This document shows, one piece after another, positions 1 to 64,000 of a stretch of 64,000 nt of DNA. Position numbers and translations under genes: made by a program. How positions within the stretch are numbered: the first letter of the stretch is position 1; each line of letters opens with the position of its first letter. The DNA is from Pseudomonas sp. DTU_2021_1001937_2_SI_NGA_ILE_001 (lineage in GTDB: Bacteria; Pseudomonadota; Gammaproteobacteria; Pseudomonadales; Pseudomonadaceae): assembly GCF_032463525.1 (NCBI RefSeq), contig NZ_CP135971.1:5210501-5274500 (forward strand). Direction: 5' to 3'. The notes beneath the pieces are model-generated. The model saw only the letters and a list, made by a program, of their open reading frames with translations. It did not search any database and was not told the origin of the DNA.

Positions 1-319
1 CCTGGGCCAGAAAGAACCGCTCGCCAATCAATTCCCCCACCGCCGCCAACACCTGTGGCAAGCGGCAGACCTGCTGCACCCTCACGTCGTCGTCCAGCAT
101 CGAATGTCGCCAATCTGCGCCACGTGGTACCGGCCACTGCTCGGAAGGGCGGTATCCGGCGTCGAACGTCGCGCGCAAGGCGTCCAGCCACTCGGCGGGG
201 ATGGCGTTGCGCAGGAGAAGGTAGCCGTCGTGGTGCAACTGCTTGCGATGGGGCATGGGGATGAGTCCGTTCGTAGGCTGGTAATGCCAGGGATTCCAAT
301 AGGAGGTCCGCTCATACAT
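1..319 (-). CDS. PhyH-like dioxygenase, N-terminal part (cut by window edge)
   Basis: An open frame runs from ATG at 319 to the left edge without a stop, about 106 codons. Near residue 30 it reads HHDGYLLLRNAIP, followed by an amphipathic helix and FDAGYRP. This is the usual start of phytanoyl-CoA dioxygenase (PhyH) family Fe(II)/2-oxoglutarate oxygenases, where a short 'DGY.vv.n.l' strand precedes the jelly-roll core. The iron-binding HxD and distal His would lie outside the window, so catalytic competence cannot be judged. ATG at 256 is an alternative start; neither has a clear Shine-Dalgarno. It is divergent from the RTX gene. The substrate is unknown. Confidence 0.55.
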   Translation of the reverse strand, partial: MYERTSYWNPWHYQPTNGLIPMPHRKQLHHDGYLLLRNAIPAEWLDALRATFDAGYRPSEQWPVPRGADWRHSMLDDDVRVQQVCRLPQVLAAVGELIGERFFLAQ

Positions 320-365
320 TACAGCCAACTTGATTGTCCTAGGAGAGATTGTCAGAGTTTGACTA

Positions 366-381
366 GATACTCTGAAGTATC
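366..381. promoter_or_regulatory. Palindrome in the intergenic region before the RTX gene
   Basis: GATACT-CTGA-AGTATC is a perfect 6-bp inverted repeat in the 231 bp between the PhyH-like start and the RTX start. It could be an operator for either divergent gene. No factor is suggested by its sequence, and it could be chance. Confidence 0.25.
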
Positions 382-550
382 CAGTGCCCCGTAAATGGGG
401 GGCGGATTCACAAAAAATGGTTGTGCACCCAGTTGCTTCTTAATTTTTCTTAAAAACTGCCGAAAGCCATTCAGCAATGGTGTTTACGACATGGCCCTCC
501 GACCTTGCCGTGTTGTTAGTCCATCCAACATCAAGACAAGGAAGCAGCAA

Positions 551-3500
551 ATGGCAGTTATCAATGGGACAGCTGGTGCCGATGTCCTCACTGGAACAGC
601 GGAAGACGATCAGATCAATGCCTTGGCTGGTAACGATTTGATCAAGGGGAGTTTGGGGGCAGACAGAATTGATGGTGGTGCCGGATCGGATACCGTCGAC
701 TACTCGGCGTCCGCCGAAGCGGTCAACGTGAATGTACGCCAAGGGCTGAGCTTGGCCGGTCGTGGCGGTGATTCCGAAGGGGATATTCTGTATAGCATTG
801 AGGGCGTTATCGGTTCGAATTACGACGATATCATCACTGTCGGTCCCTTCAGTTCCTTCATCGGCTTTCGACTGGAAGGCGGTGCCGGTAACGATGTATA
901 CAACATCGGTGTGGGTTATACCCCGGTCATTGTCGAGCAGGCGGGCGGTGGTGACGATGAGGTAAGGGTGTCGGTGATCAATCCCAATAACACCTACTTG
1001 GCCGAAAACGTGGAGCGCTTGACCTATGTCGGTGCTGGCAACTTCACGGGCTATGGCAACGGATTGGACAACGTCATTACCGGCGGTTCGGGCAACGACA
1101 CCCTTTACGGTGGCGCAGGTGCCGATCAATTCATCGGCGGCGCTGGCTACGACACAGCCGGCTACCTCGACAGCAAGGTGGGTGTGACCGTCAATCTCAA
1201 GACCGGTGTGCACAGCGGGATTGCAGCTGGCGATACCTTCAGCGAGATTGAGGCGATCGGTGGCTCGAACTACGACGATACGTTTGTGGGCGATGGCAGC
1301 GGCATGGACTTCAACGGTGGTGCGGGTTTCGATACCGTTGACTATTCGGGCTCATCGGGGGCCGTGAACGTCTATCTGCGCAATGGTGCCGGTGTACCGA
1401 GTACGGGCGGCGACGCTGAGGGTACGATCCTGACGGCTGTCGAACACGTAATCGGTTCGGATTACGACGACACCATCACCGTTGGTCCCTTCAGTGTGGC
1501 GATCGGCTTTCGACTGGAAGGCGGTGCCGGTAACGATGTGTACAACATCGGTGTGGGCTACACCCCGGTCATTGTCGAGCAGGCGGGCGGTGGTGACGAT
1601 GAGGTAAGGGTGTCGGTGATCAATCCCAATAACACCTACTTGGCCGAAAACGTGGAGCGCTTGACCTATGTCGGTGCTGGCAACTTCACGGGCTATGGCA
1701 ACGGATTGGACAACGTCATTACCGGCGGTTCGGGCAACGACACCCTTTACGGTGGCGCAGGTGCCGATCAATTCATCGGCGGCGCTGGCTACGACACAGC
1801 CGGCTACCTCGACAGCAAGGTGGGTGTGACCGTCAATCTCAAGACCGGTGTGCACAGCGGGATTGCAGCTGGCGATACCTTCAGCGAGATTGAGGCGATC
1901 GGTGGCTCGAACTACGACGATACGTTTGTGGGCGATGGCAGCGGCATGGACTTCAACGGTGGTGCGGGTTTCGATACCGTTGACTATTCGGGCTCATCGG
2001 GGGCCGTGAACGTCTATCTGCGCAATGGTGCCGGTGTACCGAGTACGGGCGGCGACGCTGAGGGTACGATCCTGACGGCTGTCGAACACGTAATCGGTTC
2101 GGATTACGACGACACCATCACCGTTGGTCCCTTCAGTGTGGCGATCGGCTTTCGACTGGAAGGCGGTGCCGGTAACGATGTGTACAACATCGGTGTGGGC
2201 TACACCCCGGTCATTGTCGAGCAGGCGGGCGGTGGTGACGATGAGGTAAGGGTGTCGGTGATCAATCCCAATAACACCTACCTGGCTGAAAACGTGGAGC
2301 GCTTGACCTATGTCGGTGCTGGCAACTTCACGGGCTATGGCAACGGATTGGACAACGTCATTACCGGCGGTTCGGGCAACGACACCCTTTACGGTGGCGC
2401 AGGTGCCGATCAATTCATCGGCGGCGCTGGCTACGACACAGCCGGCTACCTCGACAGCAAGGTGGGTGTGACCGTCAATCTCAAGACCGGTGTGCACAGC
2501 GGGATTGCAGCTGGCGATACCTTCAGCGAGATTGAGGCGATCGGTGGCTCGAACTACGACGATACGTTTGTGGGCGATGGCAGCGGCATGGACTTCAACG
2601 GTGGTGCGGGTTTCGATACCGTTGACTATTCGGGCTCATCGGGGGCCGTGAACGTCTATCTGCGCAATGGTGCCGGTGTACCGAGTACGGGCGGCGACGC
2701 TGAGGGTACGATCCTGACGGCTGTCGAACACGTAATCGGTTCGGATTACGACGACACCATCACCGTTGGTCCCTTCAGTGTGGCGATCGGCTTTCGACTG
2801 GAAGGCGGTGCCGGTAACGATGTGTACAACATCGGTGTGGGCTACACCCCGGTCATTGTCGAGCAGGCGGGCGGTGGTGACGATGAGGTAAGGGTGTCGG
2901 TGATCAATCCCAATAACACCTACCTGGCTGAAAACGTGGAGCGCTTGACCTATGTCGGTGCTGGCAACTTCACGGGCTATGGCAACGGATTGGACAACGT
3001 CATTACCGGCGGTTCGGGCAACGACACCCTTTACGGTGGCGCAGGTGCCGATCAATTCATCGGCGGCGCTGGCTACGACACAGCTGGCTACATCGATAGT
3101 AAGGAGGCCATGGTTCTTAATCTGAGAACGAATGTTGTCTCAGGAATCGGTACCGGAGATACGTTCACAAGCATCGAGGCTTTCGGCGGATCTAATTTCA
3201 ACGACGTGTTTTACGGCGGTAGCACGGCCACTGGAATTGATGGTGCGGGTGGCCAGGATATGGTTACGTACGAACTGTCTGAAGAAGCAGTGACTATTGA
3301 TCTCCTTACTAGTACCGCTAACAAAGGTGATGCCGCAGGCGATACCTATACTCGAGTCGAGATTTTTCAGGGTAGCGGGCTCAATGACACGCTCTTAGGC
3401 TCAAATGTGGGAGACACATTTATAGGCGGAGCTGGCGCAGACACCATTGACGGTCGCGCAGGCGTGGACGGCGTTTGGTACATCACCAACTCGACCGCGG

Positions 3501-4276
3501 TCAGTATCAATTTGCAGACACAGATCAACCAAGGCGGGGATGCCGAGGGCGATGTACTGCTCAATATTGAAAGGGTAGTAGGCAGCCATTTTGACGACGT
3601 CTTGATCGGAGACTCGGGCGCCAATTACTTGGAGGGAGGCCTTGGCAACGATCTTATCAACGGGGGCGACGGGAACGACTACATCTATGGTGGCTTGTAC
3701 TCCCAGATCGCTCCCTTCACGCTCGAAGGCCAGACCAACGGCCCGCAGGCAGACACGCTTTATGGCGGTAGCGGTAACGACAATATCGTGACTGCCGCAG
3801 ATGACCGAGGCAGCCGAGCGTATGGTGAGGCAGGTGCTGATGTTATCACTGTCGTACACGGCACGGCCGACGGCGGCGATGGCAATGATGTGTTGACTGG
3901 TACTGGACTTGATTTTTCACTATTCGGCGGCGCGGGTGATGACAAGCTAGTGCTCAAGGCCAGCGGCAGGGCAGAGGGCGGGGAAGGTGATGACACCTAT
4001 ACGGTCGATACCAGTGCTTTGGTAACAATCCAGGACACAGGCGCAAGCCGGGGCGATAAGCTCGTTCTATCTTATATCCGCAGCGTTGATCTTCTAATGG
4101 ATCGTATCGGTGCCGACCTCTATCTGCACAGGTCTAAATACACAGCAGGGGAGGAGCCTAAGGAGGGCGTATTGCTCAAGGACTGGTTCGCGGGTTACAA
4201 CACCATCGAACAAATTCAGACCTCTGATATCCAGTTGATCAGCCTGCCGACCAGCTCAAGCGCGATGTTCGCGTGA
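551..4276 (+). CDS. RTX-type calcium-binding repeat protein
   Basis: A 1241-residue protein with many nonapeptides of the GGxGxDxx type (for example GGSGNDTLYGGAGADQF), which form Ca2+-bound beta-rolls in proteins exported by type I secretion. There is no N-terminal signal peptide. The C-terminal 80 residues (DKLVLSYIRSVDLL..., LLKDWFAGYNTIEQIQ) match the haemolysin-type calcium-binding related domain that often ends such proteins. Residues 106-846 are 3.5 copies of a 214-residue unit. Start: ATG 551 has AAGGAAG upstream and begins MAVINGTAGADVL, a typical RTX opening; the same frame is open from 395, but that stretch does not look like protein. No ABC exporter genes are nearby. No enzyme or adhesin domain is recognised. 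Confidence 0.85.
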   Translation: MAVINGTAGADVLTGTAEDDQINALAGNDLIKGSLGADRIDGGAGSDTVDYSASAEAVNVNVRQGLSLAGRGGDSEGDILYSIEGVIGSNYDDIITVGPFSSFIGFRLEGGAGNDVYNIGVGYTPVIVEQAGGGDDEVRVSVINPNNTYLAENVERLTYVGAGNFTGYGNGLDNVITGGSGNDTLYGGAGADQFIGGAGYDTAGYLDSKVGVTVNLKTGVHSGIAAGDTFSEIEAIGGSNYDDTFVGDGSGMDFNGGAGFDTVDYSGSSGAVNVYLRNGAGVPSTGGDAEGTILTAVEHVIGSDYDDTITVGPFSVAIGFRLEGGAGNDVYNIGVGYTPVIVEQAGGGDDEVRVSVINPNNTYLAENVERLTYVGAGNFTGYGNGLDNVITGGSGNDTLYGGAGADQFIGGAGYDTAGYLDSKVGVTVNLKTGVHSGIAAGDTFSEIEAIGGSNYDDTFVGDGSGMDFNGGAGFDTVDYSGSSGAVNVYLRNGAGVPSTGGDAEGTILTAVEHVIGSDYDDTITVGPFSVAIGFRLEGGAGNDVYNIGVGYTPVIVEQAGGGDDEVRVSVINPNNTYLAENVERLTYVGAGNFTGYGNGLDNVITGGSGNDTLYGGAGADQFIGGAGYDTAGYLDSKVGVTVNLKTGVHSGIAAGDTFSEIEAIGGSNYDDTFVGDGSGMDFNGGAGFDTVDYSGSSGAVNVYLRNGAGVPSTGGDAEGTILTAVEHVIGSDYDDTITVGPFSVAIGFRLEGGAGNDVYNIGVGYTPVIVEQAGGGDDEVRVSVINPNNTYLAENVERLTYVGAGNFTGYGNGLDNVITGGSGNDTLYGGAGADQFIGGAGYDTAGYIDSKEAMVLNLRTNVVSGIGTGDTFTSIEAFGGSNFNDVFYGGSTATGIDGAGGQDMVTYELSEEAVTIDLLTSTANKGDAAGDTYTRVEIFQGSGLNDTLLGSNVGDTFIGGAGADTIDGRAGVDGVWYITNSTAVSINLQTQINQGGDAEGDVLLNIERVVGSHFDDVLIGDSGANYLEGGLGNDLINGGDGNDYIYGGLYSQIAPFTLEGQTNGPQADTLYGGSGNDNIVTAADDRGSRAYGEAGADVITVVHGTADGGDGNDVLTGTGLDFSLFGGAGDDKLVLKASGRAEGGEGDDTYTVDTSALVTIQDTGASRGDKLVLSYIRSVDLLMDRIGADLYLHRSKYTAGEEPKEGVLLKDWFAGYNTIEQIQTSDIQLISLPTSSSAMFA
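866..3090 (+). repeat. 3.5 near-identical tandem 642-bp repeats inside the RTX gene
   Basis: Units begin at 866, 1508, 2150 and 2792 with TTTCGACTGGAAGGC. The fourth breaks off near 3090, where the sequence diverges at GGCTACATCGATAG. Copies differ at only a few bases: copies 1 and 2 share 'tacttggccg' where copies 3 and 4 share 'tacctggctg', and copy 1 alone has 'gatgtatacaac'. The 642-bp period (214 codons) keeps the frame. Such identity implies recent amplification or gene conversion; copy number may vary between strains or be mis-assembled. Confidence 0.95.
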
Positions 4277-4327
4277 CGGTGTAATCAAGGCTCCCATAGT
4301 CAAGAGATGAGCCTGAAAAGATGAAAG

Positions 4328-4354
4328 GGGCGGCCTAATAGGCCGTCCTTTTTT
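4328..4354 (+). terminator. Rho-independent terminator of the RTX gene
   Basis: GGGCGGCC-TAATA-GGCCGTCC followed by TTTTTT, 52 bp after the RTX stop. The 8-bp stem contains one G-U pair. Confidence 0.85.
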
Positions 4355-4377
4355 ATGAACGAGCCATGTGGCGTTGC

Positions 4378-5346
4378 CTATCTCAGTGAACTAGTCCCAT
4401 ACACCCACCGCAGACTCAGTTGAGTCATGAACCACAGCAGCGCCAGCAGCACCAGCCAGAAGATCAGCAGCAGCGACAGCACCAGCATCTGCGAGCCACT
4501 GAGCAGCGCGGTGAACAGCACGAAGCACAGTGCCAAGGCCACCGACAGCCAGATGGACACGCACAGCAGCATGCTCACCAGCAGACGGCCGATGGCCAGG
4601 TACGACAGCTGTGGCGGCAGCGCCTTGTGTGCGGCCAGCAGCGCGACCAGGCCGTACAGCAGGCCCACGGCGCTGCCGACCGGGATCAGCCAGTCACCGT
4701 TGTAGGCGCTGCTGTTGGCCATGGGCACCAGGGTCAGCAGCTTGACGTAGATGGCGCTGAACAACAGCGCACAGGCGAGTGCCGCTTCACCTCGATTGAC
4801 CACGCCTTGCCCCGGCTGGACCAGGCCCTTGATGCGCATCAGGTGCAGGCTCAGCCACAGCGGCAGCAGGGTGGTCAGTACGAACGACAGCAGGTTCAGG
4901 GGTTGCATCAGCACCGTGAAGTCGGGCGCGTCGGCCTGGTTTTCGGCCCAGCCTGCCAGCAGCCACCACAGCATGTTGTAGAGCACCGCCACCAGCACGG
5001 CGGCGGTGACATAAAGCCCCAGGAACATCATGATGAGCCGCTTCGGCCGGGTGACGTCGACAAGGTTGTGGCGTTGCAGGTACCAGCGTGTCATCAGCAA
5101 GGCACAGCAGCCATCGACGGCCAGGCCGCCGGGCAGGTAGGCGGCGACCTGCCACAGGTTGTTCAGGTAGGCCGTGAAATGCTCGTGCGGCAGGGTGAAC
5201 CACATCACCACCCAACGCAGCACCAGCGCGACCATGCTGAACGCCATGATGGCGAGCAGCATCTGCACGGGCAGCCGCGAAGGTGCAGCAGGTTTGAGCG
5301 TGGCGTTGGGGGCAGCTTGGGTAGCGGTTGGCGGCGTGTCGTACAT
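4378..5346 (-). CDS. Polytopic membrane protein of unknown function (one domain copy)
   Basis: 322 residues with about eight hydrophobic segments. I do not recognise the family. Landmarks are RLPVQMLLAIMAFSM (first membrane segment), LLMTRWYLQRHNL, LTTLLPLWLSLHLMRI and a C-terminal LLWFMTQLSLRWVY. The same landmarks appear twice in the larger gene just upstream at 5468-7387, so the two loci come from duplication. Start: ATG 5346 with GAAAG upstream; an in-frame GTG at 5361 is the alternative. The genes are co-directional with a 121-bp gap. Polar content is low and no catalytic motif is visible. Confidence 0.7.
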   Translation of the reverse strand: MYDTPPTATQAAPNATLKPAAPSRLPVQMLLAIMAFSMVALVLRWVVMWFTLPHEHFTAYLNNLWQVAAYLPGGLAVDGCCALLMTRWYLQRHNLVDVTRPKRLIMMFLGLYVTAAVLVAVLYNMLWWLLAGWAENQADAPDFTVLMQPLNLLSFVLTTLLPLWLSLHLMRIKGLVQPGQGVVNRGEAALACALLFSAIYVKLLTLVPMANSSAYNGDWLIPVGSAVGLLYGLVALLAAHKALPPQLSYLAIGRLLVSMLLCVSIWLSVALALCFVLFTALLSGSQMLVLSLLLIFWLVLLALLWFMTQLSLRWVYGTSSLR

Positions 5347-5467
5347 GCTGAGTGCTTTCACAATGTTTAGCGGATGCCGGCAGATATACCGGCATCGCGC
5401 TCGCCTGTGAAGCGTGTCGAGCCTGTGGCGCTATCCCGTGTGAATGGCAACACGGTTCCCTGAATGC

Positions 5468-7387
5468 TCAGGCCGTAGTGGGGCGGTAGACCAAACGCAG
5501 GCTCAGTTGCGTCAATGGCCACAGCAGCCCGAGCAGAATGAACCCGAACGGCAGGGTGTAGAACTCCGCGTCACCGTAACGGCGACTGTCGATCAGGACG
5601 AACAGAAAGGACCCCATCTGTGCCAAGACCACCAGCCAGACCACCATGCACACGGCCAGGCTGCCCAGTAGACGTCGTACCTGCAGGCGCGGCAACGGCT
5701 GCGCGAAGAACCGGTAGGCAGCGGCCATTGCGACTGCTCCATACAGGAGCCCGGCCAGTTGGCTGACCGCGATGGCGCCCCTTAACTCGTAGGTCGAATC
5801 AATGAACGTCAGCGCCAGCGTCAACAGGGTCTGGTAGGCCAGATGGAACATCAGCCCGAACAGCAGGGCGGCTTCAGCCCGCGTGACCGGGCTTGGTCCG
5901 GACTCTACCTGACCATGGGTGCGCGTCAGGTGCAGGCTGAGCCACAGTGGCAGCAGCGCGAGGAGCAGGAAATGGCCTTGATTGAGCAGGATGCGAGGCA
6001 GACGCGCTATATGTCGAGTCTCGCGGTCGTCCAGCCAGGGCCGCAAGAGTTGCTCCAGCAGTTGGTAGAGCGTGCCGAGACCGAAGTAGAGGATCAGATA
6101 GAGGATTAAATAGAGGATAAAGAACAGTGCCAGCCAACGCCCGGGCCGTATGAGTTGCTTCAGGCCATGGCGTTGCATGTACCAGAGGACCAGCAGCAGG
6201 GCGCAGCCTGTTTTAGTGGCCAATTCCGCAGGCCAGGTCGCCGCCCACTTCCACAGGTCGTGCAGGTAGTACTGGAACATTTCGGGGGGCATCTGCAGCC
6301 AGCGGCGAAACCAGCGGGAGGCAATCGACAGCGCAGAGCAGATCATCAATGCGATCATCGCCTGAACAGGCAGTTGGCGCAGCAGGCCTGGTTCGCCCGG
6401 CACCCGTGGCGCGCGCTGACAGGGCTCGCCCGGAGCAGGCGAATTGAAATGTTGCAGCGCGTGCTTTGTCAGCGCCCAGAGCAACATCGCCAGCGTCAGC
6501 GCAGAGAGTGGAACGAAGCCCTTTATCAAGAATTCAAGGCCGAGATGACCCAGCATGGCCAGCCCCCAATAGAGCTGCGCAACTGCCGCCAGCCAAAGCC
6601 CGGCGCACAGTGTGACGCGGTAAAGCAGGCGGCCGACAGGCAGTGCCGCTGTATACGGTGCGCAGTGCCTGAGTGCGGCGATGCACGCCACCAGGGCGTA
6701 TAGGGCGCAGATCATATGAGCGAGCGCCCACGCATCGCTCGAGTGGTAGCCGTTGGTGATCCATTTCAGCCAGTCGAGAAATTTGGTGCAGAACAGGCTG
6801 AACGTCAGGCCGAAGGCCAGCGCCAGTTCAGTGCGTCCGACGGCGCTACGTCCGGCTTCGAAGTGCCCCGAAATGCGTGCAACGTGCAGGCTCAGCCACA
6901 ACGGCAGCAGGGTGGTGAGCACGTAGAACAGTATGTTCATAGGCTCTTGGAGCAAACCGATGAGCGTTCTGCTGAGTACTGGGTCCTGCATGTCGATCAC
7001 AGTCTGCCAGAACATTCTGTAAAGCCGGTTGAGGACGATACTGCTCAGCAGGTTGAGGCTTGCGAGTAGCGCGATGGTTCTGGTGTAGCCAGTGAGATCC
7101 AGCAGGCCATGATGCTGCAGATACCAGCGTGTCAGCAGCAGGGCAAGGCAGCCCTCAAGGGCCAGGGCGCCCGGCCAGGACATGGCCGCGTTCCAGATAT
7201 CCTCCACGGAGCGCTGAAAGTCTTCAGGGGAGTCGTTCAACCATCCGCAGAGGTAGCGGACCGCGATGTTCAGGAGGCAGCAGATCATCATCACCACCAT
7301 CAAACGCAGCGGTAGCGGTGACAGTGTTCGGCTTTGCGTGGGTAAGCCGGATACGTTCCGGCCGGCGAGGGCAGAAGGGCAATGCAT
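5468..7387 (-). CDS. Membrane protein made of two fused copies of the 4378-5346 domain
   Basis: 639 residues. The first half (about 25-310) and second half (about 335-639) each repeat the whole domain of the downstream gene: a first segment after L(R/P)L/LPVQ, LLLTRWYLQHHGL or LLLVLWYMQRHGL, L(T)TLLPLWLSLH(V/L).R, and a terminal LLWPLTQLSLRLVY. The linker is hydrophilic (APGEPCQRAPRVPGEP). This implies an in-frame fusion of two tandem genes. The second half carries a short LILYLILYLILYF repeat from a small tandem DNA repeat. ATG 7387 lacks a good ribosome-binding site, so the start is uncertain. Function unknown. Confidence 0.7.
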   Translation of the reverse strand: MHCPSALAGRNVSGLPTQSRTLSPLPLRLMVVMMICCLLNIAVRYLCGWLNDSPEDFQRSVEDIWNAAMSWPGALALEGCLALLLTRWYLQHHGLLDLTGYTRTIALLASLNLLSSIVLNRLYRMFWQTVIDMQDPVLSRTLIGLLQEPMNILFYVLTTLLPLWLSLHVARISGHFEAGRSAVGRTELALAFGLTFSLFCTKFLDWLKWITNGYHSSDAWALAHMICALYALVACIAALRHCAPYTAALPVGRLLYRVTLCAGLWLAAVAQLYWGLAMLGHLGLEFLIKGFVPLSALTLAMLLWALTKHALQHFNSPAPGEPCQRAPRVPGEPGLLRQLPVQAMIALMICSALSIASRWFRRWLQMPPEMFQYYLHDLWKWAATWPAELATKTGCALLLVLWYMQRHGLKQLIRPGRWLALFFILYLILYLILYFGLGTLYQLLEQLLRPWLDDRETRHIARLPRILLNQGHFLLLALLPLWLSLHLTRTHGQVESGPSPVTRAEAALLFGLMFHLAYQTLLTLALTFIDSTYELRGAIAVSQLAGLLYGAVAMAAAYRFFAQPLPRLQVRRLLGSLAVCMVVWLVVLAQMGSFLFVLIDSRRYGDAEFYTLPFGFILLGLLWPLTQLSLRLVYRPTTA

Positions 7388-7471
7388 GTTGGAGGTCTTC
7401 CGTGAGGCGTGCGTCAGCGCGCCATCAGGTGGCGGCGCTTGGAGCGGGGTTATGAAAGTTGTCTGTGCGCG

Positions 7472-8020
7472 TTAGCGCGAAGGCGGCGGCAGCCATTGCG
7501 AGCCGCCGAGGCGGGGGCGCAGCCAGGTGATGACCGACAGGGCGGCCGAGAGAATCAGCAGGTACTCGAAAAAGCGGAAAGGCACCACCAGCCAGCTGCT
7601 CAGTTCACGCACCACCTGGCCTTCGGCATCGACGAAACGGAAATCGTAATTGACCCCGGTGCTGCTGCTGCCGTGGCTGATGTCTTCATGGGTTTGCAGG
7701 TGCGTGCCGGCGGGGGCGAACAGCCATTCCAGCGGCTGGTTGTAGAGGTAGTTGCCACGGGCATCGAGCAGCATCGCCACGAAGGCGACGAAAGCGATCA
7801 GGATCGCCGCCGCAGCGGGCTTGGCCCAGGTGATGCGGAATTTCCACATGGCCGCACTGAACGCCACCAGAATGCCGATGCTGGCCACGCCATCGATGAA
7901 GATGGCACCGTGGAAGAACAGTGCGACCAGCAGGCCGAAGACGCCAAAGGCGGCGATGAGGGCAGTGGCGATGCCGAAGATGTAGAGGACGGTAGCGAGG
8001 CTTGAGCGTGGCTTTTTCAT
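7472..8020 (-). CDS. Inner-membrane protein of unknown function
   Basis: 182 residues from ATG 8020 (MKKPRSSLATVLYIFGIATALIA). There are three N-terminal membrane helices, then a soluble stretch of about 60 residues (GNYLYNQPLEWLFAPAGTHLQTHEDISHG), then a final helix near FRFFEYLLILSAALSVI. The soluble part probably faces the periplasm. The frame is open to 8047, but MKKP is the more natural start for a membrane protein. No family recognised; it ends 84 bp before the two-domain membrane gene and is co-directional with it. Confidence 0.6.
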   Translation of the reverse strand: MKKPRSSLATVLYIFGIATALIAAFGVFGLLVALFFHGAIFIDGVASIGILVAFSAAMWKFRITWAKPAAAAILIAFVAFVAMLLDARGNYLYNQPLEWLFAPAGTHLQTHEDISHGSSSTGVNYDFRFVDAEGQVVRELSSWLVVPFRFFEYLLILSAALSVITWLRPRLGGSQWLPPPSR

Positions 8021-8293
8021 GGGGGCGATTCTAACCCACGCCTGCACTGGGATCCCAGGCGCACGCTGCGCCGGGTCGTTACGCTTTTAGACGGACCGAG
8101 GACCTCGGTGGCCCTGTCAGCCGGCGGAAAGCGACGCGGGTGATCGGCTTGTCAGGGCAGGCTGGCGCGAGTGGCGGCCTGAATGGCAGCGACTCCTCTG
8201 GCGTGAGAAAAACCACTCTGTTGCTGACACACCTTGAAACATTCGTGACGGTTCTGCGGTCAACCGCCTGTCTCGTCCACTGCCTGGCCTTTC

Positions 8294-9487
8294 ATGAAAA
8301 CACCCGACCCCGCCCGCCGCCTGCCGCAGCTCAACCAATTGCGTAATCTGAAAATGGCCCGCTCCGCCCACGCCTATGTGCGCGGCAGTACCGTGCAGTT
8401 CTACGAGTGGCTGCAAAGCCAGCCGGGCCGACGTTTGCCACGCGGCCCGGCGGTGTGGATCTGCGGGGATTGCCATGCCGGCAACCTCGGCCCCACCGGC
8501 GACCTCAAGGGCGGTATCGACGTGCACATCCGGGACCTGGACCAGACCGTGGTCGGCAACCCGGCCCATGACCTCGTACGCCTGGCGCTGTCGCTGGCCA
8601 CCGCTGCGCGGGGCTCCGACCTGCCAGGGGTGACCACTGCGCGCATGCTCGAAGAAATGATGCGTGGCTACGAGCTGGCGTTCCAGACCAGCCTCGACCA
8701 CGAGCCGCCGCGCCCGCAGCAGGTCAAGGCCGGCATGCGCAGCGCGGTGCGCCGTACCTGGAAGCACCTGGCCCGTGAACGCATGCAGGCCAGCCGCCTG
8801 ACCCTGCCGCTGGGCAAGCACTTCTGGCGCCTGAGCAAGGCCGAGCGCCAGGCCATCGAGGTGCTGTGCCAGACCCCGGAAATCCACGCACTGGTCACCG
8901 CACTCAAGGGCCGCAGTCATGACGACGAAGTCGCGCTGCTCGACTGCGCCTACTGGGTAAAGGGCTGCAGCTCTTTGGGGCTGCGTCGCTATGCGGTGCT
9001 GCTCAGCGTCAGCGATGGCGAGGATGAAGACTACTGCCTGCTGGACATCAAACAGGCGGTGGCCGCCGCTGCACCGCGTGCCGCCCGCGCCGGTATGCCG
9101 CGCGACAATGGTCGGCGCGTAGTGGAAGGCGCCCGGCAACTGTCACCCGGCCTGGGCAACCGCATGCTCGCCGTGCGCCTGCTGGAGCATTCGTTCTTCA
9201 TCCGTGAACTGCTGCCTCAGGACCTCAAGCTGGAGCTGGACCAGCTCGACCCGCGCCAAGCCATGGAAGCGGCCAGCTACCTGGCCCGAGTGGTCGGCCA
9301 GGCCCATGCCCGGCAAATGGACCTGGAAACCCGCCTGGACTGGATCAACGACCTGCAGAACAACCGCACCCGCACCCTGGATGCGCCGTCGTGGCTGTGG
9401 AGCAGCGTGGTGGAACTGGTCGGCGCCCACGAGATGGGCTACCTCGCGCACTGTCGGCGCTATGCGCTGGAGCAGGACGCCGACTGA
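8294..9487 (+). CDS. DUF2252 family protein
   Basis: 397 residues. The signature of the DUF2252 family is present: VWICGDCHAGNLGP (family pattern 'GDxHxxNFG') near residue 57, then DVHIRDLDQTVVGNPAHDLVRLALSLA, where a conserved Asp pair and Arg follow. The motif order resembles the catalytic loop and metal site of aminoglycoside phosphotransferase-like kinases, so a small-molecule kinase role has been considered for the family, but this is inference. It is convergent with the MFS gene, 9 bp between stops. Confidence 0.8.
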   Translation: MKTPDPARRLPQLNQLRNLKMARSAHAYVRGSTVQFYEWLQSQPGRRLPRGPAVWICGDCHAGNLGPTGDLKGGIDVHIRDLDQTVVGNPAHDLVRLALSLATAARGSDLPGVTTARMLEEMMRGYELAFQTSLDHEPPRPQQVKAGMRSAVRRTWKHLARERMQASRLTLPLGKHFWRLSKAERQAIEVLCQTPEIHALVTALKGRSHDDEVALLDCAYWVKGCSSLGLRRYAVLLSVSDGEDEDYCLLDIKQAVAAAAPRAARAGMPRDNGRRVVEGARQLSPGLGNRMLAVRLLEHSFFIRELLPQDLKLELDQLDPRQAMEAASYLARVVGQAHARQMDLETRLDWINDLQNNRTRTLDAPSWLWSSVVELVGAHEMGYLAHCRRYALEQDAD

Positions 9488-9496
9488 CCCACTGCC

Positions 9497-10672
9497 TCAA
9501 ACAGCATCCAGCCCGTTGCAAGGCGCCTGCCGGCCACGGGCACTGAAGGCCCAGACCATCAGCAAGCCCAGCGTTGCCATGGCGGCACCGGCCAGGGATA
9601 TCGCCGGGTAGCCAAGCCCGGCGTTGATCACCGCGCCGCCCAGCGCCGCACCGATGGCGTTACCCAGGTTGAAGGCGCCGATGTTCACCGCCGAGGCCAG
9701 GTTCGGCGCGTCGTGGGCGGCTTGCATCACGCGCATCTGCAGCGGCGGCACCAAGGCAAAACTGGCGATGCCCCAGAGCAGAATCGCCAGCGCTGCCGGC
9801 AGTGGCCAGCGCATCAGCACGGTGAAGGCCAGCAGCACCGCAATGAGCACTGTCAGCGACACCACCAAGGTGCGCTCCACCGAACGGTCCGCGGCCTTGC
9901 CGCCCCAGATGTTGCCCAAGGTCAGGCCGATGCCGAACAGCACCAGCATGCCGGTAATGAACGGTGTATCCGCATGGGTCTCGCTGTGCAGGATCGGCGC
10001 GATGTAGGTGAACACGGTGAACATCGCACTGGAGCCCACCACCGTCAGCGCCAGTGCGGCGAGCACCGGGCCACGGCCCAGCACGCGGATCTCGGCCAGC
10101 ACGCCGTCGCTCTTGCCCAGCGGAATATTCGGCAGCGCGAACCACAGCGCGGTCATCGCCACCAGGCCCAGCCCGGCGATACCCCAGAAGGTGGTGCGCC
10201 AGCCGAGCATTTCGCCCAGCCAGGTGGCCAGCGGCACGCCGCCGATGGTCGCCAGGGTCAGGCCCATGAACATCGCCGCCACTGCCCCGGCACGTTTGTC
10301 CGGCGCCACCACGCTGGCGGCCACGATCGAGCCGACGCCGAAGAACGCACCGTGGTTGAGCGAGGTCACCACCCGAGCGATCAGCAGGCTCTGGTAGTCG
10401 GTGGCCAGGGCCGACATCAGGTTGCCCAGGGTGAAAATCGCCATCAGGCCGATGAGCAAAAGCCGGCGCGGAATGCGCCCGGTGGCCAGGGTCATCAGCG
10501 GGGCACCGATCAGCACGCCCAGGGCATAGGCACTGACCAGCAGGCCAGCCGCCGGAATCGACACGCCGAGGTCATCGGCGATGCCCGGCAGCATGCCCAT
10601 GGGCGCGAACTCGGTCACGCCGATGCCGAAGGCACCCATGGCGAGTGCGGCAAGGGGAGGGTTGATACGCAT
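9497..10672 (-). CDS. MFS transporter, DHA1 type
   Basis: 391 residues, twelve predicted membrane helices. MGAFGIGVTEFAPMGMLPGIADDLGV at the start is characteristic of the AraJ/YdhP/arabinose-efflux-like DHA1 branch, with a motif-A-like loop after helix 2 (LATGRIPRRLLL). Probably a proton-coupled exporter of small molecules; substrate unknown. Start: ATG 10672 has AAGGAG seven bases upstream, so the longer open frame is not used. It is divergent from the LysR gene at 10767, its likely regulator. The C-terminal tail is short and polar. Confidence 0.85.
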   Translation of the reverse strand: MRINPPLAALAMGAFGIGVTEFAPMGMLPGIADDLGVSIPAAGLLVSAYALGVLIGAPLMTLATGRIPRRLLLIGLMAIFTLGNLMSALATDYQSLLIARVVTSLNHGAFFGVGSIVAASVVAPDKRAGAVAAMFMGLTLATIGGVPLATWLGEMLGWRTTFWGIAGLGLVAMTALWFALPNIPLGKSDGVLAEIRVLGRGPVLAALALTVVGSSAMFTVFTYIAPILHSETHADTPFITGMLVLFGIGLTLGNIWGGKAADRSVERTLVVSLTVLIAVLLAFTVLMRWPLPAALAILLWGIASFALVPPLQMRVMQAAHDAPNLASAVNIGAFNLGNAIGAALGGAVINAGLGYPAISLAGAAMATLGLLMVWAFSARGRQAPCNGLDAV

Positions 10673-10691
10673 GGAAGTCTCCTTATCTGTG

Positions 10692-10720
10692 CTGCAAATG
10701 CTACGATCCGCGTTTTGCAG
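10692..10720. promoter_or_regulatory. Inverted repeat between the MFS and LysR genes
   Basis: CTGCAAA-N15-TTTGCAG is a perfect 7-bp inverted repeat in the 94-bp gap between divergent starts. Size and position suit a LysR binding site that controls both genes. Confidence 0.45.
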
Positions 10721-10766
10721 GCGGTAGACCGTTCTGCGGACAATCACCTTTGCGTGGGAGGCACAA

Positions 10767-11669
10767 ATGGACCTCAATGGCCGATCTGGCGAGCTGCTCG
10801 TGTTTGCCCAGGTGGCCCAGGCCGGCAGCCTCTCCGCTGCCGCCCGGGCCCTGGGTCTGACCCCTTCGGCGGTCAGCCGCATCATCGCCCGCACCGAACA
10901 GCGCCTCGGCACCCGGCTGCTGCTGCGCACCACCCGCGCCATCACCCTGACCTGCGAAGGCGAAGCCTACCTGCGCGGCGCCCGGCGCATTCTCGCCGAC
11001 CTCGACGAAGTGGAAGACGCCATCGCCGACCAGAGCGTGCCCAAAGGCCGCCTGCGGGTCAGCGCCGCCCTGGGCCACGGCCGCGTGACAGTGGTGCCGC
11101 TGATCGCCGCCTTCAGCGCCCGCTACCCGCAGATCACCGTCGACCTGAGCCTGAGCGACGAAGTGGTTGATATCCTTGCCGGTGAAGCCGACGTCGCCCT
11201 GCGCTTCGGCCACCTGCCCGACAGCCCACTCACCGCCCGCCCCATCGGCAGCAACGGCCAGGTCATCGTCGCCTCGCCGGCTTACCTAGAACGCCACGGC
11301 ACCCCGCGCCAACCCGAAGACCTCGCCAACCATAACTGCCTGCGCTTCAACTTCCGTCGCAGCGAACCCGACTGGCCCTTCATCCGCGACGGCCAGATCT
11401 TTCGGCTCAAGGTGCGCGGCAACATCGAATGCAGCAGCGGCGAGGCGCTGGCGCAACTGGCCAGGCTGGGGGCAGGTATCGCGCGGATCGGCGCTTTTAC
11501 CGTGGTAGACGAGTTGCAGCGCGGGGAGCTGGTGGCGCTGCTGGAGGACTTCAATCCGGGGGATCGGGAGCCGATTCATGCGGTGTTCGTGGGCGGGGAG
11601 GCGATGCCGGCGCGGGTGAGGGTGTTTGTGGATTTTTTGCTGGAGATGAGTGCTGCGAGCGCTGGGTAG
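10767..11669 (+). CDS. LysR-family transcriptional regulator
   Basis: 300 residues. N-terminal winged helix (GSLSAAARALGLTPSAVSRI, residues about 20-40), followed by a periplasmic-binding-like effector domain with GRLRVSAALGHG at about 93. The RIDLRFGHLPDS-type stretch (here DVALRFGHLPDSPL) and the YLERHGTPRQPEDLANHNCL segment place it with the PerR/DsdC-like LysR proteins. GGGAGG lies upstream of ATG 10767. It probably regulates the divergent MFS gene and itself. The inducer is unknown. Confidence 0.9.
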   Translation: MDLNGRSGELLVFAQVAQAGSLSAAARALGLTPSAVSRIIARTEQRLGTRLLLRTTRAITLTCEGEAYLRGARRILADLDEVEDAIADQSVPKGRLRVSAALGHGRVTVVPLIAAFSARYPQITVDLSLSDEVVDILAGEADVALRFGHLPDSPLTARPIGSNGQVIVASPAYLERHGTPRQPEDLANHNCLRFNFRRSEPDWPFIRDGQIFRLKVRGNIECSSGEALAQLARLGAGIARIGAFTVVDELQRGELVALLEDFNPGDREPIHAVFVGGEAMPARVRVFVDFLLEMSAASAG

Positions 11670-11915
11670 ATGGGGTTCGGCACCGGTTTAGTGTTGAGCA
11701 CCCCAAGGCGCCATCAGCGGCCTGAAGCGGTTATCCGCTATCGGGCAGATGCCTGTGCTCATGGAGGGGGACGCAATGCTGTCATTCGTGGGCGCGGGCT
11801 GAGGACCGACACGTACGCCAGATTTTCTGGGGGGGCTGGATACAGACGCCTTGTCATCGCCGGCTCAAACCGCCTCGCTGCGAAGCCAACCCCACATTGA
11901 TCACGAGCCGGCTCC

Positions 11916-12617
11916 TCAGATTGAACCTTGGTTTACGCGGGCAGAAAGTTGCTCCGCCGTTTCCTTGCGCTCCGAATAGCGATCCACGAGGAAGTCCTTC
12001 TGATCGCGCAGCAGCAGGGTGAACCTCATCAGTTCTTCCATGACATCGACCACACGATCGTAGTAGGCAGAGGGTTTCATGCGATTGTCCGTGTCGAATT
12101 CCATGAAGGCCTTGGGCACCGACGACTGATTGGGGATGGTGAACATCCTCATCCAGCGACCCAGAACCCGCAATTGATTGACCACGTTGAACGACTGCGA
12201 ACCGCCGCATACCTGCATGACGGCAAGCGTTTTGCCCTGGCTGGGCCTGACCGCATCCAGCGCCAGGGGAATCCAGTCGATCTGCGCCTTGAATACGGCG
12301 GACATGGCGCCGTGCCGCTCCGGTGAGCACCAGACCTGTCCCTCCGACCACAGCACAAGATCACGCAGTTCCTGCACCTTGGGGTGTTCGACAGGTGCAT
12401 CATCGGGCAGGGGCAGGCCGGAGGGATCGAAGATACGGGTCTCGGCACCGAAGTGTTGAAGCAGTCGTGCGGCTTCTTCGACCAACAGGCGGCTGAAGCT
12501 GCGCTCACGGGTGGAGCCGTGGAGCAACAGGATCCGCGGCGGGTGCTGACTGGGTTCGACGCGGCAGGAGAACTGGCCGATCAGGTCGTGTTCAACGTTC
12601 GGAAGTTCAGCGGTCAT
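11916..12617 (-). CDS. arsH: ArsH, NADPH-dependent organoarsenical oxidoreductase
   Basis: 233 residues. Flavodoxin-like fold with the FMN phosphate loop [14 protein letters not shown] near residue 28 and [20 protein letters not shown] at about 95, both standard in ArsH. Known ArsH proteins use NADPH and FMN to oxidise trivalent organoarsenicals. It is last in arsRBCH; ATG 12617 (GAGGGA upstream) follows the arsC stop by 11 bases. An in-frame TTG at 12632 is less likely. Confidence 0.93.
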
Positions 12618-12628
12618 GGAGAAGTCCC

Positions 12629-13099
12629 TCAAAGTTGGCCAATACGCTCCAGCTCGCGATGCAGCTGGTCACGGCTCAAGCGGCCGAATGGCAGCGCCAG
12701 GAAGGCGCGGCAACGGCGTTCGATCTGCGCGAGCGTGGCATTGAAAGCAGCTGAAATCTCGGCGTCGTCGCCCTGCACATCGGAAGGGTCTTGCAGCCCC
12801 CAGTGCGCCTTGAGTGCCGGGCCGAGGTACACCGGGCATGCTTCACCCGCTGCTTTGTCGCACACGGTGATGACGATATCGGGCGGGTTGGCCTCGAAGG
12901 CGTCGTTACCCTTGCTGCTTAAACCCACGGTCGCAATGCCTGCCTCTTGCAGCGTTCGCAGGCTGCGAGGCAGCACTTCACCCTTGGGGAAGCTGCCCGC
13001 ACTCACGGCCTCGAATCCATCAGGCGCAAGATGGTTGAACATCGCCTCTGAAAGAATGCTGCGGCAGCTGTTGGCTGTGCACATGAACAGGACTCGCAT
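12629..13099 (-). CDS. arsC: ArsC, arsenate reductase (thioredoxin-type, LMW phosphatase fold)
   Basis: 156 residues. The P-loop CTANSCR (Cys7-X5-Arg13) opens a low-molecular-weight phosphatase fold. Cys80 and Cys88 ([10 protein letters not shown]) match the resolving pair of thioredoxin-coupled arsenate reductases, so reduction of As(V) to As(III) should draw electrons from thioredoxin rather than glutaredoxin. Start ATG 13099 has CAGGAG upstream. It lies between arsB and arsH in one direction. Confidence 0.93.
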
Positions 13100-13126
13100 G
13101 CTAACTCCTGCCGCCAATGGCGGACG

Positions 13127-14410
13127 TCAAAGGCTCAAGCGCCAGGCAAGCGCCGAAAGGGTGATGAACAGAATGGGGAGGGTCAGCAAGGCGCCCACCT
13201 TGAAGTAGTACCCCCAGCTGATGCGGATGCCTTTGCGCTCAAGGACATGCAGCCACAGCAAGGTCGCCAGGCTGCCGATGGGCGTGATCTTCGGGCCGAG
13301 ATCACAGCCAATGACGTTGGCGTAGATCATCGCCTCGCGCACCAGGCCGGAGCTGCTGCTGGCTTCGATGGACAGCGCACCGATCAGTACGCTGGGCATG
13401 TTGTTCATCACCGACGACAGCAGGGCCGACAACAGCCCGGTACCGAGCGCAGCGGCCCACAGACCCTGTTCGCCCAGCCGGTCGAGCACGGCTGTGAGGT
13501 AGCCCGTAAGGCCCGCATTGCTCAGGCCGTAGACGACCAGATACATGCCCAGCGAGAACACCACGATTTGCCAGGGCGCCTCACGCAGTATGCGGCTAGT
13601 CGAAATGACCTGCCCTCTGGACGCCACCGCGAAGAGGATGGCCGCACACACAGCCGCGACCGCGCTGATCGGCACGCCCACGGGCTCCAGGGCGAAAAGC
13701 CCGACCAGCAGCAGCGCCAGCACCCAGCAGCCACATGCAAAGGTGCTGCGGTCGCGAATGGCGGATGACGGTGGTTTCAGATCTTCCAGGGCGTAAGCGG
13801 CTGGCACTTCACGGCGAAAGTAGATGAACAGCACCAGCAGCGTCGACGCCACGCTGGCTGCGGCAACCGGCAGCATGATCGAGGCGTATTCGGCGAAGCC
13901 CAGCCTGAAGAAGTCGGCAGAAACGATATTGACCAAGTTGGAGACCACCAGCGGCAGGCTCGCGGTGTCGGCAATGAAGCCTGCCGCCATGACAAACGCC
14001 AGAGTGGCGCCGGCGGAAAAGCGCAATGCCATCAACAGCGAAATGACGATGGGGGTGAGGATCAGCGCGGCACCGTCATTGGCGAACAACGCCGACACGG
14101 CGGCGCCCAGCAACACGATGAACGCGAAGAGACGCCGACCGTTGCCGTTCGCCCAGCGGGCCACGTGCAAAGCCGCCCACTCGAAGAAACCGGCCTCGTC
14201 CAGCAACAGGCTGATGATGATGATTGCGATGAACGTGGCGGTCGCGTTCCACACTACCGCCCAGACAGTCGGGATGTCCTGAAAGGAAACTGCACCGACC
14301 ATCAGCGCCAGGGCGGCGCCCATCGTTGCACTCCAGCCAACCCCCAGGCCTCGGGGCTGCCAGATGACCAGAACGAGGGTGAAGACAAATACAGCGGCGG
14401 CAATGATCAT
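13127..14410 (-). CDS. arsB: ArsB, arsenite efflux permease
   Basis: 427 residues, the normal ArsB length, with about twelve membrane helices. [18 protein letters not shown] (near 112) and [31 protein letters not shown] (C-terminal half) are family motifs. It exports arsenite or antimonite at the inner membrane. Start: ATG 14410 ([10 protein letters not shown]) with GGGAG eight bases upstream; ATG 14431 has no such site. Second gene of the ars operon, 20 bp after arsR. A second ArsB-like gene lies at 52016-53269. Confidence 0.93.
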
Positions 14411-14430
14411 TCCAGGACTCCCGGCAAACA

Positions 14431-14778
14431 TCAGCAGCAACGGGAGGCGCGCTGGGGGCGCCCATCCATCTGGCTCAGGCGCGCGTTGCTGTCGCTCAGC
14501 CAGGCCGCGTTGCCTTCCGATGTAATGCGCAGCACATCGTTGAACCACACGGGGAGTTCGGGATTGAGCCGGTAGTACACCCATTGTCCCTGCCGACGAT
14601 CAAGCAGCAGCCCGGCAGCACGCAGCTGCGCCAAGTGGCGGCTGATCTTGGATTGATTGTCTTGCAGGGCGCACATCAGCTCGCAGACACAGAGTTCTGC
14701 GTGTTCGGCGATCAGCAGGGTGGCGCGAGCACGGGTCTCGTCTGCCAGGCACTTGAAGGCTTCGTGTGGGGTCAGCAT
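14431..14778 (-). CDS. arsR: ArsR, arsenite-responsive repressor
   Basis: 115 residues. Winged helix of the ArsR/SmtB type with the As(III) site ELCVCEL (Cys30, Cys32) at the start of the DNA-binding helix, then [19 protein letters not shown]. The C-terminal RCC adds two cysteines. In the absence of arsenite it should block its own promoter; As(III) binding releases it. First gene of arsRBCH, with a palindrome 40 bp upstream. Confidence 0.93.
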
Positions 14779-14785
14779 GATGACT

Positions 14786-14824
14786 ACATATGTGGAAAGT
14801 CGAATATGTGGATATTCACATATA
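14786..14824 (-). promoter_or_regulatory. ars operon operator region
   Basis: ATATGTG-GATATT-CACATAT (14804-14823) is a perfect 7-bp inverted repeat, and a second half-site pair ACATATGT lies at 14787-14794. ArsR-type repressors bind such palindromes over the promoter. The region is shared with the divergent gene at 14879, which could therefore also respond. Confidence 0.7.
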
Positions 14825-14878
14825 AGGCTGCGACTGACCAACACGTGTGAAGAAAATTACAAAGGCAGGCGCATACGC

Positions 14879-15232
14879 ATGAACGACATTGAAATACTGT
14901 CCTGGTCTCCGGACGGCCGCTACCAGGTCCAGGCGACCCCATGGGAAGCCGGCCACTCGCACTGGCTGTTGCCACCGCACATCATCGATACCCAAACCTC
15001 GGACCGGGTGTTTGGCTTCGAGGATCCGCGCTGGTCAGCAGACCTCAGTACCTGGCTGAGCCCGATCCGCGTCGAACTCAAGCTGCGCAAATACCCCGGT
15101 CATCGGGCACCTCTGGGGATCACGGTGATCATTGAATGTCTGCTGCGTACCGCTGAGTATGGCGATGGCACGCACATCGAATTGGCCCGCCTGGAAAGCA
15201 CTCTTGAAGGGATGCTCGACCGGCTCGGCTGA
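14879..15232 (+). CDS. Small protein of unknown function divergent from arsR
   Basis: 117 residues, no signal peptide or membrane helix. It starts MNDIEILSWSPDGRYQV and contains alternating strands (VELKLRKYPGHRAPLGITVIIE) and a C-terminal helix. I do not recognise it. A weak GGCAGG precedes ATG 14879. The gene is followed after 24 bp by the DUF4303-like/HEAT gene and the two probably form a unit. It shares the ars operator region upstream, which may be accidental. Confidence 0.6.
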   Translation: MNDIEILSWSPDGRYQVQATPWEAGHSHWLLPPHIIDTQTSDRVFGFEDPRWSADLSTWLSPIRVELKLRKYPGHRAPLGITVIIECLLRTAEYGDGTHIELARLESTLEGMLDRLG

Positions 15233-15256
15233 ACGCACTCGTCAGCAAGGACCTGA

Positions 15257-16507
15257 ATGATGAACTGGAAAGCTCTGGAGCAGGCGCTGTTCGACGCTGC
15301 CAGACAAACCCTGCAAACGCTGCTCGATGAGGGCGGCAGCCCTTTGTATGCCGCCGCCTTTCATGCCAGCTACCGGGAGGAAGAGGCGGACCTGTCGCTG
15401 CCCAGCTTTGCCGCAAACAGCCTGCAGGCTCTCTGCGAAGACCACCCCGAGGAGACAGATGAAAGCTTCAGTTCGGTGAAATGGAACCCGGTGGACTGGC
15501 GTTGGGACTGGGAAATCTGCGAGGGCGAGCCGTTCACACGGCTGGATGACGAGCTGCAAGCCCACGCCAACCGGTTTGGCCCGCGCCAATGGCAAGCGGC
15601 TGAGCGGCGCTTTCTGGTCACCGTCAGCCGTGCTGCCAGGGCGCTGGGCCGCCATTTTGCTCAGCATCCGGGGGTGACGCCCGGCTTCGTGGTGTTTTTT
15701 CATGACTTTGCCGGCGATATCGCCCTGGCCAAGCGCAGCATGACCCGCCAGCAGTTCGAGCGTAACTTCTCTGTCGAACGGGCCATCGAAAACACTCGGC
15801 GCGAAGTGGCTGCCTTGCCGCTTGCCGAGCAGGCCGCGTTCTACGTCAGCCGCCTGCATTGTGCCGATGGCATTTCGGGGGAAGAGGCCGAGCGCTGGCT
15901 GATTGCCAATGGCCGCCCCGCACAGGCCGCGCTTATCGAGCAACTCAACGAGCATGCAGAGCCCACCGCTGCCGCGTGCATTCTCGGGCTGGCCGGCCTG
16001 GCGGATGCGCCCGTCATCCAGGCCCTGCGCCGGCAGGTGATCGAGGCTGATGAACAGCCGACTCGCAACTGGTGCGCCAATGCCTTGGGCTACCTCGAGG
16101 ACTTTGACTGGTTGATGCAGCAAGCGCCGGACATTGCTGTCGCGGGCATCTGCGCCAACTTCGACGGTTTCCGCTGGCGGGGCGTGCAGCCGCCGGTCCT
16201 GAACTACAGGCCCGTTGAGCGTTTGCTTGATCAACGCCTTGAGGTTCACGCTGCGGTTGAAGAGGCCCTCGAAGACCTCTACGCGCAGATCGATACCACC
16301 ACCGCCGATGTGAGTGAAGCCCTGCGCGGTCTGCTTTCACCCCACGTCGCCATTCGGCGACACGCGGCCAGCGGCTTGAACAACCGTGACCTGCAACCCG
16401 ACGACGCGCTGCGAGCCATCGAGGGACTGCGTCGGGCAACACAGGATGACGATGAGTCGGTGCGACGCGTCGCGAGCGTGGGCCTTGAAGCCATGCAGCG
16501 GCGTTAG
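15257..16507 (+). CDS. DUF4303-like protein with HEAT-type repeats
   Basis: 416 residues, soluble. The N-terminal half (residues 1-150: LEQALFDAARQTLQTLL, GGSPLYAAAFHASYREEEADLSLPSFAANS, SVKWNPVDWRWDW) looks like DUF4303, a family seen among presumed immunity and toxin-associated proteins. From about residue 200 there are helical pairs typical of HEAT repeats (EPTAAACILGLAGLADAPVIQALRRQVIE; SPHVAIRRHAASGLNNRDL; DDESVRRVASVGLEAMQRR). AAGGA precedes ATG 15257. No toxin gene is next to it. The family call is from memory of the pattern. Confidence 0.6.
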   Translation: MMNWKALEQALFDAARQTLQTLLDEGGSPLYAAAFHASYREEEADLSLPSFAANSLQALCEDHPEETDESFSSVKWNPVDWRWDWEICEGEPFTRLDDELQAHANRFGPRQWQAAERRFLVTVSRAARALGRHFAQHPGVTPGFVVFFHDFAGDIALAKRSMTRQQFERNFSVERAIENTRREVAALPLAEQAAFYVSRLHCADGISGEEAERWLIANGRPAQAALIEQLNEHAEPTAAACILGLAGLADAPVIQALRRQVIEADEQPTRNWCANALGYLEDFDWLMQQAPDIAVAGICANFDGFRWRGVQPPVLNYRPVERLLDQRLEVHAAVEEALEDLYAQIDTTTADVSEALRGLLSPHVAIRRHAASGLNNRDLQPDDALRAIEGLRRATQDDDESVRRVASVGLEAMQRR

Positions 16508-16572
16508 GCCATGGCTCGCCGGGTCGTGACCTTTGTCATCGGTTCGTTGTTTCCAGGCCAGTCGAGCGTGCC

Positions 16573-17607
16573 TTGGTTCATCCACACGCTTTTCGTATGA
16601 TTGCCGCCCGATACCTGGAATCTGCTGGCGTGAAATCGTTAACTGAAAGTGCCCCAACGAGCCCGGCTTCCGGAGGCAGTGCCCCGTGGGACTTGAGCCG
16701 TGCGGTCAGTCAGCTGTCGTGGGACGATCTGCGGATCATCAAGACCCTCAGCCACTACGGCAATCGCGCCGACACGGCAAAGAAGCTGGGTATCAACGTC
16801 TCCACCGTGTCCAGGCGCGTGGCCCAGGTCGAGAAGACCCTGGGCGTCGCGCTGTTCGATCACCGGCGCTCGGGTTATATGCTCACGGCCGAAGGGGAGG
16901 AGCTGCGCGCCCTGGGGGAGCGCGTCGAACTGGATATCGTGAGTGTCGCGCGACGCGTATCGCGAGTCGGCGAAGGGCCGCTGGGCAAACTGCGCATTAC
17001 CACCAGCGACTCGCTGCTGCTGTATTTCCTTACGCCGATCATTGCCGACTTCCGGGCGCTCAACGAGGGTATTGCCATTGAGGTACTGGTCGGCAACCAG
17101 ACGTTGAGCCTGGCCCGCGACGAGTCGGATATCGCCATCCGTGCGACCCGCAAACCGTCGGAAAGCCTGGTAGGGCGCAAGCTCGCCACGATTGCCTGGG
17201 CGCCCTACGGTAGCGCCAAAGACCGGCAGACGAGCGAACCGTTTGGCGATGAGCACCCCTGGGTATCGTACTCCGGTGGGTTGTGTGCGCTGCGGGCGAC
17301 CAGCTACGTGGAAAGCCGGGTGCCGGCGCACTGCATTGCCTATCGCACCGATTCGGTGGCTGCCGCCAGTGCGGCGATTGCCGCCGGGCTGGGTTTCGGT
17401 TTCCTGCCCTGCATGCTGGGCGATATCACGCCAGAGCTGGTGCGTGTCGGCCCGGTAGTGGCCGAGCTTCAGGACGAACTGTGGCTGCTCACCCACCAGG
17501 ACATTCGCAGGTCGTGGCGGGTGAAGGCCTTCATGACCTTCTGTGCAGCGGCTGTTGCGCAGCTCAAGCCTCTGGTAGAAGGGCAGCGCCCGCGCCTGAT
17601 CGACTAG
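16573..17607 (+). CDS. LysR-family transcriptional regulator
   Basis: 344 residues as drawn; the winged helix (RADTAKKLGINVSTVSRRVAQVEKTLGVALFDHR) begins near residue 63, later than usual, so the real start may be ATG 16597 or further in. The effector domain starts at GKLRITTSDSLLLYFLTPII, as in LysR proteins. It ends 16 bp from the convergent RidA stop. The target is unknown; the YcaC/RidA genes next door are candidates. Confidence 0.8.
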   Translation: MVHPHAFRMIAARYLESAGVKSLTESAPTSPASGGSAPWDLSRAVSQLSWDDLRIIKTLSHYGNRADTAKKLGINVSTVSRRVAQVEKTLGVALFDHRRSGYMLTAEGEELRALGERVELDIVSVARRVSRVGEGPLGKLRITTSDSLLLYFLTPIIADFRALNEGIAIEVLVGNQTLSLARDESDIAIRATRKPSESLVGRKLATIAWAPYGSAKDRQTSEPFGDEHPWVSYSGGLCALRATSYVESRVPAHCIAYRTDSVAAASAAIAAGLGFGFLPCMLGDITPELVRVGPVVAELQDELWLLTHQDIRRSWRVKAFMTFCAAAVAQLKPLVEGQRPRLID

Positions 17608-17623
17608 CGCACGGGCCTGTCAC

Positions 17624-18085
17624 TCACGCCTCGCGCGCGCCGATCACGGCCTTGCAGGCGATCTCGATCAACTGCGCGCGCTGAGCCAGCCGCGAAACGC
17701 CGATGATGTTACTCGCGCATTGTGGGCGCTCGCTGCCATACGCGGCCTTGCGAACCTTGCCCACCACGGCGAAGGCGGCGTCCATGTCCAGCACGTAGAG
17801 CGTTTCCTCGACGACGTCCTCAAGCGTTGCGCCATAAAGCGCGAGCAGCTTGGCGATGTTGTCATAGGAGACACGCATCTGTTCGCCCATGGACGAGAAA
17901 TCGCTGGGTTTGCCCTCGCTGTCCAGCGGTGCGGGGGCGACCAGATTGCCTGCTTCATCGTGGTTGAACTGACCCGAGATGTAGATCTCGTTGCCCACCT
18001 TTCTGGCCTGCGGATAGCCATAGCTTTCCTCCCACGGCACACCCCAGTAAGCGGTCTTGTTGTCGAACGGTTGCGTAGCTGCCAT
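17624..18085 (-). CDS. RidA (YjgF/UK114) family protein
   Basis: 153 residues. GNEIYISGQFNHDEAGNL and the SYDNIAKLLALYGATLEDVVEETLYVLDM stretch are typical of the Rid family trimer. The arginine that archetypal RidA uses for 2-aminoacrylate hydrolysis is not in its usual sequence setting (here QCASNIIGVSRLAQ), so this is more likely a Rid4-7-type relative with a different substrate. AAGGAG precedes ATG 18085. Divergent from the YcaC-like gene. Cytosolic. Confidence 0.8.
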   Translation of the reverse strand: MAATQPFDNKTAYWGVPWEESYGYPQARKVGNEIYISGQFNHDEAGNLVAPAPLDSEGKPSDFSSMGEQMRVSYDNIAKLLALYGATLEDVVEETLYVLDMDAAFAVVGKVRKAAYGSERPQCASNIIGVSRLAQRAQLIEIACKAVIGAREA

Positions 18086-18358
18086 TGCCCATCTCCTTGC
18101 TTGAAGGGCCGCTGAATTGCGGCCGCCTGATTCATCTGGACGCAGAGGCTAGCACCGTAACGGAAAATCCAATGGCGCACTTTTGCCTTCTTGGAAGCGC
18201 AATATTGCGCCAGCAAAGGCGTGATCTTTCGGTTAACTTTTTCTCGAACTCGGGGCAGCAGCCATCACGAACGCTGCTGACGACTCTGCGGCCATTTCCT
18301 GTCGACCCAGCCGCCGGGACGCCTGAACAGACAACATTCCACTGAAAGGACGCTACGC

Positions 18359-19045
18359 ATGAACACTTCCAAAACCGAAGTACTGACCCCTTACAACAGC
18401 CAGTTGATCTTCATCGACCAGCAGCCGCAGATGGCCTTCGGCGTGCAGAGCATTGATCGCCAGACCCTGAAGAACAACACGGTCGCGCTCGCCAAGGCCG
18501 CCAGGATCTTCAACGTGCCGACCACCATCACCAGCGTGGAAACGGAGAGCTTCTCCGGCCACACCTATCCCGAACTGCTGGCTGTGTTCCCCGAGGCGCC
18601 GCTGCTGGAGCGCACTTCGATGAACTCCTGGGACGACCAGAAGGTACGCGACGCACTCAAGCGTAACGGGCGCAAGAAGATCATCGTGTCCGGCCTGTGG
18701 ACCGAGGTGTGCAATACCACCTTCGCGTTGTCTGCGATGCACGACGCCGACTACGAGATCTACATGGTCGCCGATGCTTCCGGGGGCACTACCAAAGAGG
18801 CCCATGACTACGCCATGCAGCGCATGATCCAGGCCGGAGTGGTGCCGGTGACCTGGCAGCAGGTGCTGCTGGAGTGGCAGCGCGACTGGAAGAACCGCGA
18901 GACCTACGACGCGGTCATGAACCTGGTCAGGGAACACTCCGGTGCCTACGGCATGGGCGTCGACTATGCCTACACCATGGTGCACAAGGCACCTGAGCGC
19001 GTCGCCCACGGCCCGACCCTGGCCCCCGTACCGGCCGCACAGTAA
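18359..19045 (+). CDS. YcaC-like isochorismatase-superfamily hydrolase
   Basis: 228 residues. Cysteine hydrolase fold with Asp20 (LIFIDQQPQ), Arg85 (LLERTSMNSWDD) and the nucleophile Cys118 (SGLWTEVCNTTFALSAM), the same D/R/C set as E. coli YcaC. The DASGGTTKEAHDYAMQRMIQAGVVPVTWQQV segment also follows YcaC. The true substrate of YcaC proteins is not settled. GAAAGGA precedes ATG 18359. Neighbours are a divergent RidA gene and a small AraC gene downstream. Confidence 0.88.
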   Translation: MNTSKTEVLTPYNSQLIFIDQQPQMAFGVQSIDRQTLKNNTVALAKAARIFNVPTTITSVETESFSGHTYPELLAVFPEAPLLERTSMNSWDDQKVRDALKRNGRKKIIVSGLWTEVCNTTFALSAMHDADYEIYMVADASGGTTKEAHDYAMQRMIQAGVVPVTWQQVLLEWQRDWKNRETYDAVMNLVREHSGAYGMGVDYAYTMVHKAPERVAHGPTLAPVPAAQ

Positions 19046-19229
19046 CGCGCCACAGCACTGCCTGGCAGCCGGATCCATTGGTACGGCTGTCCGCCAGGCA
19101 GCGCGGAACACAGCAATCAATACGCGAACAACGGTGCGCGCTGAGCACGCACCGCTGCCAGGTTGCGGCTGCGCGATCGCCGGCCCGGCTTCGATCAATC
19201 CCCCGTATTTGCGTCTCACAGGAATCGCC

Positions 19230-19619
19230 ATGAACATGGACCCATGCACTGTGCTGCCCAACGTCGCCTGCATTTCGGCCAGGCCGCTGAGGCCCTGGCA
19301 GGAAAGGCTCGCCAAACAGATGATGTTGGATAACCTGGATACGGGGATTTCCGTGTCCGCGCTCGCCGAGGCATGCGCCATGTCGCGTAGCCACTTCACG
19401 CGCAGGTTCAAGCAGAGCACGGGGCTGGCCCCCCAGGAATGGTTGCGTCAGCAGCGCGTACGACGCAGCAAGGCGCTGTTGGCGACCTCGACCCTGCTGC
19501 TGACGGAGATCGCGGTAGCCTGTGGGTTCTATGATCAAGCGCATTTCTGCCGGGTGTTTGCCAGGGCCGAAGGCCTCACGCCGCTTGCATGGCGCCAGCT
19601 CATGCGGCTTGCCGCGTGA
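19230..19619 (+). CDS. Small AraC-family regulator (DNA-binding domain only)
   Basis: 129 residues: nearly only the double helix-turn-helix (VSALAEACAMSRSHFTRRFKQSTG and LTEIAVACGFYDQAHFCRVFARAEG). No ligand domain is left, so regulation must be by level or by partners. AGGA precedes ATG 19230. It is a clear paralogue of the AraC protein at 62557-63018 (shared LAKQ..LDNL, PQEW.R.QR). Located after the YcaC-like gene. Confidence 0.88.
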   Translation: MNMDPCTVLPNVACISARPLRPWQERLAKQMMLDNLDTGISVSALAEACAMSRSHFTRRFKQSTGLAPQEWLRQQRVRRSKALLATSTLLLTEIAVACGFYDQAHFCRVFARAEGLTPLAWRQLMRLAA

Positions 19620-19690
19620 GCTGATGCAACGTCCGGCATCGGCACCAGAGCGGACAGGTTCATCAGCCGGATCGATCTGGCATTAATCAC

Positions 19691-19831
19691 AATACTGTTC
19701 GCTTAAGCGGCATGTGGCCCGGTGGGAGCGGCTTTAGCCGCGAAAGCGCCAGGAAATTCACTGTATCTGTTGTGAACAGGCGGTCGCTTCGCGGCTGAAG
19801 CCGCTCCTACCCGGCCTAACTGAACTGTATT
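19691..19831. repeat. REP-pair element with inverted ends
   Basis: Begins AATACTGTTCGCTTAAGCGG and ends CTAACTGAACTGTATT, so its outer ends are imperfect inverted repeats. Inside are two opposed GGAGCGGCTTTAGCCGCGAA-type palindromes separated by 'gaaattcactgtatctgttgtgaacagg'. The palindrome is typical of P. putida intergenic repeats. Confidence 0.85.
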
Positions 19832-19856
19832 GGCATTAATCACGAACCTGTTGCGC

Positions 19857-20385
19857 CTATCGCTCGTTCCAGCCAAATACCCGCCGCAAAAAACCACGTC
19901 GCGCCGCCCAAGGCCTCTCCATCAAGACCCCTGGCATATCCCGCCAGCGCACCCAGTCTTCATTGCGCCAGTGCAGCACCTGCAGCGAGTTGCCCAGCCA
20001 GTCCAGGCTGTTGATGCTCGGCAGCAGCCCGGCCGTCGCCGCGCTGGTGCAGTTCGGGCAGCACTTCGTGGGTGAGCCATTGGCGCAGGCGGCGGTTCTC
20101 CGGCACGTAGTGGTGCACGAGCAGGGCGAAGACGCCGGATTCGCTGACCAGAATGCATTTCTCCCAGTGCTCGTGGCTTTCCACCCAGGCGGTGCGGCGT
20201 TGGTCGGGGTCGAGTTTCAGGGTGGCGCGTTCGTCGATGGCGCGGCCCATGAGGCGGCTGAGATCAGCCAGGCAGAACCAGCCCTGACCATCGCTGAGCA
20301 TGGCGCGCAGTCGGCGGCGATGGCGGTAGAAGAGGGTGGCGTGTAGGTGTTGGCTACAGGGGGCGTTGGGGTTGATGACTTCCAT
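19857..20385 (-). pseudogene. BRO-N antirepressor-like protein, frameshifted
   Basis: Starts at ATG 20385 (GGAG eight bases upstream) with MEVINPNAPCSQHLHATLFYR and reads through a BRO-N-type core (GWFCLADLSRLMGR, CILVSESGVFALLVHHYVPENRRLRQWLTHEVLPEL). The frame then stops at 19960. Moving one base at about 20047-20052 restores TSAATAGLLPSINSLDW...RDMPGVLMERPWAARRG to a stop at 19857, a natural C-terminus. So one extra base has shifted the end of the gene. BRO-N proteins with this layout act as phage antirepressors. The leader upstream carries a C4-type antisense RNA arrangement. A sequencing error is the alternative. Confidence 0.75.
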
Positions 20386-20436
20386 GGCACAGCTCCGATG
20401 TGTACTAGAGGCTGCCAAATCGTCGCCAAACGATTT
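20386..20436 (-). promoter_or_regulatory. Antirepressor leader with antisense target sites
   Basis: On the minus strand this leader contains hairpin AAATCG-TTTGGCGA-CGATTT and then GATTTGGCAGC (20421-20411), a perfect 11-base complement of GCTGCCAAATC in the candidate RNA at 20550-20621. The ribosome-binding GGAG follows about 14 bases later. Pairing could hide the start region of the antirepressor gene. Confidence 0.6.
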
Positions 20437-20549
20437 TGGGTGGCAGCTGCACGCAGGTTGGCGAACCGGGTCTAGTACTTGCACCCCGGCAGACCCGAGG
20501 GTCTCCCACGTGCAGCGGCCATAACGGAACAGCAGGCAAGGGGATGCCC

Positions 20550-20621
20550 GCAGCCTTACGGAAGCTGCCAAGTACTAGATGTTCAGGTCGCCAAACCCGG
20601 CTCGCTGATTTGGCAGCGAGC
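20550..20621 (-). ncRNA. C4-like antisense RNA
   Basis: About 72 nt on the minus strand. The first hairpin is perfect, GCTCGCTG-CCAAAT-CAGCGAGC (20621-20600). A single-stranded part follows (CGGGTTTGGCGACCTG), then a second hairpin GCAGCTT-CCGTA-AGGCTGC (20568-20550). Two segments complement the antirepressor leader: GCTGCCAAATC (11/11 bases) and TTGGCG with CGCCAA near 20460. Size, two hairpins, two complementary boxes, and position in the same transcript upstream of an antirepressor match phage P1/P7 C4 RNA. A small ORF (MAARG-type, 20522-20472) could play the part of the P1 icd leader peptide but lacks a ribosome-binding site. Confidence 0.6.
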
Positions 20622-20628
20622 GGCGCGC

Positions 20629-20657
20629 AGGGTAGCGAAAGCGGGGGAGAGGGACAA
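20629..20657 (-). promoter_or_regulatory. Promoter of the C4-like RNA/antirepressor transcript
   Basis: TTGTCC - 17 bp - TACCCT on the minus strand. Transcription would begin near 20622, exactly at the foot of the first C4-like hairpin. Confidence 0.5.
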
Positions 20658-20739
20658 GTGATGGCCAGCCGTGCTGGTGAGCGATTGCTCGGTGCGAGGG
20701 GCCGCGTACCCGAGCACTTCGCTAACCCTAGATGCCTGT

Positions 20740-20809
20740 GCTCTGGCTTTCGTTACATCAAACCCAAGAGGTCTATCATCCGCAGCGGCCAGAGCGTGCG
20801 GTCTTTTTT
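20740..20809 (+). terminator. Orphan terminator-like structure, no gene upstream
   Basis: CCGCA-N12-TGCGG followed by TCTTTTTT (20780-20809) looks like a plus-strand terminator. GCTCTGGC (20740) pairs with GCCAGAGC (20788), which lies in the loop of that hairpin, so a longer fold or pseudoknot is possible. No CDS precedes it on this strand; an unrecognised small RNA could end here. Confidence 0.3.
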
Positions 20810-20916
20810 GGATTTTCTGGTGGCGTAAGGCTTTGGCTGGTGGGGATGAGGTTGATCTCGGTACATGTTTTAGTTTGAGGTCATCTGAAAAGCCGCTATC
20901 GGCCGGTAGGTGCGTG

Positions 20917-21807
20917 TCAGGCTCGCGCTGATGTCACTGAGCGTCGAATGTGCTTCGTTCCCTCCAAAATCAGGAGGCCCACCGCGAACCAAATCGGAAT
21001 GTAAGTGAGCCAGTCGCTGGGGGCAATCCGCTCGCCAATGAGCAGTGCGACGGCCACCATCAGTACGGGCTCAACATAACCCAGCAAGCCGAAAAGGCTG
21101 AACGGGAGCAGGCGACTGGCTGTGGTATAGGCCATGAACGCTGCTGCACTCATTACTGCCAAAAGTGGCACCAGCGCATAGAGGCGAGGGGCTTGGTCGA
21201 AATATGAGGTAGTTGCCTGAGAGCCCAATGCGAACCAGCTTGCAATAGGAATCATGAAAAACATATCGAACCATAGCCCTCCCAAATTGGCAGTATTTAG
21301 CGTTCGACGAAGCACGAAATAGGCTGGAAATCCAAGGGCAACTAGCAGTGTTTCCCATGCAAAACCTCCCACCTGGACCACCTCATGAGTGACGCCCAGC
21401 ACAGCTGCAAACCCAGCAGCTATCTGCAACCAGCTCAGTCGTTCCCGATAGAAGAGCGTACCTACCAGAAGCATTACGAGCGGAAGCAGAAAGTAACCCA
21501 GTGAAACCTGCAACCCTCTGCCGTTTATGGGAGCCCACATAAATAGCCACTGTTGAATACCAAGCAGCGCACTGCTTGCGAGCAGCCCAATTATTAAAGA
21601 GGGCTGCTGAACTAGCCGGTTAAAAATGTCACTGACGGGATTCCACTCGCGACCTAGCAGAAGAAACAACGTCACACATGGGAGCGTTAGCAGCATGCGC
21701 CATCCGAAAATTTGCTCGCCATCAAGTGGTTTAAGTAGTGTTGCGTAATAGTAAAGTCCGGCGAACGCGCAGGACGATGCAACGGACAGAGCGACACCTT
21801 TGAACAC
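20917..21807 (-). CDS. RarD/EamA-type inner-membrane transporter
   Basis: 296 residues with ten predicted helices in two EamA halves. The order FKGVALSVASSCAFAGLYYY, WAPINGRGLQVSLGYFLLPLVMLLVG and GLLGYVEPVLMVAVALLIGERI is that of RarD proteins. Substrate unknown; relatives export amino acids or metabolites. The start is GTG 21807 with GGAGG six bases upstream. By eye the gene is more AT-rich than most of the window, as are its neighbours up to about 24700, which suggests transfer. Likely partner: the LysR gene at 22001. Confidence 0.85.
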   Translation of the reverse strand: MFKGVALSVASSCAFAGLYYYATLLKPLDGEQIFGWRMLLTLPCVTLFLLLGREWNPVSDIFNRLVQQPSLIIGLLASSALLGIQQWLFMWAPINGRGLQVSLGYFLLPLVMLLVGTLFYRERLSWLQIAAGFAAVLGVTHEVVQVGGFAWETLLVALGFPAYFVLRRTLNTANLGGLWFDMFFMIPIASWFALGSQATTSYFDQAPRLYALVPLLAVMSAAAFMAYTTASRLLPFSLFGLLGYVEPVLMVAVALLIGERIAPSDWLTYIPIWFAVGLLILEGTKHIRRSVTSARA

Positions 21808-21855
21808 AAGGCCTCCGGAGGAAATAAGTATCGAGGTGCGTTTCGGTTTAAGGGC

Positions 21856-21996
21856 AATACTGGTCAGTTAGGCGCTCTTCGGCTTTTGTTGGAGAGCGCT
21901 TGCTCGCGAACGGATCAGCAAAACCCACGCATCTGCTGTGAACGTGACGCAGCCATCGCGAGCAAGCTCGCTCCAACGGTCTAACTGACCAATATT
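21856..21996. repeat. REP-pair element, second core type
   Basis: Ends AATACTGGTCAGTTAG and CTAACTGACCAATATT form an inverted repeat like those of the other elements, but the inner palindrome is TTGGAG(A/C)GAGCTTGCTCGCGA. The same outer ends with a different core. Confidence 0.8.
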
Positions 21997-22000
21997 GGGT

Positions 22001-22936
22001 TTAAGGGGAGAACCAAGGAGCGCCGTGTGTGAACTTGCTTTCAATCCAGTTCTTGAAGGCTTGGGTTGTAGCAGGCATGAAGCGGGAAGATGGACGAACG
22101 AGGTAAACACCTCCCTCGCCACCATCAAGCCGCCAGTCAGACAGAACTCGCTTCAGTAGTCCTGCTTCTCGATCACGAGTCATCAACCACTCGCCGCCAC
22201 CCAAGATACCAACACCAGCCCGTGCAGCGGCGAGTAGCGCTTCCCCATCATTCGATGTGAGAGCGCCCTGAACCGCCACCTTCTGGACACGCCCTTTCTT
22301 GAACAGCCGCCATTCAGGAAAGGATGAGAGACCACTGAATCGCAGGCAGCTGTGTTTAGCCAAATCAGCAGGTGTTTGAGGCTCTCCGAACTGTCTGAGG
22401 TATTCCGGGGAGGCGCAAAGAATGCGGCGGTGCTCCCACAGCTTTTTAGCAACAAGGCGGTTATCGCTTAACTCGCCAACCCGAATGGCGGCGTCATACC
22501 CCTCGGCAATTATGTCGACGAAGCGGTCACTGTAGTCGGCCACAACTGATACGCCTGGATTAGCCAGGAGAAACTCCGGCAACAGTGGCGCAAGCCAGAG
22601 GCGCCCCATCGCTGCTGGTAATGCAAGGCGCAGGACGCCCCTAACTTCCGAGGCCCCTTGTTTAGCTTCTTGTTGCGCATCCGCAACGCCTCTGAGGGCC
22701 TTTGCAAGGCGTTCCACTAACTGAGCTCCAACTTGTGTCATCCGGAGCTGGCGGGTTGATCGCTCAATAAGACGAATGCCGAGGCGCGCCTCCATGGCTG
22801 CCACGCGTCTTGATATTACCGATGGATCGCGCTGGAGCCGACGCCCGGCTGCAACAAAAGAGCCCTCCGCAGCGACCGCCATCAATGCAGTGATTTCATC
22901 ACTGTGCTGGCTTTCTAGGAAAACGTCTAAGGACAT
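22001..22936 (-). CDS. LysR-family transcriptional regulator
   Basis: 311 residues. The helix-turn-helix (GSFVAAGRRLQRDPSVISRRVAAMEARLGIRL) is at residues 25-56. The effector domain follows from GVLRLALPAAMGRLWLAPLLPEF. The ASPEYLRQFGEPQTPADLAKHSCLRFSG stretch is standard. The stop is 4 bp from the repeat element at 21996, so the 3' end may have been affected by it. Perhaps regulates the RarD-like gene downstream. Confidence 0.88.
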   Translation of the reverse strand: MSLDVFLESQHSDEITALMAVAAEGSFVAAGRRLQRDPSVISRRVAAMEARLGIRLIERSTRQLRMTQVGAQLVERLAKALRGVADAQQEAKQGASEVRGVLRLALPAAMGRLWLAPLLPEFLLANPGVSVVADYSDRFVDIIAEGYDAAIRVGELSDNRLVAKKLWEHRRILCASPEYLRQFGEPQTPADLAKHSCLRFSGLSSFPEWRLFKKGRVQKVAVQGALTSNDGEALLAAARAGVGILGGGEWLMTRDREAGLLKRVLSDWRLDGGEGGVYLVRPSSRFMPATTQAFKNWIESKFTHGAPWFSP

Positions 22937-23144
22937 GGCTGATTACCGGATAGGGCATTCCATGCAGTATGGAGAGACGACCTAGCGCCAGGCAATCCTG
23001 GCGATTCGCATTTCATTGATGCAACAGATGCAGCAATAGAGACAGAACCTCGCTATCGCTCAGTGGCCCGCTTATGGCCGCTAATTGTAGCCGGTAACGA
23101 CAGGCAGCTATTGGTCGAAAACTGTCATTACCATCGTGCCCCCG

Positions 23145-23765
23145 TTAAGCCCCGATATCCCGCCGCGGCACCACACCCAATGCTTTCCTGGCCAAGAATA
23201 TTGCCTTCCCCGAGACAAACACCCGGTACCGGGGATCATGAATACCGGCATAGGGAATTTCATCAGACCAACTCTGTATCCCGAGCGCGCTGAGGTCGTG
23301 TTCGAGGGCCACGGCATTGTCTCTGGACTTGAAAAAGCCAACGCAATGGTCATGACGCATGGCCGTGATGTGTTGGAAAAAGAACGTGCAGGCCTGCGAC
23401 TCACTGCCTGAAACAAAAATCGGCTCTGAATCGCGACCGCGCTCCGTATAGCAGACCTGCCATTGCCCATCCTTATGGGCGAGATACCAGCCGTCTGACA
23501 GAACGCCACGGGAACCTATGGCATAAATGCCAGGGTTGCATCCTTCTTCGAAAAGGCGCTCTGCGAGCAGCTGTGTATTCATTGCATCCAAGACGTTGTC
23601 CTCGGCAGCATCAGCCTTGCCTGTGCCAGCGGTAATAACCACTGCCGCAGCATCATGATCTTTGTGCCGCAGAAAGGGCACCATTGCCAGTCTGTTTCGC
23701 AGGTCAACCTGCGCCAGTGTCGCGGCTTGCCCGGTGAACGGATCAAAATGAGGAGCAGTGGGCAC
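23145..23765 (-). CDS. Probable immunity-type protein
   Basis: 206 residues, soluble. The middle reads SDGWYLAHKDGQWQVCYTERGRDSEPIFVSGSESQACTFFFQHI, a strand-strand-helix pattern ('gWy...dg.W.vyysERG..se.i..sEdeAc.ff...') seen in polymorphic-toxin immunity proteins such as the Imm61/62 group. The C-terminus (KSRDNAVALEHDLSALGIQSWSDEIPYAGIHDPRYRVFVSG) may be a second small domain. The start is GTG 23765 with a weak site, so the N-terminus is uncertain. No toxin gene lies beside it. Family call tentative. Confidence 0.5.
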   Translation of the reverse strand: MPTAPHFDPFTGQAATLAQVDLRNRLAMVPFLRHKDHDAAAVVITAGTGKADAAEDNVLDAMNTQLLAERLFEEGCNPGIYAIGSRGVLSDGWYLAHKDGQWQVCYTERGRDSEPIFVSGSESQACTFFFQHITAMRHDHCVGFFKSRDNAVALEHDLSALGIQSWSDEIPYAGIHDPRYRVFVSGKAIFLARKALGVVPRRDIGA

Positions 23766-23951
23766 TCGAGCGCCAGAAGGACGTGATCTGAGGGGAAGGT
23801 ACGCTCATGAACACGAGAACGGGCAGAAGATGCCAGACTCGCCGGTGCCGTCTGCTGTTCCGTATGAGATTTGCTGAGCTCCCATCAAGCCAACAAGATC
23901 TGATGTTGGCAGGTAGCGCAGCGGGCTTGGCATGCATTGGTTTGAAAACGC

Positions 23952-24278
23952 CTAACGCTCGACCTCTTCGATCCGGCCACCGCAGGCTATGAATTTTTCA
24001 TCGTAGTCGTCACGACAGTAATTGGACACCTGAGTGCGCGTGGGCTGTGGTGGGCAGGCGTTCGGTTCCATGGTGCATTGCTGCCTGAACATCGATAGAG
24101 AGTTGTAGAGATTGTCATAACTGGCCTGCCTGTCTCTAACGTCGCTTTCGCAGGCATTCACCTTTGCGTCGAGTTTGCGTAAGCAGTCCAGACCTTCTGA
24201 GGTTTGCGGGTCGATGTAGCGGTAGTGGGTGCAGGCACTCAGCAGTATCCCCAGCGACAGGGTGGTCAATCTCATCAT
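23952..24278 (-). CDS. Small lipoprotein of unknown function
   Basis: About 108 residues. The N-terminus MMRLTTLSLGILLSACTHYRYI is a lipoprotein signal with lipobox LLSAC, so the mature protein starts at Cys. Six further cysteines (LDCLRK, NACESD, RQQCTM, NACPPQ, NYCRDD, FIACGG) suggest disulfides in the periplasm. The residue after Cys is Thr, which favours the outer membrane. Start could be GTG 24281, ATG 24278 or ATG 24275. No family recognised. Confidence 0.65.
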   Translation of the reverse strand: MMRLTTLSLGILLSACTHYRYIDPQTSEGLDCLRKLDAKVNACESDVRDRQASYDNLYNSLSMFRQQCTMEPNACPPQPTRTQVSNYCRDDYDEKFIACGGRIEEVER

Positions 24279-24427
24279 CACTGTTTCGGCTTCATCCTAT
24301 TCAAGCGTGTCAGTTCGACTTCAGCAGGGGAAGTCGGTTCAGCAAGGAGTGAGTCCAAGGGATTCGCTGCCGTCACCACAGCGCTCTGGCATCATGTCGA
24401 ACGTCCGATTCAAGCTCTGTGGAGAAC

Positions 24428-24721
24428 ATGATGCTAACGGCATCACAGCTTGCGGCCTTGGCGCGGCAAGCCCCTGAAGATCTGATGTCCTGGTCGAGCT
24501 TTGTGGCGCAAACCGAGTTTGTCTGGCAAGACCCTGCGTGCGTCGCGGATACAGCAGGGTGGCGGACCCTCTGGTTCGAGATGGAAATCCTCAACGGGCT
24601 TGCATTAGCCGAGTGGGAAGAAGACGGCTCTGCGCGTGATTGGTCGTCGCGTTGGCGTGAAGGCTATGAGCAGGATGCGCGAGGTCTGGTTTCGCAGTTG
24701 CTTCCACTGCTGGCCGGGTAA
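24428..24721 (+). CDS. Small acidic protein of unknown function
   Basis: 97 residues, MMLTASQLAALARQAPEDLMSWSSFVAQTEF... Rich in Trp and acidic residues, all-helical in appearance, with no signal peptide. TGGAG precedes ATG 24428. It is divergent from the lipoprotein gene. Size and composition are compatible with an immunity protein, but nothing specific shows it. Confidence 0.5.
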   Translation: MMLTASQLAALARQAPEDLMSWSSFVAQTEFVWQDPACVADTAGWRTLWFEMEILNGLALAEWEEDGSARDWSSRWREGYEQDARGLVSQLLPLLAG

Positions 24722-25001
24722 ATTGCCAGGCCTGGCGTTCATGAAAGTGGTCGATAAGGGAGTAATCAATATCCGCTGCCGAGCCACCTGAGTACGCCTG
24801 TTCTCTATCAGAAAAGCCGTTGCTGGTAGGCGGGCTTCAGCGGCTGATGCCCAGACGTTTTGAAAGAGCTATTCAGGCCACGAAAGGCTTCCCGGCTGAA
24901 GCCGGTCCCACCGGGAGCGTGTCGCCATTTGGGTACTGGCGCTGCGCGCGAAGGGCAGGGCTTTCTCACCCCGCGCTTCGCAATCATCGGCGCCGTCGCA
25001 A

Positions 25002-25613
25002 TCAGACCGGCTGGGTCGCCGCTTCTGCCGCCATGGCTTCCTGCACGCTCGGGCGGGCCTTGACCCGTTCCACGAACGCCGCCAGTGCCGGCCAATCCTT
25101 CACATCGACGTTGAAGAACGGCAGCCAGTTCAGCACGGTGAACAGGTAGGCATCGGCCAGGCCGAAGCTGCCCAGTAGGTAGTCCTGCTGCGCCAGCTGC
25201 TGGTTGACGTACGCCAGGCGCTTGAACAGTTTCTCGCGGAAAATCGCCTTGGCCGCTTCCGGCAGTTCAGGGTTGAACAGCGGGCCGGCGCCACCATGGA
25301 TCTCGGTGCTGATGAAGTTGAGCATTTCCTGCAGGCGGGTGCGCTCCCAGGTGCCGTTGGCTGGCGCCAGGCTGTTGCCGGGCACCTGGTCGGCCAGGTA
25401 CTGGACAATGGCCGGGCCTTCGGTCAGCAACTGGCCGTTGTCCAGCAGCAGCGCCGCGACATAGCCCTTGGGGTTGATTTCGCGGAAGTCCCGGCCTTCC
25501 GAGGTGGCCTTGGTCTTGGTATTGACGCGGACCAGTTCGAACGGCAGGCCCAGCTCACGCAGCACGATGTGCGGGGAAAGGGAGCAGGCCATCGGGGCGA
25601 AGTACAGCTTCAT
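25002..25613 (-). CDS. Glutathione S-transferase, beta-class-like
   Basis: 203 residues. The thioredoxin-like N-terminus MKLYFAPMACSLSPHIVLRE has the Cys10 typical of bacterial beta-class GSTs, and TEGPAIVQYLADQ supplies the glutathione-binding Glu-x-x-Ala-Ile stretch. The helical C-terminal domain follows from about residue 90 (SFGLADAYLFTVLNWL). Cytosolic; conjugates glutathione to electrophiles or acts in redox repair. ATG 25613 has AAGGAG. Stands alone. Confidence 0.9.
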   Translation of the reverse strand: MKLYFAPMACSLSPHIVLRELGLPFELVRVNTKTKATSEGRDFREINPKGYVAALLLDNGQLLTEGPAIVQYLADQVPGNSLAPANGTWERTRLQEMLNFISTEIHGGAGPLFNPELPEAAKAIFREKLFKRLAYVNQQLAQQDYLLGSFGLADAYLFTVLNWLPFFNVDVKDWPALAAFVERVKARPSVQEAMAAEAATQPV

Positions 25614-25935
25614 GTGGATCTCCTTGCGGGCGGAAAACGTTGGGCTGTTACGGGTGAACGCTGCGCTAGCATCCACGACTTCGGAAACCTTTTGCAAAGG
25701 ACTTGTCGGTGGTGAACGCCGATTTCATGTGCGGCGGCTTCAACCGCAAGCCTTTCAAGCCTGCTGAAAGGGCGGGTGTAAGACTTGGTTTTCGCTTTCA
25801 AGCGTGTCGGCAATAACCTTGATGCTTGGAGAGCGGATGACAATCTTTGTACGACAGGTCACCCAGCGAAGCCCAGAAAAAATTCGAACAGATGCCAGTG
25901 GTAATCCAAGTTTTGAAAGCCCATCGTTCAGCGAA
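25614..25935. other. 322-bp gap without a recognisable gene
   Basis: Between the GST start and the LysE-type stop I find no convincing coding frame, repeat element or terminator. A short plus-strand frame around 25729 (ATGTGCGGCGGCTTC) has no support. Confidence 0.5.
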
Positions 25936-26544
25936 TCACCTCGGCACCACCAGACTCAACCCCAAGCCGATCAACGCTACGCCAATCACCCGGTCGATCA
26001 CCCGCTGGCGAGCCAGCATGCGTTGGCGCAGGGCCTCGGCGGAGAAGAACAGGGCCACGAAGCTGAACCACACCCAGTGCGAGAACGACATGAACAGGCC
26101 GTAGGCGAAGTTGACCGCCAGGCTGTTGCTGACCTGCACCACCTGGCTGTAGGTGGCGACCACGAAGAGCATGGTCTTGGGGTTCAGGGCGTTGGTCAGA
26201 AAGCCCATCGCGAAGGCTTTGCCGGCCGATGGGTGGGGGCCGTTGGCGCTGCCCGGTTCCAGCGTCGAGCGGCTGGTCAATGATTTGTAGCCCAGGTAGA
26301 TCAGGTAGGCCGCGCCCAAGGCTTTCATGGCCATGAACAGCGTCGGTGAACTGGTAATGATCAGCGCAATGCCCAGCACGGTGTAGAACACATGGACCTG
26401 CACCCCGCAAGCGATGCCGAAAGCGGCCATCAGGCCGCTGCCGCGTCCGTAGGCATAGCTGTTGCGGGTGACCATGGCGAAGTCGGGGCCTGGACTGATC
26501 ACGGCCAGGATGGTGATGACGGCGACAGCAAGCAGTTCGGTCAT
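25936..26544 (-). CDS. LysE/RhtB-family amino-acid exporter
   Basis: 202 residues, six predicted helices. AVISPGPDFAMVTRNSYAYGRGSGLMAAFGIACG at residues 14-47 is the RhtB/LysE signature, with ALGAAYLIYLGYKSL and NALNPKTMLFVVA further on. It exports an amino acid or derivative across the inner membrane. Start ATG 26544 with AGGAA. It is divergent from the LysR gene at 26782, its likely regulator, across a 237-bp gap. Confidence 0.9.
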   Translation of the reverse strand: MTELLAVAVITILAVISPGPDFAMVTRNSYAYGRGSGLMAAFGIACGVQVHVFYTVLGIALIITSSPTLFMAMKALGAAYLIYLGYKSLTSRSTLEPGSANGPHPSAGKAFAMGFLTNALNPKTMLFVVATYSQVVQVSNSLAVNFAYGLFMSFSHWVWFSFVALFFSAEALRQRMLARQRVIDRVIGVALIGLGLSLVVPR

Positions 26545-26781
26545 GGGCGGGTTCCTGTGTGGCGGGCGCAGACGGGCATTTGTGTGAGGGATACGCACAT
26601 AAGCGCAAGCCCGAGCGGCAGCAGGTTTGTCCAGGCGGAGCGGCTTGTTAGCCGGGTGACGGACTTCATAGTTCCCTCTAGTCAAATGTTCAGGTATAGA
26701 TTTCTGCCGAAGGATGGCGATTTGTGCGCGCTCTGAAAAACGATTTATAGTCCGCCAAATCTGTGAGAAATCATCGCCTAT

Positions 26782-27651
26782 ATGAAGCTGCCAGCCCTTA
26801 CGTCCTTCCAGTTCTTCAACGTCGCTGCGCAGACCCAGAGCTTCGTGCAGGCCGGGCGTCTGCTACATGTCACCCACGGCGCGGTCAGTCGTCAGGTGCG
26901 GGCCTTGGAAGACGCCATCGGCGTGGAGCTGTTCGAACGGCGTAACCGGGCGATTTTTCTCAACGACGCCGGGCGCGAGCTGTACAGCGTGACCCGGCCA
27001 TTTTTCGAACAGCTGGAGGGCACCCTTTACCGCCTGCAACGCGAAACCCGCGAAGACGTGCTGGTGGTGTCCTGCGAACCGACCATCGCCATGAAATGGC
27101 TGATCCCGCGCCTGCCGGATTTCCACGCCGCGTATCCGCACCTGCAGGTGCAACTGCTCACCGCGGGCGGGCCCATCGACTTCGGGCGCTCCGGCGTGGA
27201 CTTGGCGGTGCGCCGCGACGACTTCTACTGGGACGACTCGATCCACTGCGCGACCATCGGCGAGGAGTGGACCGGCCCGGTCTGCACGCCGGCGCTGTGG
27301 TCCGCCGGCCAGCCGCTCGACGGCATGCGCCTGCTGCACAGCAAGACCCGGCCCCTGGCGTGGGACAACTGGCTGCGCCTTGCTCAGGTTGCAGCGGCAG
27401 GCACCACGCGCCAGGAGTACGAGCATTTCTACCTGTGCATCCAGGCCGCAGCGGCAGGGCTGGGTGTCGGTATGGCGTCGCTGCTGATGGTTCACGGGGA
27501 GCTGGAGTCCGGGCAGTTGATCGCGCCGTTCGGCTTCATCCGCGACGGTTCGCGCTACTGCCTGCTGTCGCCCCGGCCGTTCGAGGAAAGCGCCAAATGC
27601 CGTGTGTTCCTGGAATGGATCAGTGGGCAGATGGCGCAGAGTGTGCGCTAG
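26782..27651 (+). CDS. LysR-family regulator (GcvA/AmpR-like), 3' end altered by a MITE
   Basis: 289 residues. Helix-turn-helix at residues 16-50 (QSFVQAGRLLHVTHGAVSRQVRALEDAIGVELFERRNR). The GcvA-type middle (SCEPTIAMKWLIPRLPDF, VDLAVRRDDFYWDD) is clear. The stop TAG is built from the TA target of the 228-bp element plus its first G. Without the element the frame would read on through TAC GGC GAG AGC AAG GCC GCG CCA GTC TGA, adding YGESKAAPV. So the last nine residues were lost by insertion. The protein is otherwise full length. Probably controls the divergent exporter gene. Confidence 0.88.
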   Translation: MKLPALTSFQFFNVAAQTQSFVQAGRLLHVTHGAVSRQVRALEDAIGVELFERRNRAIFLNDAGRELYSVTRPFFEQLEGTLYRLQRETREDVLVVSCEPTIAMKWLIPRLPDFHAAYPHLQVQLLTAGGPIDFGRSGVDLAVRRDDFYWDDSIHCATIGEEWTGPVCTPALWSAGQPLDGMRLLHSKTRPLAWDNWLRLAQVAAAGTTRQEYEHFYLCIQAAAAGLGVGMASLLMVHGELESGQLIAPFGFIRDGSRYCLLSPRPFEESAKCRVFLEWISGQMAQSVR

Positions 27652-27878
27652 GTTCTGTACGAAAAGTCGGCGAGCGAAGGTCAGGCAAGGCGCAACGAGC
27701 AAAGCGAGTAACAGCCGTAGGCTGACCCGAAGGGCGAGCGCCAGCGAGTCAAAACAGGCGAGGAACGGTCGGAGTCGCGGGCGACTTTACTGGAGTAAAT
27801 GAGCATTCCGACCGGGCTGGCGATCCAGCCTGTTTTTAACGCAGCATGGCCGAGCGCAGGCACTTTTCGTACAAAACC
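27651..27878. mobile_element. 228-bp MITE with IS630/Tc1-like TA duplication
   Basis: The ends GGTTCTGTACGAAAAGT and ACTTTTCGTACAAAACC are near-perfect 17-bp inverted repeats. The element is bounded by TA on both sides (27649-27650 and 27879-27880), the duplication made by IS630/Tc1-mariner transposases. It carries no transposase. A minus-strand frame inside it is often annotated as a hypothetical protein but appears to be an artefact. A related end lies at 59672. From 27879 to 28122 I see nothing but non-coding sequence. Confidence 0.85.
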
Positions 27879-28122
27879 TACGGCGAGAGCAAGGCCGCGC
27901 CAGTCTGACCCTGCCCGCCATTTGCCACCCGTGGCAAGCCTATGCCGGTGAGGGACCTTTACCTGCAGCGTTGGCAAGGTGACCCGAACAGCCTGCCAAG
28001 GCCCGGTCTAGAAGGCTGGCTTCATATCCATCCGCCTCCGCAGCCTGGCGGGAACGGAATTTGCTGAACCCCTGCCCGAAGGTTTCAACCATGGACGTTG
28101 CCATCCGGCACAAGGAGTTCAC

Positions 28123-28590
28123 GTGATCATCAGTTCCAGCTCGCTTTACACCAACCCGGCACTGGCCGCTAAACAGCAGGCCCCGGTCAAGGCGACCCCC
28201 ACGCCGACCCAGGTCGCTGCACAAACCCAGGCAGAGACCACGCCGGTTGCCAAGCGTACGAGTGAAGACCTGCCGTTGCAGGCTTATGCCCTCCCGACCT
28301 GGACGACCGGGTTCTACAAGGTGCTTTCCGGCGGGGCTGAAGCGGATGCCTACAATGCCCGTTTCGACGCGGCGTCGGACACCGAACTGGCCGAGTACAG
28401 CGAGCGTCTCCAGCAGCATCTGCAAACCCTGTATGCGAACAATGGCCTGTCGGATTTGGGTGAGCGCTACAAGGCGATCACTTCGGTGCCGGGGTTGAAC
28501 GAGCGCTTGAAGACGCAGTTCCACGAGTCCGTGCAGGGGGATGCGCGGTTGATGAAACTGATGAACAAGGTCGGCACCACCCTGGCTTGA
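28123..28590 (+). CDS. Hypothetical protein
   Basis: 155 residues from GTG 28123, with AAGGAG seven bases upstream. A low-complexity Pro/Thr/Gln stretch (residues 14-45: KQQAPVKATPTPTQVAAQTQ) precedes a helical C-terminal part (AASDTELAEYSERLQQHLQTLYANNGLSDLGERY). No signal peptide. The N-terminus of Ser and small residues is reminiscent of flagellar or type III substrates, but nothing proves it. Not recognised. Confidence 0.6.
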   Translation: MIISSSSLYTNPALAAKQQAPVKATPTPTQVAAQTQAETTPVAKRTSEDLPLQAYALPTWTTGFYKVLSGGAEADAYNARFDAASDTELAEYSERLQQHLQTLYANNGLSDLGERYKAITSVPGLNERLKTQFHESVQGDARLMKLMNKVGTTLA

Positions 28591-28595
28591 GCCGC

Positions 28596-28799
28596 AATGC
28601 TGATCAGGGAGACCGGGTAGGAGCGGCTTTAGCCGCGAAACGACCGTATGTTCACGACAGATGCAGTGAATTTCCTGGCGCTTTCGCGGCTCAAGCCGCG
28701 AAACGACCGTGTGTTCACGACAGATGCAGTGAATTTCCTGGCGCTTTCGCGGCTAAAGCCGCTCCCACCTGGTTCTATGCCGCTTAAGCGAACAGTATT
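28596..28799. repeat. REP cluster, three palindromes
   Basis: Starts at AATGCTGATCAGGG and ends TAAGCGAACAGTATT. It has three copies of the GCGGCTTTAGCCGCGAA palindrome; the middle unit (cgaccgtatgttcacgacag...gcgctttcgcggct) is duplicated in direct orientation. Confidence 0.85.
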
Positions 28800-28916
28800 G
28801 GCTTGAGCCGCGATACTGATCAGTGAGACCGTTGGAGCTTGCTCGCGATAGCTGCGTCATGTTCACAGCAGATGCATGGGGTTTGCTGACCTGCTTGCGA
28901 GCAAGCTCCAACAAGG
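28800..28916. repeat. REP-pair element, TTGCTCGCGA core
   Basis: GTTGGAGCTTGCTCGCGATAG at one side and CTTGCGAGCAAGCTCCAAC at the other, separated by 'gttcacagcagatgcatggggtt'. Same core type as the element at 21856-21996. With the preceding element it fills the 332 bp between genes. Confidence 0.8.
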
Positions 28917-28922
28917 TCCGCA

Positions 28923-29462
28923 TCAGGCTCCAGGCCAATCAGTCTCCAGCCAGGCTTCGATCATGGCCACGGCCTGCTGCGGTGACTGCAGCGCCGTGTC
29001 GATGCAGCGCGGCGTTTCAGCCCAGGGCTCGTACTCGTGGGCCTGCACAGATTGCCAGTCGGGCGGTGTCAGGCCCGCGATATCCGTAAGGCGGCTTTCC
29101 ACTCGGCGCTGGTGTTCAGCGCGGTCCGAGCAGACCACCTGAATATCCAGTAATCGAGCGTTCGCATGGCGGGCCACCTCGCGCCAGGCCTGGCGGCTCT
29201 CGGCCACGGGGTTAACGCCGTCGGCGATGACCCTGTGGCCCAGCAGCAACTGGGTCGTGGCCAGTTCATGGGCGACCCGGTAGCCGCTGGTGCCGACATC
29301 GCCCGCCAGCACCCCGGCGTCGCGAATCGCCTGTTCGATGGTGTCTATGCGCAGGTACACCGCCCCAAGGGCCACTGCCAGTGCCTTGGCCACGGTGGTC
29401 TTGCCGGTACCCGGCAGGCCGCTGAAAACGATCAGCCAGGGTGGCGGGAGGACGGCGCTCAT
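28923..29462 (-). CDS. P-loop kinase-like protein (AAA_33 type)
   Basis: 179 residues. The Walker A motif GLPGTGKTT is at residues 14-22 after a hydrophobic strand (WLIVFSG), then YLRIDTIEQAIRD, an Asp-containing motif of the zeta-toxin/AAA_33 kinases, and VIADGVNPVAESRQAWREVA. Such proteins phosphorylate small molecules or nucleotides. The start ATG 29462 overlaps the hydrolase stop (TGATG), so the two are co-translated. Confidence 0.85.
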   Translation of the reverse strand: MSAVLPPPWLIVFSGLPGTGKTTVAKALAVALGAVYLRIDTIEQAIRDAGVLAGDVGTSGYRVAHELATTQLLLGHRVIADGVNPVAESRQAWREVARHANARLLDIQVVCSDRAEHQRRVESRLTDIAGLTPPDWQSVQAHEYEPWAETPRCIDTALQSPQQAVAMIEAWLETDWPGA

Positions 29463-30073
29463 CACACGCTCAGGTGCTGGTCGATCAATCGCGCCACTGC
29501 CTGGGCATGGGTGAAGCCCAGGTCATGGCCGGCCTCGGCAAACACTTCCAGGCGGGCGCCGGGAATCAGCTCGGCCAGGCGTTGGCCGACCCGCAGCGGG
29601 CTGATCCGGTCTCTGCCGCCCCATACCAGCATCACCGGCATGCGCAGTTCGTGCAGGCGCGCGGAGAAGTCGGTGCGGTCGTCGAGAAACCAGCGCGGCA
29701 GGGTCGGAAAGTCGGCGGCGAACTCGTCACGCCAGTCCTCGCCGCCGAGTGCAGAAACATCCAGGCCGCCGGAGGTGACGCTCAGCACCAGGTGGCTGAT
29801 CAGCTCTGGCCGTTGCAGCGCGACCTGCACCGCCACCACACCGCCCATGGATTGCGCGACCAACGCCGTGGGCCGGTCGATCTGCTCCAGAGCCAGACCG
29901 GCGAGGTCCTGCAGGCTGTTGATCGTGGTATTGCGCGGCACGTCGCCGAAGCCCGGCCAGCCCAACTGCTGGGTGGGCAACGGCGTGCGCAGGAAGTCGG
30001 CGGCAGGGCGCCAGAAGTGGGTATTGCCGGAAGCACCGGGCAGGAAGAGGATCTTTTCAGGGCAAAGCGACAC
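29462..30073 (-). CDS. Alpha/beta hydrolase
   Basis: 203 residues, a compact hydrolase. The oxyanion region is FLPGASGNTHFW, the nucleophile elbow QSMGG gives Ser75, the acid is in VWGGRDRISP and the base His in EAGHDLG. No lid domain of normal size, as in small esterases or RBBP9-like proteins. Start is GTG 30073 with CAAGGAA upstream. Translationally coupled to the P-loop kinase gene. Substrate unknown. Confidence 0.87.
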   Translation of the reverse strand: MSLCPEKILFLPGASGNTHFWRPAADFLRTPLPTQQLGWPGFGDVPRNTTINSLQDLAGLALEQIDRPTALVAQSMGGVVAVQVALQRPELISHLVLSVTSGGLDVSALGGEDWRDEFAADFPTLPRWFLDDRTDFSARLHELRMPVMLVWGGRDRISPLRVGQRLAELIPGARLEVFAEAGHDLGFTHAQAVARLIDQHLSV

Positions 30074-30211
30074 GGCTCGGTTCCTTGAGTCGGAGGGCTC
30101 AACGCGGGTTGGCGGACGTTAACACACTGGGTATACAGCCGCAGGTCCAGCGTTCAAGCTAGCGCACCGCTACCCGCTCCACTCTGCTTCCATCTGCCTT
30201 GGGCCTTCACC

Positions 30212-30922
30212 ATGCGTAAAGCCGATCGGCTGTTTCAATTGGTCAACCTGATACGTGCGCATCAGCCCATCACCGCCGAGCGCCTGGCGAGCCGGGTCGG
30301 TGTGTCGGTACGCTCGATCTACCGCTATATCGACGATTTGTCCGTCAGTGGCATTCCCATCTATGGCACCACCGGGGTGGGGTATGCACTGGATGCCGAC
30401 TTCGAGCTGCCACCGTTGGCCTTGAACAGGCTGGAGTGGGACGCGCTGGTGCTTGGTGTGGAGATGCTGGCCGCCGCAGCCGACGCCGAACTGGGTGCGG
30501 CAGCGCGCGCCCTGTTGGGCAAGATCAGCGCGTCGGTGGTACGGCCACCCAACCCGGACAGCGCCGCGATCCGCGCGCTGGGCGAGATGTCGGGCCGCAC
30601 ACGCCTGCACCTGGCGGCACTGCGCAAGGCGATCGAACAGGCCCAGGCGCTGACCATCACGTACGCCCATGCCGACGGCGAGGTGTCTCGGCGTCTGGTC
30701 TATCCCCTTGGGCTGTTCTATTGGGGCGGCAAGTGGACGGTAGGCACCTGGTGCGAAGCCCGTGGCGCCTATCGGGACTTCCGGGTAGACCGTATCGCCG
30801 CCATCATTCCGGCTGAACAGGCGTTTGCGGACAATCCGGCCATCGACCTGCGTACCTACATGCGTTACCAGCAGGACCAGTGGGATTCTCGCGTCGGCAC
30901 TGACAGTACGCTGTCAGTATGA
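30212..30922 (+). CDS. HTH-WYL domain regulator (YafY-like)
   Basis: 236 residues. The N-terminal HTH_11 fold (RLFQLVNLIRAHQPITAERLASRVGVSVRSIYRYIDDL) is followed by a linker helix region and a WYL domain (LTITYAHADGEVSRRLVYPLGLFYWGGKWTVGTWCEARGAYRDFRVDRI). The WYL motif is modified (here GKWTVGTWC). It probably senses a small ligand or nucleic acid and controls the next gene (30968) or the divergent hydrolase pair. Confidence 0.9.
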   Translation: MRKADRLFQLVNLIRAHQPITAERLASRVGVSVRSIYRYIDDLSVSGIPIYGTTGVGYALDADFELPPLALNRLEWDALVLGVEMLAAAADAELGAAARALLGKISASVVRPPNPDSAAIRALGEMSGRTRLHLAALRKAIEQAQALTITYAHADGEVSRRLVYPLGLFYWGGKWTVGTWCEARGAYRDFRVDRIAAIIPAEQAFADNPAIDLRTYMRYQQDQWDSRVGTDSTLSV

Positions 30923-30967
30923 GCCGTTGAACATGGGCACCTCGCAAACCAACCGAGGCTTTCCATC

Positions 30968-31276
30968 GTGTCGCATGCATCCCCTGTACTTGAACTGGCC
31001 ATTTTCCAGGTGAAGGAAGATCACCTTGCCCAGGTGCCCGCGCTGCGCGCCGGCCTGCGCGAGACACTCAAGGCGTTTCCCGGCCTGATCGACTATCGCG
31101 GCTATTGCCCGATCAACGACGACCGGATCTTCGTCGACCTCGCGCTGTGGAGCTGTTTCGAGAACGCTCAGGCCGTCGCCCAGGCGTTCAATGACGGCGA
31201 CCCGCGTTTCGCGGATTACATGGCCGCCATCGAGAGCCTGAGCTTCATGAGTCATTTCTCTCCCGAGCCGTGCTGA
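30968..31276 (+). CDS. Small dimeric alpha-beta barrel protein (ABM-like)
   Basis: 102 residues from GTG 30968. Strand LELAIFQVKEDHL, helix RAGLRETLKAFPGLIDYRGY, strand DRIFVDLALWSCFENAQAVAQAF: the ferredoxin-like pattern of antibiotic-biosynthesis-monooxygenase-type proteins. Role unknown. It follows the WYL regulator by 45 bp, a common pairing in Proteobacteria. Confidence 0.75.
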   Translation: MSHASPVLELAIFQVKEDHLAQVPALRAGLRETLKAFPGLIDYRGYCPINDDRIFVDLALWSCFENAQAVAQAFNDGDPRFADYMAAIESLSFMSHFSPEPC

Positions 31277-31345
31277 ACCTCTGTTCCTGATTGCTTAAGC
31301 GTGCACGGACGGCCATGCTCTGTTTTCGATAACAGGAGGCGGATC

Positions 31346-31861
31346 ATGGCTGAACCGGTACTTCATCTGTTGTGCGGCAAGATCGCCTCAGGCAAATCCA
31401 CCCTGGCCAGTGCACTGGCGACCGAGCATTCGGCGGTCCGGCTGAGCGAGGATCACTGGCTGGCGCGTCTGTATCCGCAGCAGATCCGCTCGGTGGCCGA
31501 TTACGTTGCGCACGCCCAACGCCTGCGTGAGGTGGTCGGGCCATTGGTGAGCGACCTGCTGAAAGCGGGTGTCAGCGTGGTGCTGGATTTTCCGGCCAAC
31601 ACGCCTGCCAACCGGCAGTGGTTGCGTGGCCTGGCCGATGCTGCGCAGGTGCCGCATCGCCTGCATTACCTGGAGGTGGACGATGCCACCTGCCGCCAGC
31701 GGCTGCACGCGCGCAATGCGCGTGGCGAACATGACTTCGCCGCCACCGATGCCGAGTTCGAGCTGATTACCCGCTATTTCTCTGCGCCCGCCGCGGACGA
31801 GGGGCTGGAGGTGATCGTGCACGGCAGTACTGAACCATTCGGTAGTCAGGCCACCCAATAG
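31346..31861 (+). CDS. P-loop kinase-like protein (AAA_33 type)
   Basis: 171 residues. Walker A GKIASGKST at residues 10-18, then SEDHWLARLYP, and VVLDFPANTPANRQWLRGLA as Walker B region, LEVDDATCRQRLHARNARG as lid. This set is typical of small gluconate- or nucleotide-kinase relatives of unknown substrate. AGGAGG precedes ATG 31346, so the longer frame from 31301 is not used. It precedes the SUKH gene. Confidence 0.85.
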   Translation: MAEPVLHLLCGKIASGKSTLASALATEHSAVRLSEDHWLARLYPQQIRSVADYVAHAQRLREVVGPLVSDLLKAGVSVVLDFPANTPANRQWLRGLADAAQVPHRLHYLEVDDATCRQRLHARNARGEHDFAATDAEFELITRYFSAPAADEGLEVIVHGSTEPFGSQATQ

Positions 31862-31887
31862 GACTTGAGCGTTCTTACGAGGTGAGC

Positions 31888-32511
31888 ATGGCCCTATACC
31901 GTGGACTGATCCTGGACGACCCCCGTGAAGCCCCCAGCGAAGAAGCCATAGCACAGCTGGAAGCCAGGCTCGGCGCGCGGCTGCCGGATGACTATCGGCA
32001 GTACCTAGCCGCCTGCAACGCTGCCGAACAGGAATACGACGTGGTGGTGACCCTGGCCGATGGCGCGCAGGAGACCATGAGTTTTTCCCTGTTCGGCCTG
32101 GACCCGGACGAAGACTGGGAGTTCAACCCTCATGAGCTGGAGCAACTGCGTGAGGTGCCGGACTTTCCCGAGAGCGGCCTGCTGCCCATCGGCCGTGACG
32201 GCGGTTCCAGCCTGTTGCTGCTCGACCTGCGCGACGGTCGCCAGCAAGTGGCGGCCATGGTCGCCGGCCTACCGGCCTGGACCGGGCGACGCCAGAACGG
32301 CGACGAGTACGTGGTGCTGGCCGAGTCGTTCAACGATTATCTCGACCTGCTGCACATCGCTGACGCGTCCATCGAAAGCCATATCGAGCGGTTCATCATC
32401 AACCCCGACACCATCGACGCGACCCTGGATTGGCTCGACCAGGGCAGCCCCGGCTGGCGTGAGCGCTTTCGCGAACAGTGGAATGCACGGGTTACGCAGC
32501 GGCTGATCTGA
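31888..32511 (+). CDS. SUKH (SMI1/KNR4) superfamily protein
   Basis: 207 residues. The SUKH start (EEAIAQLEARLGARLPDDYRQYLAACNAAEQ, residues 13-43) with the invariant LP..Y..fl pattern is followed by strands and the GLLPIGRDGGSSLLLLDLRDG core. SUKH proteins commonly neutralise polymorphic toxins, some act elsewhere. C-terminal helices (SIESHIERFIINPDTIDATLDWL) extend the fold. No toxin gene adjacent, so an orphan. GTG 31882 is an alternative start. Confidence 0.85.
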   Translation: MALYRGLILDDPREAPSEEAIAQLEARLGARLPDDYRQYLAACNAAEQEYDVVVTLADGAQETMSFSLFGLDPDEDWEFNPHELEQLREVPDFPESGLLPIGRDGGSSLLLLDLRDGRQQVAAMVAGLPAWTGRRQNGDEYVVLAESFNDYLDLLHIADASIESHIERFIINPDTIDATLDWLDQGSPGWRERFREQWNARVTQRLI

Positions 32512-32534
32512 ATCCTGTGCCGCCGCTACGCCAT

Positions 32535-32945
32535 TCAGTTACCGCGATAAGTGGAGTAGCCATACGGGCTGAGCAGCAGCGGAATGTGGTAGTGCGGCAC
32601 GCTGCCGTCCACCTCGAAGATCACTGGCACCTCCGGGAAGAAGGTCTGGGTGTGGTGCTGCTGGAACCACTCGCCGGTCTTGAAGGTGACGCGGTAGGTG
32701 CCTTTCTCCAGCGCCTTGCCCTCCGGGTACAGCGCCGGAATGCGCCCCTGCTGGTTGGTGACGCCCTGGTTGAGCAGTTGCCAGTTCTGTCCGGTCTGTT
32801 TTTCCAGGGTCACGTTCACCGCAGCGGAGGGCAGGCCGTCCTGCAGGTTGAGCACATGGACGCTGAGCGGGTTGGTGTCGGCCAGGGCCAGGCTGGACAG
32901 GCCGCAGAGCAGGGCGCCGGCCAGCAGGGTTTGCAGTGCTTTCAT
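32535..32945 (-). CDS. hiuH: Periplasmic 5-hydroxyisourate hydrolase (transthyretin-like)
   Basis: 136 residues. Signal peptide MKALQTLLAGALLCGLSSLALA, then the two signatures of HIU hydrolase: LSVHVLNLQDGLPSA near the start of the mature chain and the C-terminal YSTYRGN (consensus YRGS, here ending in Asn). It hydrolyses 5-hydroxyisourate from urate oxidation. GGAG precedes ATG 32945. It is 14 bp downstream of the GlcG-like gene and both lie divergent to the two-component system, as hiuH does to HprRS in E. coli. Confidence 0.88.
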   Translation of the reverse strand: MKALQTLLAGALLCGLSSLALADTNPLSVHVLNLQDGLPSAAVNVTLEKQTGQNWQLLNQGVTNQQGRIPALYPEGKALEKGTYRVTFKTGEWFQQHHTQTFFPEVPVIFEVDGSVPHYHIPLLLSPYGYSTYRGN

Positions 32946-32959
32946 GTTGATTCTCCGGG

Positions 32960-33451
32960 TCATTGAGGGGTGGGCATTACCTGAGCGATGGCCTTGAGTG
33001 CGCAGCCTTCGTCTTCGGCGGCGCCGCCTGAGCCGGCTACACCGAGCGCGCCGATCACCTGATCGCCAACCTTCAGCGGTACGCCACCGCCGAGCAGCAA
33101 CAGTTCGCCCAGGGTGTTGAGGTTGGCGGCTTCGGGGTTGTTGCGCGCCCGTTCGGCCAGCAGGCGGGTCGGGGTCTTGGTCGACAGCGCGGTGTAGGCC
33201 TTGCGCTGCGCTGCCAGGGTGTTGTGCGGGCCGACGTTGTCGTCACGTTGCACCGCGACCAGGTTGCCGCCACGGTCGACCACCGCTGCCACGCCAGTGC
33301 GTCCTTCGGCATGACAGGCGGCCAGGGTGGCGTCGAGCAGGGCGTTGGCCAGCGGCAGGGTCACGTCCGGGCGGTTGGCCACGGGCGGCGCCGCGAAGGC
33401 GTTGGCGCCCAGCAGGGCGAGGGTGGAAAAGGCGAGTGTGCGAAGCGGCAT
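32960..33451 (-). CDS. GlcG/HbpS-family secreted protein
   Basis: 163 residues. Signal peptide MPLRTLAFSTLALLGANAFAAP, then the GlcG/HbpS (DUF336) fold: LANALLDATLAACHAEGRTGVAAVVDRGGNLVAVQRDDNVGP and GGGVPLKVGDQVIGALGVAGSGGAAEDEGCA. HbpS-type members bind haem or sense redox stress together with a sensor kinase. AAGGAG precedes ATG 33451. First gene of the unit with hiuH, controlled from the intergenic cop-box. Confidence 0.88.
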   Translation of the reverse strand: MPLRTLAFSTLALLGANAFAAPPVANRPDVTLPLANALLDATLAACHAEGRTGVAAVVDRGGNLVAVQRDDNVGPHNTLAAQRKAYTALSTKTPTRLLAERARNNPEAANLNTLGELLLLGGGVPLKVGDQVIGALGVAGSGGAAEDEGCALKAIAQVMPTPQ

Positions 33452-33529
33452 GCCGGTCTCCTTGGGCAGGCTCTGTCGAGCGGATGCCGGCATGTTGCAC
33501 AAGCCTGGATGTCAGACAGATTGCGTACG

Positions 33530-33547
33530 CATTACGAAGTTGTAATG
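33530..33547. promoter_or_regulatory. cop-box-like operator (CATTAC-N6-GTAATG)
   Basis: CATTAC-GAAGTT-GTAATG is a perfect 6-bp palindrome between the divergent regulator and GlcG/hiuH genes. It matches the sequence bound in E. coli by CusR and HprR (CATTACAAATTGTAATG-like). It most likely controls both sides. Confidence 0.8.
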
Positions 33548-33598
33548 CCGGTAGCAGGGCAAAACGCCTAGGCTATGCGCAACGATGGGAGGACACGC

Positions 33599-34270
33599 AT
33601 GCGCATTCTGGTGGTTGAAGACGAGGCTAAGACCGCCGACTACCTGAGCAAGGGCCTGGGCGAGTCGGGCTATACCGTTCAGGTCGCCCGCAATGGCCTG
33701 GACGGCCAGCATTGGGTGCAGGAGTTCGACTTCGACCTGATCATTCTCGACGTGATGCTGCCCGGCCTGGATGGCTGGCAGCTGTTGCAGATCATTCGCC
33801 GCCGCTGCGCCACGCCGGTGTTGTTCCTGACCGCCCGCGACGCCGTGCAAGACCGGGTCAAGGGCCTGGAGCTGGGCGCCGATGACTACCTCATCAAGCC
33901 CTTTTCCTATGCCGAGCTGCTGGCGCGGGTGCGCACCTTGCTGCGTCGTGGGCCGCCACGGGAGACCGAGCACTTCCAGGTCGCCGACCTGCAGCTGGAC
34001 CTGTTGCAGCGCAAGGTCAGCCGTGCGGGTGAACGCATCAACCTGACCAACAAGGAGTTCGCCTTGCTGCACTTGCTGCTCAGCCGTCAGGGCGAGGTGC
34101 TGTCGCGGGCGTTGATCGCCTCGCATGTGTGGCAGATGAACTTCGACAGCGACACCAACGTGGTGGACGTCGCCATTCGCCGCCTGCGGGCCAAGGTCGA
34201 CGACCCGTACCAGCCTCGCCTGATCCATACCGTACGCGGCATGGGCTACAAGCTGGACCTGCAGCCATGA
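33599..34270 (+). CDS. OmpR-type response regulator (CusR/HprR-like)
   Basis: 223 residues. Receiver domain with Asp51 as phosphorylation site ([14 protein letters not shown]), acidic pair in VVEDE and Lys in DDYLIKPF. The winged helix ([26 protein letters not shown]...[15 protein letters not shown]) follows. The whole is of the CusR/CopR/HprR heavy-metal type. Start ATG 33599 with GGGAGG. It overlaps the kinase by ATGA. With hiuH divergent and a cop-box between, it is best read as HprR-like. Confidence 0.9.
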
Positions 34271-35634
34271 GGCTGTGGCCGCGCACCCTGAGCCTGCGCC
34301 TGGCGCTGCTGTTCGCCCTGTCCAGCGTCGCGCTGCTCGGCGCGGTGGCCAGCTACCTGTACCACTCGCTGGAAAAGGAGATCCGCTGGCGCGATGACCA
34401 GGCCCTGCTGGGGCGCCTGCAACACATGCAGGCGCTGCTCGACGACGCCGACAGCATCGAGACCCTGCGCGCCCGCCCACGCCTGTACCAGAACATGCTC
34501 GGCAACCGCGACAGCGTGCTGTGGATCGTCGATGGTCAGGGCCAGCGCCTGATCGAGGTCAATCCGGCGGGCCTTGCCCTGCCGAGCCTGGCGCCCGCCG
34601 CCGTGCCGCGCCTGGCCGATGCGCCGGCCAACCCGTCGCTGCGCCTGACCTGGCTCGACGTGCCGCGCGGTGGGCAGACACTGCGCCTCATCGCCGGTAA
34701 ACGCAGCGACGAGCGCGAGCAGATGCTCGCCGCCTACCGCATGAAAGTCTGGATGGCACTGTCTGTGGCCGCCGTGCTGGCCTTTGTCATCGGCTGGCTG
34801 ATCAGCCAGCGCAGTCTGCGCCCGGTGCGTGCGTTGGCGCGCCAGGCCGCGGGCATCGACGTGCGCAGCCTGCATGTGCGCCTTGATGGCTTTGGCCAGG
34901 TGGCCGAGCTGCAGGCCCTCAGCGAGTCACTGAACCAGATGCTGCTGCGCCTGGAGCAGGGCTTCATGCAACTGTCGCGGTTCTCCGAAGACCTGGCCCA
35001 CGAGATGCGCACGCCCCTGAGCAACCTCATGGGCCAGACCCAGCAGGCCCTGGACCGCGAGCGCCCGGCGGCTGAATACCAGGACCTGCTGGTCTCCAAC
35101 CTGGAGGAGTACGAGCGTCTGGCGCGGATGGTCGACAGCATGCTGCTGCTGGCCCGCTGCGAGCAGCCGCGCAGCCTGTTGCAGCGCCAGAGCGTGGATC
35201 TGCACGGGCTGGCGGAGCAGCTTTGCGATTACTTCGAGGGCATGGCCGAGGACCGCGACATTCAACTGCTCAACCACTGCCACGGCCAGTTGATCGCCGA
35301 ACCTGCTCTGCTGCGTCGCGCGCTGGCCAACCTGCTGGCCAACGCCCTGCGCTACGCCGCACCGTCCAGCCCGGTGACCCTGGCCACGCACCTTGTGGGC
35401 AGCACCCTGGAGATCAGCGTACACAACCTGGGCGAGCCGATCGGCGCCCAGCACCTGCCGCACCTGTTCGAGCGCTTCTACCGCTGCGACCCCTCACGCC
35501 AGCAGCCTGACGACACCGGCGGCCTGGGCCTGGCCATCGTCCGCTCGATCATGCAGGCGCATGGCGGGCAGGTGCGCGTGGCCAGTGATGCGCAGGGGAC
35601 GGTGTTTACCCTGGTGTTTGCGCTGAATGGTTAG
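34267..35634 (+). CDS. Sensor histidine kinase (CusS/HprS-like)
   Basis: 455 residues. First membrane helix near 12-31, a periplasmic sensor region of about 125 residues, second helix near 162-180 ([19 protein letters not shown]), HAMP, then the H-box [16 protein letters not shown] and N, G boxes ([23 protein letters not shown]). The heavy-metal sensor kinase pattern. HprS senses redox stress through methionines and a cysteine; the periplasmic part here has a few Met but no Cys. ATGA overlap with the regulator gene. Confidence 0.9.
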
Positions 35635-35649
35635 CGCCAGAGCCGCGCA

Positions 35650-36357
35650 TCACCCGAGTGGCGCGCCCAGCAGGCCGATGATCACGGCATGCGTGGCAAT
35701 CGCCGGCACCGTGCCGTGTTTGAGGCGAACGAAGGCGCACAGAAGGCCTTCGATGAAGGTGAACAGCAGGATCGGCCAGCCGATGTCGGTGAGCACGAAG
35801 GCGAGGTAGGCATGGCAGGCGCTGAAGGCGACGGCGCTGCCCAGTGCTGCCTTGCAAAGGCCCATTTGCTGTTCCAGAGATCCTTGCAGCATGCCGCGAA
35901 ACAGCACTTCCTCCAGGGCATTGCCGCCCAGTGCCAGTAGCGCGAAACCCGCCAGCCAGGTCAACGAGCCGACCTCCAGCCCCAGATACAGCCGCAAGGG
36001 CAGGCCCATGACGCAGCCTGCGGCAATGCCCATTACGATGCCACCCAGGCGAGGCCCCTTGAAGCCGACTACTGACCGCCAGTATTCCGGGAGCAACCGC
36101 GCCAACAGCGCGATCACGCCCAGAGAAGCCAGGCCCAGCGCTGCCAGTACCCCAGGATCGTGATGAAAACGCAGCGGTTCGGCACCGCCGAGCGACCATA
36201 AGCCACTGGGGGTCATCAGGTCGCGGGTGAACATGAAGGCGATGATCAGGACCAGCAGGCGATGACTGGTCTGCGTACGTGGCGTCAGAGCCAGCCACGC
36301 CGTGAACAGAGCGAGGGCCGGGATAAGGCGTCCGAAGTAAACCAGCAAGGCGTCCAT
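35650..36357 (-). CDS. CPBP-family intramembrane protease
   Basis: 235 residues, seven or eight membrane helices. The CPBP/Abi motif ALEEVLFRGML (Glu-Glu and Arg) and the later SACHAYLAF (His) supply the intramembrane metal/catalytic residues, with a final THAVIIG. Members cleave CAAX-like or other membrane proteins, some confer bacteriocin self-immunity. Function here unknown. It is convergent with the sensor kinase (15 bp). Confidence 0.85.
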   Translation of the reverse strand: MDALLVYFGRLIPALALFTAWLALTPRTQTSHRLLVLIIAFMFTRDLMTPSGLWSLGGAEPLRFHHDPGVLAALGLASLGVIALLARLLPEYWRSVVGFKGPRLGGIVMGIAAGCVMGLPLRLYLGLEVGSLTWLAGFALLALGGNALEEVLFRGMLQGSLEQQMGLCKAALGSAVAFSACHAYLAFVLTDIGWPILLFTFIEGLLCAFVRLKHGTVPAIATHAVIIGLLGAPLG

Positions 36358-36515
36358 GCGCGAGGCTCGTTCGTGAGTGAGGGCGGCGAGTGTAGCAGGG
36401 GGGGGAATGCGGCGGTGTTGAGGGGTAGCGCTTCATAGCCAACACACAAGAAAAAGCGCCATGCAGTCTTCTGTCGAGTATCCTGCGCGGCCATTCAAGG
36501 ATGAGGTGTTTAGCC

Positions 36516-36971
36516 ATGCGTGAAAGACAATCGGCGCGGCTGCTGGTGGCTAATCCGGCCAACGAGGTGCTGCTGTTTCACTTCCGCCACACCGACGATG
36601 CACTGGCCGGGCAGAGCCATTGGGCCACGCCGGGTGGTGGTTTGGAGGTGGGTGAGAGCTTCGAAGCGGCGGCCATTCGCGAGCTGTTCGAGGAAACCGG
36701 TATCCGCGTCGACAGCGTTGAGGCGCCGGTAGGGTTCAGGCGGTTTCCGATGATGCTGCCCAGTGGCGAGCAGGTGATTTCGGTCGAGCGGTATTACCTT
36801 GTGCGGGTGACGGACAAGACGCTGTGCCGTGACGGTTGGACCCCGCATGAGCAGCAGGTGATGGCCGAGCATCGCTGGTGGTCGGTGTCAGAACTGCGTG
36901 CCACGGCGGAGCAGGTGTGGCCGGAAACCCTGATCCAGATGCTTGAGGCAGCGTCATGCAACGTATCGTGA
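36516..36971 (+). CDS. Nudix hydrolase
   Basis: 151 residues. The Nudix box is present at about 38-60: GG-LEVGES-...-RELFEETG, with the catalytic REL-EE-G residues. HWATPGGGL precedes it. It should cleave a nucleoside-diphosphate-linked substrate with Mg2+. Start ATG 36516 has GAGGTG upstream. It overlaps the next gene by 16 bases, so the two are translationally coupled. Confidence 0.9.
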   Translation: MRERQSARLLVANPANEVLLFHFRHTDDALAGQSHWATPGGGLEVGESFEAAAIRELFEETGIRVDSVEAPVGFRRFPMMLPSGEQVISVERYYLVRVTDKTLCRDGWTPHEQQVMAEHRWWSVSELRATAEQVWPETLIQMLEAASCNVS

Positions 36972-37480
36972 TTCTGGGTAACGCTGGCAGCGGCAAGTCG
37001 ACCCTGGCCCGCCGCTTGGGCAAGCGGCTTGGTTTGCCGGTGGTGCATCTCGATAGGTTGTTCTGGGCACCAGGCTGGGTCGAGCCGGATGCGCTTGAGT
37101 TTCGCCAGCGGGTCGGTGAGGCGGTGGCTGGCCAGGTCTGGATCTGCGAAGGCAACTATGCACGCCGAACCTTCGACCTGCGCCTGCCGCGTGCCGAACT
37201 GATCATCTGGCTGGATACCCCACGTCTGACCTGCCTGCTGCGAGTTATCCTGCGCAGCGTGCTGAATCGGCCGCGTGCCGACCTGCCGGCCGGTTGTCTT
37301 GAGAAGCTGGACAAAACCTTTCTCGAATTCCTCAAATTCGTCTGGTGCTTTGAGCGTGACTACCGGCCTGGCATCGAGTCGATGCGTTTGGCGATCGGCC
37401 CGCAGGTGCCTGTCATACATTTGCGCAGTGCTGCGCAAGTCAACGCATGGTTGAGTACATGGGGACTACCGAACAGTTAG
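36956..37480 (+). CDS. P-loop kinase (topology-modulation/adenylate-kinase-like)
   Basis: 174 residues. Walker A GNAGSGKST at 8-16, then LPVVHLDRLFWAPGWVE, a motif of the FlaR/topology-modulation branch of adenylate-kinase-related proteins, and WICEGNYARRTFDLRL, ELIIWLDTPR. Substrate unknown. Coupled to the Nudix gene by overlap, a pairing that suggests nucleotide metabolism. Confidence 0.88.
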   Translation: MQRIVILGNAGSGKSTLARRLGKRLGLPVVHLDRLFWAPGWVEPDALEFRQRVGEAVAGQVWICEGNYARRTFDLRLPRAELIIWLDTPRLTCLLRVILRSVLNRPRADLPAGCLEKLDKTFLEFLKFVWCFERDYRPGIESMRLAIGPQVPVIHLRSAAQVNAWLSTWGLPNS

Positions 37481-37512
37481 ACGCACTTCGGCTCGGTATT
37501 GGCTTTAGCCGC

Positions 37513-37653
37513 AATACTGTTCGGTTAGACCGGGTAGGAGCGGCTTCAGCCGCGAAGCGAGCGCCTGTTCACAGCAGACGCAGTGAATTTCCTGGCGCTT
37601 TCGCGGCTAAAGCCGCTCCCACCGGGCCGCATGCCGCTTAAGCGAACAGTATT
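37513..37653. repeat. REP-pair element with inverted ends
   Basis: Begins AATACTGTTCGGTTAG and ends TTAAGCGAACAGTATT. Two opposed GGAGCGGCTTTAGCCGCGAA palindromes and the internal 'cagtgaatttcctggcgc' segment, as at 19691 and 28596. Confidence 0.88.
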
Positions 37654-37721
37654 GGCTGTAGCCGCGAAGGGGCCGGCTGCAGTGCCAAGGCTTTTCATTC
37701 GTCATTCAGGAGCAAGGTCCG

Positions 37722-38111
37722 GTGAACGACCACTATCAAGGCAGTTGCCTTTGCCAGTCGATCCGCTATGAGTTACTCAGCTCGCCCAGGGCCGTCAGCC
37801 ACTGCCACTGCGGGCAGTGCCGCAAGGGCCACGGTGCGATGTTCGCCAGTTATGGCAGCGTACCGCGTGAGGCCTTGCGCATCGTCGTGGGGATGGAAAA
37901 CCTCACTGCCTTCGACTCATCGCCGACGGTGCGCCGCGCGTTCTGCTCGCGCTGCGGTTCGACGCTGTTCTGGTCGCGCACCGAGGGTGAGTTCGCTGAC
38001 TGGGTGTCTGTCGCATTGGGCACCCTGGATACGCCGTTCACGCCGGCCAAGCAGAAGCATGTGTACGTCCCCGAAGGGCAGCCCTGGTATCTGGAAGCGC
38101 CGCACGACTGA
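37722..38111 (+). CDS. GFA/CENP-V family protein
   Basis: 129 residues from GTG 37722. Zinc-binding cysteines of the GFA fold: GSCLCQSIRY (Cys9, Cys11), SHCHCGQCRKGHGA (three cysteines), FCSRCGSTLFW (two). Family members bind glutathione adducts, though many have no proven enzyme activity. It ends with the typical HVYVPEGQPWYL. Stands between a repeat element and a membrane-protein gene. Confidence 0.9.
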   Translation: MNDHYQGSCLCQSIRYELLSSPRAVSHCHCGQCRKGHGAMFASYGSVPREALRIVVGMENLTAFDSSPTVRRAFCSRCGSTLFWSRTEGEFADWVSVALGTLDTPFTPAKQKHVYVPEGQPWYLEAPHD

Positions 38112-38200
38112 ACGTCTGCTCGTCAGGAATGTGAAGAGGCAAGCAAATACAGCGGCAACACGTTAGGCTCATGGCTTTGCGAGCCTGGACCTGCCGTGTC

Positions 38201-38968
38201 ATGACTGCCTTCTACCTCAAGCTGTTCATCACTCCCGCGCTGATGTGGGCGATTTCCTCGGCTTCGCGGCGCTGGGGTACGCAGCTCGGCGGACTGTTGT
38301 CCGGCCTGCCGGTGACCTCCGCGCTGGTGATGCTGTTTCTCAGTCTGGAGCAGGGCAGCGCCTTCGTGGCCCGGGCGGTGCCCGGTGCACTGGCCGGGCT
38401 GGCGGCGATCCAGGCGACCTATCTGTTCTATTTCCTGGTCACGCGTCGGGTGCCGGCGCTGCTCGGTTGCCTGGCGGGGCTGGGTTTCTATGCGCTCACG
38501 GCCTGGGCGATCAGCCGCCTGGGCGGTGTGGCGCTGCCGGTGCTGATCACCTTGCTGCTGGTGACGGCCATTGTCATCGTCACCGCTCGGCAGCCCGCGC
38601 CACCTGCGGCATCCGGCCCGGTGGTGCTGCCACGCTGGGTCATCCCGATGCGCATGCTGGCCGCCACCGGCCTGCTGCTGGCAATCACCGCCAGCGCCGA
38701 ATGGCTCGGACCGACCGCCAGCGGCCTGGTGGCGCCGATTCCGGTGATTGCCTGGCCGCTGATGGTCTTCGCCCATGTTCAGGGTGGTCGACATGAACTG
38801 GCCGCCGTGGTGCGCGGCAACGCCATTGGCGCCGTGGGGGTGGTGGGCTTCTACCTGATGCTGGCGCACGGTGTACCGGTCTGGGGGGCGCTGCCGTCGA
38901 TCGGCGTGGCGGTGTTGCTGGCGGTGGCGGTGACCTTCACGCTGGCCAGGTGGCTCAACCGTCGTTGA
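38201..38968 (+). CDS. Hypothetical inner-membrane protein
   Basis: 255 residues from ATG 38201, about eight helices (FYLKLFITPALMWAISSAS; GGLLSGLPVTSALVMLFLSLEQG; APIPVIAWPLMVFAHVQGG). The repeat of 'LSGLPVTSALVMLFL' and 'VAPIPVIAWPLMVF' suggests two related halves. No family recognised. An in-frame ATG 38171 is possible; neither start has a clear site. It converges with the outer membrane factor gene. Confidence 0.65.
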   Translation: MTAFYLKLFITPALMWAISSASRRWGTQLGGLLSGLPVTSALVMLFLSLEQGSAFVARAVPGALAGLAAIQATYLFYFLVTRRVPALLGCLAGLGFYALTAWAISRLGGVALPVLITLLLVTAIVIVTARQPAPPAASGPVVLPRWVIPMRMLAATGLLLAITASAEWLGPTASGLVAPIPVIAWPLMVFAHVQGGRHELAAVVRGNAIGAVGVVGFYLMLAHGVPVWGALPSIGVAVLLAVAVTFTLARWLNRR

Positions 38969-39025
38969 GCCGGCGAGGGGACGCTCGGCTTGCCGTTGGC
39001 GGCAAGCCAGGTCCGCAGGAGCAAG

Positions 39026-40501
39026 TCAGGGCCGGGTGGTGCTCGCCAACTGGTCATCCATCGATGCCGGGGCGTCCCAGCCACCTCCCAGGGCCCGGAA
39101 TGAGGCGATGGCCGCCTGGGCGGCTTCGGTCTGCGCCTGGGCGCGGGCGTCGGCTGTGCGCAATAGCGTCTGGTCGGCGTTGAGCACTTCGATCAGGCTG
39201 GCGGTGCCGCTCTGCCAGGCCTGGAAAGTCGCCTGCCGGGCGCGGCTCAAGGCGTGTTCGCCGTCGCTCAGGGTCAGTGCCTGGGCTTCGCGATTGACCA
39301 GCGCCGAGAAGGCATTCTCGACGTCTTCACTGGCGCGCAGCACGGTCTGCCGGTAGCTGGCCAGGGCCTCGGCTTCCGCTCCCCTGGCCTGGTCGATCTG
39401 CGCATTGATGCGCGCGAAGTCAAACAGCCGCCAGCGCAGGCCCAGTGTGGCGGACGCCTGACTGGCGCCGTTGCTGAACAGATGACCGGCCGACACCGAG
39501 GTGGCGCTGCCGAGCAATGCGCCCAGCGACAGCTTGGGGTAGTACTCGCTCAGTGCGGCGCCAATGCGCGCGTTGGCTGCCTGCAGGCGGCGCTCTGCCA
39601 CGATGATGTCGGGACGGCGGCGCAACAGCTCGGCCGGACTGCCTGTGGCGGCCAGCGCGGGGGGCACGGGAATGGCTGCGCCGTCGGCGAGGTCACGGCG
39701 GTGAGTACCCGGCGGGCTGGCCAGCAGCACATCAAGGGCATTCAGGGCCGTGTCCAGGCCATTCAGCAAGGCCGGTATCCTGGCCCTGGCTTCGGCCAGC
39801 TCGCCTTCGCTCTGGTGCACCTGGTACTCGGCTGCCAGGCCCTGGGCGTGCAGCAGCCTGACCTTTTCCAGCAGCGAGGCCCGGGTTTCGGCCTGCTGGT
39901 GGGCAATCCTTAGGCGTGCCTGCAGGCCACGCACCACCATGTACAGGTCGGCAGTCTGCGCGACGATGGCCAAGCGCGTGGCGGCGACGCCGGCAGCCGA
40001 GGCCTGGTACTCGGCCACTGCGGCTTCGCGGTCGCGACGCAGGCCGCCGAACAGGTCCATTTCCCATCCGGCTTCGAGGTTGAGCGCATAAGCATTACCA
40101 TAGCGATCATAGCCCGGTGTACGGTCAAGCACCTGGCCCAGGGGCGTTTCTACCGACTGGTAGGCGCGTGCGGCCTGGCCGTCCACATTGGCCGACGGGA
40201 GCAGTGCCGCGTTGGCGGCGCCGACGGCCGCGCGGGCCTGTGCCAGGCGCGCCCGGGCCTGGACCAGGTCGAGGTTCTGCGCCAGCGCCTGATCCACCAG
40301 GGCATCAAGGCGACGGTCGCCAAAGCCTTTCCACCAGGTGTCCAGGGCTGCCGGCGTGCTGGCCGTGCGCCGGTCCACGGCGTCCTGGCCGAGGTAGCGC
40401 TGTACCAGAGGGGCGTCGGGTCGGTGATAGTCGGGGCCGACCGTGCAGCCGGCCGCCAGGCCTGCGCCCAGCGCCAAGGCCAGCAAACGAAAGGGAGGCA
40501 T
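39026..40501 (-). CDS. Outer membrane factor lipoprotein of an RND system (NodT/OprM type)
   Basis: 491 residues. Lipoprotein signal with lipobox LAAGC (MPPFRLLALALGAGLAAGCTVGPDY), then the OEP repeats: periplasmic helices (LDALVDQALAQNLDLVQARARLAQARAAVG) twice, and TELLRRRPDIIVAERRL-like SPAELLRRRPDI. It forms the channel of a tripartite pump. ATG 40501 with a weak AGAG site. It stands divergent from the TetR gene, its operator lies between, and the same operator precedes the adaptor/pump genes. Confidence 0.9.
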   Translation of the reverse strand: MPPFRLLALALGAGLAAGCTVGPDYHRPDAPLVQRYLGQDAVDRRTASTPAALDTWWKGFGDRRLDALVDQALAQNLDLVQARARLAQARAAVGAANAALLPSANVDGQAARAYQSVETPLGQVLDRTPGYDRYGNAYALNLEAGWEMDLFGGLRRDREAAVAEYQASAAGVAATRLAIVAQTADLYMVVRGLQARLRIAHQQAETRASLLEKVRLLHAQGLAAEYQVHQSEGELAEARARIPALLNGLDTALNALDVLLASPPGTHRRDLADGAAIPVPPALAATGSPAELLRRRPDIIVAERRLQAANARIGAALSEYYPKLSLGALLGSATSVSAGHLFSNGASQASATLGLRWRLFDFARINAQIDQARGAEAEALASYRQTVLRASEDVENAFSALVNREAQALTLSDGEHALSRARQATFQAWQSGTASLIEVLNADQTLLRTADARAQAQTEAAQAAIASFRALGGGWDAPASMDDQLASTTRP

Positions 40502-40527
40502 GAGGTTTCTCTTTGACTGAATGAATA

Positions 40528-40551
40528 GTGACCATATTATATTTTGGTCAC
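40528..40551. promoter_or_regulatory. TetR operator, copy 1
   Basis: GTGACCA-N10-TGGTCAC, a perfect 7-bp inverted repeat between the divergent OMF and TetR genes. An identical palindrome with the same spacing lies at 41230. Confidence 0.85.
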
Positions 40552-40589
40552 AAGCTGTCAATCAGCTCACTACGGAGTTTCGCAACAGC

Positions 40590-41207
40590 ATGAACGAGCA
40601 TGTCAGTTCTCCTTCGCCCGAGCGCGGTCCCTCCGAGCATGGCGTGCGCGAGCAGGTCATCGAGGCGGCGACCCGTTACTTTGGCCACTACGGCTATGAA
40701 AAGACCACGGTCTCGGACCTGGCCAAGGCCATCGGTTTTTCCAAGGCCTACATCTACAAGTTCTTCGATTCCAAGCAGGCCATCGGCGGGGTGATCTGCA
40801 GCAACCGCCTGGCGATGATCATGCAGGTCGTGGATGCCGCGATAGCCGATGCCCCCACCGCCTCGGAGCGTCTAAGACGGCTGTTTCGCTCGATTACCGA
40901 GGCAGGCAGCGAGCTGTTTTTCCATGACCGGAAGCTCTATGACATCGCAGCGGTGGCCTCTCGCGAGCAGTGGCCTTCGGTGCAGGGGCATGAACAGCGC
41001 ATTCGCGGGCTGATCCAGCAGATCCTCCTGGAAGGGCGTGAAAGTGGCGAGTTCGAGCGCAAGACGCCGCTGGATGAAACCACCAATGCCATCTACCTGG
41101 TCATGCGTCCGTATGTCAGCCCGGCGCAGTTGCAATACAACCTCGACTCGGCGCCAGAGGCTGCGGTGCAGTTATCGGCGCTGATCCTGCGCAGCCTTGC
41201 ACCTTGA
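40590..41207 (+). CDS. TetR-family repressor of the efflux locus
   Basis: 205 residues. TetR helix-turn-helix at residues about 20-65 (VIEAATRYFGHYGYEKTTVSDLAKAIGFSKAYIYKFFDSKQAI), then a helical ligand domain (LFFHDRKLYDIAAVASREQWPSVQGHEQRIRGLIQQI). The two identical palindromes that flank the gene on both sides are presumably its binding sites, so it should repress itself, the OMF and the adaptor/pump operon until a drug binds. ATG 40590; the longer frame from 40521 is unlikely. Confidence 0.9.
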   Translation: MNEHVSSPSPERGPSEHGVREQVIEAATRYFGHYGYEKTTVSDLAKAIGFSKAYIYKFFDSKQAIGGVICSNRLAMIMQVVDAAIADAPTASERLRRLFRSITEAGSELFFHDRKLYDIAAVASREQWPSVQGHEQRIRGLIQQILLEGRESGEFERKTPLDETTNAIYLVMRPYVSPAQLQYNLDSAPEAAVQLSALILRSLAP

Positions 41208-41229
41208 GGTCGTGCGTTTAAAAGTTCTG

Positions 41230-41253
41230 TGACCATTGACAGAATTGGTCACT
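41230..41253 (+). promoter_or_regulatory. TetR operator, copy 2
   Basis: GTGACCA-N10-TGGTCAC, 45 bp before the adaptor ATG at 41298. Its arms and spacing are identical to copy 1; the 10-bp spacers differ. Confidence 0.85.
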
Positions 41254-41297
41254 AATCTAAAAATGGGGTCCTCCGTATTGCTTTCGAGTAGGACCCC

Positions 41298-42404
41298 ATG
41301 CGCCTTCCGCTTGCCACTTTCGCCGTTTGCCTGTTGCCCCTCGCCCTGGCGGGCTGTGGCGACTCTTCTGTCAGCCGTGACCCACGCACTGCACCGCCCT
41401 TGGTGAGAACCGCAGCGGTCGGCAGTTTCACCGACGTCGGTCGGTCTTTCACCGGGGTGGTGGTTGCCCGCACGCAGAGTGACCTGGGCTTCCGGGTCGC
41501 TGGCAAGGTGCTGGAACGACTGGTGGACACCGGACAGAGCGTACGCCGTGGCCAGCCCCTGGCGCGTCTGGATCCCATCGACCTGCAATTGCAGGCGCGT
41601 GCCCAGCAGGAGGCGGTCGCCTCGGCTCAGGCCCGCGCTCGGCAGACCGCCGACGACGAAGCGCGCTACCGCGGCCTGGTGGCCGCCGGCGCGGTGTCTG
41701 CCTCAGCCTACGATCAGATCAAGGCCGCCGCTGATGCAGCGCGGGCCCAGTTGAGTGCCGCCCAGGCCCAGGCCGACGTGGCGCGCAACGCCAGTGGTTA
41801 TGCGGTGCTGCTGGCCGACGCCGACGGCGTGGTGATGGACACCCTGGCCGAGCCGGGCCAGGTGGTCGCGGCGGGGCAGCCGGTGATCCGCCTGGCCCGC
41901 GCCGGGCAGCGCGAGGCGCTGGTGCACCTGCCCGAGACGCTGCGCCCCGCACCGGACTCTGGCGCCCAGGCGCGCCTCTATGGCCAGCCAGGCCAGGCCG
42001 TGATGGCGCGATTGCGCTTGCTCTCGGATGCCGCCGACAGCGCGACGCGCACGTTCGAGGCCCGCTATGTGCTCGACGGCCCGCTGGCCAATGCCCCCCT
42101 GGGCGCCACGGTCAGCCTGGATATCGTCGCCGACAGCCCGGCGGTAGAGCTGCTGCAGGTGCCCATCGCAGCCTTGCATGACCCCGGCCAGGGGCCGGGC
42201 GTGTGGGTCGTGACAGGCGACCCGGCCAAGGTCAGCTGGCGTCCGGTGCAGGTGCTCGGGCTGGGTGACGAGACGGCGCGGGTCAGTGGCGCGCTGAAGG
42301 TCGGCGAGTCGGTGGTGGCGCTGGGTGCGCATTTGCTGCGCGAAGGCGAAGAGGTGCGTCTGGCAGCGGTCCAGACGCTCAGCGTCGCCGAGGGTCGGCC
42401 ATGA
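41298..42404 (+). CDS. RND periplasmic adaptor (membrane fusion lipoprotein)
   Basis: 368 residues. Lipobox LALAGC (MRLPLATFAVCLLPLALAGCGDSS). Lipoyl part GFRVAGKVLERLVDTGQSVRRGQPLARLD, hairpin QARAQQEAVASAQARARQTADDEARY, barrel and C-terminal VRLAAVQTLS. It joins the RND pump to the outer membrane factor. TAGGAC precedes ATG 41298. ATGA overlap with the pump gene. Confidence 0.92.
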   Translation: MRLPLATFAVCLLPLALAGCGDSSVSRDPRTAPPLVRTAAVGSFTDVGRSFTGVVVARTQSDLGFRVAGKVLERLVDTGQSVRRGQPLARLDPIDLQLQARAQQEAVASAQARARQTADDEARYRGLVAAGAVSASAYDQIKAAADAARAQLSAAQAQADVARNASGYAVLLADADGVVMDTLAEPGQVVAAGQPVIRLARAGQREALVHLPETLRPAPDSGAQARLYGQPGQAVMARLRLLSDAADSATRTFEARYVLDGPLANAPLGATVSLDIVADSPAVELLQVPIAALHDPGQGPGVWVVTGDPAKVSWRPVQVLGLGDETARVSGALKVGESVVALGAHLLREGEEVRLAAVQTLSVAEGRP

Positions 42405-45400
42405 GCGACGGACGTTTCAACCTGTCGGCGCTGGCGGTGCGCGAGCGCTCGATCACCCTGTTTCTCATCGTGCTGATCGGCGTGGCCGGCGTGCTGGCCT
42501 TCTTCAAGCTCGGGCGCGCTGAAGATCCACCCTTCACGGTCAAGCAACTCACGGTGATCAGCGCCTGGCCTGGGGCCACCGCGCAGCAGATGCAGGATCT
42601 GGTGGCCGAACCGCTGGAAAAGCGCCTGCAAGAGCTGAAGTGGTACGACCGTAGCGAAACCTACACCCGGGCCGGGCTGGCCTTCACCATGCTATCGCTG
42701 CTCGACAAGACGCCACCGGGCGAGGTGCAGGAGCAGTTCTACCAGGCGCGCAAGAAGCTCGGCGACGAAGCCCGCAACCTGCCGGCCGGGGTCATCGGGC
42801 CGATGATCAACGACGAGTTTGCCGACGTGACCTTCGCGCTGTTCGCCCTCAAGGCCCAGGGCGAGCCGCAACGTCAGCTGGTGCGCGAGGCGGAAGCCCT
42901 GCGCCAGCGGCTGCTGCATGTGCCCGGGGTCAAGAAGGTCAACATCATCGGCGAACAGGCCGAGCGCATCTTCGTGTCGTTTGCCCATGATCGCCTGGCC
43001 ACGTTGGGCGTGGCACCGCAGGACATCTTCGCCGCCCTCAACGGGCAGAACGCCCTGACCCCGGCCGGTTCCATCGAAACCCAGGGGCCGCAGGTGGTGC
43101 TGCGTCTGGACGGGGCCTTCGATCAGTTGGCGCAGATCCGCAATACGCCGATCAATGTGCGTGGGCGTACCCTGAAACTCGCCGACCTAGCCAGCGTCGA
43201 GCGCGGCTATGAAGACCCGGCGACCTTTAGGGTGCGCAATGGCGGCGAGCCGGCGCTGCTGCTTGGTGTGGTGATGCGCGAAGGCTGGAACGGCCTGGCC
43301 CTGGGCAAGGCGCTGGAGACCGAAAGCACGGCAATCAACGCCGAGCTGCCGCTGGGCATGAGCCTGAGCAAGGTCACCGACCAGGCGGTGAACATCAGCT
43401 CGGCGGTCGACGAGTTCATGATCAAGTTCTTCGTCGCCCTGCTGGTGGTGATGCTGGTGTGCTTCCTCAGCATGGGCTGGCGCGTAGGCGTGGTGGTGGC
43501 GGCCGCCGTGCCGCTGACCCTGGCCATGGTCTTCGTGGTGATGGCCGCCACCGGCAAGAACTTCGACCGCATCACCCTGGGGTCGCTGATTCTCGCCCTG
43601 GGCCTGCTGGTGGACGACGCCATCATCGCCATCGAGATGATGGTGGTGAAGATGGAGGAGGGCTATGACCGCCTGCGTGCCTCGGCCTATGCCTGGAGCC
43701 ACACCGCCGCACCGATGCTGTCGGGGACCCTGGTCACCGCCGTGGGCTTCCTGCCCAACGGTTTCGCCCAGTCGACCGCCGGCGAGTACACCAGCAACAT
43801 GTTCTGGATTGTCGGCATCGCGCTGATCGCCTCCTGGCTGGTGGCGGTGGCCTTCACCCCGTACCTGGGGGTCAAGCTGCTGCCGGACATCGCCAGGGTC
43901 GAGGGTGGACATGCCGCCATTTATGACACCCCGCGCTACAACCGTTTCCGCCGGGTGCTGACGAAGGTCATTGCGCGCAAGTGGCTGGTCGCCGGGGCGG
44001 TGCTGGGCCTCTTCGTGACCGCCGTGCTGGGCATGGGCGCGGTGAAAAAGCAGTTCTTTCCGACCTCCGACCGCCCCGAGGTGCTGGTGGATATCCAGTT
44101 GCCCTATGGCAGCTCCATCGAGAAGACCCAGGCCGCCGCCATCAAGGTCGAGGCCTGGCTGCGCGAGCAGCAGGAGGCGCAGATCGTCACCACCTACATC
44201 GGCCAGGGTCCGCCGCGCTTTTTCCTGGCCATGGCGCCGGAACTGCCCGACCCGTCGTTTGCCAAGATCGTGGTGCTGACCTCCGGCGAGCAGGCCCGCG
44301 AAGTGCTCAAGCAGCGCTTGCGCCAGGCGGTGGCCGAAGGCCTGGCCCCCGAGGCGCGGGTGCGCGTCGCGCAACTGGTGTTCGGCCCGTACTCACCGTA
44401 CCCGGTGGCCTATCGGGTGATGGGGCCGGACCCGATGCGCCTGCGCGAGATCGCCAGCCAGGTGCAGGACCTGCTGCTGGCCAGCCCGATGATGCGCACC
44501 GTCAACATGGATTGGGGGCCGCGCGTGCCGACCCTGCACTTCAGCCTCGATCAGGACCGCCTGCAGGCGGTGGGCCTGAGCTCCGCCGAGGTGGCGCAGC
44601 AGCTGCAGTTCCTGTTGTCCGGCGTGCCGATCACCGCGGTGCGCGAAGACATTCGTTCGGTGCAGGTGACCGGGCGTGCCGCCGGCGACGTGCGTCTGGA
44701 CCCGGCGAGGATCGCTGACTTCACCCTGGCCGGCGCGAACGGCCAGCGCATCCCGCTGGCCCAGGTCGGTGAGGTCGAGGTGCGCATGGAAGACCCGTTG
44801 CTGCGCCGTCGCGACCGCACGCCGACCCTGACGGTGCGCGGTGACATCGACGAAGCCTTGCAGCCGCCGGATGTCTCCGCTGCGCTGTGGAAAGACCTGC
44901 AACCGCTGATCGCGCGCCTGCCGGTCGGCTACCGCATCGAGATGGCCGGCTCCATCGAAGAGTCGGGCAAGGCCAGCCAGGCGATCCTGCCGCTGCTGCC
45001 GATCATGATCGCGGTGACCCTGCTGATCATCATCCTCCAGGTGCGCTCGATCTCGGCCATGGTCATGGTGTTCCTCACCTCGCCGCTGGGGTTGATCGGT
45101 GTGGTGCCGGTGCTGCTGCTGTTCCAGCAGCCCTTCGGTATCAATGCGCTGGTCGGGCTGATCGCCCTGTCGGGGATTCTGATGCGCAACACCCTGATCC
45201 TGATCGGCCAGATTCACCAGAACCAACACGACGGCCTGGATCCCTTCAAGGCGGTCATCGAGGCCACGGTGCAGCGCGCCCGGCCGGTATTGCTCACCGC
45301 GCTGGCAGCGATCCTGGCGTTCATCCCGCTGACCCATTCGGTGTTCTGGGGAACCCTGGCCTACACCCTGATCGGCGGCACCCTGGTGGGAACGGCGATG

Positions 45401-45493
45401 ACCCTGGTGTTCCTGCCGGCGATGTACGCGATCTGGTTTCGCATCCGCCCACAGGGTGAACGCGGCCAAGACAAACAGGTTCGAGTTGAGTGA
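42401..45493 (+). CDS. RND efflux pump (HAE1-like, hydrophobe/amphiphile)
   Basis: 1030 residues with the RND layout of twelve helices and two large periplasmic loops. The proton relay of TM4 is present as LGLLVDDAIIAIEMMVVKME (Asp pair). The start ITLFLIVLIGVAGVLAFFKLGRAEDPPFTVKQLTV is of the branch with short N-terminal form (MexF/TriC-like relatives). It exports hydrophobic compounds with the adaptor at 41298 and the OMF at 39026. Followed by the FabF-type gene after 16 bp, in one operon. Confidence 0.92.
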   Translation: MSDGRFNLSALAVRERSITLFLIVLIGVAGVLAFFKLGRAEDPPFTVKQLTVISAWPGATAQQMQDLVAEPLEKRLQELKWYDRSETYTRAGLAFTMLSLLDKTPPGEVQEQFYQARKKLGDEARNLPAGVIGPMINDEFADVTFALFALKAQGEPQRQLVREAEALRQRLLHVPGVKKVNIIGEQAERIFVSFAHDRLATLGVAPQDIFAALNGQNALTPAGSIETQGPQVVLRLDGAFDQLAQIRNTPINVRGRTLKLADLASVERGYEDPATFRVRNGGEPALLLGVVMREGWNGLALGKALETESTAINAELPLGMSLSKVTDQAVNISSAVDEFMIKFFVALLVVMLVCFLSMGWRVGVVVAAAVPLTLAMVFVVMAATGKNFDRITLGSLILALGLLVDDAIIAIEMMVVKMEEGYDRLRASAYAWSHTAAPMLSGTLVTAVGFLPNGFAQSTAGEYTSNMFWIVGIALIASWLVAVAFTPYLGVKLLPDIARVEGGHAAIYDTPRYNRFRRVLTKVIARKWLVAGAVLGLFVTAVLGMGAVKKQFFPTSDRPEVLVDIQLPYGSSIEKTQAAAIKVEAWLREQQEAQIVTTYIGQGPPRFFLAMAPELPDPSFAKIVVLTSGEQAREVLKQRLRQAVAEGLAPEARVRVAQLVFGPYSPYPVAYRVMGPDPMRLREIASQVQDLLLASPMMRTVNMDWGPRVPTLHFSLDQDRLQAVGLSSAEVAQQLQFLLSGVPITAVREDIRSVQVTGRAAGDVRLDPARIADFTLAGANGQRIPLAQVGEVEVRMEDPLLRRRDRTPTLTVRGDIDEALQPPDVSAALWKDLQPLIARLPVGYRIEMAGSIEESGKASQAILPLLPIMIAVTLLIIILQVRSISAMVMVFLTSPLGLIGVVPVLLLFQQPFGINALVGLIALSGILMRNTLILIGQIHQNQHDGLDPFKAVIEATVQRARPVLLTALAAILAFIPLTHSVFWGTLAYTLIGGTLVGTAMTLVFLPAMYAIWFRIRPQGERGQDKQVRVE

Positions 45494-45509
45494 CGACGAG
45501 GAAATGGCA

Positions 45510-46790
45510 ATGAACAATCAGCAGCACACACGCATCGTGGTCACCGGCATGGGCCTGGTCAGCCCCTTGGGGTGTGGCGTCGAACACGCCTGGCAGCGCC
45601 TGCTGGCCGGGCAGTCGGGCATCGTTCGGCTGCCTGAGCACTTCACCGAGGGCACTGGCGTCAGCGTCGGCGGGCAGGTGCCGGAGCTGGCCGACGACCC
45701 GCTGGCTGGCTACAACCCGGACGCGGTGATCCCGGCCAAGGAACGCAAGAAGATGGACCGCTTCATCGAGTTCGCCCTGGTGGCCGCCGACGAAGCCTTG
45801 CGCCAGGCCGGCTGGCAGCCGCAGGGTGAGGCCGAGCAGCAGCGCACCGCGACCCTCATTGCTTCGGGCGTGGGGGGCTTCAGGGCCATGGCCGAGTCGG
45901 TGCGCACCACCGACCAGCGCGGCCCGCGACGCCTGTCGCCGTTCACCGCACCGTCGTTCCTGGCCAACATGGCGGCTGGCAACGTGTCGATCCGCCATGG
46001 CTTCAAGGGGCCGCTGGGCGCGCCGGTCACCGCCTGCGCCGCAGGCGTGCAGGCGATTGGCGATGCGGCGCGCATGATCCGCAGCGGTGAAGCGGACATC
46101 GCCCTGTGCGGCGGCAGCGAGGCGGCCATTGATCGTGTCACCCTCGGCTGCTTCGCCGCCGCGCGTGCGCTGTCCACCTCTGCCGACCCGCAGCAGGCCT
46201 CGCGGCCGTTCGACCGTGAGCGTGACGGTTTCGTCATGGCCGAAGGCGCCGGGCTGCTGGTCATCGAGTCGCTGGAGCATGCCCTGGCGCGCGGGGCGAC
46301 ACCGCTGGCCGAGCTGGTGGGCTATGGCACCAGCGCCGATGCCTATCACCTCACCGCCGGCCCGGAAGATGGCAACGGTGCCCGGCGGGCCATGCAGGCG
46401 GCCTTGCAGCAAGCCGGCGTGAGTGCTGCCGAGGTGCAACACATCAATGCCCACGCAACCTCCACGCCGGTCGGCGACAAGGGCGAACTGGCGGCCATTG
46501 GTGCGCTGTTCGGCACCGGCAGCGGGGTGGCGATCAGTTCGACCAAGTCGGCCATCGGCCACCTGCTGGGCGCCGCTGGCGGCATCGAGGCGATCTTCAC
46601 CGTGCTGGCGCTGCGTGACCAGGTGGTGCCGCCCACCCTGAACCTGCAGCAGCCCGACGAGGCCGCCGCAGGCCTGGAGCTGGTGGCCCTTGAAGCGCGG
46701 CACATGGCGATCACTCATGCCCTGTCGAACGGCTTCGGTTTCGGCGGGGTCAACGCCAGCGTGCTGTTCCGCCGTTGGGAGGGGGCCTGA
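45510..46790 (+). CDS. Beta-ketoacyl-ACP synthase II (FabF type)
   Basis: 426 residues. Complete KAS II: nucleophile Cys176 (TACAAG), His315 (NAHATSTPVGD), His351 (SAIGHLLGAAGG), and the glycine-rich GFGGVN end. So an active condensing enzyme is likely. ATG 45510 has GAGGAA six bases upstream. It lies between an RND pump and an MFS exporter, in a TetR-regulated operon without other fatty-acid or polyketide genes (no ACP, ketoreductase). This suggests a duplicated target for a KAS inhibitor rather than a biosynthetic gene. The alternative is a housekeeping paralogue. Confidence 0.92.
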   Translation: MNNQQHTRIVVTGMGLVSPLGCGVEHAWQRLLAGQSGIVRLPEHFTEGTGVSVGGQVPELADDPLAGYNPDAVIPAKERKKMDRFIEFALVAADEALRQAGWQPQGEAEQQRTATLIASGVGGFRAMAESVRTTDQRGPRRLSPFTAPSFLANMAAGNVSIRHGFKGPLGAPVTACAAGVQAIGDAARMIRSGEADIALCGGSEAAIDRVTLGCFAAARALSTSADPQQASRPFDRERDGFVMAEGAGLLVIESLEHALARGATPLAELVGYGTSADAYHLTAGPEDGNGARRAMQAALQQAGVSAAEVQHINAHATSTPVGDKGELAAIGALFGTGSGVAISSTKSAIGHLLGAAGGIEAIFTVLALRDQVVPPTLNLQQPDEAAAGLELVALEARHMAITHALSNGFGFGGVNASVLFRRWEGA

Positions 46791-48013
46791 TGAACACCGC
46801 CCTGGAGACTGCCGCCCGCAACGCCGAGCGCGCTGACGGGCCGACCCTGAATGGCCGGATCATCGCGCTGCTGGCTGGCCTGTCGGCGCTGAGCATTCTG
46901 TCCACCAACATCATCATCCCGGCTTTCCCGGACATGGGCGCGCAACTGGGCGTGTCAGCCCGCGAGCTGGGCCTGACCCTGTCGAGCTTCTTTCTCACCT
47001 TCGCCCTGGCGCAACTGCTGGTCGGACCCCTGGCTGACCGCCATGGCCGCCAGCGCCTGGTGTTGGGCGGGTTGCTGCTGTTCGTCATCGGTACCGCAGT
47101 GGGCGGCAGTGCGGCGACCCTGGAGATGCTGATCGTCGGCCGGATCATCCAGGCCCTGGGCATCTGTGCGGCGGCGGTGCTGGCCCGGGCTATTGCCCGC
47201 GACCTGTTCGAGGGCGACACCCTGGCCCGCGCGCTGTCGCTGACCATGATCGCCACGGCCATGGCGCCGGGTTTTTCACCGCTGCTGGGCGGGGTGTTGA
47301 ACGCCACGCTGGGCTGGCGGGCGATCTTCGTCGTCGTGGGCCTGGCGGCGTTGCTCACCGCCTGGTTCTACTGGCGCAGGCTGGGCGAAACCCTGCCGCC
47401 GGAACGTCGTACACGGCTGTCGGCAGGGCAGGTCATCGTCGCTTATCTGCGACTGCTGAGAGACGGGCGGTTCTTCTTCCCGGCGATGGCCGTCAGCCTG
47501 CTGATGAGTGGCCTGTTCGCCTCGTTCGCGGCGGCACCGGCCATTCTGATGACCGGCATCGGCCTGTCGTCGCTGCAGGTCGGTTGGTACTTTGCCGCCA
47601 CGGTGTTCATGGTGTTCGGCAGTGGCCTGGCCGCACCGCGACTGGCACGGCGCTTCGGTGCTCGGAGCATCACCACCCTGGGCCTGGCCACCGCGCTGCT
47701 GGCTGCCTGCCTGCTGTGGTGGGGGCCCAGCCAGCCGGGCTTGGCCTGGTACAGCACCTCGATGGTGGTGTTTCTCTGTGGCATGGGCCTGGCCAACCCG
47801 CTGGGTACCGCCATTGCCATGGGGCCGTTCGGCAAGGAGGCAGGGCTGGCTTCAGCGCTGCTGGGCTTCCTGACCATGGGCTGCGGCGCACTGACCACCT
47901 GGCTGGGCTCGGTGCTCAGTTACGCACCGGTTACCACGCTGGGCGCTACCCAGGCTGCGGTCTGCCTGCTGGGCCTGGGGCTGTTCGTCATCGGCTCGCT
48001 GCAGGCGCGCTGA
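46790..48013 (+). CDS. Bcr/CflA-type MFS drug exporter
   Basis: 407 residues, twelve helices. LVGPLADRHGRQRLVLGG is MFS motif A, and ARAIARDLFEGDTLARALSLTMIATAMAPGFSPLLGGVL is motif C-like and typical of the Bcr/CflA group, which includes sulphonamide, bicyclomycin and chloramphenicol exporters. Start ATG 46790 overlaps the FabF stop (TGATG). Convergent with the next gene with no gap. It adds a single-component pump to the TetR regulon. Confidence 0.9.
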   Translation: MNTALETAARNAERADGPTLNGRIIALLAGLSALSILSTNIIIPAFPDMGAQLGVSARELGLTLSSFFLTFALAQLLVGPLADRHGRQRLVLGGLLLFVIGTAVGGSAATLEMLIVGRIIQALGICAAAVLARAIARDLFEGDTLARALSLTMIATAMAPGFSPLLGGVLNATLGWRAIFVVVGLAALLTAWFYWRRLGETLPPERRTRLSAGQVIVAYLRLLRDGRFFFPAMAVSLLMSGLFASFAAAPAILMTGIGLSSLQVGWYFAATVFMVFGSGLAAPRLARRFGARSITTLGLATALLAACLLWWGPSQPGLAWYSTSMVVFLCGMGLANPLGTAIAMGPFGKEAGLASALLGFLTMGCGALTTWLGSVLSYAPVTTLGATQAAVCLLGLGLFVIGSLQAR

Positions 48014-48679
48014 CTACCAGCGCGGCTGCAGTATGCGGATGGCCAGCAGCTCTTCCTTGGCCTGAGCCGCGGCGCCGTAGGACAGCAGCAGGTTGATGAG
48101 TCGCTGGGTGTCGAGCCACTGCCCACGGTATTCCAGGCCGGGCATCGACAGCTGCACCTGAGGTCGCCGCGCACGCCGCACACGCGCTTTCGGCTGCAGG
48201 GCGCCGAAGGCGTTGTGGCAGGAGGGCAGGGCGGTGCCTTCACGCAAGGTGAGGGTGATGCTCAGTTGGCGGCCTCCCTTGACCCGTGCCTGAACGATGT
48301 CGCGCAACGCCAGCTCGTTATCAAGGTTGCGAAACCACAGGCTGTTCGGGGTCAGGCGCAGCAGCGGCTGGCGGCTCGCATGGCGCTGTTGCCAGAGACC
48401 GGCGCAGAAGAACAGGCCGCAGACCACGAAAGCGCCGCCCAGCAGGCGGCTGTTCGCCTCACCGAGGCACAGGCCGCCCAGCACGAACATCAACAAGGTG
48501 ACGCACAGCAGCTTCCGCTGCACACGGCGGGTCAGCACCAGGGTGGTGACGTCCGGCACGGTGGCCAGCACGCGCTGGCGCTCGGCGGCGGCGAGGTGCA
48601 GCTGTTCCACGCTGTGCTGTGCGAACGCCTCGGTCAGGGACTCGGCCATGTCGAACAGACGGGCATCGCGGCGGATCAT
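48014..48679 (-). CDS. Membrane-anchored protein of unknown function
   Basis: 221 residues. Helices at about 58-75 and 82-97 (LLCVTLLMFVLGGLCLGEA, LLGGAFVVCGLFFCAGLW) then a cytosolic part (QPLLRLTPNSLWFRNLDNELALRDIVQARVKGG). No family recognised. ATG 48679 overlaps the M48 stop (ATGA), so it is co-translated with the peptidase and may be its partner or substrate adaptor. Confidence 0.7.
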   Translation of the reverse strand: MIRRDARLFDMAESLTEAFAQHSVEQLHLAAAERQRVLATVPDVTTLVLTRRVQRKLLCVTLLMFVLGGLCLGEANSRLLGGAFVVCGLFFCAGLWQQRHASRQPLLRLTPNSLWFRNLDNELALRDIVQARVKGGRQLSITLTLREGTALPSCHNAFGALQPKARVRRARRPQVQLSMPGLEYRGQWLDTQRLINLLLSYGAAAQAKEELLAIRILQPRW

Positions 48680-49962
48680 GCAGGGGCTCCGTGTCGAGGG
48701 GTGTCCTCCGCCGGTTGCCAGGTCCCGGTCAGTTGCGCGAACCACTGGCGGTCGGCATCGGTGGGTTGGCGAGTGGCTTCGGCCAGCAGCGGCTCGTCCA
48801 GTGCGATGTCCAGCGCCACCAGGCGCTGCTGGGTAGGCGGATGGGTGTCGAACGGGTGGGCCAGGGCCTGCGTCATGAGGCTTTGGTCGAGACTTGGCGG
48901 TGTATGCCGCAAGTGTTCGCTCAGCGCCTGGACCAGGTTGCCCTGGCGGCCCTCGCCCAGCAGCTGGTCGATGACCCGGTCGAGGGCGATGACTCGCAGC
49001 AGGGCCTGGCAGAACAGTCGCTCGCCGGCGACTTCGGCGCCCGCGCGGTCCGCCAGCAGTTCCTGGGCGCGGCGCCAGTGATGCACCGCCACCTGGAAGT
49101 GATGCAGGAATTCCCCGGCCAGCCACATGACCGGGCGTTCGAACCAGCCCGGCGGGTGGCCGTCGTCGTCCAGGAGGCTGGCGAAATGCACGGACATCAG
49201 CCTGAACTGCGCCGACACCTCGCTGCTGCGCTCCGTGTCCTGGTGGCGGAAATGCCCCAGTTCGTGGCCGATGATGGCCGCGCTTTCCGCCTGGCTCATT
49301 GAGGACAGGTAGGTCAGTGGCAGGTACAGGGTGCGTCCGCTCAGTTGTTCGCCGCTGGGTTGCAGCAGCACCGGCACGCTGGTGACGAAGAACGATTGGT
49401 CGATACCGACCACGATGTGCTCAGGCCCGGGGGCGCCGACCCGCTCGGCCAGTGCCTCTACCCAGCGCCACACCTGAGGCATCTGTTCGCGTGTCAGGCG
49501 GCGGCCGAGGAAGCTCGACCCCGGCTCACCCAGGGCCTGCCAGCGCTGGCGCAGGCGCTGGACCAGGCGGACGCCGATGAGCAACCCGGAGACCACCGGT
49601 ATGCCGAAGATGAGGATGGTCCAGCCGCCGTCCTTGAGGTGGTTCCAGCCCCAGTGCAGCTCATAGAGCAATCCACAGCCCAGCGACATCACCAGCAACC
49701 CGACATAGGCACTCAACCAGCGGCCCAGCGCCTGCCAGCTGCTGGCCAGATGCTCGTGCAGGAAGTCTTGCGAGCGACGCGCGCGCCAGGCATCCAGGCG
49801 CAGTTTCAGCCAGCAGGCCGGGCCGACCAGCAGGGCGGCGACCGCCAGCCAGTAGCTGAGCGTGGCCATCGGGTACTCGCCTCGATGATTTTGCAGGGTG
49901 CTCCAGGCCATCAGCGCCAGGGGCACGAGCCACATGGGCAGGAACCAGCGCCAGCGGTTCAT
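48676..49962 (-). CDS. M48-family membrane metallopeptidase
   Basis: 428 residues. Two or more N-terminal helices (WRWFLPMWLVPLALMAW; LSYWLAVAALLVGPACWL) and two more near residues 100-130. The zinc site is IIGHELGHFRHQDTE (HEXXH) with a third ligand Glu in RAQELLADRAGAEV. This is M48-type, a homologue of HtpX/Ste24 with a larger membrane part. ATG 49962, with AAGGCGG upstream. Coupled to the gene at 48014. Confidence 0.88.
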   Translation of the reverse strand: MNRWRWFLPMWLVPLALMAWSTLQNHRGEYPMATLSYWLAVAALLVGPACWLKLRLDAWRARRSQDFLHEHLASSWQALGRWLSAYVGLLVMSLGCGLLYELHWGWNHLKDGGWTILIFGIPVVSGLLIGVRLVQRLRQRWQALGEPGSSFLGRRLTREQMPQVWRWVEALAERVGAPGPEHIVVGIDQSFFVTSVPVLLQPSGEQLSGRTLYLPLTYLSSMSQAESAAIIGHELGHFRHQDTERSSEVSAQFRLMSVHFASLLDDDGHPPGWFERPVMWLAGEFLHHFQVAVHHWRRAQELLADRAGAEVAGERLFCQALLRVIALDRVIDQLLGEGRQGNLVQALSEHLRHTPPSLDQSLMTQALAHPFDTHPPTQQRLVALDIALDEPLLAEATRQPTDADRQWFAQLTGTWQPAEDTPRHGAPA

Positions 49963-50170
49963 GGCTGCGCCGCCTTGGCGGGCGCGGCCGGGCGTGCGGT
50001 TCGTGTGTTTGTGAGGCAGGCGTCTGGCCGACCTCGCGATGATCGAGCGAAGGCGGGCATCGGAGTATCCGAGCAAGGGATGGCACGCTATTGAAGTACC
50101 CCGTCGCGGTGCTGCCAAGCGCCTTGGCCGCCGGGCACAACAATCGGGCCAGTGATCACAAGCCGCGCAC

Positions 50171-51946
50171 TCAGCGGGGTCGGTCGCGGCTCTGCACCGA
50201 CAGCTCCAGCGCCTGTTGCATGTCGAGGCGCGCTGAACGGCCGACATCCGGGTCATCCAGGCGATGCTGGCGCTCCGACGGCAGGATCGGCGCGGTGAGG
50301 TCTTCGGCATCCACCGGTTCGAAGTCGTAGTTGGCGCCGATCGGCAGCGAGCTGCGGCGCAGCAGGGTGCGCAGTTGCGCCGGTTGCAGTTGCGGATTGA
50401 TCGACAGCATCGCCGCGACGATACCGGCGACCATGGGCGTGGCATAGGAGGTGCCGCAGTGCACGGCGCCGGTCTGCCCGGCTTCGGTGGTGGAGGCATG
50501 GGCACAGGCGGCGGCGGTGATGTCCACGCGGCGGTCGAGGTTCGACGAACGACGCCGTACCGCATAGCCGGGGTCTTGCACGGCCAGGCCGGGACGTTCG
50601 CTGCGCTGGTGGCCGCCGACTACCAGCAGCTGGCTGGTCACGAAGGAGGACGGCAGGCGGTAGTCGTCGGTGCCGGAGAACGACGCGCCGTTGCCGGCGG
50701 AATTCACCACCAGCACGTTCGGATGCTCTTTGCGCAACCACAGGAAGAACTCTTCGAGCAGTTCCTCGTAGCCGCTCATGGCGATGCCCGAGCGCAGCAG
50801 CGAGTCCACTTCTTCGCCCTCTACGGTACGCGCGCCGACGCGGTGGATGCCCCAGCTCCAGTTCAGCACCCGCACGCCGTCTTCCACCAGGTTCACCGAG
50901 GCGGCGATGTTGGCGGTGATGCCGGCATCGGAATTGCGTTCGACGATCACCTCGAAGCCGCCGGAGGATTTATCCAGGCCGCGCAGCAGGCCGGTGTTGC
51001 CGCCGTTGTTCCAGCTGGCGGCGAGGATGCCGGCCACGGTGCTGCCATGGGCGTCGGGCTTGGCCGCATCACGGGCGTACACGCAAGTACGCGGCACTGC
51101 ACAGGGGCCGAGGTAGTCGGCGAAGTCGGCGGTGTCGAAGTCCACATCGCGCTCGATCAGGCCGATGCGCACCGGCTGTGGCTGGATCGGCGCCTGGCGG
51201 CCGGGGATGCGCCGCTGGTAGTAGTTCACCGCATCGACGAAGCGATTGGCCGCCCATTCGTCCGAGTCGGCGGCAGGTTTTTCCGGTTCAGGTTCCGGTT
51301 TCGGGCGTGGTGCGGCGGCCTGCTCGGTTTCTTCGGCGGCGGACTCTTCGATCACCACGGCGTCGACGCTGACCTCGCTACCCAGGCGCAGCACCAGGGC
51401 GTCACGTTGGGTCAGGTCATGGGCGGGCACACGCAACTGGTACAGGTTCAGCGGGGCGATACTGCCCACCACCCGGGCGCCGTATTTGTCCGCCAGGCGC
51501 TGCGCCTCCTGACGGCCGTCGTGGCTTTCTTCGATGATCACGCTGACCAGGTCTACATAGGTGGTCAGGCCATCCATGTTTTGCGCCACTTCATCGGGGC
51601 GCGCGGCGACCACATGGCTGTTGCCGGTGGTCAGCCATACAGCGTTGCTTTGCCGGGCGCCGTCTTCCAGCCACAGCGGTGCGCTGTGTTGTGCCTGGGC
51701 ATCGATCCGCAGGCGCAGGGTGTCGCCGTCGCGCTGCACGCTGCTGGCGGGCAATGGCTGGTCGCCCAGCCTGAGGGTGGGCGTGGTGCTGCCCAGGCCG
51801 CGCACGCCCAGGCACCAGTCCTGCTGGCGACTGTCCAGCAGGTCGCCGCAGCGGGCCAGGGTTGCCAGGCGCAGGGGTGGTTCGGCAGCGAGGGTGGGGG
51901 CGGCCAGCGCGAACAGCGTGGCCAGGGCGACGGGGCGTAAAGGCAT
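50171..51946 (-). CDS. Secreted S8 (subtilisin-like) serine peptidase
   Basis: 591 residues. Signal peptide MPLRPVALATLFALAAPTLA, a pro-region of about 200 residues, a charged Pro/Glu linker (RPKPEPEPEKP) and a catalytic domain. His is in PDAHGSTVAG, Ser in GTSYATPMVAG, and NSAGNG supplies the oxyanion Asn. The canonical Asp position reads IGLIERDVDFD instead of I-D-(S/T)-G: Glu where Asp is expected. It may use Glu or a neighbouring Asp, or may be inactive. 208 bp upstream of the M48 gene in the same direction. Confidence 0.82.
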   Translation of the reverse strand: MPLRPVALATLFALAAPTLAAEPPLRLATLARCGDLLDSRQQDWCLGVRGLGSTTPTLRLGDQPLPASSVQRDGDTLRLRIDAQAQHSAPLWLEDGARQSNAVWLTTGNSHVVAARPDEVAQNMDGLTTYVDLVSVIIEESHDGRQEAQRLADKYGARVVGSIAPLNLYQLRVPAHDLTQRDALVLRLGSEVSVDAVVIEESAAEETEQAAAPRPKPEPEPEKPAADSDEWAANRFVDAVNYYQRRIPGRQAPIQPQPVRIGLIERDVDFDTADFADYLGPCAVPRTCVYARDAAKPDAHGSTVAGILAASWNNGGNTGLLRGLDKSSGGFEVIVERNSDAGITANIAASVNLVEDGVRVLNWSWGIHRVGARTVEGEEVDSLLRSGIAMSGYEELLEEFFLWLRKEHPNVLVVNSAGNGASFSGTDDYRLPSSFVTSQLLVVGGHQRSERPGLAVQDPGYAVRRRSSNLDRRVDITAAACAHASTTEAGQTGAVHCGTSYATPMVAGIVAAMLSINPQLQPAQLRTLLRRSSLPIGANYDFEPVDAEDLTAPILPSERQHRLDDPDVGRSARLDMQQALELSVQSRDRPR

Positions 51947-52015
51947 GCAAGCGGCGTCCGGTGGCGAGTCGTGGTGTTGACTGCGCCGGGCGCCGCTTCG
52001 TTCACCGGTGGCCGC

Positions 52016-53269
52016 TCAGATATGCAAGGCCAGCAGCGCACCGAGCAGCGCCGGCGGCATCACCAGTACGCCCAGGCGCAGGAAGTCCAGGGCGCCGACG
52101 TGCTCGCCCTCGCGCCGAATCGCCACCAGCCACAGCAGGGTCGCCAGCGAGCCGGTGATCGACAGGTTGGGACCCAGGTCGACGCCGATCAGCAGCGCGG
52201 CGGTGGTGGCGGTGGGCAGCTGCACGATATGGCCGATGGAGCCGGCGATCAGGCCGGTGGGCAGGTTGTTCATCAGGTTGCCGGCCAGCGCCGAACCAAG
52301 TCCGGCGGCCCAGCTGGCCTGCACCGGGTCGTGGCGGGCCAGGTCGGCCAGGCCATGGGCCAGGCGTTCGATCAGCCCGGTCTGCGCCACCGCCTCGACC
52401 AGCACGAACAGCCCGGCCACCAACGGCAGGACGCCCCAGGCCACGCCCTTGAGCAGCGGCAGCGGGCTGCGCCGTTGGCCCAGGTGCACCAGGGCGGCAG
52501 TGGCCAGGCCGGCGCAGAAGGTCGGCAGGCCCAGTGGCTGGTCCAGCGCCGAGGTGCTCACCAGCACCAGCGCGGTAACCATGATGCCCAGCGCACACAG
52601 GCGGGCACCGCCCGACAGCGGTTGCAGTTCGATGGCGGTGGCCAGCGGCTGGGTGATCTGCCGACGCTGGGTCAGGCGCAGCACCAGGTAGGTGAGGCCG
52701 ATGGCGGCCAGCGACGGCAGGGTGAACTGGCGCAGCCAGTCGAGCAGCGGCGGCATCTGGGTGCCGAACACCACCAGGTTGGCGGGGTTGGAGATCGGCA
52801 GCACGAAGCTGGCGGCATTGGCGATGAAGGCACAGATGAACAGGTAGGGCAGCGGCTCGGCCTTGGCGGCGCGGCAGGCGGCATACACCGCCGGAGTGAG
52901 CACCACCGCCGTGGCGTCGTTGGAAAGAAACACCGTCACCAAAGTACCGACCAGGAACACCAGGTTGAACAACCGTGTGCCCGACCCCCTGGCGTGCTGC
53001 ACCGCGTACATCGCCAGCCAGTCGAACAGACCCTGGCGGCGCGCCAGTTCGGCCAGCACCATCATGCCCACCAGGAACAGGTACACATCACCGCCTTCGG
53101 CCACCGCCTTGAGCGCGGTGCCGGGGGGGATCCAGCCCAGCACCACCAAGAGCAGTGCACCGAGTAGCGCCCAGACATACTCCGGCACGCGCCAGGGGCG
53201 CAGGATGACACCACAGGTGGCGACGGCGGCCACGATCCAGATACCCACGGCAGGGTCGATGACAGGCAT
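52016..53269 (-). CDS. ArsB/NhaD-superfamily anion transporter
   Basis: 417 residues, about eleven helices. ArsB-like motifs: FLSNDATAVVLTPAVYAACR and [34 protein letters not shown], each parallel to those of the ars-operon ArsB ([40 protein letters not shown]). It lacks ars neighbours, so arsenite may not be the substrate; related proteins carry citrate or other anions. It lies 69 bp upstream of the S8 gene. Confidence 0.85.
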   Translation of the reverse strand: MPVIDPAVGIWIVAAVATCGVILRPWRVPEYVWALLGALLLVVLGWIPPGTALKAVAEGGDVYLFLVGMMVLAELARRQGLFDWLAMYAVQHARGSGTRLFNLVFLVGTLVTVFLSNDATAVVLTPAVYAACRAAKAEPLPYLFICAFIANAASFVLPISNPANLVVFGTQMPPLLDWLRQFTLPSLAAIGLTYLVLRLTQRRQITQPLATAIELQPLSGGARLCALGIMVTALVLVSTSALDQPLGLPTFCAGLATAALVHLGQRRSPLPLLKGVAWGVLPLVAGLFVLVEAVAQTGLIERLAHGLADLARHDPVQASWAAGLGSALAGNLMNNLPTGLIAGSIGHIVQLPTATTAALLIGVDLGPNLSITGSLATLLWLVAIRREGEHVGALDFLRLGVLVMPPALLGALLALHI

Positions 53270-53418
53270 TCAGGTTTCTCAGGCAGGGAGCAGGGCTGGG
53301 ACCGGGCGATCATGCCATGGTCCGCAGACTGCTGGAATTGACGCGCCGTGATCCTGCACAGACCCCGAGCTTGATCGGGAGTTCTTGGCCGGCGTGCAGC
53401 CGTATCCCGGCCAAGACC

Positions 53419-53556
53419 AATACGGTTCAGTTAGGCCGGGTAGGAGCTTTAGCCGCGAAGCGACGGCAGGTTCACGACAGATACGGTGAATTTTCTGGCG
53501 CTATCGCGGCTAAAGCCGCTCCCACCGGGCCACATGCCGCTTAAGCGAACAGTGTT
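53419..53556. repeat. REP-pair element (first of two)
   Basis: AATACGGTTCAGTTAGGCC ... TTAAGCGAACAGTGTT, two opposed TTTAGCCGCGAA palindromes with the usual 'gttcacgacagatacggtgaatttt' spacer. Confidence 0.85.
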
Positions 53557-53568
53557 GAGGCCAAGGCC

Positions 53569-53705
53569 AATACGGGTCAGTTAGGCCGGGTAGGAACTTT
53601 AGCCGCGAAGCGACCGCAGGTTCACAACAGATGCTGTGAATTCCTGATTCTTTCGCGGCTAAAGCCGCTCCTACCGGGCCACACAACGCCTAACTGCACT
53701 GTATT
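53569..53705. repeat. REP-pair element (second of two)
   Basis: AATACGGGTCAGTTAGGCC ... GCCTAACTGCACTGTATT, direct repeat of the preceding element. Together they fill the 488 bp between the transporter and the receptor gene. Confidence 0.85.
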
Positions 53706-53757
53706 GCGGCCCAGCCGCCCCTGCCAGGGCTGGCAAAGGGGCTGCGCGAACCCGGCT

Positions 53758-55932
53758 TCAGAAGCTGTACTTGGCAGTCAGCATCAGGTTGCGCGGCGCG
53801 CCGTAGGTGTCGCCACCGTAGCTGGTCGAGTTGGAGATCGACGAGTAGTACTTGCGGTCGAAGACGTTGTTGGCGTTGAGCTGCAGGTCGAGGTTCTGGT
53901 TGACCCGGTAGCCGGCCATCAGGTCGGTGACCGCGTAGGCGCCCTGTTCCAGGCGGTAGCTGCCGCCGTCGGCCAGGGCGATGTCGTTGTACAGGCGGCT
54001 CTGCCAGTAGACGCTGCCACCGACGCGCAGTTTTTCCAGCGGGCCCTGCAGGTGGTAGGTGGTGGTCACTTTGAACAGGTGTTCCGGGGTGTCGGTGTCG
54101 AAGCGCTGGTTGACGTTCTGCGGATTGGCGGCGTCCTTGAGGGTATGCACCCGGGCGTAGGTGTAGCCACCGCCGACCTGCCAGTTTTCGGTCAGCGCGC
54201 CTTGCAGTTCCAGTTCGATACCCTGGCTGCGGATCTCGCCGGAGGCTTCCGCGCAACTGGCTTGCGGGCAGTTCGGTACCACCACGTCCACCGCACGGTT
54301 TTCCTGGTCGATGCGGAACAGCGCCAGGCTGGCGTTCAGCGCGCCGTCGAAGTACGCGCCCTTGATGCCCACCTCGTAGTTCTTGCCCACGATTGGCCGT
54401 ACCGGGCTGCCGGAGGTGTCCTTCTCACTCTGCGGGGTGAAGATGTCGCTGTAGCTGGCGTACACCGAGTGGTGCTCGTCCAGGTCGTAGATCAGGCCGG
54501 CGTAGCGGGTCACGTTGCGGGTGACCTTGTAGTCGCCGTCGCCATCGCGGTTGTCGTAGTCGTACCAGTCCAGGCGGCCACCGAGGATCAGCTTCAGCGG
54601 GTCGGCGAGGCTCAGGCGGGTGGTCAGGTACACGCCGTCCTGGGTGGTCACCGTGCGGGCGTTGTTGGTATGGGTAAAGTTCGGCTTGCCGCCGTTGAGC
54701 GGCCAGTTCAGGTCATAGGGGCTGTAGTTGTGGGTGGTCATGTCGTAGATGCGCTTGCTGGCGCCGACCACCAGTTCATGGGTGCGGCCGAAGGCCTGGA
54801 ACGGGCCGCTGGCGAAGGCATCCACGCCGGCCTGGTTCTCATCGTAGGTGGCCTGGTAGACGGTACGCGCCAGGCTGTTGTTGACCCAGCGCGACTGATA
54901 CGAGCCGGAGAACAGGGCGTTCTGCTCGGCATAGTTGGCGTTGACCTGCAATTGCCAGTCGTTGGCCAGGCGCTGGCGCAACTCGGCGAACACCGTGTTG
55001 ATTTCCTGGTCCTTGTTTTCCCAACTCGTGCCGGGGTTGTAGGAGCGCGGCAGGTCCAGGTGGTGGCCGTCCAGGCCGACCATCGAGGCGCCCCAGAAGT
55101 AGTTGGTCTTGTCCTTCTGGTGCGAGAAGCCCAGGGTCAGGGTGGTGTCGTCGCTGAGGTCGGCCTCGGTGACGGCATAGAACAGGCCGTGGTCTTCCTC
55201 GGCGCGGTCGATGAAGCTGTTGGCGTCGCGGTAGGAGGTCACCACGCGGCCGCGCAGGGTGCCGCTGCTGTTCAGCGGGCTGGAAGCATCCACCTCACCC
55301 CGGTAGTCGTCCCAGCTGCCCAAGGCGCCGGTCAGGGTCACCTTCTGCTCGGCCAACGGGCGCTTGCGCACCAGGTTGACCGCCGCCGAGGGGTTGCCGG
55401 CCCCGGTCACCAGGCCGGTGGCACCGCGCACGATCTCGACGCGGTCGAACATCGCCAGGTTTGGCTGGGCGCCGACGCTGTTGCCGTTGTAGCCGCTGGG
55501 GATGCCGTCGTACATCAGGTTGTCGATGTCGAAACCGCGTGCCGAATAGGTCTGTCGGCCCGGGCCGCTGGAATAGTCGAGAAACAGCCCCGGTGTGGCC
55601 CTGACCACGTCGTTGATGCTGGTCATGTCCTGGTCGTCCATGCGCTGGCGGGTGATCACCGTCACGGACTGAGGCGTTTCGCGCAGGCTCATCGGCAGCT
55701 TGGTCGCCGTGGCCATGCTGCCGGTGGTGTAGGACTGGCTGCCTTCGGTGGTGCTGCCCAGCTCGGCCGGCAGGGCGCTGCTGTCGATGGCGATCGCGCC
55801 CAGGCTGAGGCTGGCCGGTTTATCCGGGGAGGTTTCGGCGGCCCAGGCTTGGCCTATCGAGGCCATGCAGATGGCCACGGCCAAGAGATCACGGGACGGG
55901 CTGAAACGCTGCCGAGCGATACGACGCGACAT
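53758..55932 (-). CDS. TonB-dependent siderophore receptor
   Basis: 724 residues. Signal peptide ending IGQAWA-AE, plug domain (MSLRETPQSVTVITRQRMDDQDMTSINDVVRATPGLFLDYSSGPG; YSARGFDIDNLMYDGIPSG) and a 22-strand barrel ending in LMLTAKYSF. It has no long N-terminal signalling domain of FpvA/FecA type, so it is a plain receptor. Close to ferric siderophore (ferrichrome/FhuE or aerobactin-type) receptors. ATG 55932 has AGGAG. The Fur-like box upstream suggests iron repression. No siderophore synthesis genes nearby, so it probably takes up xenosiderophores. Confidence 0.92.
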   Translation of the reverse strand: MSRRIARQRFSPSRDLLAVAICMASIGQAWAAETSPDKPASLSLGAIAIDSSALPAELGSTTEGSQSYTTGSMATATKLPMSLRETPQSVTVITRQRMDDQDMTSINDVVRATPGLFLDYSSGPGRQTYSARGFDIDNLMYDGIPSGYNGNSVGAQPNLAMFDRVEIVRGATGLVTGAGNPSAAVNLVRKRPLAEQKVTLTGALGSWDDYRGEVDASSPLNSSGTLRGRVVTSYRDANSFIDRAEEDHGLFYAVTEADLSDDTTLTLGFSHQKDKTNYFWGASMVGLDGHHLDLPRSYNPGTSWENKDQEINTVFAELRQRLANDWQLQVNANYAEQNALFSGSYQSRWVNNSLARTVYQATYDENQAGVDAFASGPFQAFGRTHELVVGASKRIYDMTTHNYSPYDLNWPLNGGKPNFTHTNNARTVTTQDGVYLTTRLSLADPLKLILGGRLDWYDYDNRDGDGDYKVTRNVTRYAGLIYDLDEHHSVYASYSDIFTPQSEKDTSGSPVRPIVGKNYEVGIKGAYFDGALNASLALFRIDQENRAVDVVVPNCPQASCAEASGEIRSQGIELELQGALTENWQVGGGYTYARVHTLKDAANPQNVNQRFDTDTPEHLFKVTTTYHLQGPLEKLRVGGSVYWQSRLYNDIALADGGSYRLEQGAYAVTDLMAGYRVNQNLDLQLNANNVFDRKYYSSISNSTSYGGDTYGAPRNLMLTAKYSF

Positions 55933-55965
55933 GAAAGGGGCTCCTGATGAACTGCTAAGGCTTAT

Positions 55966-55990
55966 GGTTATGAGAATCGTTAGCAATAAT
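55966..55990 (-). promoter_or_regulatory. Fur-box-like sequence before the TonB receptor
   Basis: On the minus strand ATTATTGCTAACGATTCTCA, 34-58 bp before the receptor ATG, resembles the GATAATGATAATCATTATC consensus in its A/T-rich triplets. Match is by eye. Confidence 0.65.
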
Positions 55991-56086
55991 TGTGTCAGGA
56001 TCTGTCGGTCTGTAAAAGCTTGTTAATCGAAAATTTCGATGGCAGAGGCGCTGGCAGGACCGACGCAGGGCCTTCGCGGAAAGGAA

Positions 56087-56108
56087 AACGCCGCGAATCC
56101 GCGGCGTT
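56087..56108 (-). terminator. Rho-independent terminator of the pirin gene
   Basis: AACGCCGCG-GATT-CGCGGCGTT on the minus strand, a 9-bp perfect stem followed by TTCC, 36 bp after the pirin stop. Confidence 0.85.
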
Positions 56109-56143
56109 GGAGGGAGTGAAGACACGGGTTTTGCGTGTCGGGG

Positions 56144-56866
56144 TCATGGCCGGCTGGGGCGTTCCTGGGCACGCAGGTCGAACACCAGTACTTCGGCATC
56201 GGTGCCTTGGCTCAGCTCCAGAAGCTGCTCGTCCCGCACCTTGACGCCGTCACCGGCATTCAGGGCCTGGCCATTCAGGGTCACGCTGCCGCGCGCCACA
56301 TGCACATAGGCGTAGCGGTCGGCGGCCAGTTGCAGCTGCGCCTTTTCCGCGCCGTCGAACAGGCCGGCATACACTCGCGCGTCCTGGCGCACCTGCAGCG
56401 AACCGTCCTGGCCGTCCGGCGAGATGATCAGCTTCAGCTGGCCGCGTTTGTCTTCGGCGCTGAAGTGCTGCTGCTGGTAGTTCGGGGTGGCGCCGCTGAC
56501 GTTGGGCACGATCCAGATTTGCAGGAAATGCACCAGTTCGTCATGCGAATGGTTGAACTCGCTGTGCGCCACGCCGCTGCCGGCGCTCATCAACTGCACG
56601 TCGCCAGGGCGGATCACCGAGCCAGTGCCCAGGGTGTCCTTGTGTTCCAGCGCACCTTCGAGCACGTAGGAGAAGATTTCCATGTCGCGGTGCGGGTGCT
56701 GGCCGAAGCCCTTGCCGGCCTGGACACGGTCGTCGTTGATCACCAGCAGGTCGGAAAAGCCCATTTCCTGCGGGTTGTAGTAGTTGGCGAAGGAGAAGGT
56801 GTGGTGTGAGTTCAGCCAGCCATGGTTGGCCGCACCGCGTTCGGAAGCCTTGCGAAGAGTAAGCAT
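56144..56866 (-). CDS. Pirin-family protein (YhhW-like)
   Basis: 240 residues. Bicupin: the metal site is HPHRDMEIFSYVLEG (His-x-His, with a Glu in the same strand) plus HSEFNHS. E. coli YhhW has quercetin 2,3-dioxygenase activity; the in vivo role is unknown. GGAGAT precedes ATG 56866, so the longer frame from 56962 is not the start. Divergent from the GlxA-type regulator, probably controlled by it. Confidence 0.92.
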   Translation of the reverse strand: MLTLRKASERGAANHGWLNSHHTFSFANYYNPQEMGFSDLLVINDDRVQAGKGFGQHPHRDMEIFSYVLEGALEHKDTLGTGSVIRPGDVQLMSAGSGVAHSEFNHSHDELVHFLQIWIVPNVSGATPNYQQQHFSAEDKRGQLKLIISPDGQDGSLQVRQDARVYAGLFDGAEKAQLQLAADRYAYVHVARGSVTLNGQALNAGDGVKVRDEQLLELSQGTDAEVLVFDLRAQERPSRP

Positions 56867-57092
56867 GATGGAATCTCCATTCTTTGCCGACCCTGCTGAT
56901 TCAGGTGTCGGTGTGTTGGAAGCAAGGTTACCGCCGAAGCACTGTCGCAATAAGTAGCTCAATCATGAATGACTGTCACATTTGAGTTGACAGTTTTCGA
57001 TGCGCATCTGACTATCTGTTAATTCTTGTAAACAGCTGTGTACGACTGGGCCCTACCTTGATGACTCTCTCTGACGCCATGACTGCCTGCCC

Positions 57093-58043
57093 ATGAAAAC
57101 CATATTCATGCTGGTCTTTCCGGACTTGCTGCTGCTGGACATGTCCGGACCGCTGGAAGTGTTTTCCATCGCCAACCGCTACCTGCCGGCCGAGGATCAT
57201 TACCGCATCGTTACCGTCGGTTCCGAGCCGGGCGGGTTGCGTGCCTCCAACGGTGTGGTGGTGCACGCCGACCTGACCCTGGCGCAGGCCAGCGAGCCCT
57301 GCGACCTGCTGCTGGTACCGGGCGGTCCGGGGGCCTATGACCGGCACATGCCGCAGGTGCTGGCCTGGCTGCAAGAGGCCGTGCAGCGTGCCGACTGCTA
57401 TGGCTCGATCTGCACCGGCGCCTTCATCCTCGGGGAGGCGGGCCTGTTGGACGGGCGGCGGGTGACCACTCACTGGCATTACACCGAGCGGCTGATCAAG
57501 CGCTTTCCCAAGGCGCTGGTGGAAACCGATCACATTCACCTGCAGGACGGCAAGCTGCTGACCTCCGGCGGGGTGACTGCCGGTATCGACATGGCCCTGG
57601 CCGTGGTCGCCCGTGACCATGGCAAGAAGGTCGCCCAGGACGTGGCCAAGGTGCTGCTGGTGCTGATGAAGCGCCAGGGCGGGCAGGCGCAGTTCAGCCC
57701 GTTGATGAATACCCTGGCGGGGCCGGAGACCTTGTTGAACCGGGTGCAGAATCAGGTGCTGGAGCAGCTTGAAGAACCCTTTACCGTCGAGCGCATGGCG
57801 ACGCTGGCGAACATGAGTGCCCGGCACTTCTCGCGGCTGTTCGCGCGTGAAATGGGCATGACGCCCATGGAGTTCCTGCAGAACGCGCGTATCGATCGTG
57901 CCCGCAGCCTGCTGGAAATCACCGACCTGCCACTCAAGACCATTGCCTACAAGAGTGGCTTTGGCAGCGTTCGGCACATGCGCCAGCTGTTCAATGCCCG
58001 GCTCGGGCTGACCCCGGTGCAGTACCGCGAGCAGTTCAGCTGA
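57093..58043 (+). CDS. GlxA-type AraC regulator (DJ-1/PfpI domain)
   Basis: 316 residues. N-terminal DJ-1/PfpI-like domain (residues 1-180; LLVPGGPGAY, YGSICTGAFILGEAGLLDGRRVTTHW with Cys in the nucleophile position) and C-terminal AraC helix-turn-helix pair (TVERMATLANMSARHFSRLFAREMG; LKTIAYKSGFGSVRHMRQLF). Probably regulates the divergent pirin gene. The intergenic region of 226 bp shows no obvious palindrome. Confidence 0.92.
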   Translation: MKTIFMLVFPDLLLLDMSGPLEVFSIANRYLPAEDHYRIVTVGSEPGGLRASNGVVVHADLTLAQASEPCDLLLVPGGPGAYDRHMPQVLAWLQEAVQRADCYGSICTGAFILGEAGLLDGRRVTTHWHYTERLIKRFPKALVETDHIHLQDGKLLTSGGVTAGIDMALAVVARDHGKKVAQDVAKVLLVLMKRQGGQAQFSPLMNTLAGPETLLNRVQNQVLEQLEEPFTVERMATLANMSARHFSRLFAREMGMTPMEFLQNARIDRARSLLEITDLPLKTIAYKSGFGSVRHMRQLFNARLGLTPVQYREQFS

Positions 58044-58223
58044 CCGGCTGAGTGTCGCGCTGGCCGTGCCTTTCAGGCGGGTGTCCGCATAGGGCACCGC
58101 AATGACCGGATCGAGTCCCCCGCCGCGATTGTTTCGATTCCCCTGGCTGCGAAGATAAACACTCTCTAATTCCTGACCATCAGGCGCTGTGCGGACACGT
58201 TCGGGCAGTGCGTGGGAGTGCGC

Positions 58224-59672
58224 ATGAACAGTCTGGTCGCTCTTTCTGCCGAAGCGGTGCTGGTGTTCGGTCCCTACGTGTTCAACGTACGGCGCCGCCA
58301 GGTGCTGCGCGACGGCACGCCTCTGCCACTGGGCGGTCGCGCCCTGGATATCCTGCACGCTCTGGTGACGCGTGCCGGTACGGTACTCAGCAAGCAGGAA
58401 CTCATCGAACAGGTCTGGCCCGACTCGGTGGTCGAGGAAGTCAACCTGCGCGTGCAGATCGCTGCCTTGCGACGCTCGCTGGGAGGTGGGCGCAATGGCC
58501 AGCGCTACATCGCTACCGTCGCGCCACGTGGCTACAGTTTCATCGCTCCGGTGAGCCACGCCGTCGAAACGGGCAAGCCTGGCACTGACGCGACCTGCTC
58601 GCTGCACAACCTGCCGGCGGCCCTGACCCCGATGATCGGCCGGCATGCGGAGCTGGCGGCGCTGGCGCACCAGTTGGCAGCCAGACGCCAGATAACCCTG
58701 GTCGGGCCTGCCGGGGTGGGCAAGAGCCGTCTGGCCTGCCGCTTGGCCGAATTGCGTATCGGCCTGTACCGCGACGGTGTCTGGCTGATCGATTGCGCCA
58801 CGCTCGGGCCAGGGCAGTTGTCGTCGCGCCTACAGACGCTGTGGCCGGCCGGGACGGCGCAGGCCACCCTTCAGGGCCTGTTGCTGCTCGACAGCGCCGA
58901 GTGCCTGTCGGCCGAGTGCCGGCAGGTGCTGCTGCAGTGGTGTGCGGCTGCGCCGCAGCTGACACTGCTCGCCACCAGCCGACGGCCCTTGAATATTCCT
59001 GGGGAATATCTGCATCGGGTCAGCGGGCTGGAGGGCGGCGTGCAGGGCGCGGCGGTGCAACTGTGGATCAGTCGCGCCCAGGCCTGTCAGCCGGGTTATG
59101 TCTTGCGTGACGGCGAGCTGACGGTGGTGGCCGATATCTGCCAGGAACTGGACGGCCTGCCGTTGGCCATCGAACTGCTGGCAGCGCAGCTCGATGTATT
59201 CTCGCTCACCGGTCTGCGGGCGCAGATGGCCGACCCGCGCTGGCTGTTCGGCCTGACACGGCGTACCGGTATCGCACGCCAGCAGTCGCTGGCGGCGGCG
59301 CTGGACTGGCGCCATGCGCGGCTGGAGGAACAGCAGCAGAGGCTGTTGATGGGTCTGGCGGCCTTGCCCGCCGTCTTCACGTTCGCTTCGGCGGCCTGTG
59401 CGCTCTGTGGCGCCGATTACGCCGTGGAGCAACTGCGCGAAGGGCTGCTGCGGCTCGAGGAAGAGTCGCTGCTTGTTCAGGTCGTCGATCAGCAGGGTGG
59501 GCGTTACCGACTCCTGCAGATCGTGCGCCTGCATGCCCTGGCCGGGCGCCAGGACTGGCCGCTGGGGTGGACTGTGGAACGCTGGACAGCCATGGGGCGG
59601 GATGTCGACATCCGAAGGCTGGAAGAGCGTGAGTCCCGTGTCTTCACGGCTGAAGCCGGTCCTACAGGTTAG
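58224..59672 (+). CDS. Winged-helix/ATPase regulator, C-terminally truncated
   Basis: 482 residues. OmpR-type winged helix (LPLGGRALDILHALVTRAGTVLSKQELIEQVWPDSVVEEVNLRV, 25-110), then an NB-ARC/STAND-like ATPase with VGPAGVGKS Walker A near 155 and GLLLLDSAECL Walker B. The full-length relative at 59776-62544 has 922 residues with a further C-terminal helical repeat region; here it is absent. The last residues (RVFTAEAGPTG) come from a REP palindrome and the TAG stop from the MITE target plus first base. So the 3' end has been lost to repeat insertion. GGGAG precedes ATG 58224. Confidence 0.85.
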   Translation: MNSLVALSAEAVLVFGPYVFNVRRRQVLRDGTPLPLGGRALDILHALVTRAGTVLSKQELIEQVWPDSVVEEVNLRVQIAALRRSLGGGRNGQRYIATVAPRGYSFIAPVSHAVETGKPGTDATCSLHNLPAALTPMIGRHAELAALAHQLAARRQITLVGPAGVGKSRLACRLAELRIGLYRDGVWLIDCATLGPGQLSSRLQTLWPAGTAQATLQGLLLLDSAECLSAECRQVLLQWCAAAPQLTLLATSRRPLNIPGEYLHRVSGLEGGVQGAAVQLWISRAQACQPGYVLRDGELTVVADICQELDGLPLAIELLAAQLDVFSLTGLRAQMADPRWLFGLTRRTGIARQQSLAAALDWRHARLEEQQQRLLMGLAALPAVFTFASAACALCGADYAVEQLREGLLRLEEESLLVQVVDQQGGRYRLLQIVRLHALAGRQDWPLGWTVERWTAMGRDVDIRRLEERESRVFTAEAGPTG

Positions 59673-59775
59673 GTTTTGTACGAAAAGTACTGGCGCTCGG
59701 CCGTGCGGCTAAAAAAGGCTGGTCCACCAGCCCGATGGATCGCCACCCGACCGCGGCTTGAGCTGCCAAGCGTGC
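59672..59775. mobile_element. Left end of a MITE related to 27651-27878
   Basis: GGTTTTGTACGAAAAGTAC beside TA (59670-59671) matches the right end of the intact MITE read on the minus strand; the next about 60 bases are also similar (GCGCTCGGCC.TGC...AAAA..GGCTGG..C.CCAGCCCG). The other end is not found, so it is a decayed or partly replaced copy. The far border is uncertain. Confidence 0.7.
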
Positions 59776-62544
59776 TCATTCCCCCCTCAGCAGCGCTCGC
59801 GCTGCGGGCAGTTCCGGCACTTCGCTGTCGCTGGCAAACCCCGCCAGCACCGGCACCAGCAGGGCCTGGCTTTCGGCATTGCGGCCCTCGGCCTGGCAGA
59901 GGCGCGCCAGGCTGATGGCGCTGCGCAGTTCCCAGAGCTTGGCGCCTTGTTGGCGGGCGATCTCCAGGGCCTGGCGCAGTTGCCCCTCGGTGCGCTCGTC
60001 GGCCTGAGCTTCGGCGTGGCAACGCAGCAGTTCCGCCGTGCACCAGCCGGCCTCGCCCTGCCGGGCGCGTTGCAGCTGCTCGCTGCCGACCGGCCCGCCA
60101 CGCAGGGTCAGCAGGATGTCACGTAGCAGGCCGGTGGCCGGGCTGGCGGGTTGCACCGGCAGGTTCAGCAGCCGCGCATAGTGCTGGGCCCAGGTATAGA
60201 ACAGCACTACCGAATGTCGATGGGCGTGGCGCAGCAGCAGTTGCACACGTTCGTTGGCCTGCTGCGGCTGCTCGCTGTACAGCGCGATGGGGCAGCCGGC
60301 CAGGGCCAGGGTGTAGCACACCGACAGCCCGTGATCGATCTGCAGGGCCAGTTCCAGGGCCTGATGCGCGATGTGCTGGGCCTGCCGGAGTTCACCCTGC
60401 AGCCAGAGGATGCGTGCCAGCACGGTCAGCGCCGCGACGCGCTGGTCGTACTGGATGCCGAAGCCGTAGCTGAAGCGATTGGCGTGTCCGCTCGAGGCCA
60501 GGCTCTGGATGACTTCCTCGGCCAACTGCCGGGCGGCGCCCTGTCGGCCACTGTAGTGCAGCGCCAGTACCTGCAGGCGGCGGGCGCTGAGGTCGTTGGC
60601 GGCAGCGCCGTTGAGTTGGTCGAATTGCTGGCTCTGCCGCCAGGCGGCCTGATAGTCGCCACGGCACAGATTGACCGCCATGTGCCCGGATACCGCGCGC
60701 ATCAGGCCATCGGCTTCACCGGCCTGTTCGGCGAGGCGGCGTGCTTCTACGAAGGCATCCACGGTTTCCAGGTCCGGGCCGCGACTGTGGTAATGATCAT
60801 TGCCCAGTGCCAGGCGCAGTTGCAGCTCCAGGCGCGGGCAGCGGCTGCTGCCCTGATGCAGGGCCTGCAGGGCCTTGCGCACATAGCTGCCATGTTCCTT
60901 GAGTCGCGAGAGTTCCTGCCACAGTGGTGCGGAATGCGCCACCAGCGACACCGCCAGCGCCCGTGGCCCTTCACCATTGAGGCCCCAGTCCAACACTTCG
61001 CGCACGTCATCCAGGCAGCGCGCATAGCGTGCCAGCCACTGCCGGGTGGGCAGCCGCTGCCAGTCATCACGAGCCTGCTGCATGAGTGCCAGACAGTGTT
61101 CGGCATAGCGTTCGAGGGTGGCGGGCAACTCGCCGTGCCGGCGCAGTTTGTCCAGGGCGTAGAGGCGGGTGGTGCCGAGCAGGCGATAGAAGACTTCGTC
61201 ATCGTCGATCTCGACATTGAGCATCGACTTGTTGGCCAACTGACCGATGACGTGGCTCAGACCCGAGCCGGGCAACCGGGCGTCGCCGGCCACCGCCAGG
61301 GCCGAGTCCAGGGCGAAGCGCCCCTTGAACACCGCCAGGCGGTTCAGGCACAGCTGTTCGCCGGGGGCGAGCAGGTTGAAGCTCCAGTCCAGGGTGGTCA
61401 GCAGTGTCTGCTGGCGCGGTGTGCCGTCCGGGCGAGCGGCGATGCTCAGCCCGGGGTCGTTCTGCAATTGCTGATGCAGGCCCTGCAGACCCAGCTCGGC
61501 CACCTGTGCGGCGGCCAGTTCGATGGCCAGCGGAATGCCCTCCAGGTGCCGACAGATGTCGCTGGCCAGGGCGATGTCATGCGCATCGAGGTTCACGGGT
61601 TCCGAGCCGTTCGCGACCCGTTCCAGGAACAGTTGCACGGCAGCGAAACCCAGGGCCTGGGCCTCGGGCAGCTCGCCGGGTGGGCAGTCCAGGCCGTCCA
61701 GTCGCTGTACGGTTTCACCTTCGGCACGCAGGCGCTCGCGGCTGGTGGTGAGGATATGCACCTGGGGGGCGCTGCGCAGGATCTGTTCGCAGAGTACGGC
61801 CACCGCATCGATCAGGTGCTCGCAGTTGTCGATCACCAGCAGCAGGTGCCGGTCACGCAGCCAGTGGCACAGTGGGCCTAGAGGATCGCCGGCGTCCGGT
61901 GCCAGCTCCAGCAGCGCGGCCAGTTGCGGTGCCACGCGCAGCGGGTCGGAAAGGGTCGCGAGGTCGAGCAGGCGGATGCCATCGCGGTAATGACCGATCA
62001 ACTGCTCGGCGATACTCAGGGCCACGCAGGTCTTGCCGATGCCGCCCGGCCCGGTGAGGGTGATCAGACGCTGCTCGTGCATGTGCTGGAGCACCTGCTC
62101 GACCACGGCCTGGCGGCCGATCAGCCGCGCCTGGCGGGGTGGCAGGTTGTGGCTGGCCATCGTGGGCTCCGTGGGCTCGACTCTCGGCGCTGAATGCTGC
62201 AGACGCACCACCGGCGCCACCAGGCTGTAGCCGCGCTGGGCGACGGTGACGATGTAGCGCTGGCCATTTTGGCCGTCGCCCAAGGCCTTGCGCAGCGCCG
62301 CCATGTGCACGCGCAGGTTGCTGTCCTCGACCACGCTGGTGGGCCATACGCGGCTCATCAGGTGCTGACGGCTGACTACCTCGCCAGGCTGTTCGAGCAG
62401 CACCAGCAGGATGTCCAGGGCGCGGCTGGACAGGCGTAAGGGCTGGTCGGTGTCGAGCACCAGGCGCTGCTGCGGGTAGATACGGTAGGGGCCGAATTGC
62501 AAAGCCTGGTCACAAGTGGGCAGCACGGCCGGATTCCTGAGCAT
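59776..62544 (-). CDS. Large winged-helix/STAND ATPase regulator (full-length)
   Basis: 922 residues. OmpR-type winged helix (21-108: LRLSSRALDILLVLLEQPGEVVSRQHLMSRVWPTSVVEDSNLRV), then an ATPase (LTGPGGIGKT Walker A near 145; LLLVIDNCEHL Walker B), ending in about 450 residues of helical repeats of TPR/SARP type (ARLLAEQ..., LEEARRLAEQAG-like stretches). Ligand-sensing signal transducers of this layout are common in Pseudomonas and regulate secondary functions. It faces the truncated paralogue at 58224. Confidence 0.88.
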   Translation of the reverse strand: MLRNPAVLPTCDQALQFGPYRIYPQQRLVLDTDQPLRLSSRALDILLVLLEQPGEVVSRQHLMSRVWPTSVVEDSNLRVHMAALRKALGDGQNGQRYIVTVAQRGYSLVAPVVRLQHSAPRVEPTEPTMASHNLPPRQARLIGRQAVVEQVLQHMHEQRLITLTGPGGIGKTCVALSIAEQLIGHYRDGIRLLDLATLSDPLRVAPQLAALLELAPDAGDPLGPLCHWLRDRHLLLVIDNCEHLIDAVAVLCEQILRSAPQVHILTTSRERLRAEGETVQRLDGLDCPPGELPEAQALGFAAVQLFLERVANGSEPVNLDAHDIALASDICRHLEGIPLAIELAAAQVAELGLQGLHQQLQNDPGLSIAARPDGTPRQQTLLTTLDWSFNLLAPGEQLCLNRLAVFKGRFALDSALAVAGDARLPGSGLSHVIGQLANKSMLNVEIDDDEVFYRLLGTTRLYALDKLRRHGELPATLERYAEHCLALMQQARDDWQRLPTRQWLARYARCLDDVREVLDWGLNGEGPRALAVSLVAHSAPLWQELSRLKEHGSYVRKALQALHQGSSRCPRLELQLRLALGNDHYHSRGPDLETVDAFVEARRLAEQAGEADGLMRAVSGHMAVNLCRGDYQAAWRQSQQFDQLNGAAANDLSARRLQVLALHYSGRQGAARQLAEEVIQSLASSGHANRFSYGFGIQYDQRVAALTVLARILWLQGELRQAQHIAHQALELALQIDHGLSVCYTLALAGCPIALYSEQPQQANERVQLLLRHAHRHSVVLFYTWAQHYARLLNLPVQPASPATGLLRDILLTLRGGPVGSEQLQRARQGEAGWCTAELLRCHAEAQADERTEGQLRQALEIARQQGAKLWELRSAISLARLCQAEGRNAESQALLVPVLAGFASDSEVPELPAARALLRGE

Positions 62545-62556
62545 GAGCCGATGAGG

Positions 62557-63018
62557 TCAGGTCGCGATCTGCATGTCACGGCCCTGGGGGTTCTTTAGCG
62601 CATGACCGCGCCAGGTCAAGGGCGTGATGCCTTCGCTGCGTGAAAAGATATGCGAAAAGTGCGATTGATCACAGAACCCGCACTCCTGGCTGATCTGGGT
62701 CAGGCTCAGGTCGGTGTGGGCGATCAGGCACTTGGCACGCAGGATGCGCTGCTCGCGGATCCACTCTTGCGGTGACAGGCCGGTGCTGCGCTTGAACGCT
62801 CGCGAGAAGTAGCTGCGTGACAGGGCGCAGGCCTGGGCCAGAACCGTGACTTCGATGTTCTCCCCCAGATTGTCGAGGATCAGTTGCTTGGCCAGCTTTT
62901 CTCGCCATGGGCTGAGTCCGCCTAGGGCCGTTTTCGCCGGGCGTGTCGGCGTATGCAGGCGCACGCAGAGGGCACAGGGTAGGCTTCGCGGGAGTCGGGA
63001 ATTTTGAGTCATGGCCAT
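62557..63018 (-). CDS. AraC-family regulator, short form
   Basis: 153 residues as drawn from ATG 63018 (ATG 63012 equally possible). After about 40 basic residues comes the double helix-turn-helix (VTVLAQACALSRSYFSRAFKRSTG; LTQISQECGFCDQSHFSHIFSRSEG). Paralogue of 19230-19619. It ends 12 bp from the start of the 59776-62544 regulator gene and is co-directional with it, which suggests a regulatory link. Confidence 0.87.
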   Translation of the reverse strand: MAMTQNSRLPRSLPCALCVRLHTPTRPAKTALGGLSPWREKLAKQLILDNLGENIEVTVLAQACALSRSYFSRAFKRSTGLSPQEWIREQRILRAKCLIAHTDLSLTQISQECGFCDQSHFSHIFSRSEGITPLTWRGHALKNPQGRDMQIAT

Positions 63019-63218
63019 TGTCCGTAAGTTTCGGGGAGGCATCGCTGCCTGGTACTAGCCCGCACCTTCCATGGGCAAACGTCCGCACAGAGGCCTTCAT
63101 TTTTGGTGGGACGAAGAGGTATGACGAGTTAATCGTTGTTAATTCTGTCGGCTTCGATAGTGGCTTTTTGCTTTGCGCTGCAGGCCCGGCAGGTCCCGGG
63201 CCAGAGCGCCCGGCGGCC

Positions 63219-64000
63219 TCAGACGCGGCGTTGCAGCCAGCTCAGGAAACCCGCTTTGCGGGTTTGCACGGGGCGGGCGAGCAACACCGCATGGCTGTTT
63301 TCCTGACGTACCGCCTGCAGTTTGTTGAAAGCCCGATTGACCTGCTTGCACTGTTCCAGGCAGGCGCGCGCGGTGGCTTTGTCGATGCGGTAGATGATGC
63401 TCGAGGTCAATGCCGTGAAGCTGGCCTCCGATGGCGTGTCGCCCAAGACGCTCTGCTCGCCCATGATCTCGGTCGGCCCCATGCGCCCGGCCTCGACACG
63501 CTGCTCACCGTCCATCACCGCTGCGCTGACCACCCCGGTGCCGATCACGAACAGCGAGTCGGCCACCTCGTTGACATCCAGCACCACCTGCCCGGCGACG
63601 TACTGCTCGGCGATCATCGACTCGGCCAGGCGGTCGCGTTCGGCATCGCTGAGCGAACGGAATACCTTGACCTCGTCGAGCAGCGCCCTGGCACGCGAGG
63701 TGGGTGCGCTGTTGCCTTCGCTCTGGCGGATAATGCCGGCCGCTTCCAGGTGCCGGTGTGCCAGATCGAACAGCTGGTTGCGCACCTCGCCCTTGCGCGA
63801 CAGGTCGGCGATGAAGCCGCTGGCCACGTACTCGGCCATGCTTTCCCCGGACTCCTTGAGCACGGCCTTGGGCGCCGGGGTCAGCAGCAGGCTGTCACTG
63901 CCTTGCAGCGCGCGTTGCAGGGCGTCGAGCACCCGGCGTGGACGCACGTGCTTGGGCACCTGGATGCTGATCGACACGCCATGCATGTGGCTGGGCCGGC
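63219..64000 (-). CDS. MscS-type mechanosensitive channel with cNMP-binding domain (C-terminal part)
   Basis: The frame is open to the right edge, so the N-terminal membrane part is missing. Visible: the MscS C-terminal alpha/beta domain (HMHGVSISIQVPKHVRPRRVLDALQRAL; PAPKAVLKESGESMAEY; VRNQLFDLAHRHLEAAGI), then a cyclic-nucleotide-binding domain (LSDAERDRLAESMIAEQYVAGQVVLDVNEVADSLFVIGTGVV... EIMGEQSVLGD). The key cAMP-contact Arg-Ala pair is replaced (LGDTPSEASFTA), so nucleotide binding is doubtful. Tail WLQRRV. Inner membrane. Confidence 0.82.
   Translation of the reverse strand, partial: RPSHMHGVSISIQVPKHVRPRRVLDALQRALQGSDSLLLTPAPKAVLKESGESMAEYVASGFIADLSRKGEVRNQLFDLAHRHLEAAGIIRQSEGNSAPTSRARALLDEVKVFRSLSDAERDRLAESMIAEQYVAGQVVLDVNEVADSLFVIGTGVVSAAVMDGEQRVEAGRMGPTEIMGEQSVLGDTPSEASFTALTSSIIYRIDKATARACLEQCKQVNRAFNKLQAVRQENSHAVLLARPVQTRKAGFLSWLQRRV

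Follow-up and report, generated by a model that had tools for sequence, protein, structure and literature searches.

The minus strand of the window, the 64,000-nucleotide stretch of Pseudomonas DNA analyzed here, very probably carries a self-silencing antisense module of the C4 family, in which the variable loop of the RNA (b') and its two target copies (b1 and b2) form a private code that evolves as a set. C4 is a textbook phage antisense RNA, mostly discussed for P1 and P7. The device found here belongs to a chromosomal family that is large and dispersed and whose private codes are matched; at the same site in a close relative the code has been replaced as a set.

Sequence reading together with Rfam and Pfam matches gives the order of parts on the minus strand as promoter, a1-b1, C4, a2-b2, ribosome-binding site and Bro-N gene. 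The predicted promoter (20629..20657) consists of a -35 element TTGTCC (20657-20652), a 17-nt spacer and a -10 element TACCCT (20634-20629), exactly as a preliminary description of this DNA had read it. Both hexamers and their spacing are also present at the orthologous locus L171 of genome G057, and the promoter of a paralogue, L026, reads TTGCCC-17-TACCCT. The perfect hairpin reported at the predicted transcript start is likewise there (GCTCGCTGCCAAATCAGCGAGC, 20600..20621) and is identical in L171. It lies in a c4-a1b1 target region at 20580..20635, where RF03163 scores 43.9 bits (E 7.6e-10), slightly below its gathering threshold of 46.7; a weak isrK match (30 bits, threshold 50) covers the same hairpins. 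The two target copies themselves are seen in the sequence upstream of C4: a1, GTTTGGCGAC at 20587..20596, is the complement of a' and the equivalent of P1 a1, and b1, TCTAGTACTTG at 20569..20579, is an 11-base complement of the C4 loop.

The C4 antisense RNA follows at 20436..20526. It matches the full RF01695 model (1-87) with 67.4 bits (E 6.1e-11), well above the curated gathering threshold of 45, and is thereby a member of the C4 family. The mature RNA would run from about 20520 to 20439 (82 nt), judging by the TTAT/GG...GCCACC context that its ends have in common with P1 c4. The variable loop of hairpin 2, b' (CAAGTACTAGA, 20471..20481), pairs with b1 over 11 bases and with b2 over 8, and a' (TTCGCCAA, 20458..20465), mostly unpaired in the model, pairs with TTTGGCGA in both a1 and a2. 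At the start of the downstream gene, a few bases past C4, stand the second targets: a2 repeats GTTTGGCGAC (20422..20431) and is conserved in L171, and b2, TCTAGTAC (20402..20409), is an 8-base Watson-Crick match to GTACTAGA in the loop. The b2 element ends 5 nt upstream of the probable ribosome-binding site GGAG (20393..20396), which it adjoins but does not cover.

The annotated P1 record has the order a1, b1, c4, a2, b2, icd, ant. Sequence comparison pairs P1 a1 and a2 with a segment past C4 hairpin 2, and b1 and b2 with the hairpin-2 loop; a' of the window has the position of P1 a', and the P1 b' falls in the same loop as b' of the window. The preliminary description was right in recognizing a C4-type arrangement of the P1/P7 design before a chromosomal Bro-N gene, and the covariance search it proposed returned the significant match given above. 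Where it went wrong was in which element is the antisense RNA. It took the first two hairpins, about 72 nt, for that RNA; these are the a1b1 target region, because RF03163 places there whereas RF01695 places at 20526-20436. C4 is the later element, of about 82-91 nt, and overlaps the frame that had been taken for a small ORF.

This reassignment bears directly on the idea of a ~72-nt RNA, made at the transcript start, whose target would be GATTTGGCAGC ahead of the ribosome-binding site. The 11/11 complementarity between GCTGCCAAATC (20617-20607) and GATTTGGCAGC (20421-20411) behind that idea does exist in the window copy, but the segment belongs to the a1b1 target region, not to C4, and the pairing had been expected to be kept in homologues, which it is not. 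At most 6 complementary bases occur in 23 of 23 other copies (12 in the same genome and 11 in G057; in four, where the hairpin was not recognized by pattern, a fixed 35-nt stretch was used). The orthologue L171, with 6, already contradicts the idea, which we regard as extremely improbable. An 11-bp inverted repeat (20471-20481 / 20569-20579), described as a possible leader switch, is present and is the b1:b' pair; the second complement, TTGGCG/CGCCAA, is also present and belongs to a1/a2:a'. The pairings that survive this analysis join b' (20481-20471) to b2 (20409-20402) and a' (20465-20458) to a2 (20431-20422).

In the mechanism we propose, a single promoter would drive a transcript comprising a1-b1, the C4 RNA, a2-b2 and Bro-N. 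The C4 RNA would take a three-stem fold and then be excised from the leader, by RNase P if it acts as in P1. Two of its segments would bind the mRNA of the gene it precedes, a' at a2 and the b' loop at b2 near the ribosome-binding site, and this pairing would block translation, leaving the gene silent in a cell already making that C4 and released in a cell without it. The a' part is common within subgroups of modules, and b'/b1/b2 tends to be private to each module. On the analogy of P1, a copy of the module would be expressed on entering a cell that lacks the matching C4.

The likeness to P1 and P7 C4 (RF01695, RF03163) comprises the RNA fold, the two-segment pairing, the order promoter-a1-b1-C4-a2-b2-gene in the sequence and, presumably at the window locus, control of an antirepressor-type gene. 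Unlike the phage systems, the Pseudomonas modules are chromosomal, dispersed and present in many copies per genome; their downstream genes are Bro-N or DUF6124 genes, not icd-ant, and each copy tends to have a b' code of its own, which at the same site is not shared by close relatives. Unlike P1/P7 immI, with icd and ant in a phage or prophage, the window has a single Bro-N gene amid chromosomal-type genes, and the locus is therefore proposed to work like immI yet is no copy of it.

The Bro-N (antirepressor-like) gene occupies 19960..20385 on the minus strand (141 codons and a stop; PF02498 38.5 bits, cut-off 25.6). In comparison with its orthologue and a paralogue, its frame is disrupted from residue ~117 on: the orthologue, in record NZ_CAJYVE010000031.1 (L166; the same locus as L171), has an uninterrupted 176-codon Bro-N frame, and the paralogue L026 matches the window locus in two frames, residues 1-118 and 118-171. 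Either a recent loss or an error of assembly may account for the break, and because of it the window copy may no longer yield a working protein. Downstream of the gene lies an intergenic repeat (19678-19838) that looks REP-like; three other places on the chromosome carry copies that are 93-96% identical to it.

A broken Bro-N frame, together with the phage-type nature of both C4 and Bro-N, might suggest prophage debris, that is, a functionless immunity fragment left by a decayed P1-like or other phage. There is a phage with the same parts in the same order: Pseudomonas aeruginosa phage 5399 (PQ758389) has c4-a1b1 (46.9 bits), isrK (56.8) and C4 (59.9) matches directly before a Bro-N-like gene whose product is 37% identical to the window Bro-N protein (E 2e-11), and its C4 loop TCCTTCAG matches CTGAAGGA in the leader. 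Unlike the window gene, the phage gene is longer (885 nt, annotated hypothetical) and sits inside a phage genome. The window C4 stretch is matched in 26 phage and 4 plasmid records. The surroundings of the window locus argue against debris, in that 9 of the 10 neighboring proteins scanned with Pfam fall in families that are ordinary on a chromosome (three LysR, AraC, isochorismatase, L-PSP, EamA, GST and LysE) and the tenth has no Pfam match. No phage-type Pfam family is found among the ten, in agreement with the earlier statement that there is no complete prophage here. Elsewhere in the window, at 44694-44764, ARAGORN calls a tRNA-Ala (anticodon cgc) that has no Rfam tRNA match at gathering and is probably a false call.

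The abundance of C4 in the genus also weighs against debris. There are 13 C4 loci in this genome (G000); contig C1 has 11 of them and the 98-kb contig C2 the other 2. C4 was found in 36 of the 57 genomes searched, which besides this genome are 31 of the 35 from the same genus and 4 of the 21 that are more distant. Across the 35 same-genus genomes the count ranges from 0 to 42 (1-42 in the 31 carriers), with a median of 13 and a total of 561. Furthermore, the sequence common to the copies of this genome is confined to the module, beginning about 130-190 bp before C4 and ending in or shortly past the gene at 12 of the 13 loci; the thirteenth, L028, gave no shared-sequence match at that threshold. 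Both modules of contig C2 (97862 bases), which is possibly a plasmid or other element, are with DUF6124.

Most copies stand before one kind of gene. Among 97 loci, every listed locus in three genomes (13 + 42 + 42, four of them below the gathering score), 71 precede a DUF6124 gene on the same strand within 600 bp (11/13, 26/42 and 34/42 by genome). Conversely, 11/11 DUF6124 genes in G000, 26/32 in G005 and 34/43 in G019 have a same-strand C4 no more than 600 bp upstream. The six others of G005 are all far from any C4; of the nine others of G019 two are likewise far from any, and the remaining seven are 735-3312 bp past a C4. Pfam (E <= 0.01) assigned the 87 downstream proteins scanned (ten of the 97 loci had no clear frame and were left out) to DUF6124 in 66 cases, Bro-N in 6 and DUF3077 in 5, and 6 of the 87 match PHROG anti-repressor families; a search against NCBIfam gave nothing useful. 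The AlphaFold2 model of DUF6124 is a helical hairpin (mean pLDDT 77, pTM 0.48) with no match in the PDB at E <= 0.001. Tandem or clustered C4 modules occur at G019:C1:1820921-1827285 and 3533405-3537065 and at G005:C1:3628832-3630617, and tandem or clustered Bro-N modules at G018:C1:1237448-1238943 and 1612908-1614422.

DUF6124 is, moreover, rare in phage records, a further point against debris: one query gave no match there, and a second matched one phage record and no plasmid. A search of IMG/VR gave 5 DUF6124 loci (L181-L185), all of them in contig ends, together with a single weak relative of the Bro-N protein. The DUF6124 genes of the viral collections (L181-L185 and EU982300.1:61-405) lie in end stretches of contigs or records and are perhaps host genes beside prophage ends. 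Among the matches listed for close DUF6124 relatives the source names are Pseudomonas, and the close Bro-N relatives include two named records, both from one uncultured Pseudomonas MAG. Taken with the maintained pairing described below, we consider it unlikely that the window locus is phage debris.

Evidence for a self-silencing module comes from the tendency of each loop to match its own downstream leader. We extended each hairpin-2 loop by two bases of either arm and scored its longest Watson-Crick run with the stretch 18-60 nt past every C4 of the same genome, for 107 cognate and 3628 non-cognate pairs in four genomes (one identical duplicate dropped). Runs of at least 7 occur in 75/107 cognate pairs (10/13, 26/41, 31/42 and 8/11 by genome) and 64/3628 non-cognate pairs (0/156, 37/1640, 26/1722 and 1/110). 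This genome accordingly has 10 of 13 cognate pairs with such a run and none of 156 non-cognate ones. The cognate mean run was reached by 0 of 20000 permutations in each of the four genomes, and a direct-strand control for loop/leader matches gave no excess. An earlier test with 18-78 nt gave runs of at least 7 in 68/97 cognate and 136/3600 non-cognate pairs. The remaining 32/107 cognate pairs, about 30% of loci, have a run below 7. The a' segment is common within module subgroups and less specific than b'.

Duplex energies give a less sharp picture. Although 0 of 5000 permuted means per genome were as strong as the cognate mean, energy ranks the cognate target first in only 10/13, 18/42 and 21/42 cases, less often than exact runs do. 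We think that GC-rich bases dominate these energies; specificity by duplex energy is imperfect. When folded together with its own leader in a pseudoknot-free model, neither the window C4 nor that of L171 showed a gain, and one crossed pair came to -1.5 kcal/mol; the model is uninformative because loop-loop contacts cannot form in it.

An alternative is that C4 RNAs act mainly in trans on other genes and that the match to the downstream leader is incidental. This has been one proposal for the Group 1 C4-like sRNAs of Acinetobacter, whose variable loop was read as possible retargeting to bacterial mRNAs (PMC5320573), and some non-cognate runs of 8-11 do occur within Pseudomonas genomes. The large excess of cognate matches (75/107 vs 64/3628) speaks against a mainly trans role, although it is still compatible with extra targets in trans, and loop and leader change jointly in orthologues, as set out next. 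We judge a mainly trans role to be quite improbable.

The orthologous site provides a natural comparison at one locus. Downstream of the gene, window (19699-18000) and L166 are 98.0% identical in an alignment of 1701 bp. Across the module (20909-19832) the identity is 87.9% in 1090 columns, and in 394 bp lying further upstream (23500-23107) it is 94.9%. Between 20909 and 23106 the window holds 2.2 kb (EamA and LysR genes), and L166 (1884-2485) only about 0.6 kb. The promoter, the 5' hairpin, a1, most of the C4 arm sequence and a2 are kept, and the start of the gene is 99% identical over about 200 nt. The private elements b1, b' and b2 are all replaced: TCTAGTACTTG, CAAGTACTAGA and TCTAGTAC in the window stand against CCATCGCATGC, GCATGCGATG and CATCGCAT in L166/L171. 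The replaced elements of L171 are still complementary to one another, with b'-b2 runs of 8 and 8 within the two alleles and 3 and 6 when they are crossed.

Further sites also have changed loops that are still complementary to the leader of the same allele. Flanking sequence pairs 9 of the 11 C4 loci of G057 with loci of this genome; of the other two, one is a tandem neighbor and one is without counterpart. Codes are switched in five of the nine orthologous pairs (window, L017, L018, L020 and L026; own runs of 6-12 in each genome) and the same or nearly the same in four (L021, L022, L024 and L027). Crossing the five switched pairs shortens the run in 9/10 combinations, the exception being the L018 loop on the L172 leader (9 vs its own 6). 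By energy 8/10 crossed combinations are weaker than the loop's own pairing; the two stronger ones are again the L018 loop on the L172 leader (-19.9 vs -10.8) and, for the window leader, the L171 loop (-17.1 vs -16.2). In L018/L172, a'/a2 have also changed as a set (own runs 7 and 7, crossed 4 and 4). Compensatory change keeps the pairing in homologues, with exceptions in these crossed controls; the code is replaced in matched form at single sites, and the pairing is therefore maintained, which is hard to reconcile with functionless debris. As to the origin of the new codes, gene conversion from a sibling was considered and rejected, since 9/10 switched alleles share no run >8 with the other loops searched (97 + 11); the allele L170 shares 10 bases with the L019 loop.

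What the codes are for is a separate question from how they work. Switched codes at orthologous sites fit self versus non-self marking between strains, although lineage-specific effects of siblings are possible too. The mechanism could also serve paralogue insulation only, with codes changing to escape silencing by siblings and no role in transfer or immunity. Consistent with this, the near-identical neighbors L065 and L066 of G019, whose DUF6124 proteins are 97% identical, differ in code (CCTTTGA/TCAAAGG vs CCTATAA/TTATAGG, each matched), and non-cognate matches are rare in each genome. Insulation alone does not explain differing codes at orthologous sites, although lineage-specific paralogues could drive them, and four of the nine orthologous pairs have kept the same or nearly the same code. 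We regard insulation only as a serious possibility, though one that falls somewhat short of an even chance. The wider proposal, that a chromosome holds up to about 40 self-silencing modules whose codes are under diversifying selection, and that an incoming unmatched module is expressed at once (zygotic induction), is offered tentatively and is rather doubtful at present.

A second RNA family stands before Bro-N genes of the same genus. sRNA-Xcc1 (RF02221), a separate family with another conserved segment (UUUCUUA), is absent from the window locus; at gathering the window has no match, and the count for genome G000 is 0. Among 20 scanned loci with Bro-N relatives, 3 have C4, 8 have sRNA-Xcc1 above threshold and 9 have neither, one of the nine (L114) adjoining a C4 match of 39.8 bits. 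Within the genus, each of the 12 sRNA-Xcc1 matches directly precedes a Bro-N match on its own strand; 3 further matches, in other genera, are not so placed. An initial loop test (11 loops; loci drawn on here are L119, L121, L122, L124, L125, L128, L129, L130 and L150-L164) gave runs of at least 6 in 10/11 cognate and 54/110 non-cognate pairs and did not discriminate, because most loops have one common code. With nine distinct codes (three loops set by eye; L163 and L164 are weak matches), runs of at least 7 were found in 5/9 cognate vs 4/72 non-cognate pairs for the following leader and in 6/9 vs 6/72 for the preceding leader, and 0 of 20000 permutations reached the cognate means. These matches are suggestive of loop-to-leader matching in the same layout as C4. 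In the available text of a 2025 study of Xanthomonas integrons, sRNA-Xcc1 lies upstream of symE in the most widespread cassette, and its regulation is suggested to be divergent from that of symR (PMC12444791).

Both RNA families have been recorded before, c4 and c4-a1b1 being listed in Proteobacteria in the available part of Weinberg 2010 (PMC2864571). As reported in the accessible text of Weiss 2016 (PMC5320573), multi-copy C4-like sRNAs are already known from Acinetobacter baumannii, where a large group of apparently processed, highly expressed sRNAs has a variable loop and the targets put forward are phages entering the cell or other mRNAs of bacteria. The Pseudomonas modules resemble the Group 1 sRNAs of that species, going by the same text (PMC5320573), in their many chromosomal copies per genome and their variable loop. 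Unlike them, for which that part of the report names no cognate downstream target, they have a matched target in the adjoining downstream gene. The variable loop is called a' there, whereas by the P1 record the variable loop of Pseudomonas is b'. Titles and the beginnings of abstracts in the literature covered yielded nothing on cognate private codes, C4 with DUF6124, code switching or Pseudomonas modules.

A consequence of these results is that the downstream gene becomes the likely target for a class of sRNAs whose targets were, in the part of the Acinetobacter report available, left open. They also offer a regulatory setting for the DUF6124 genes. The natural allele pairs with differing codes make both the orthogonality of the codes and their evolution directly testable. 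If the wider proposal is true, the C4 repertoire of a Pseudomonas strain would constitute an RNA-coded form of self/non-self discrimination or of element-to-element immunity, and the same design would have been built a second time, separately, in another RNA family, sRNA-Xcc1.
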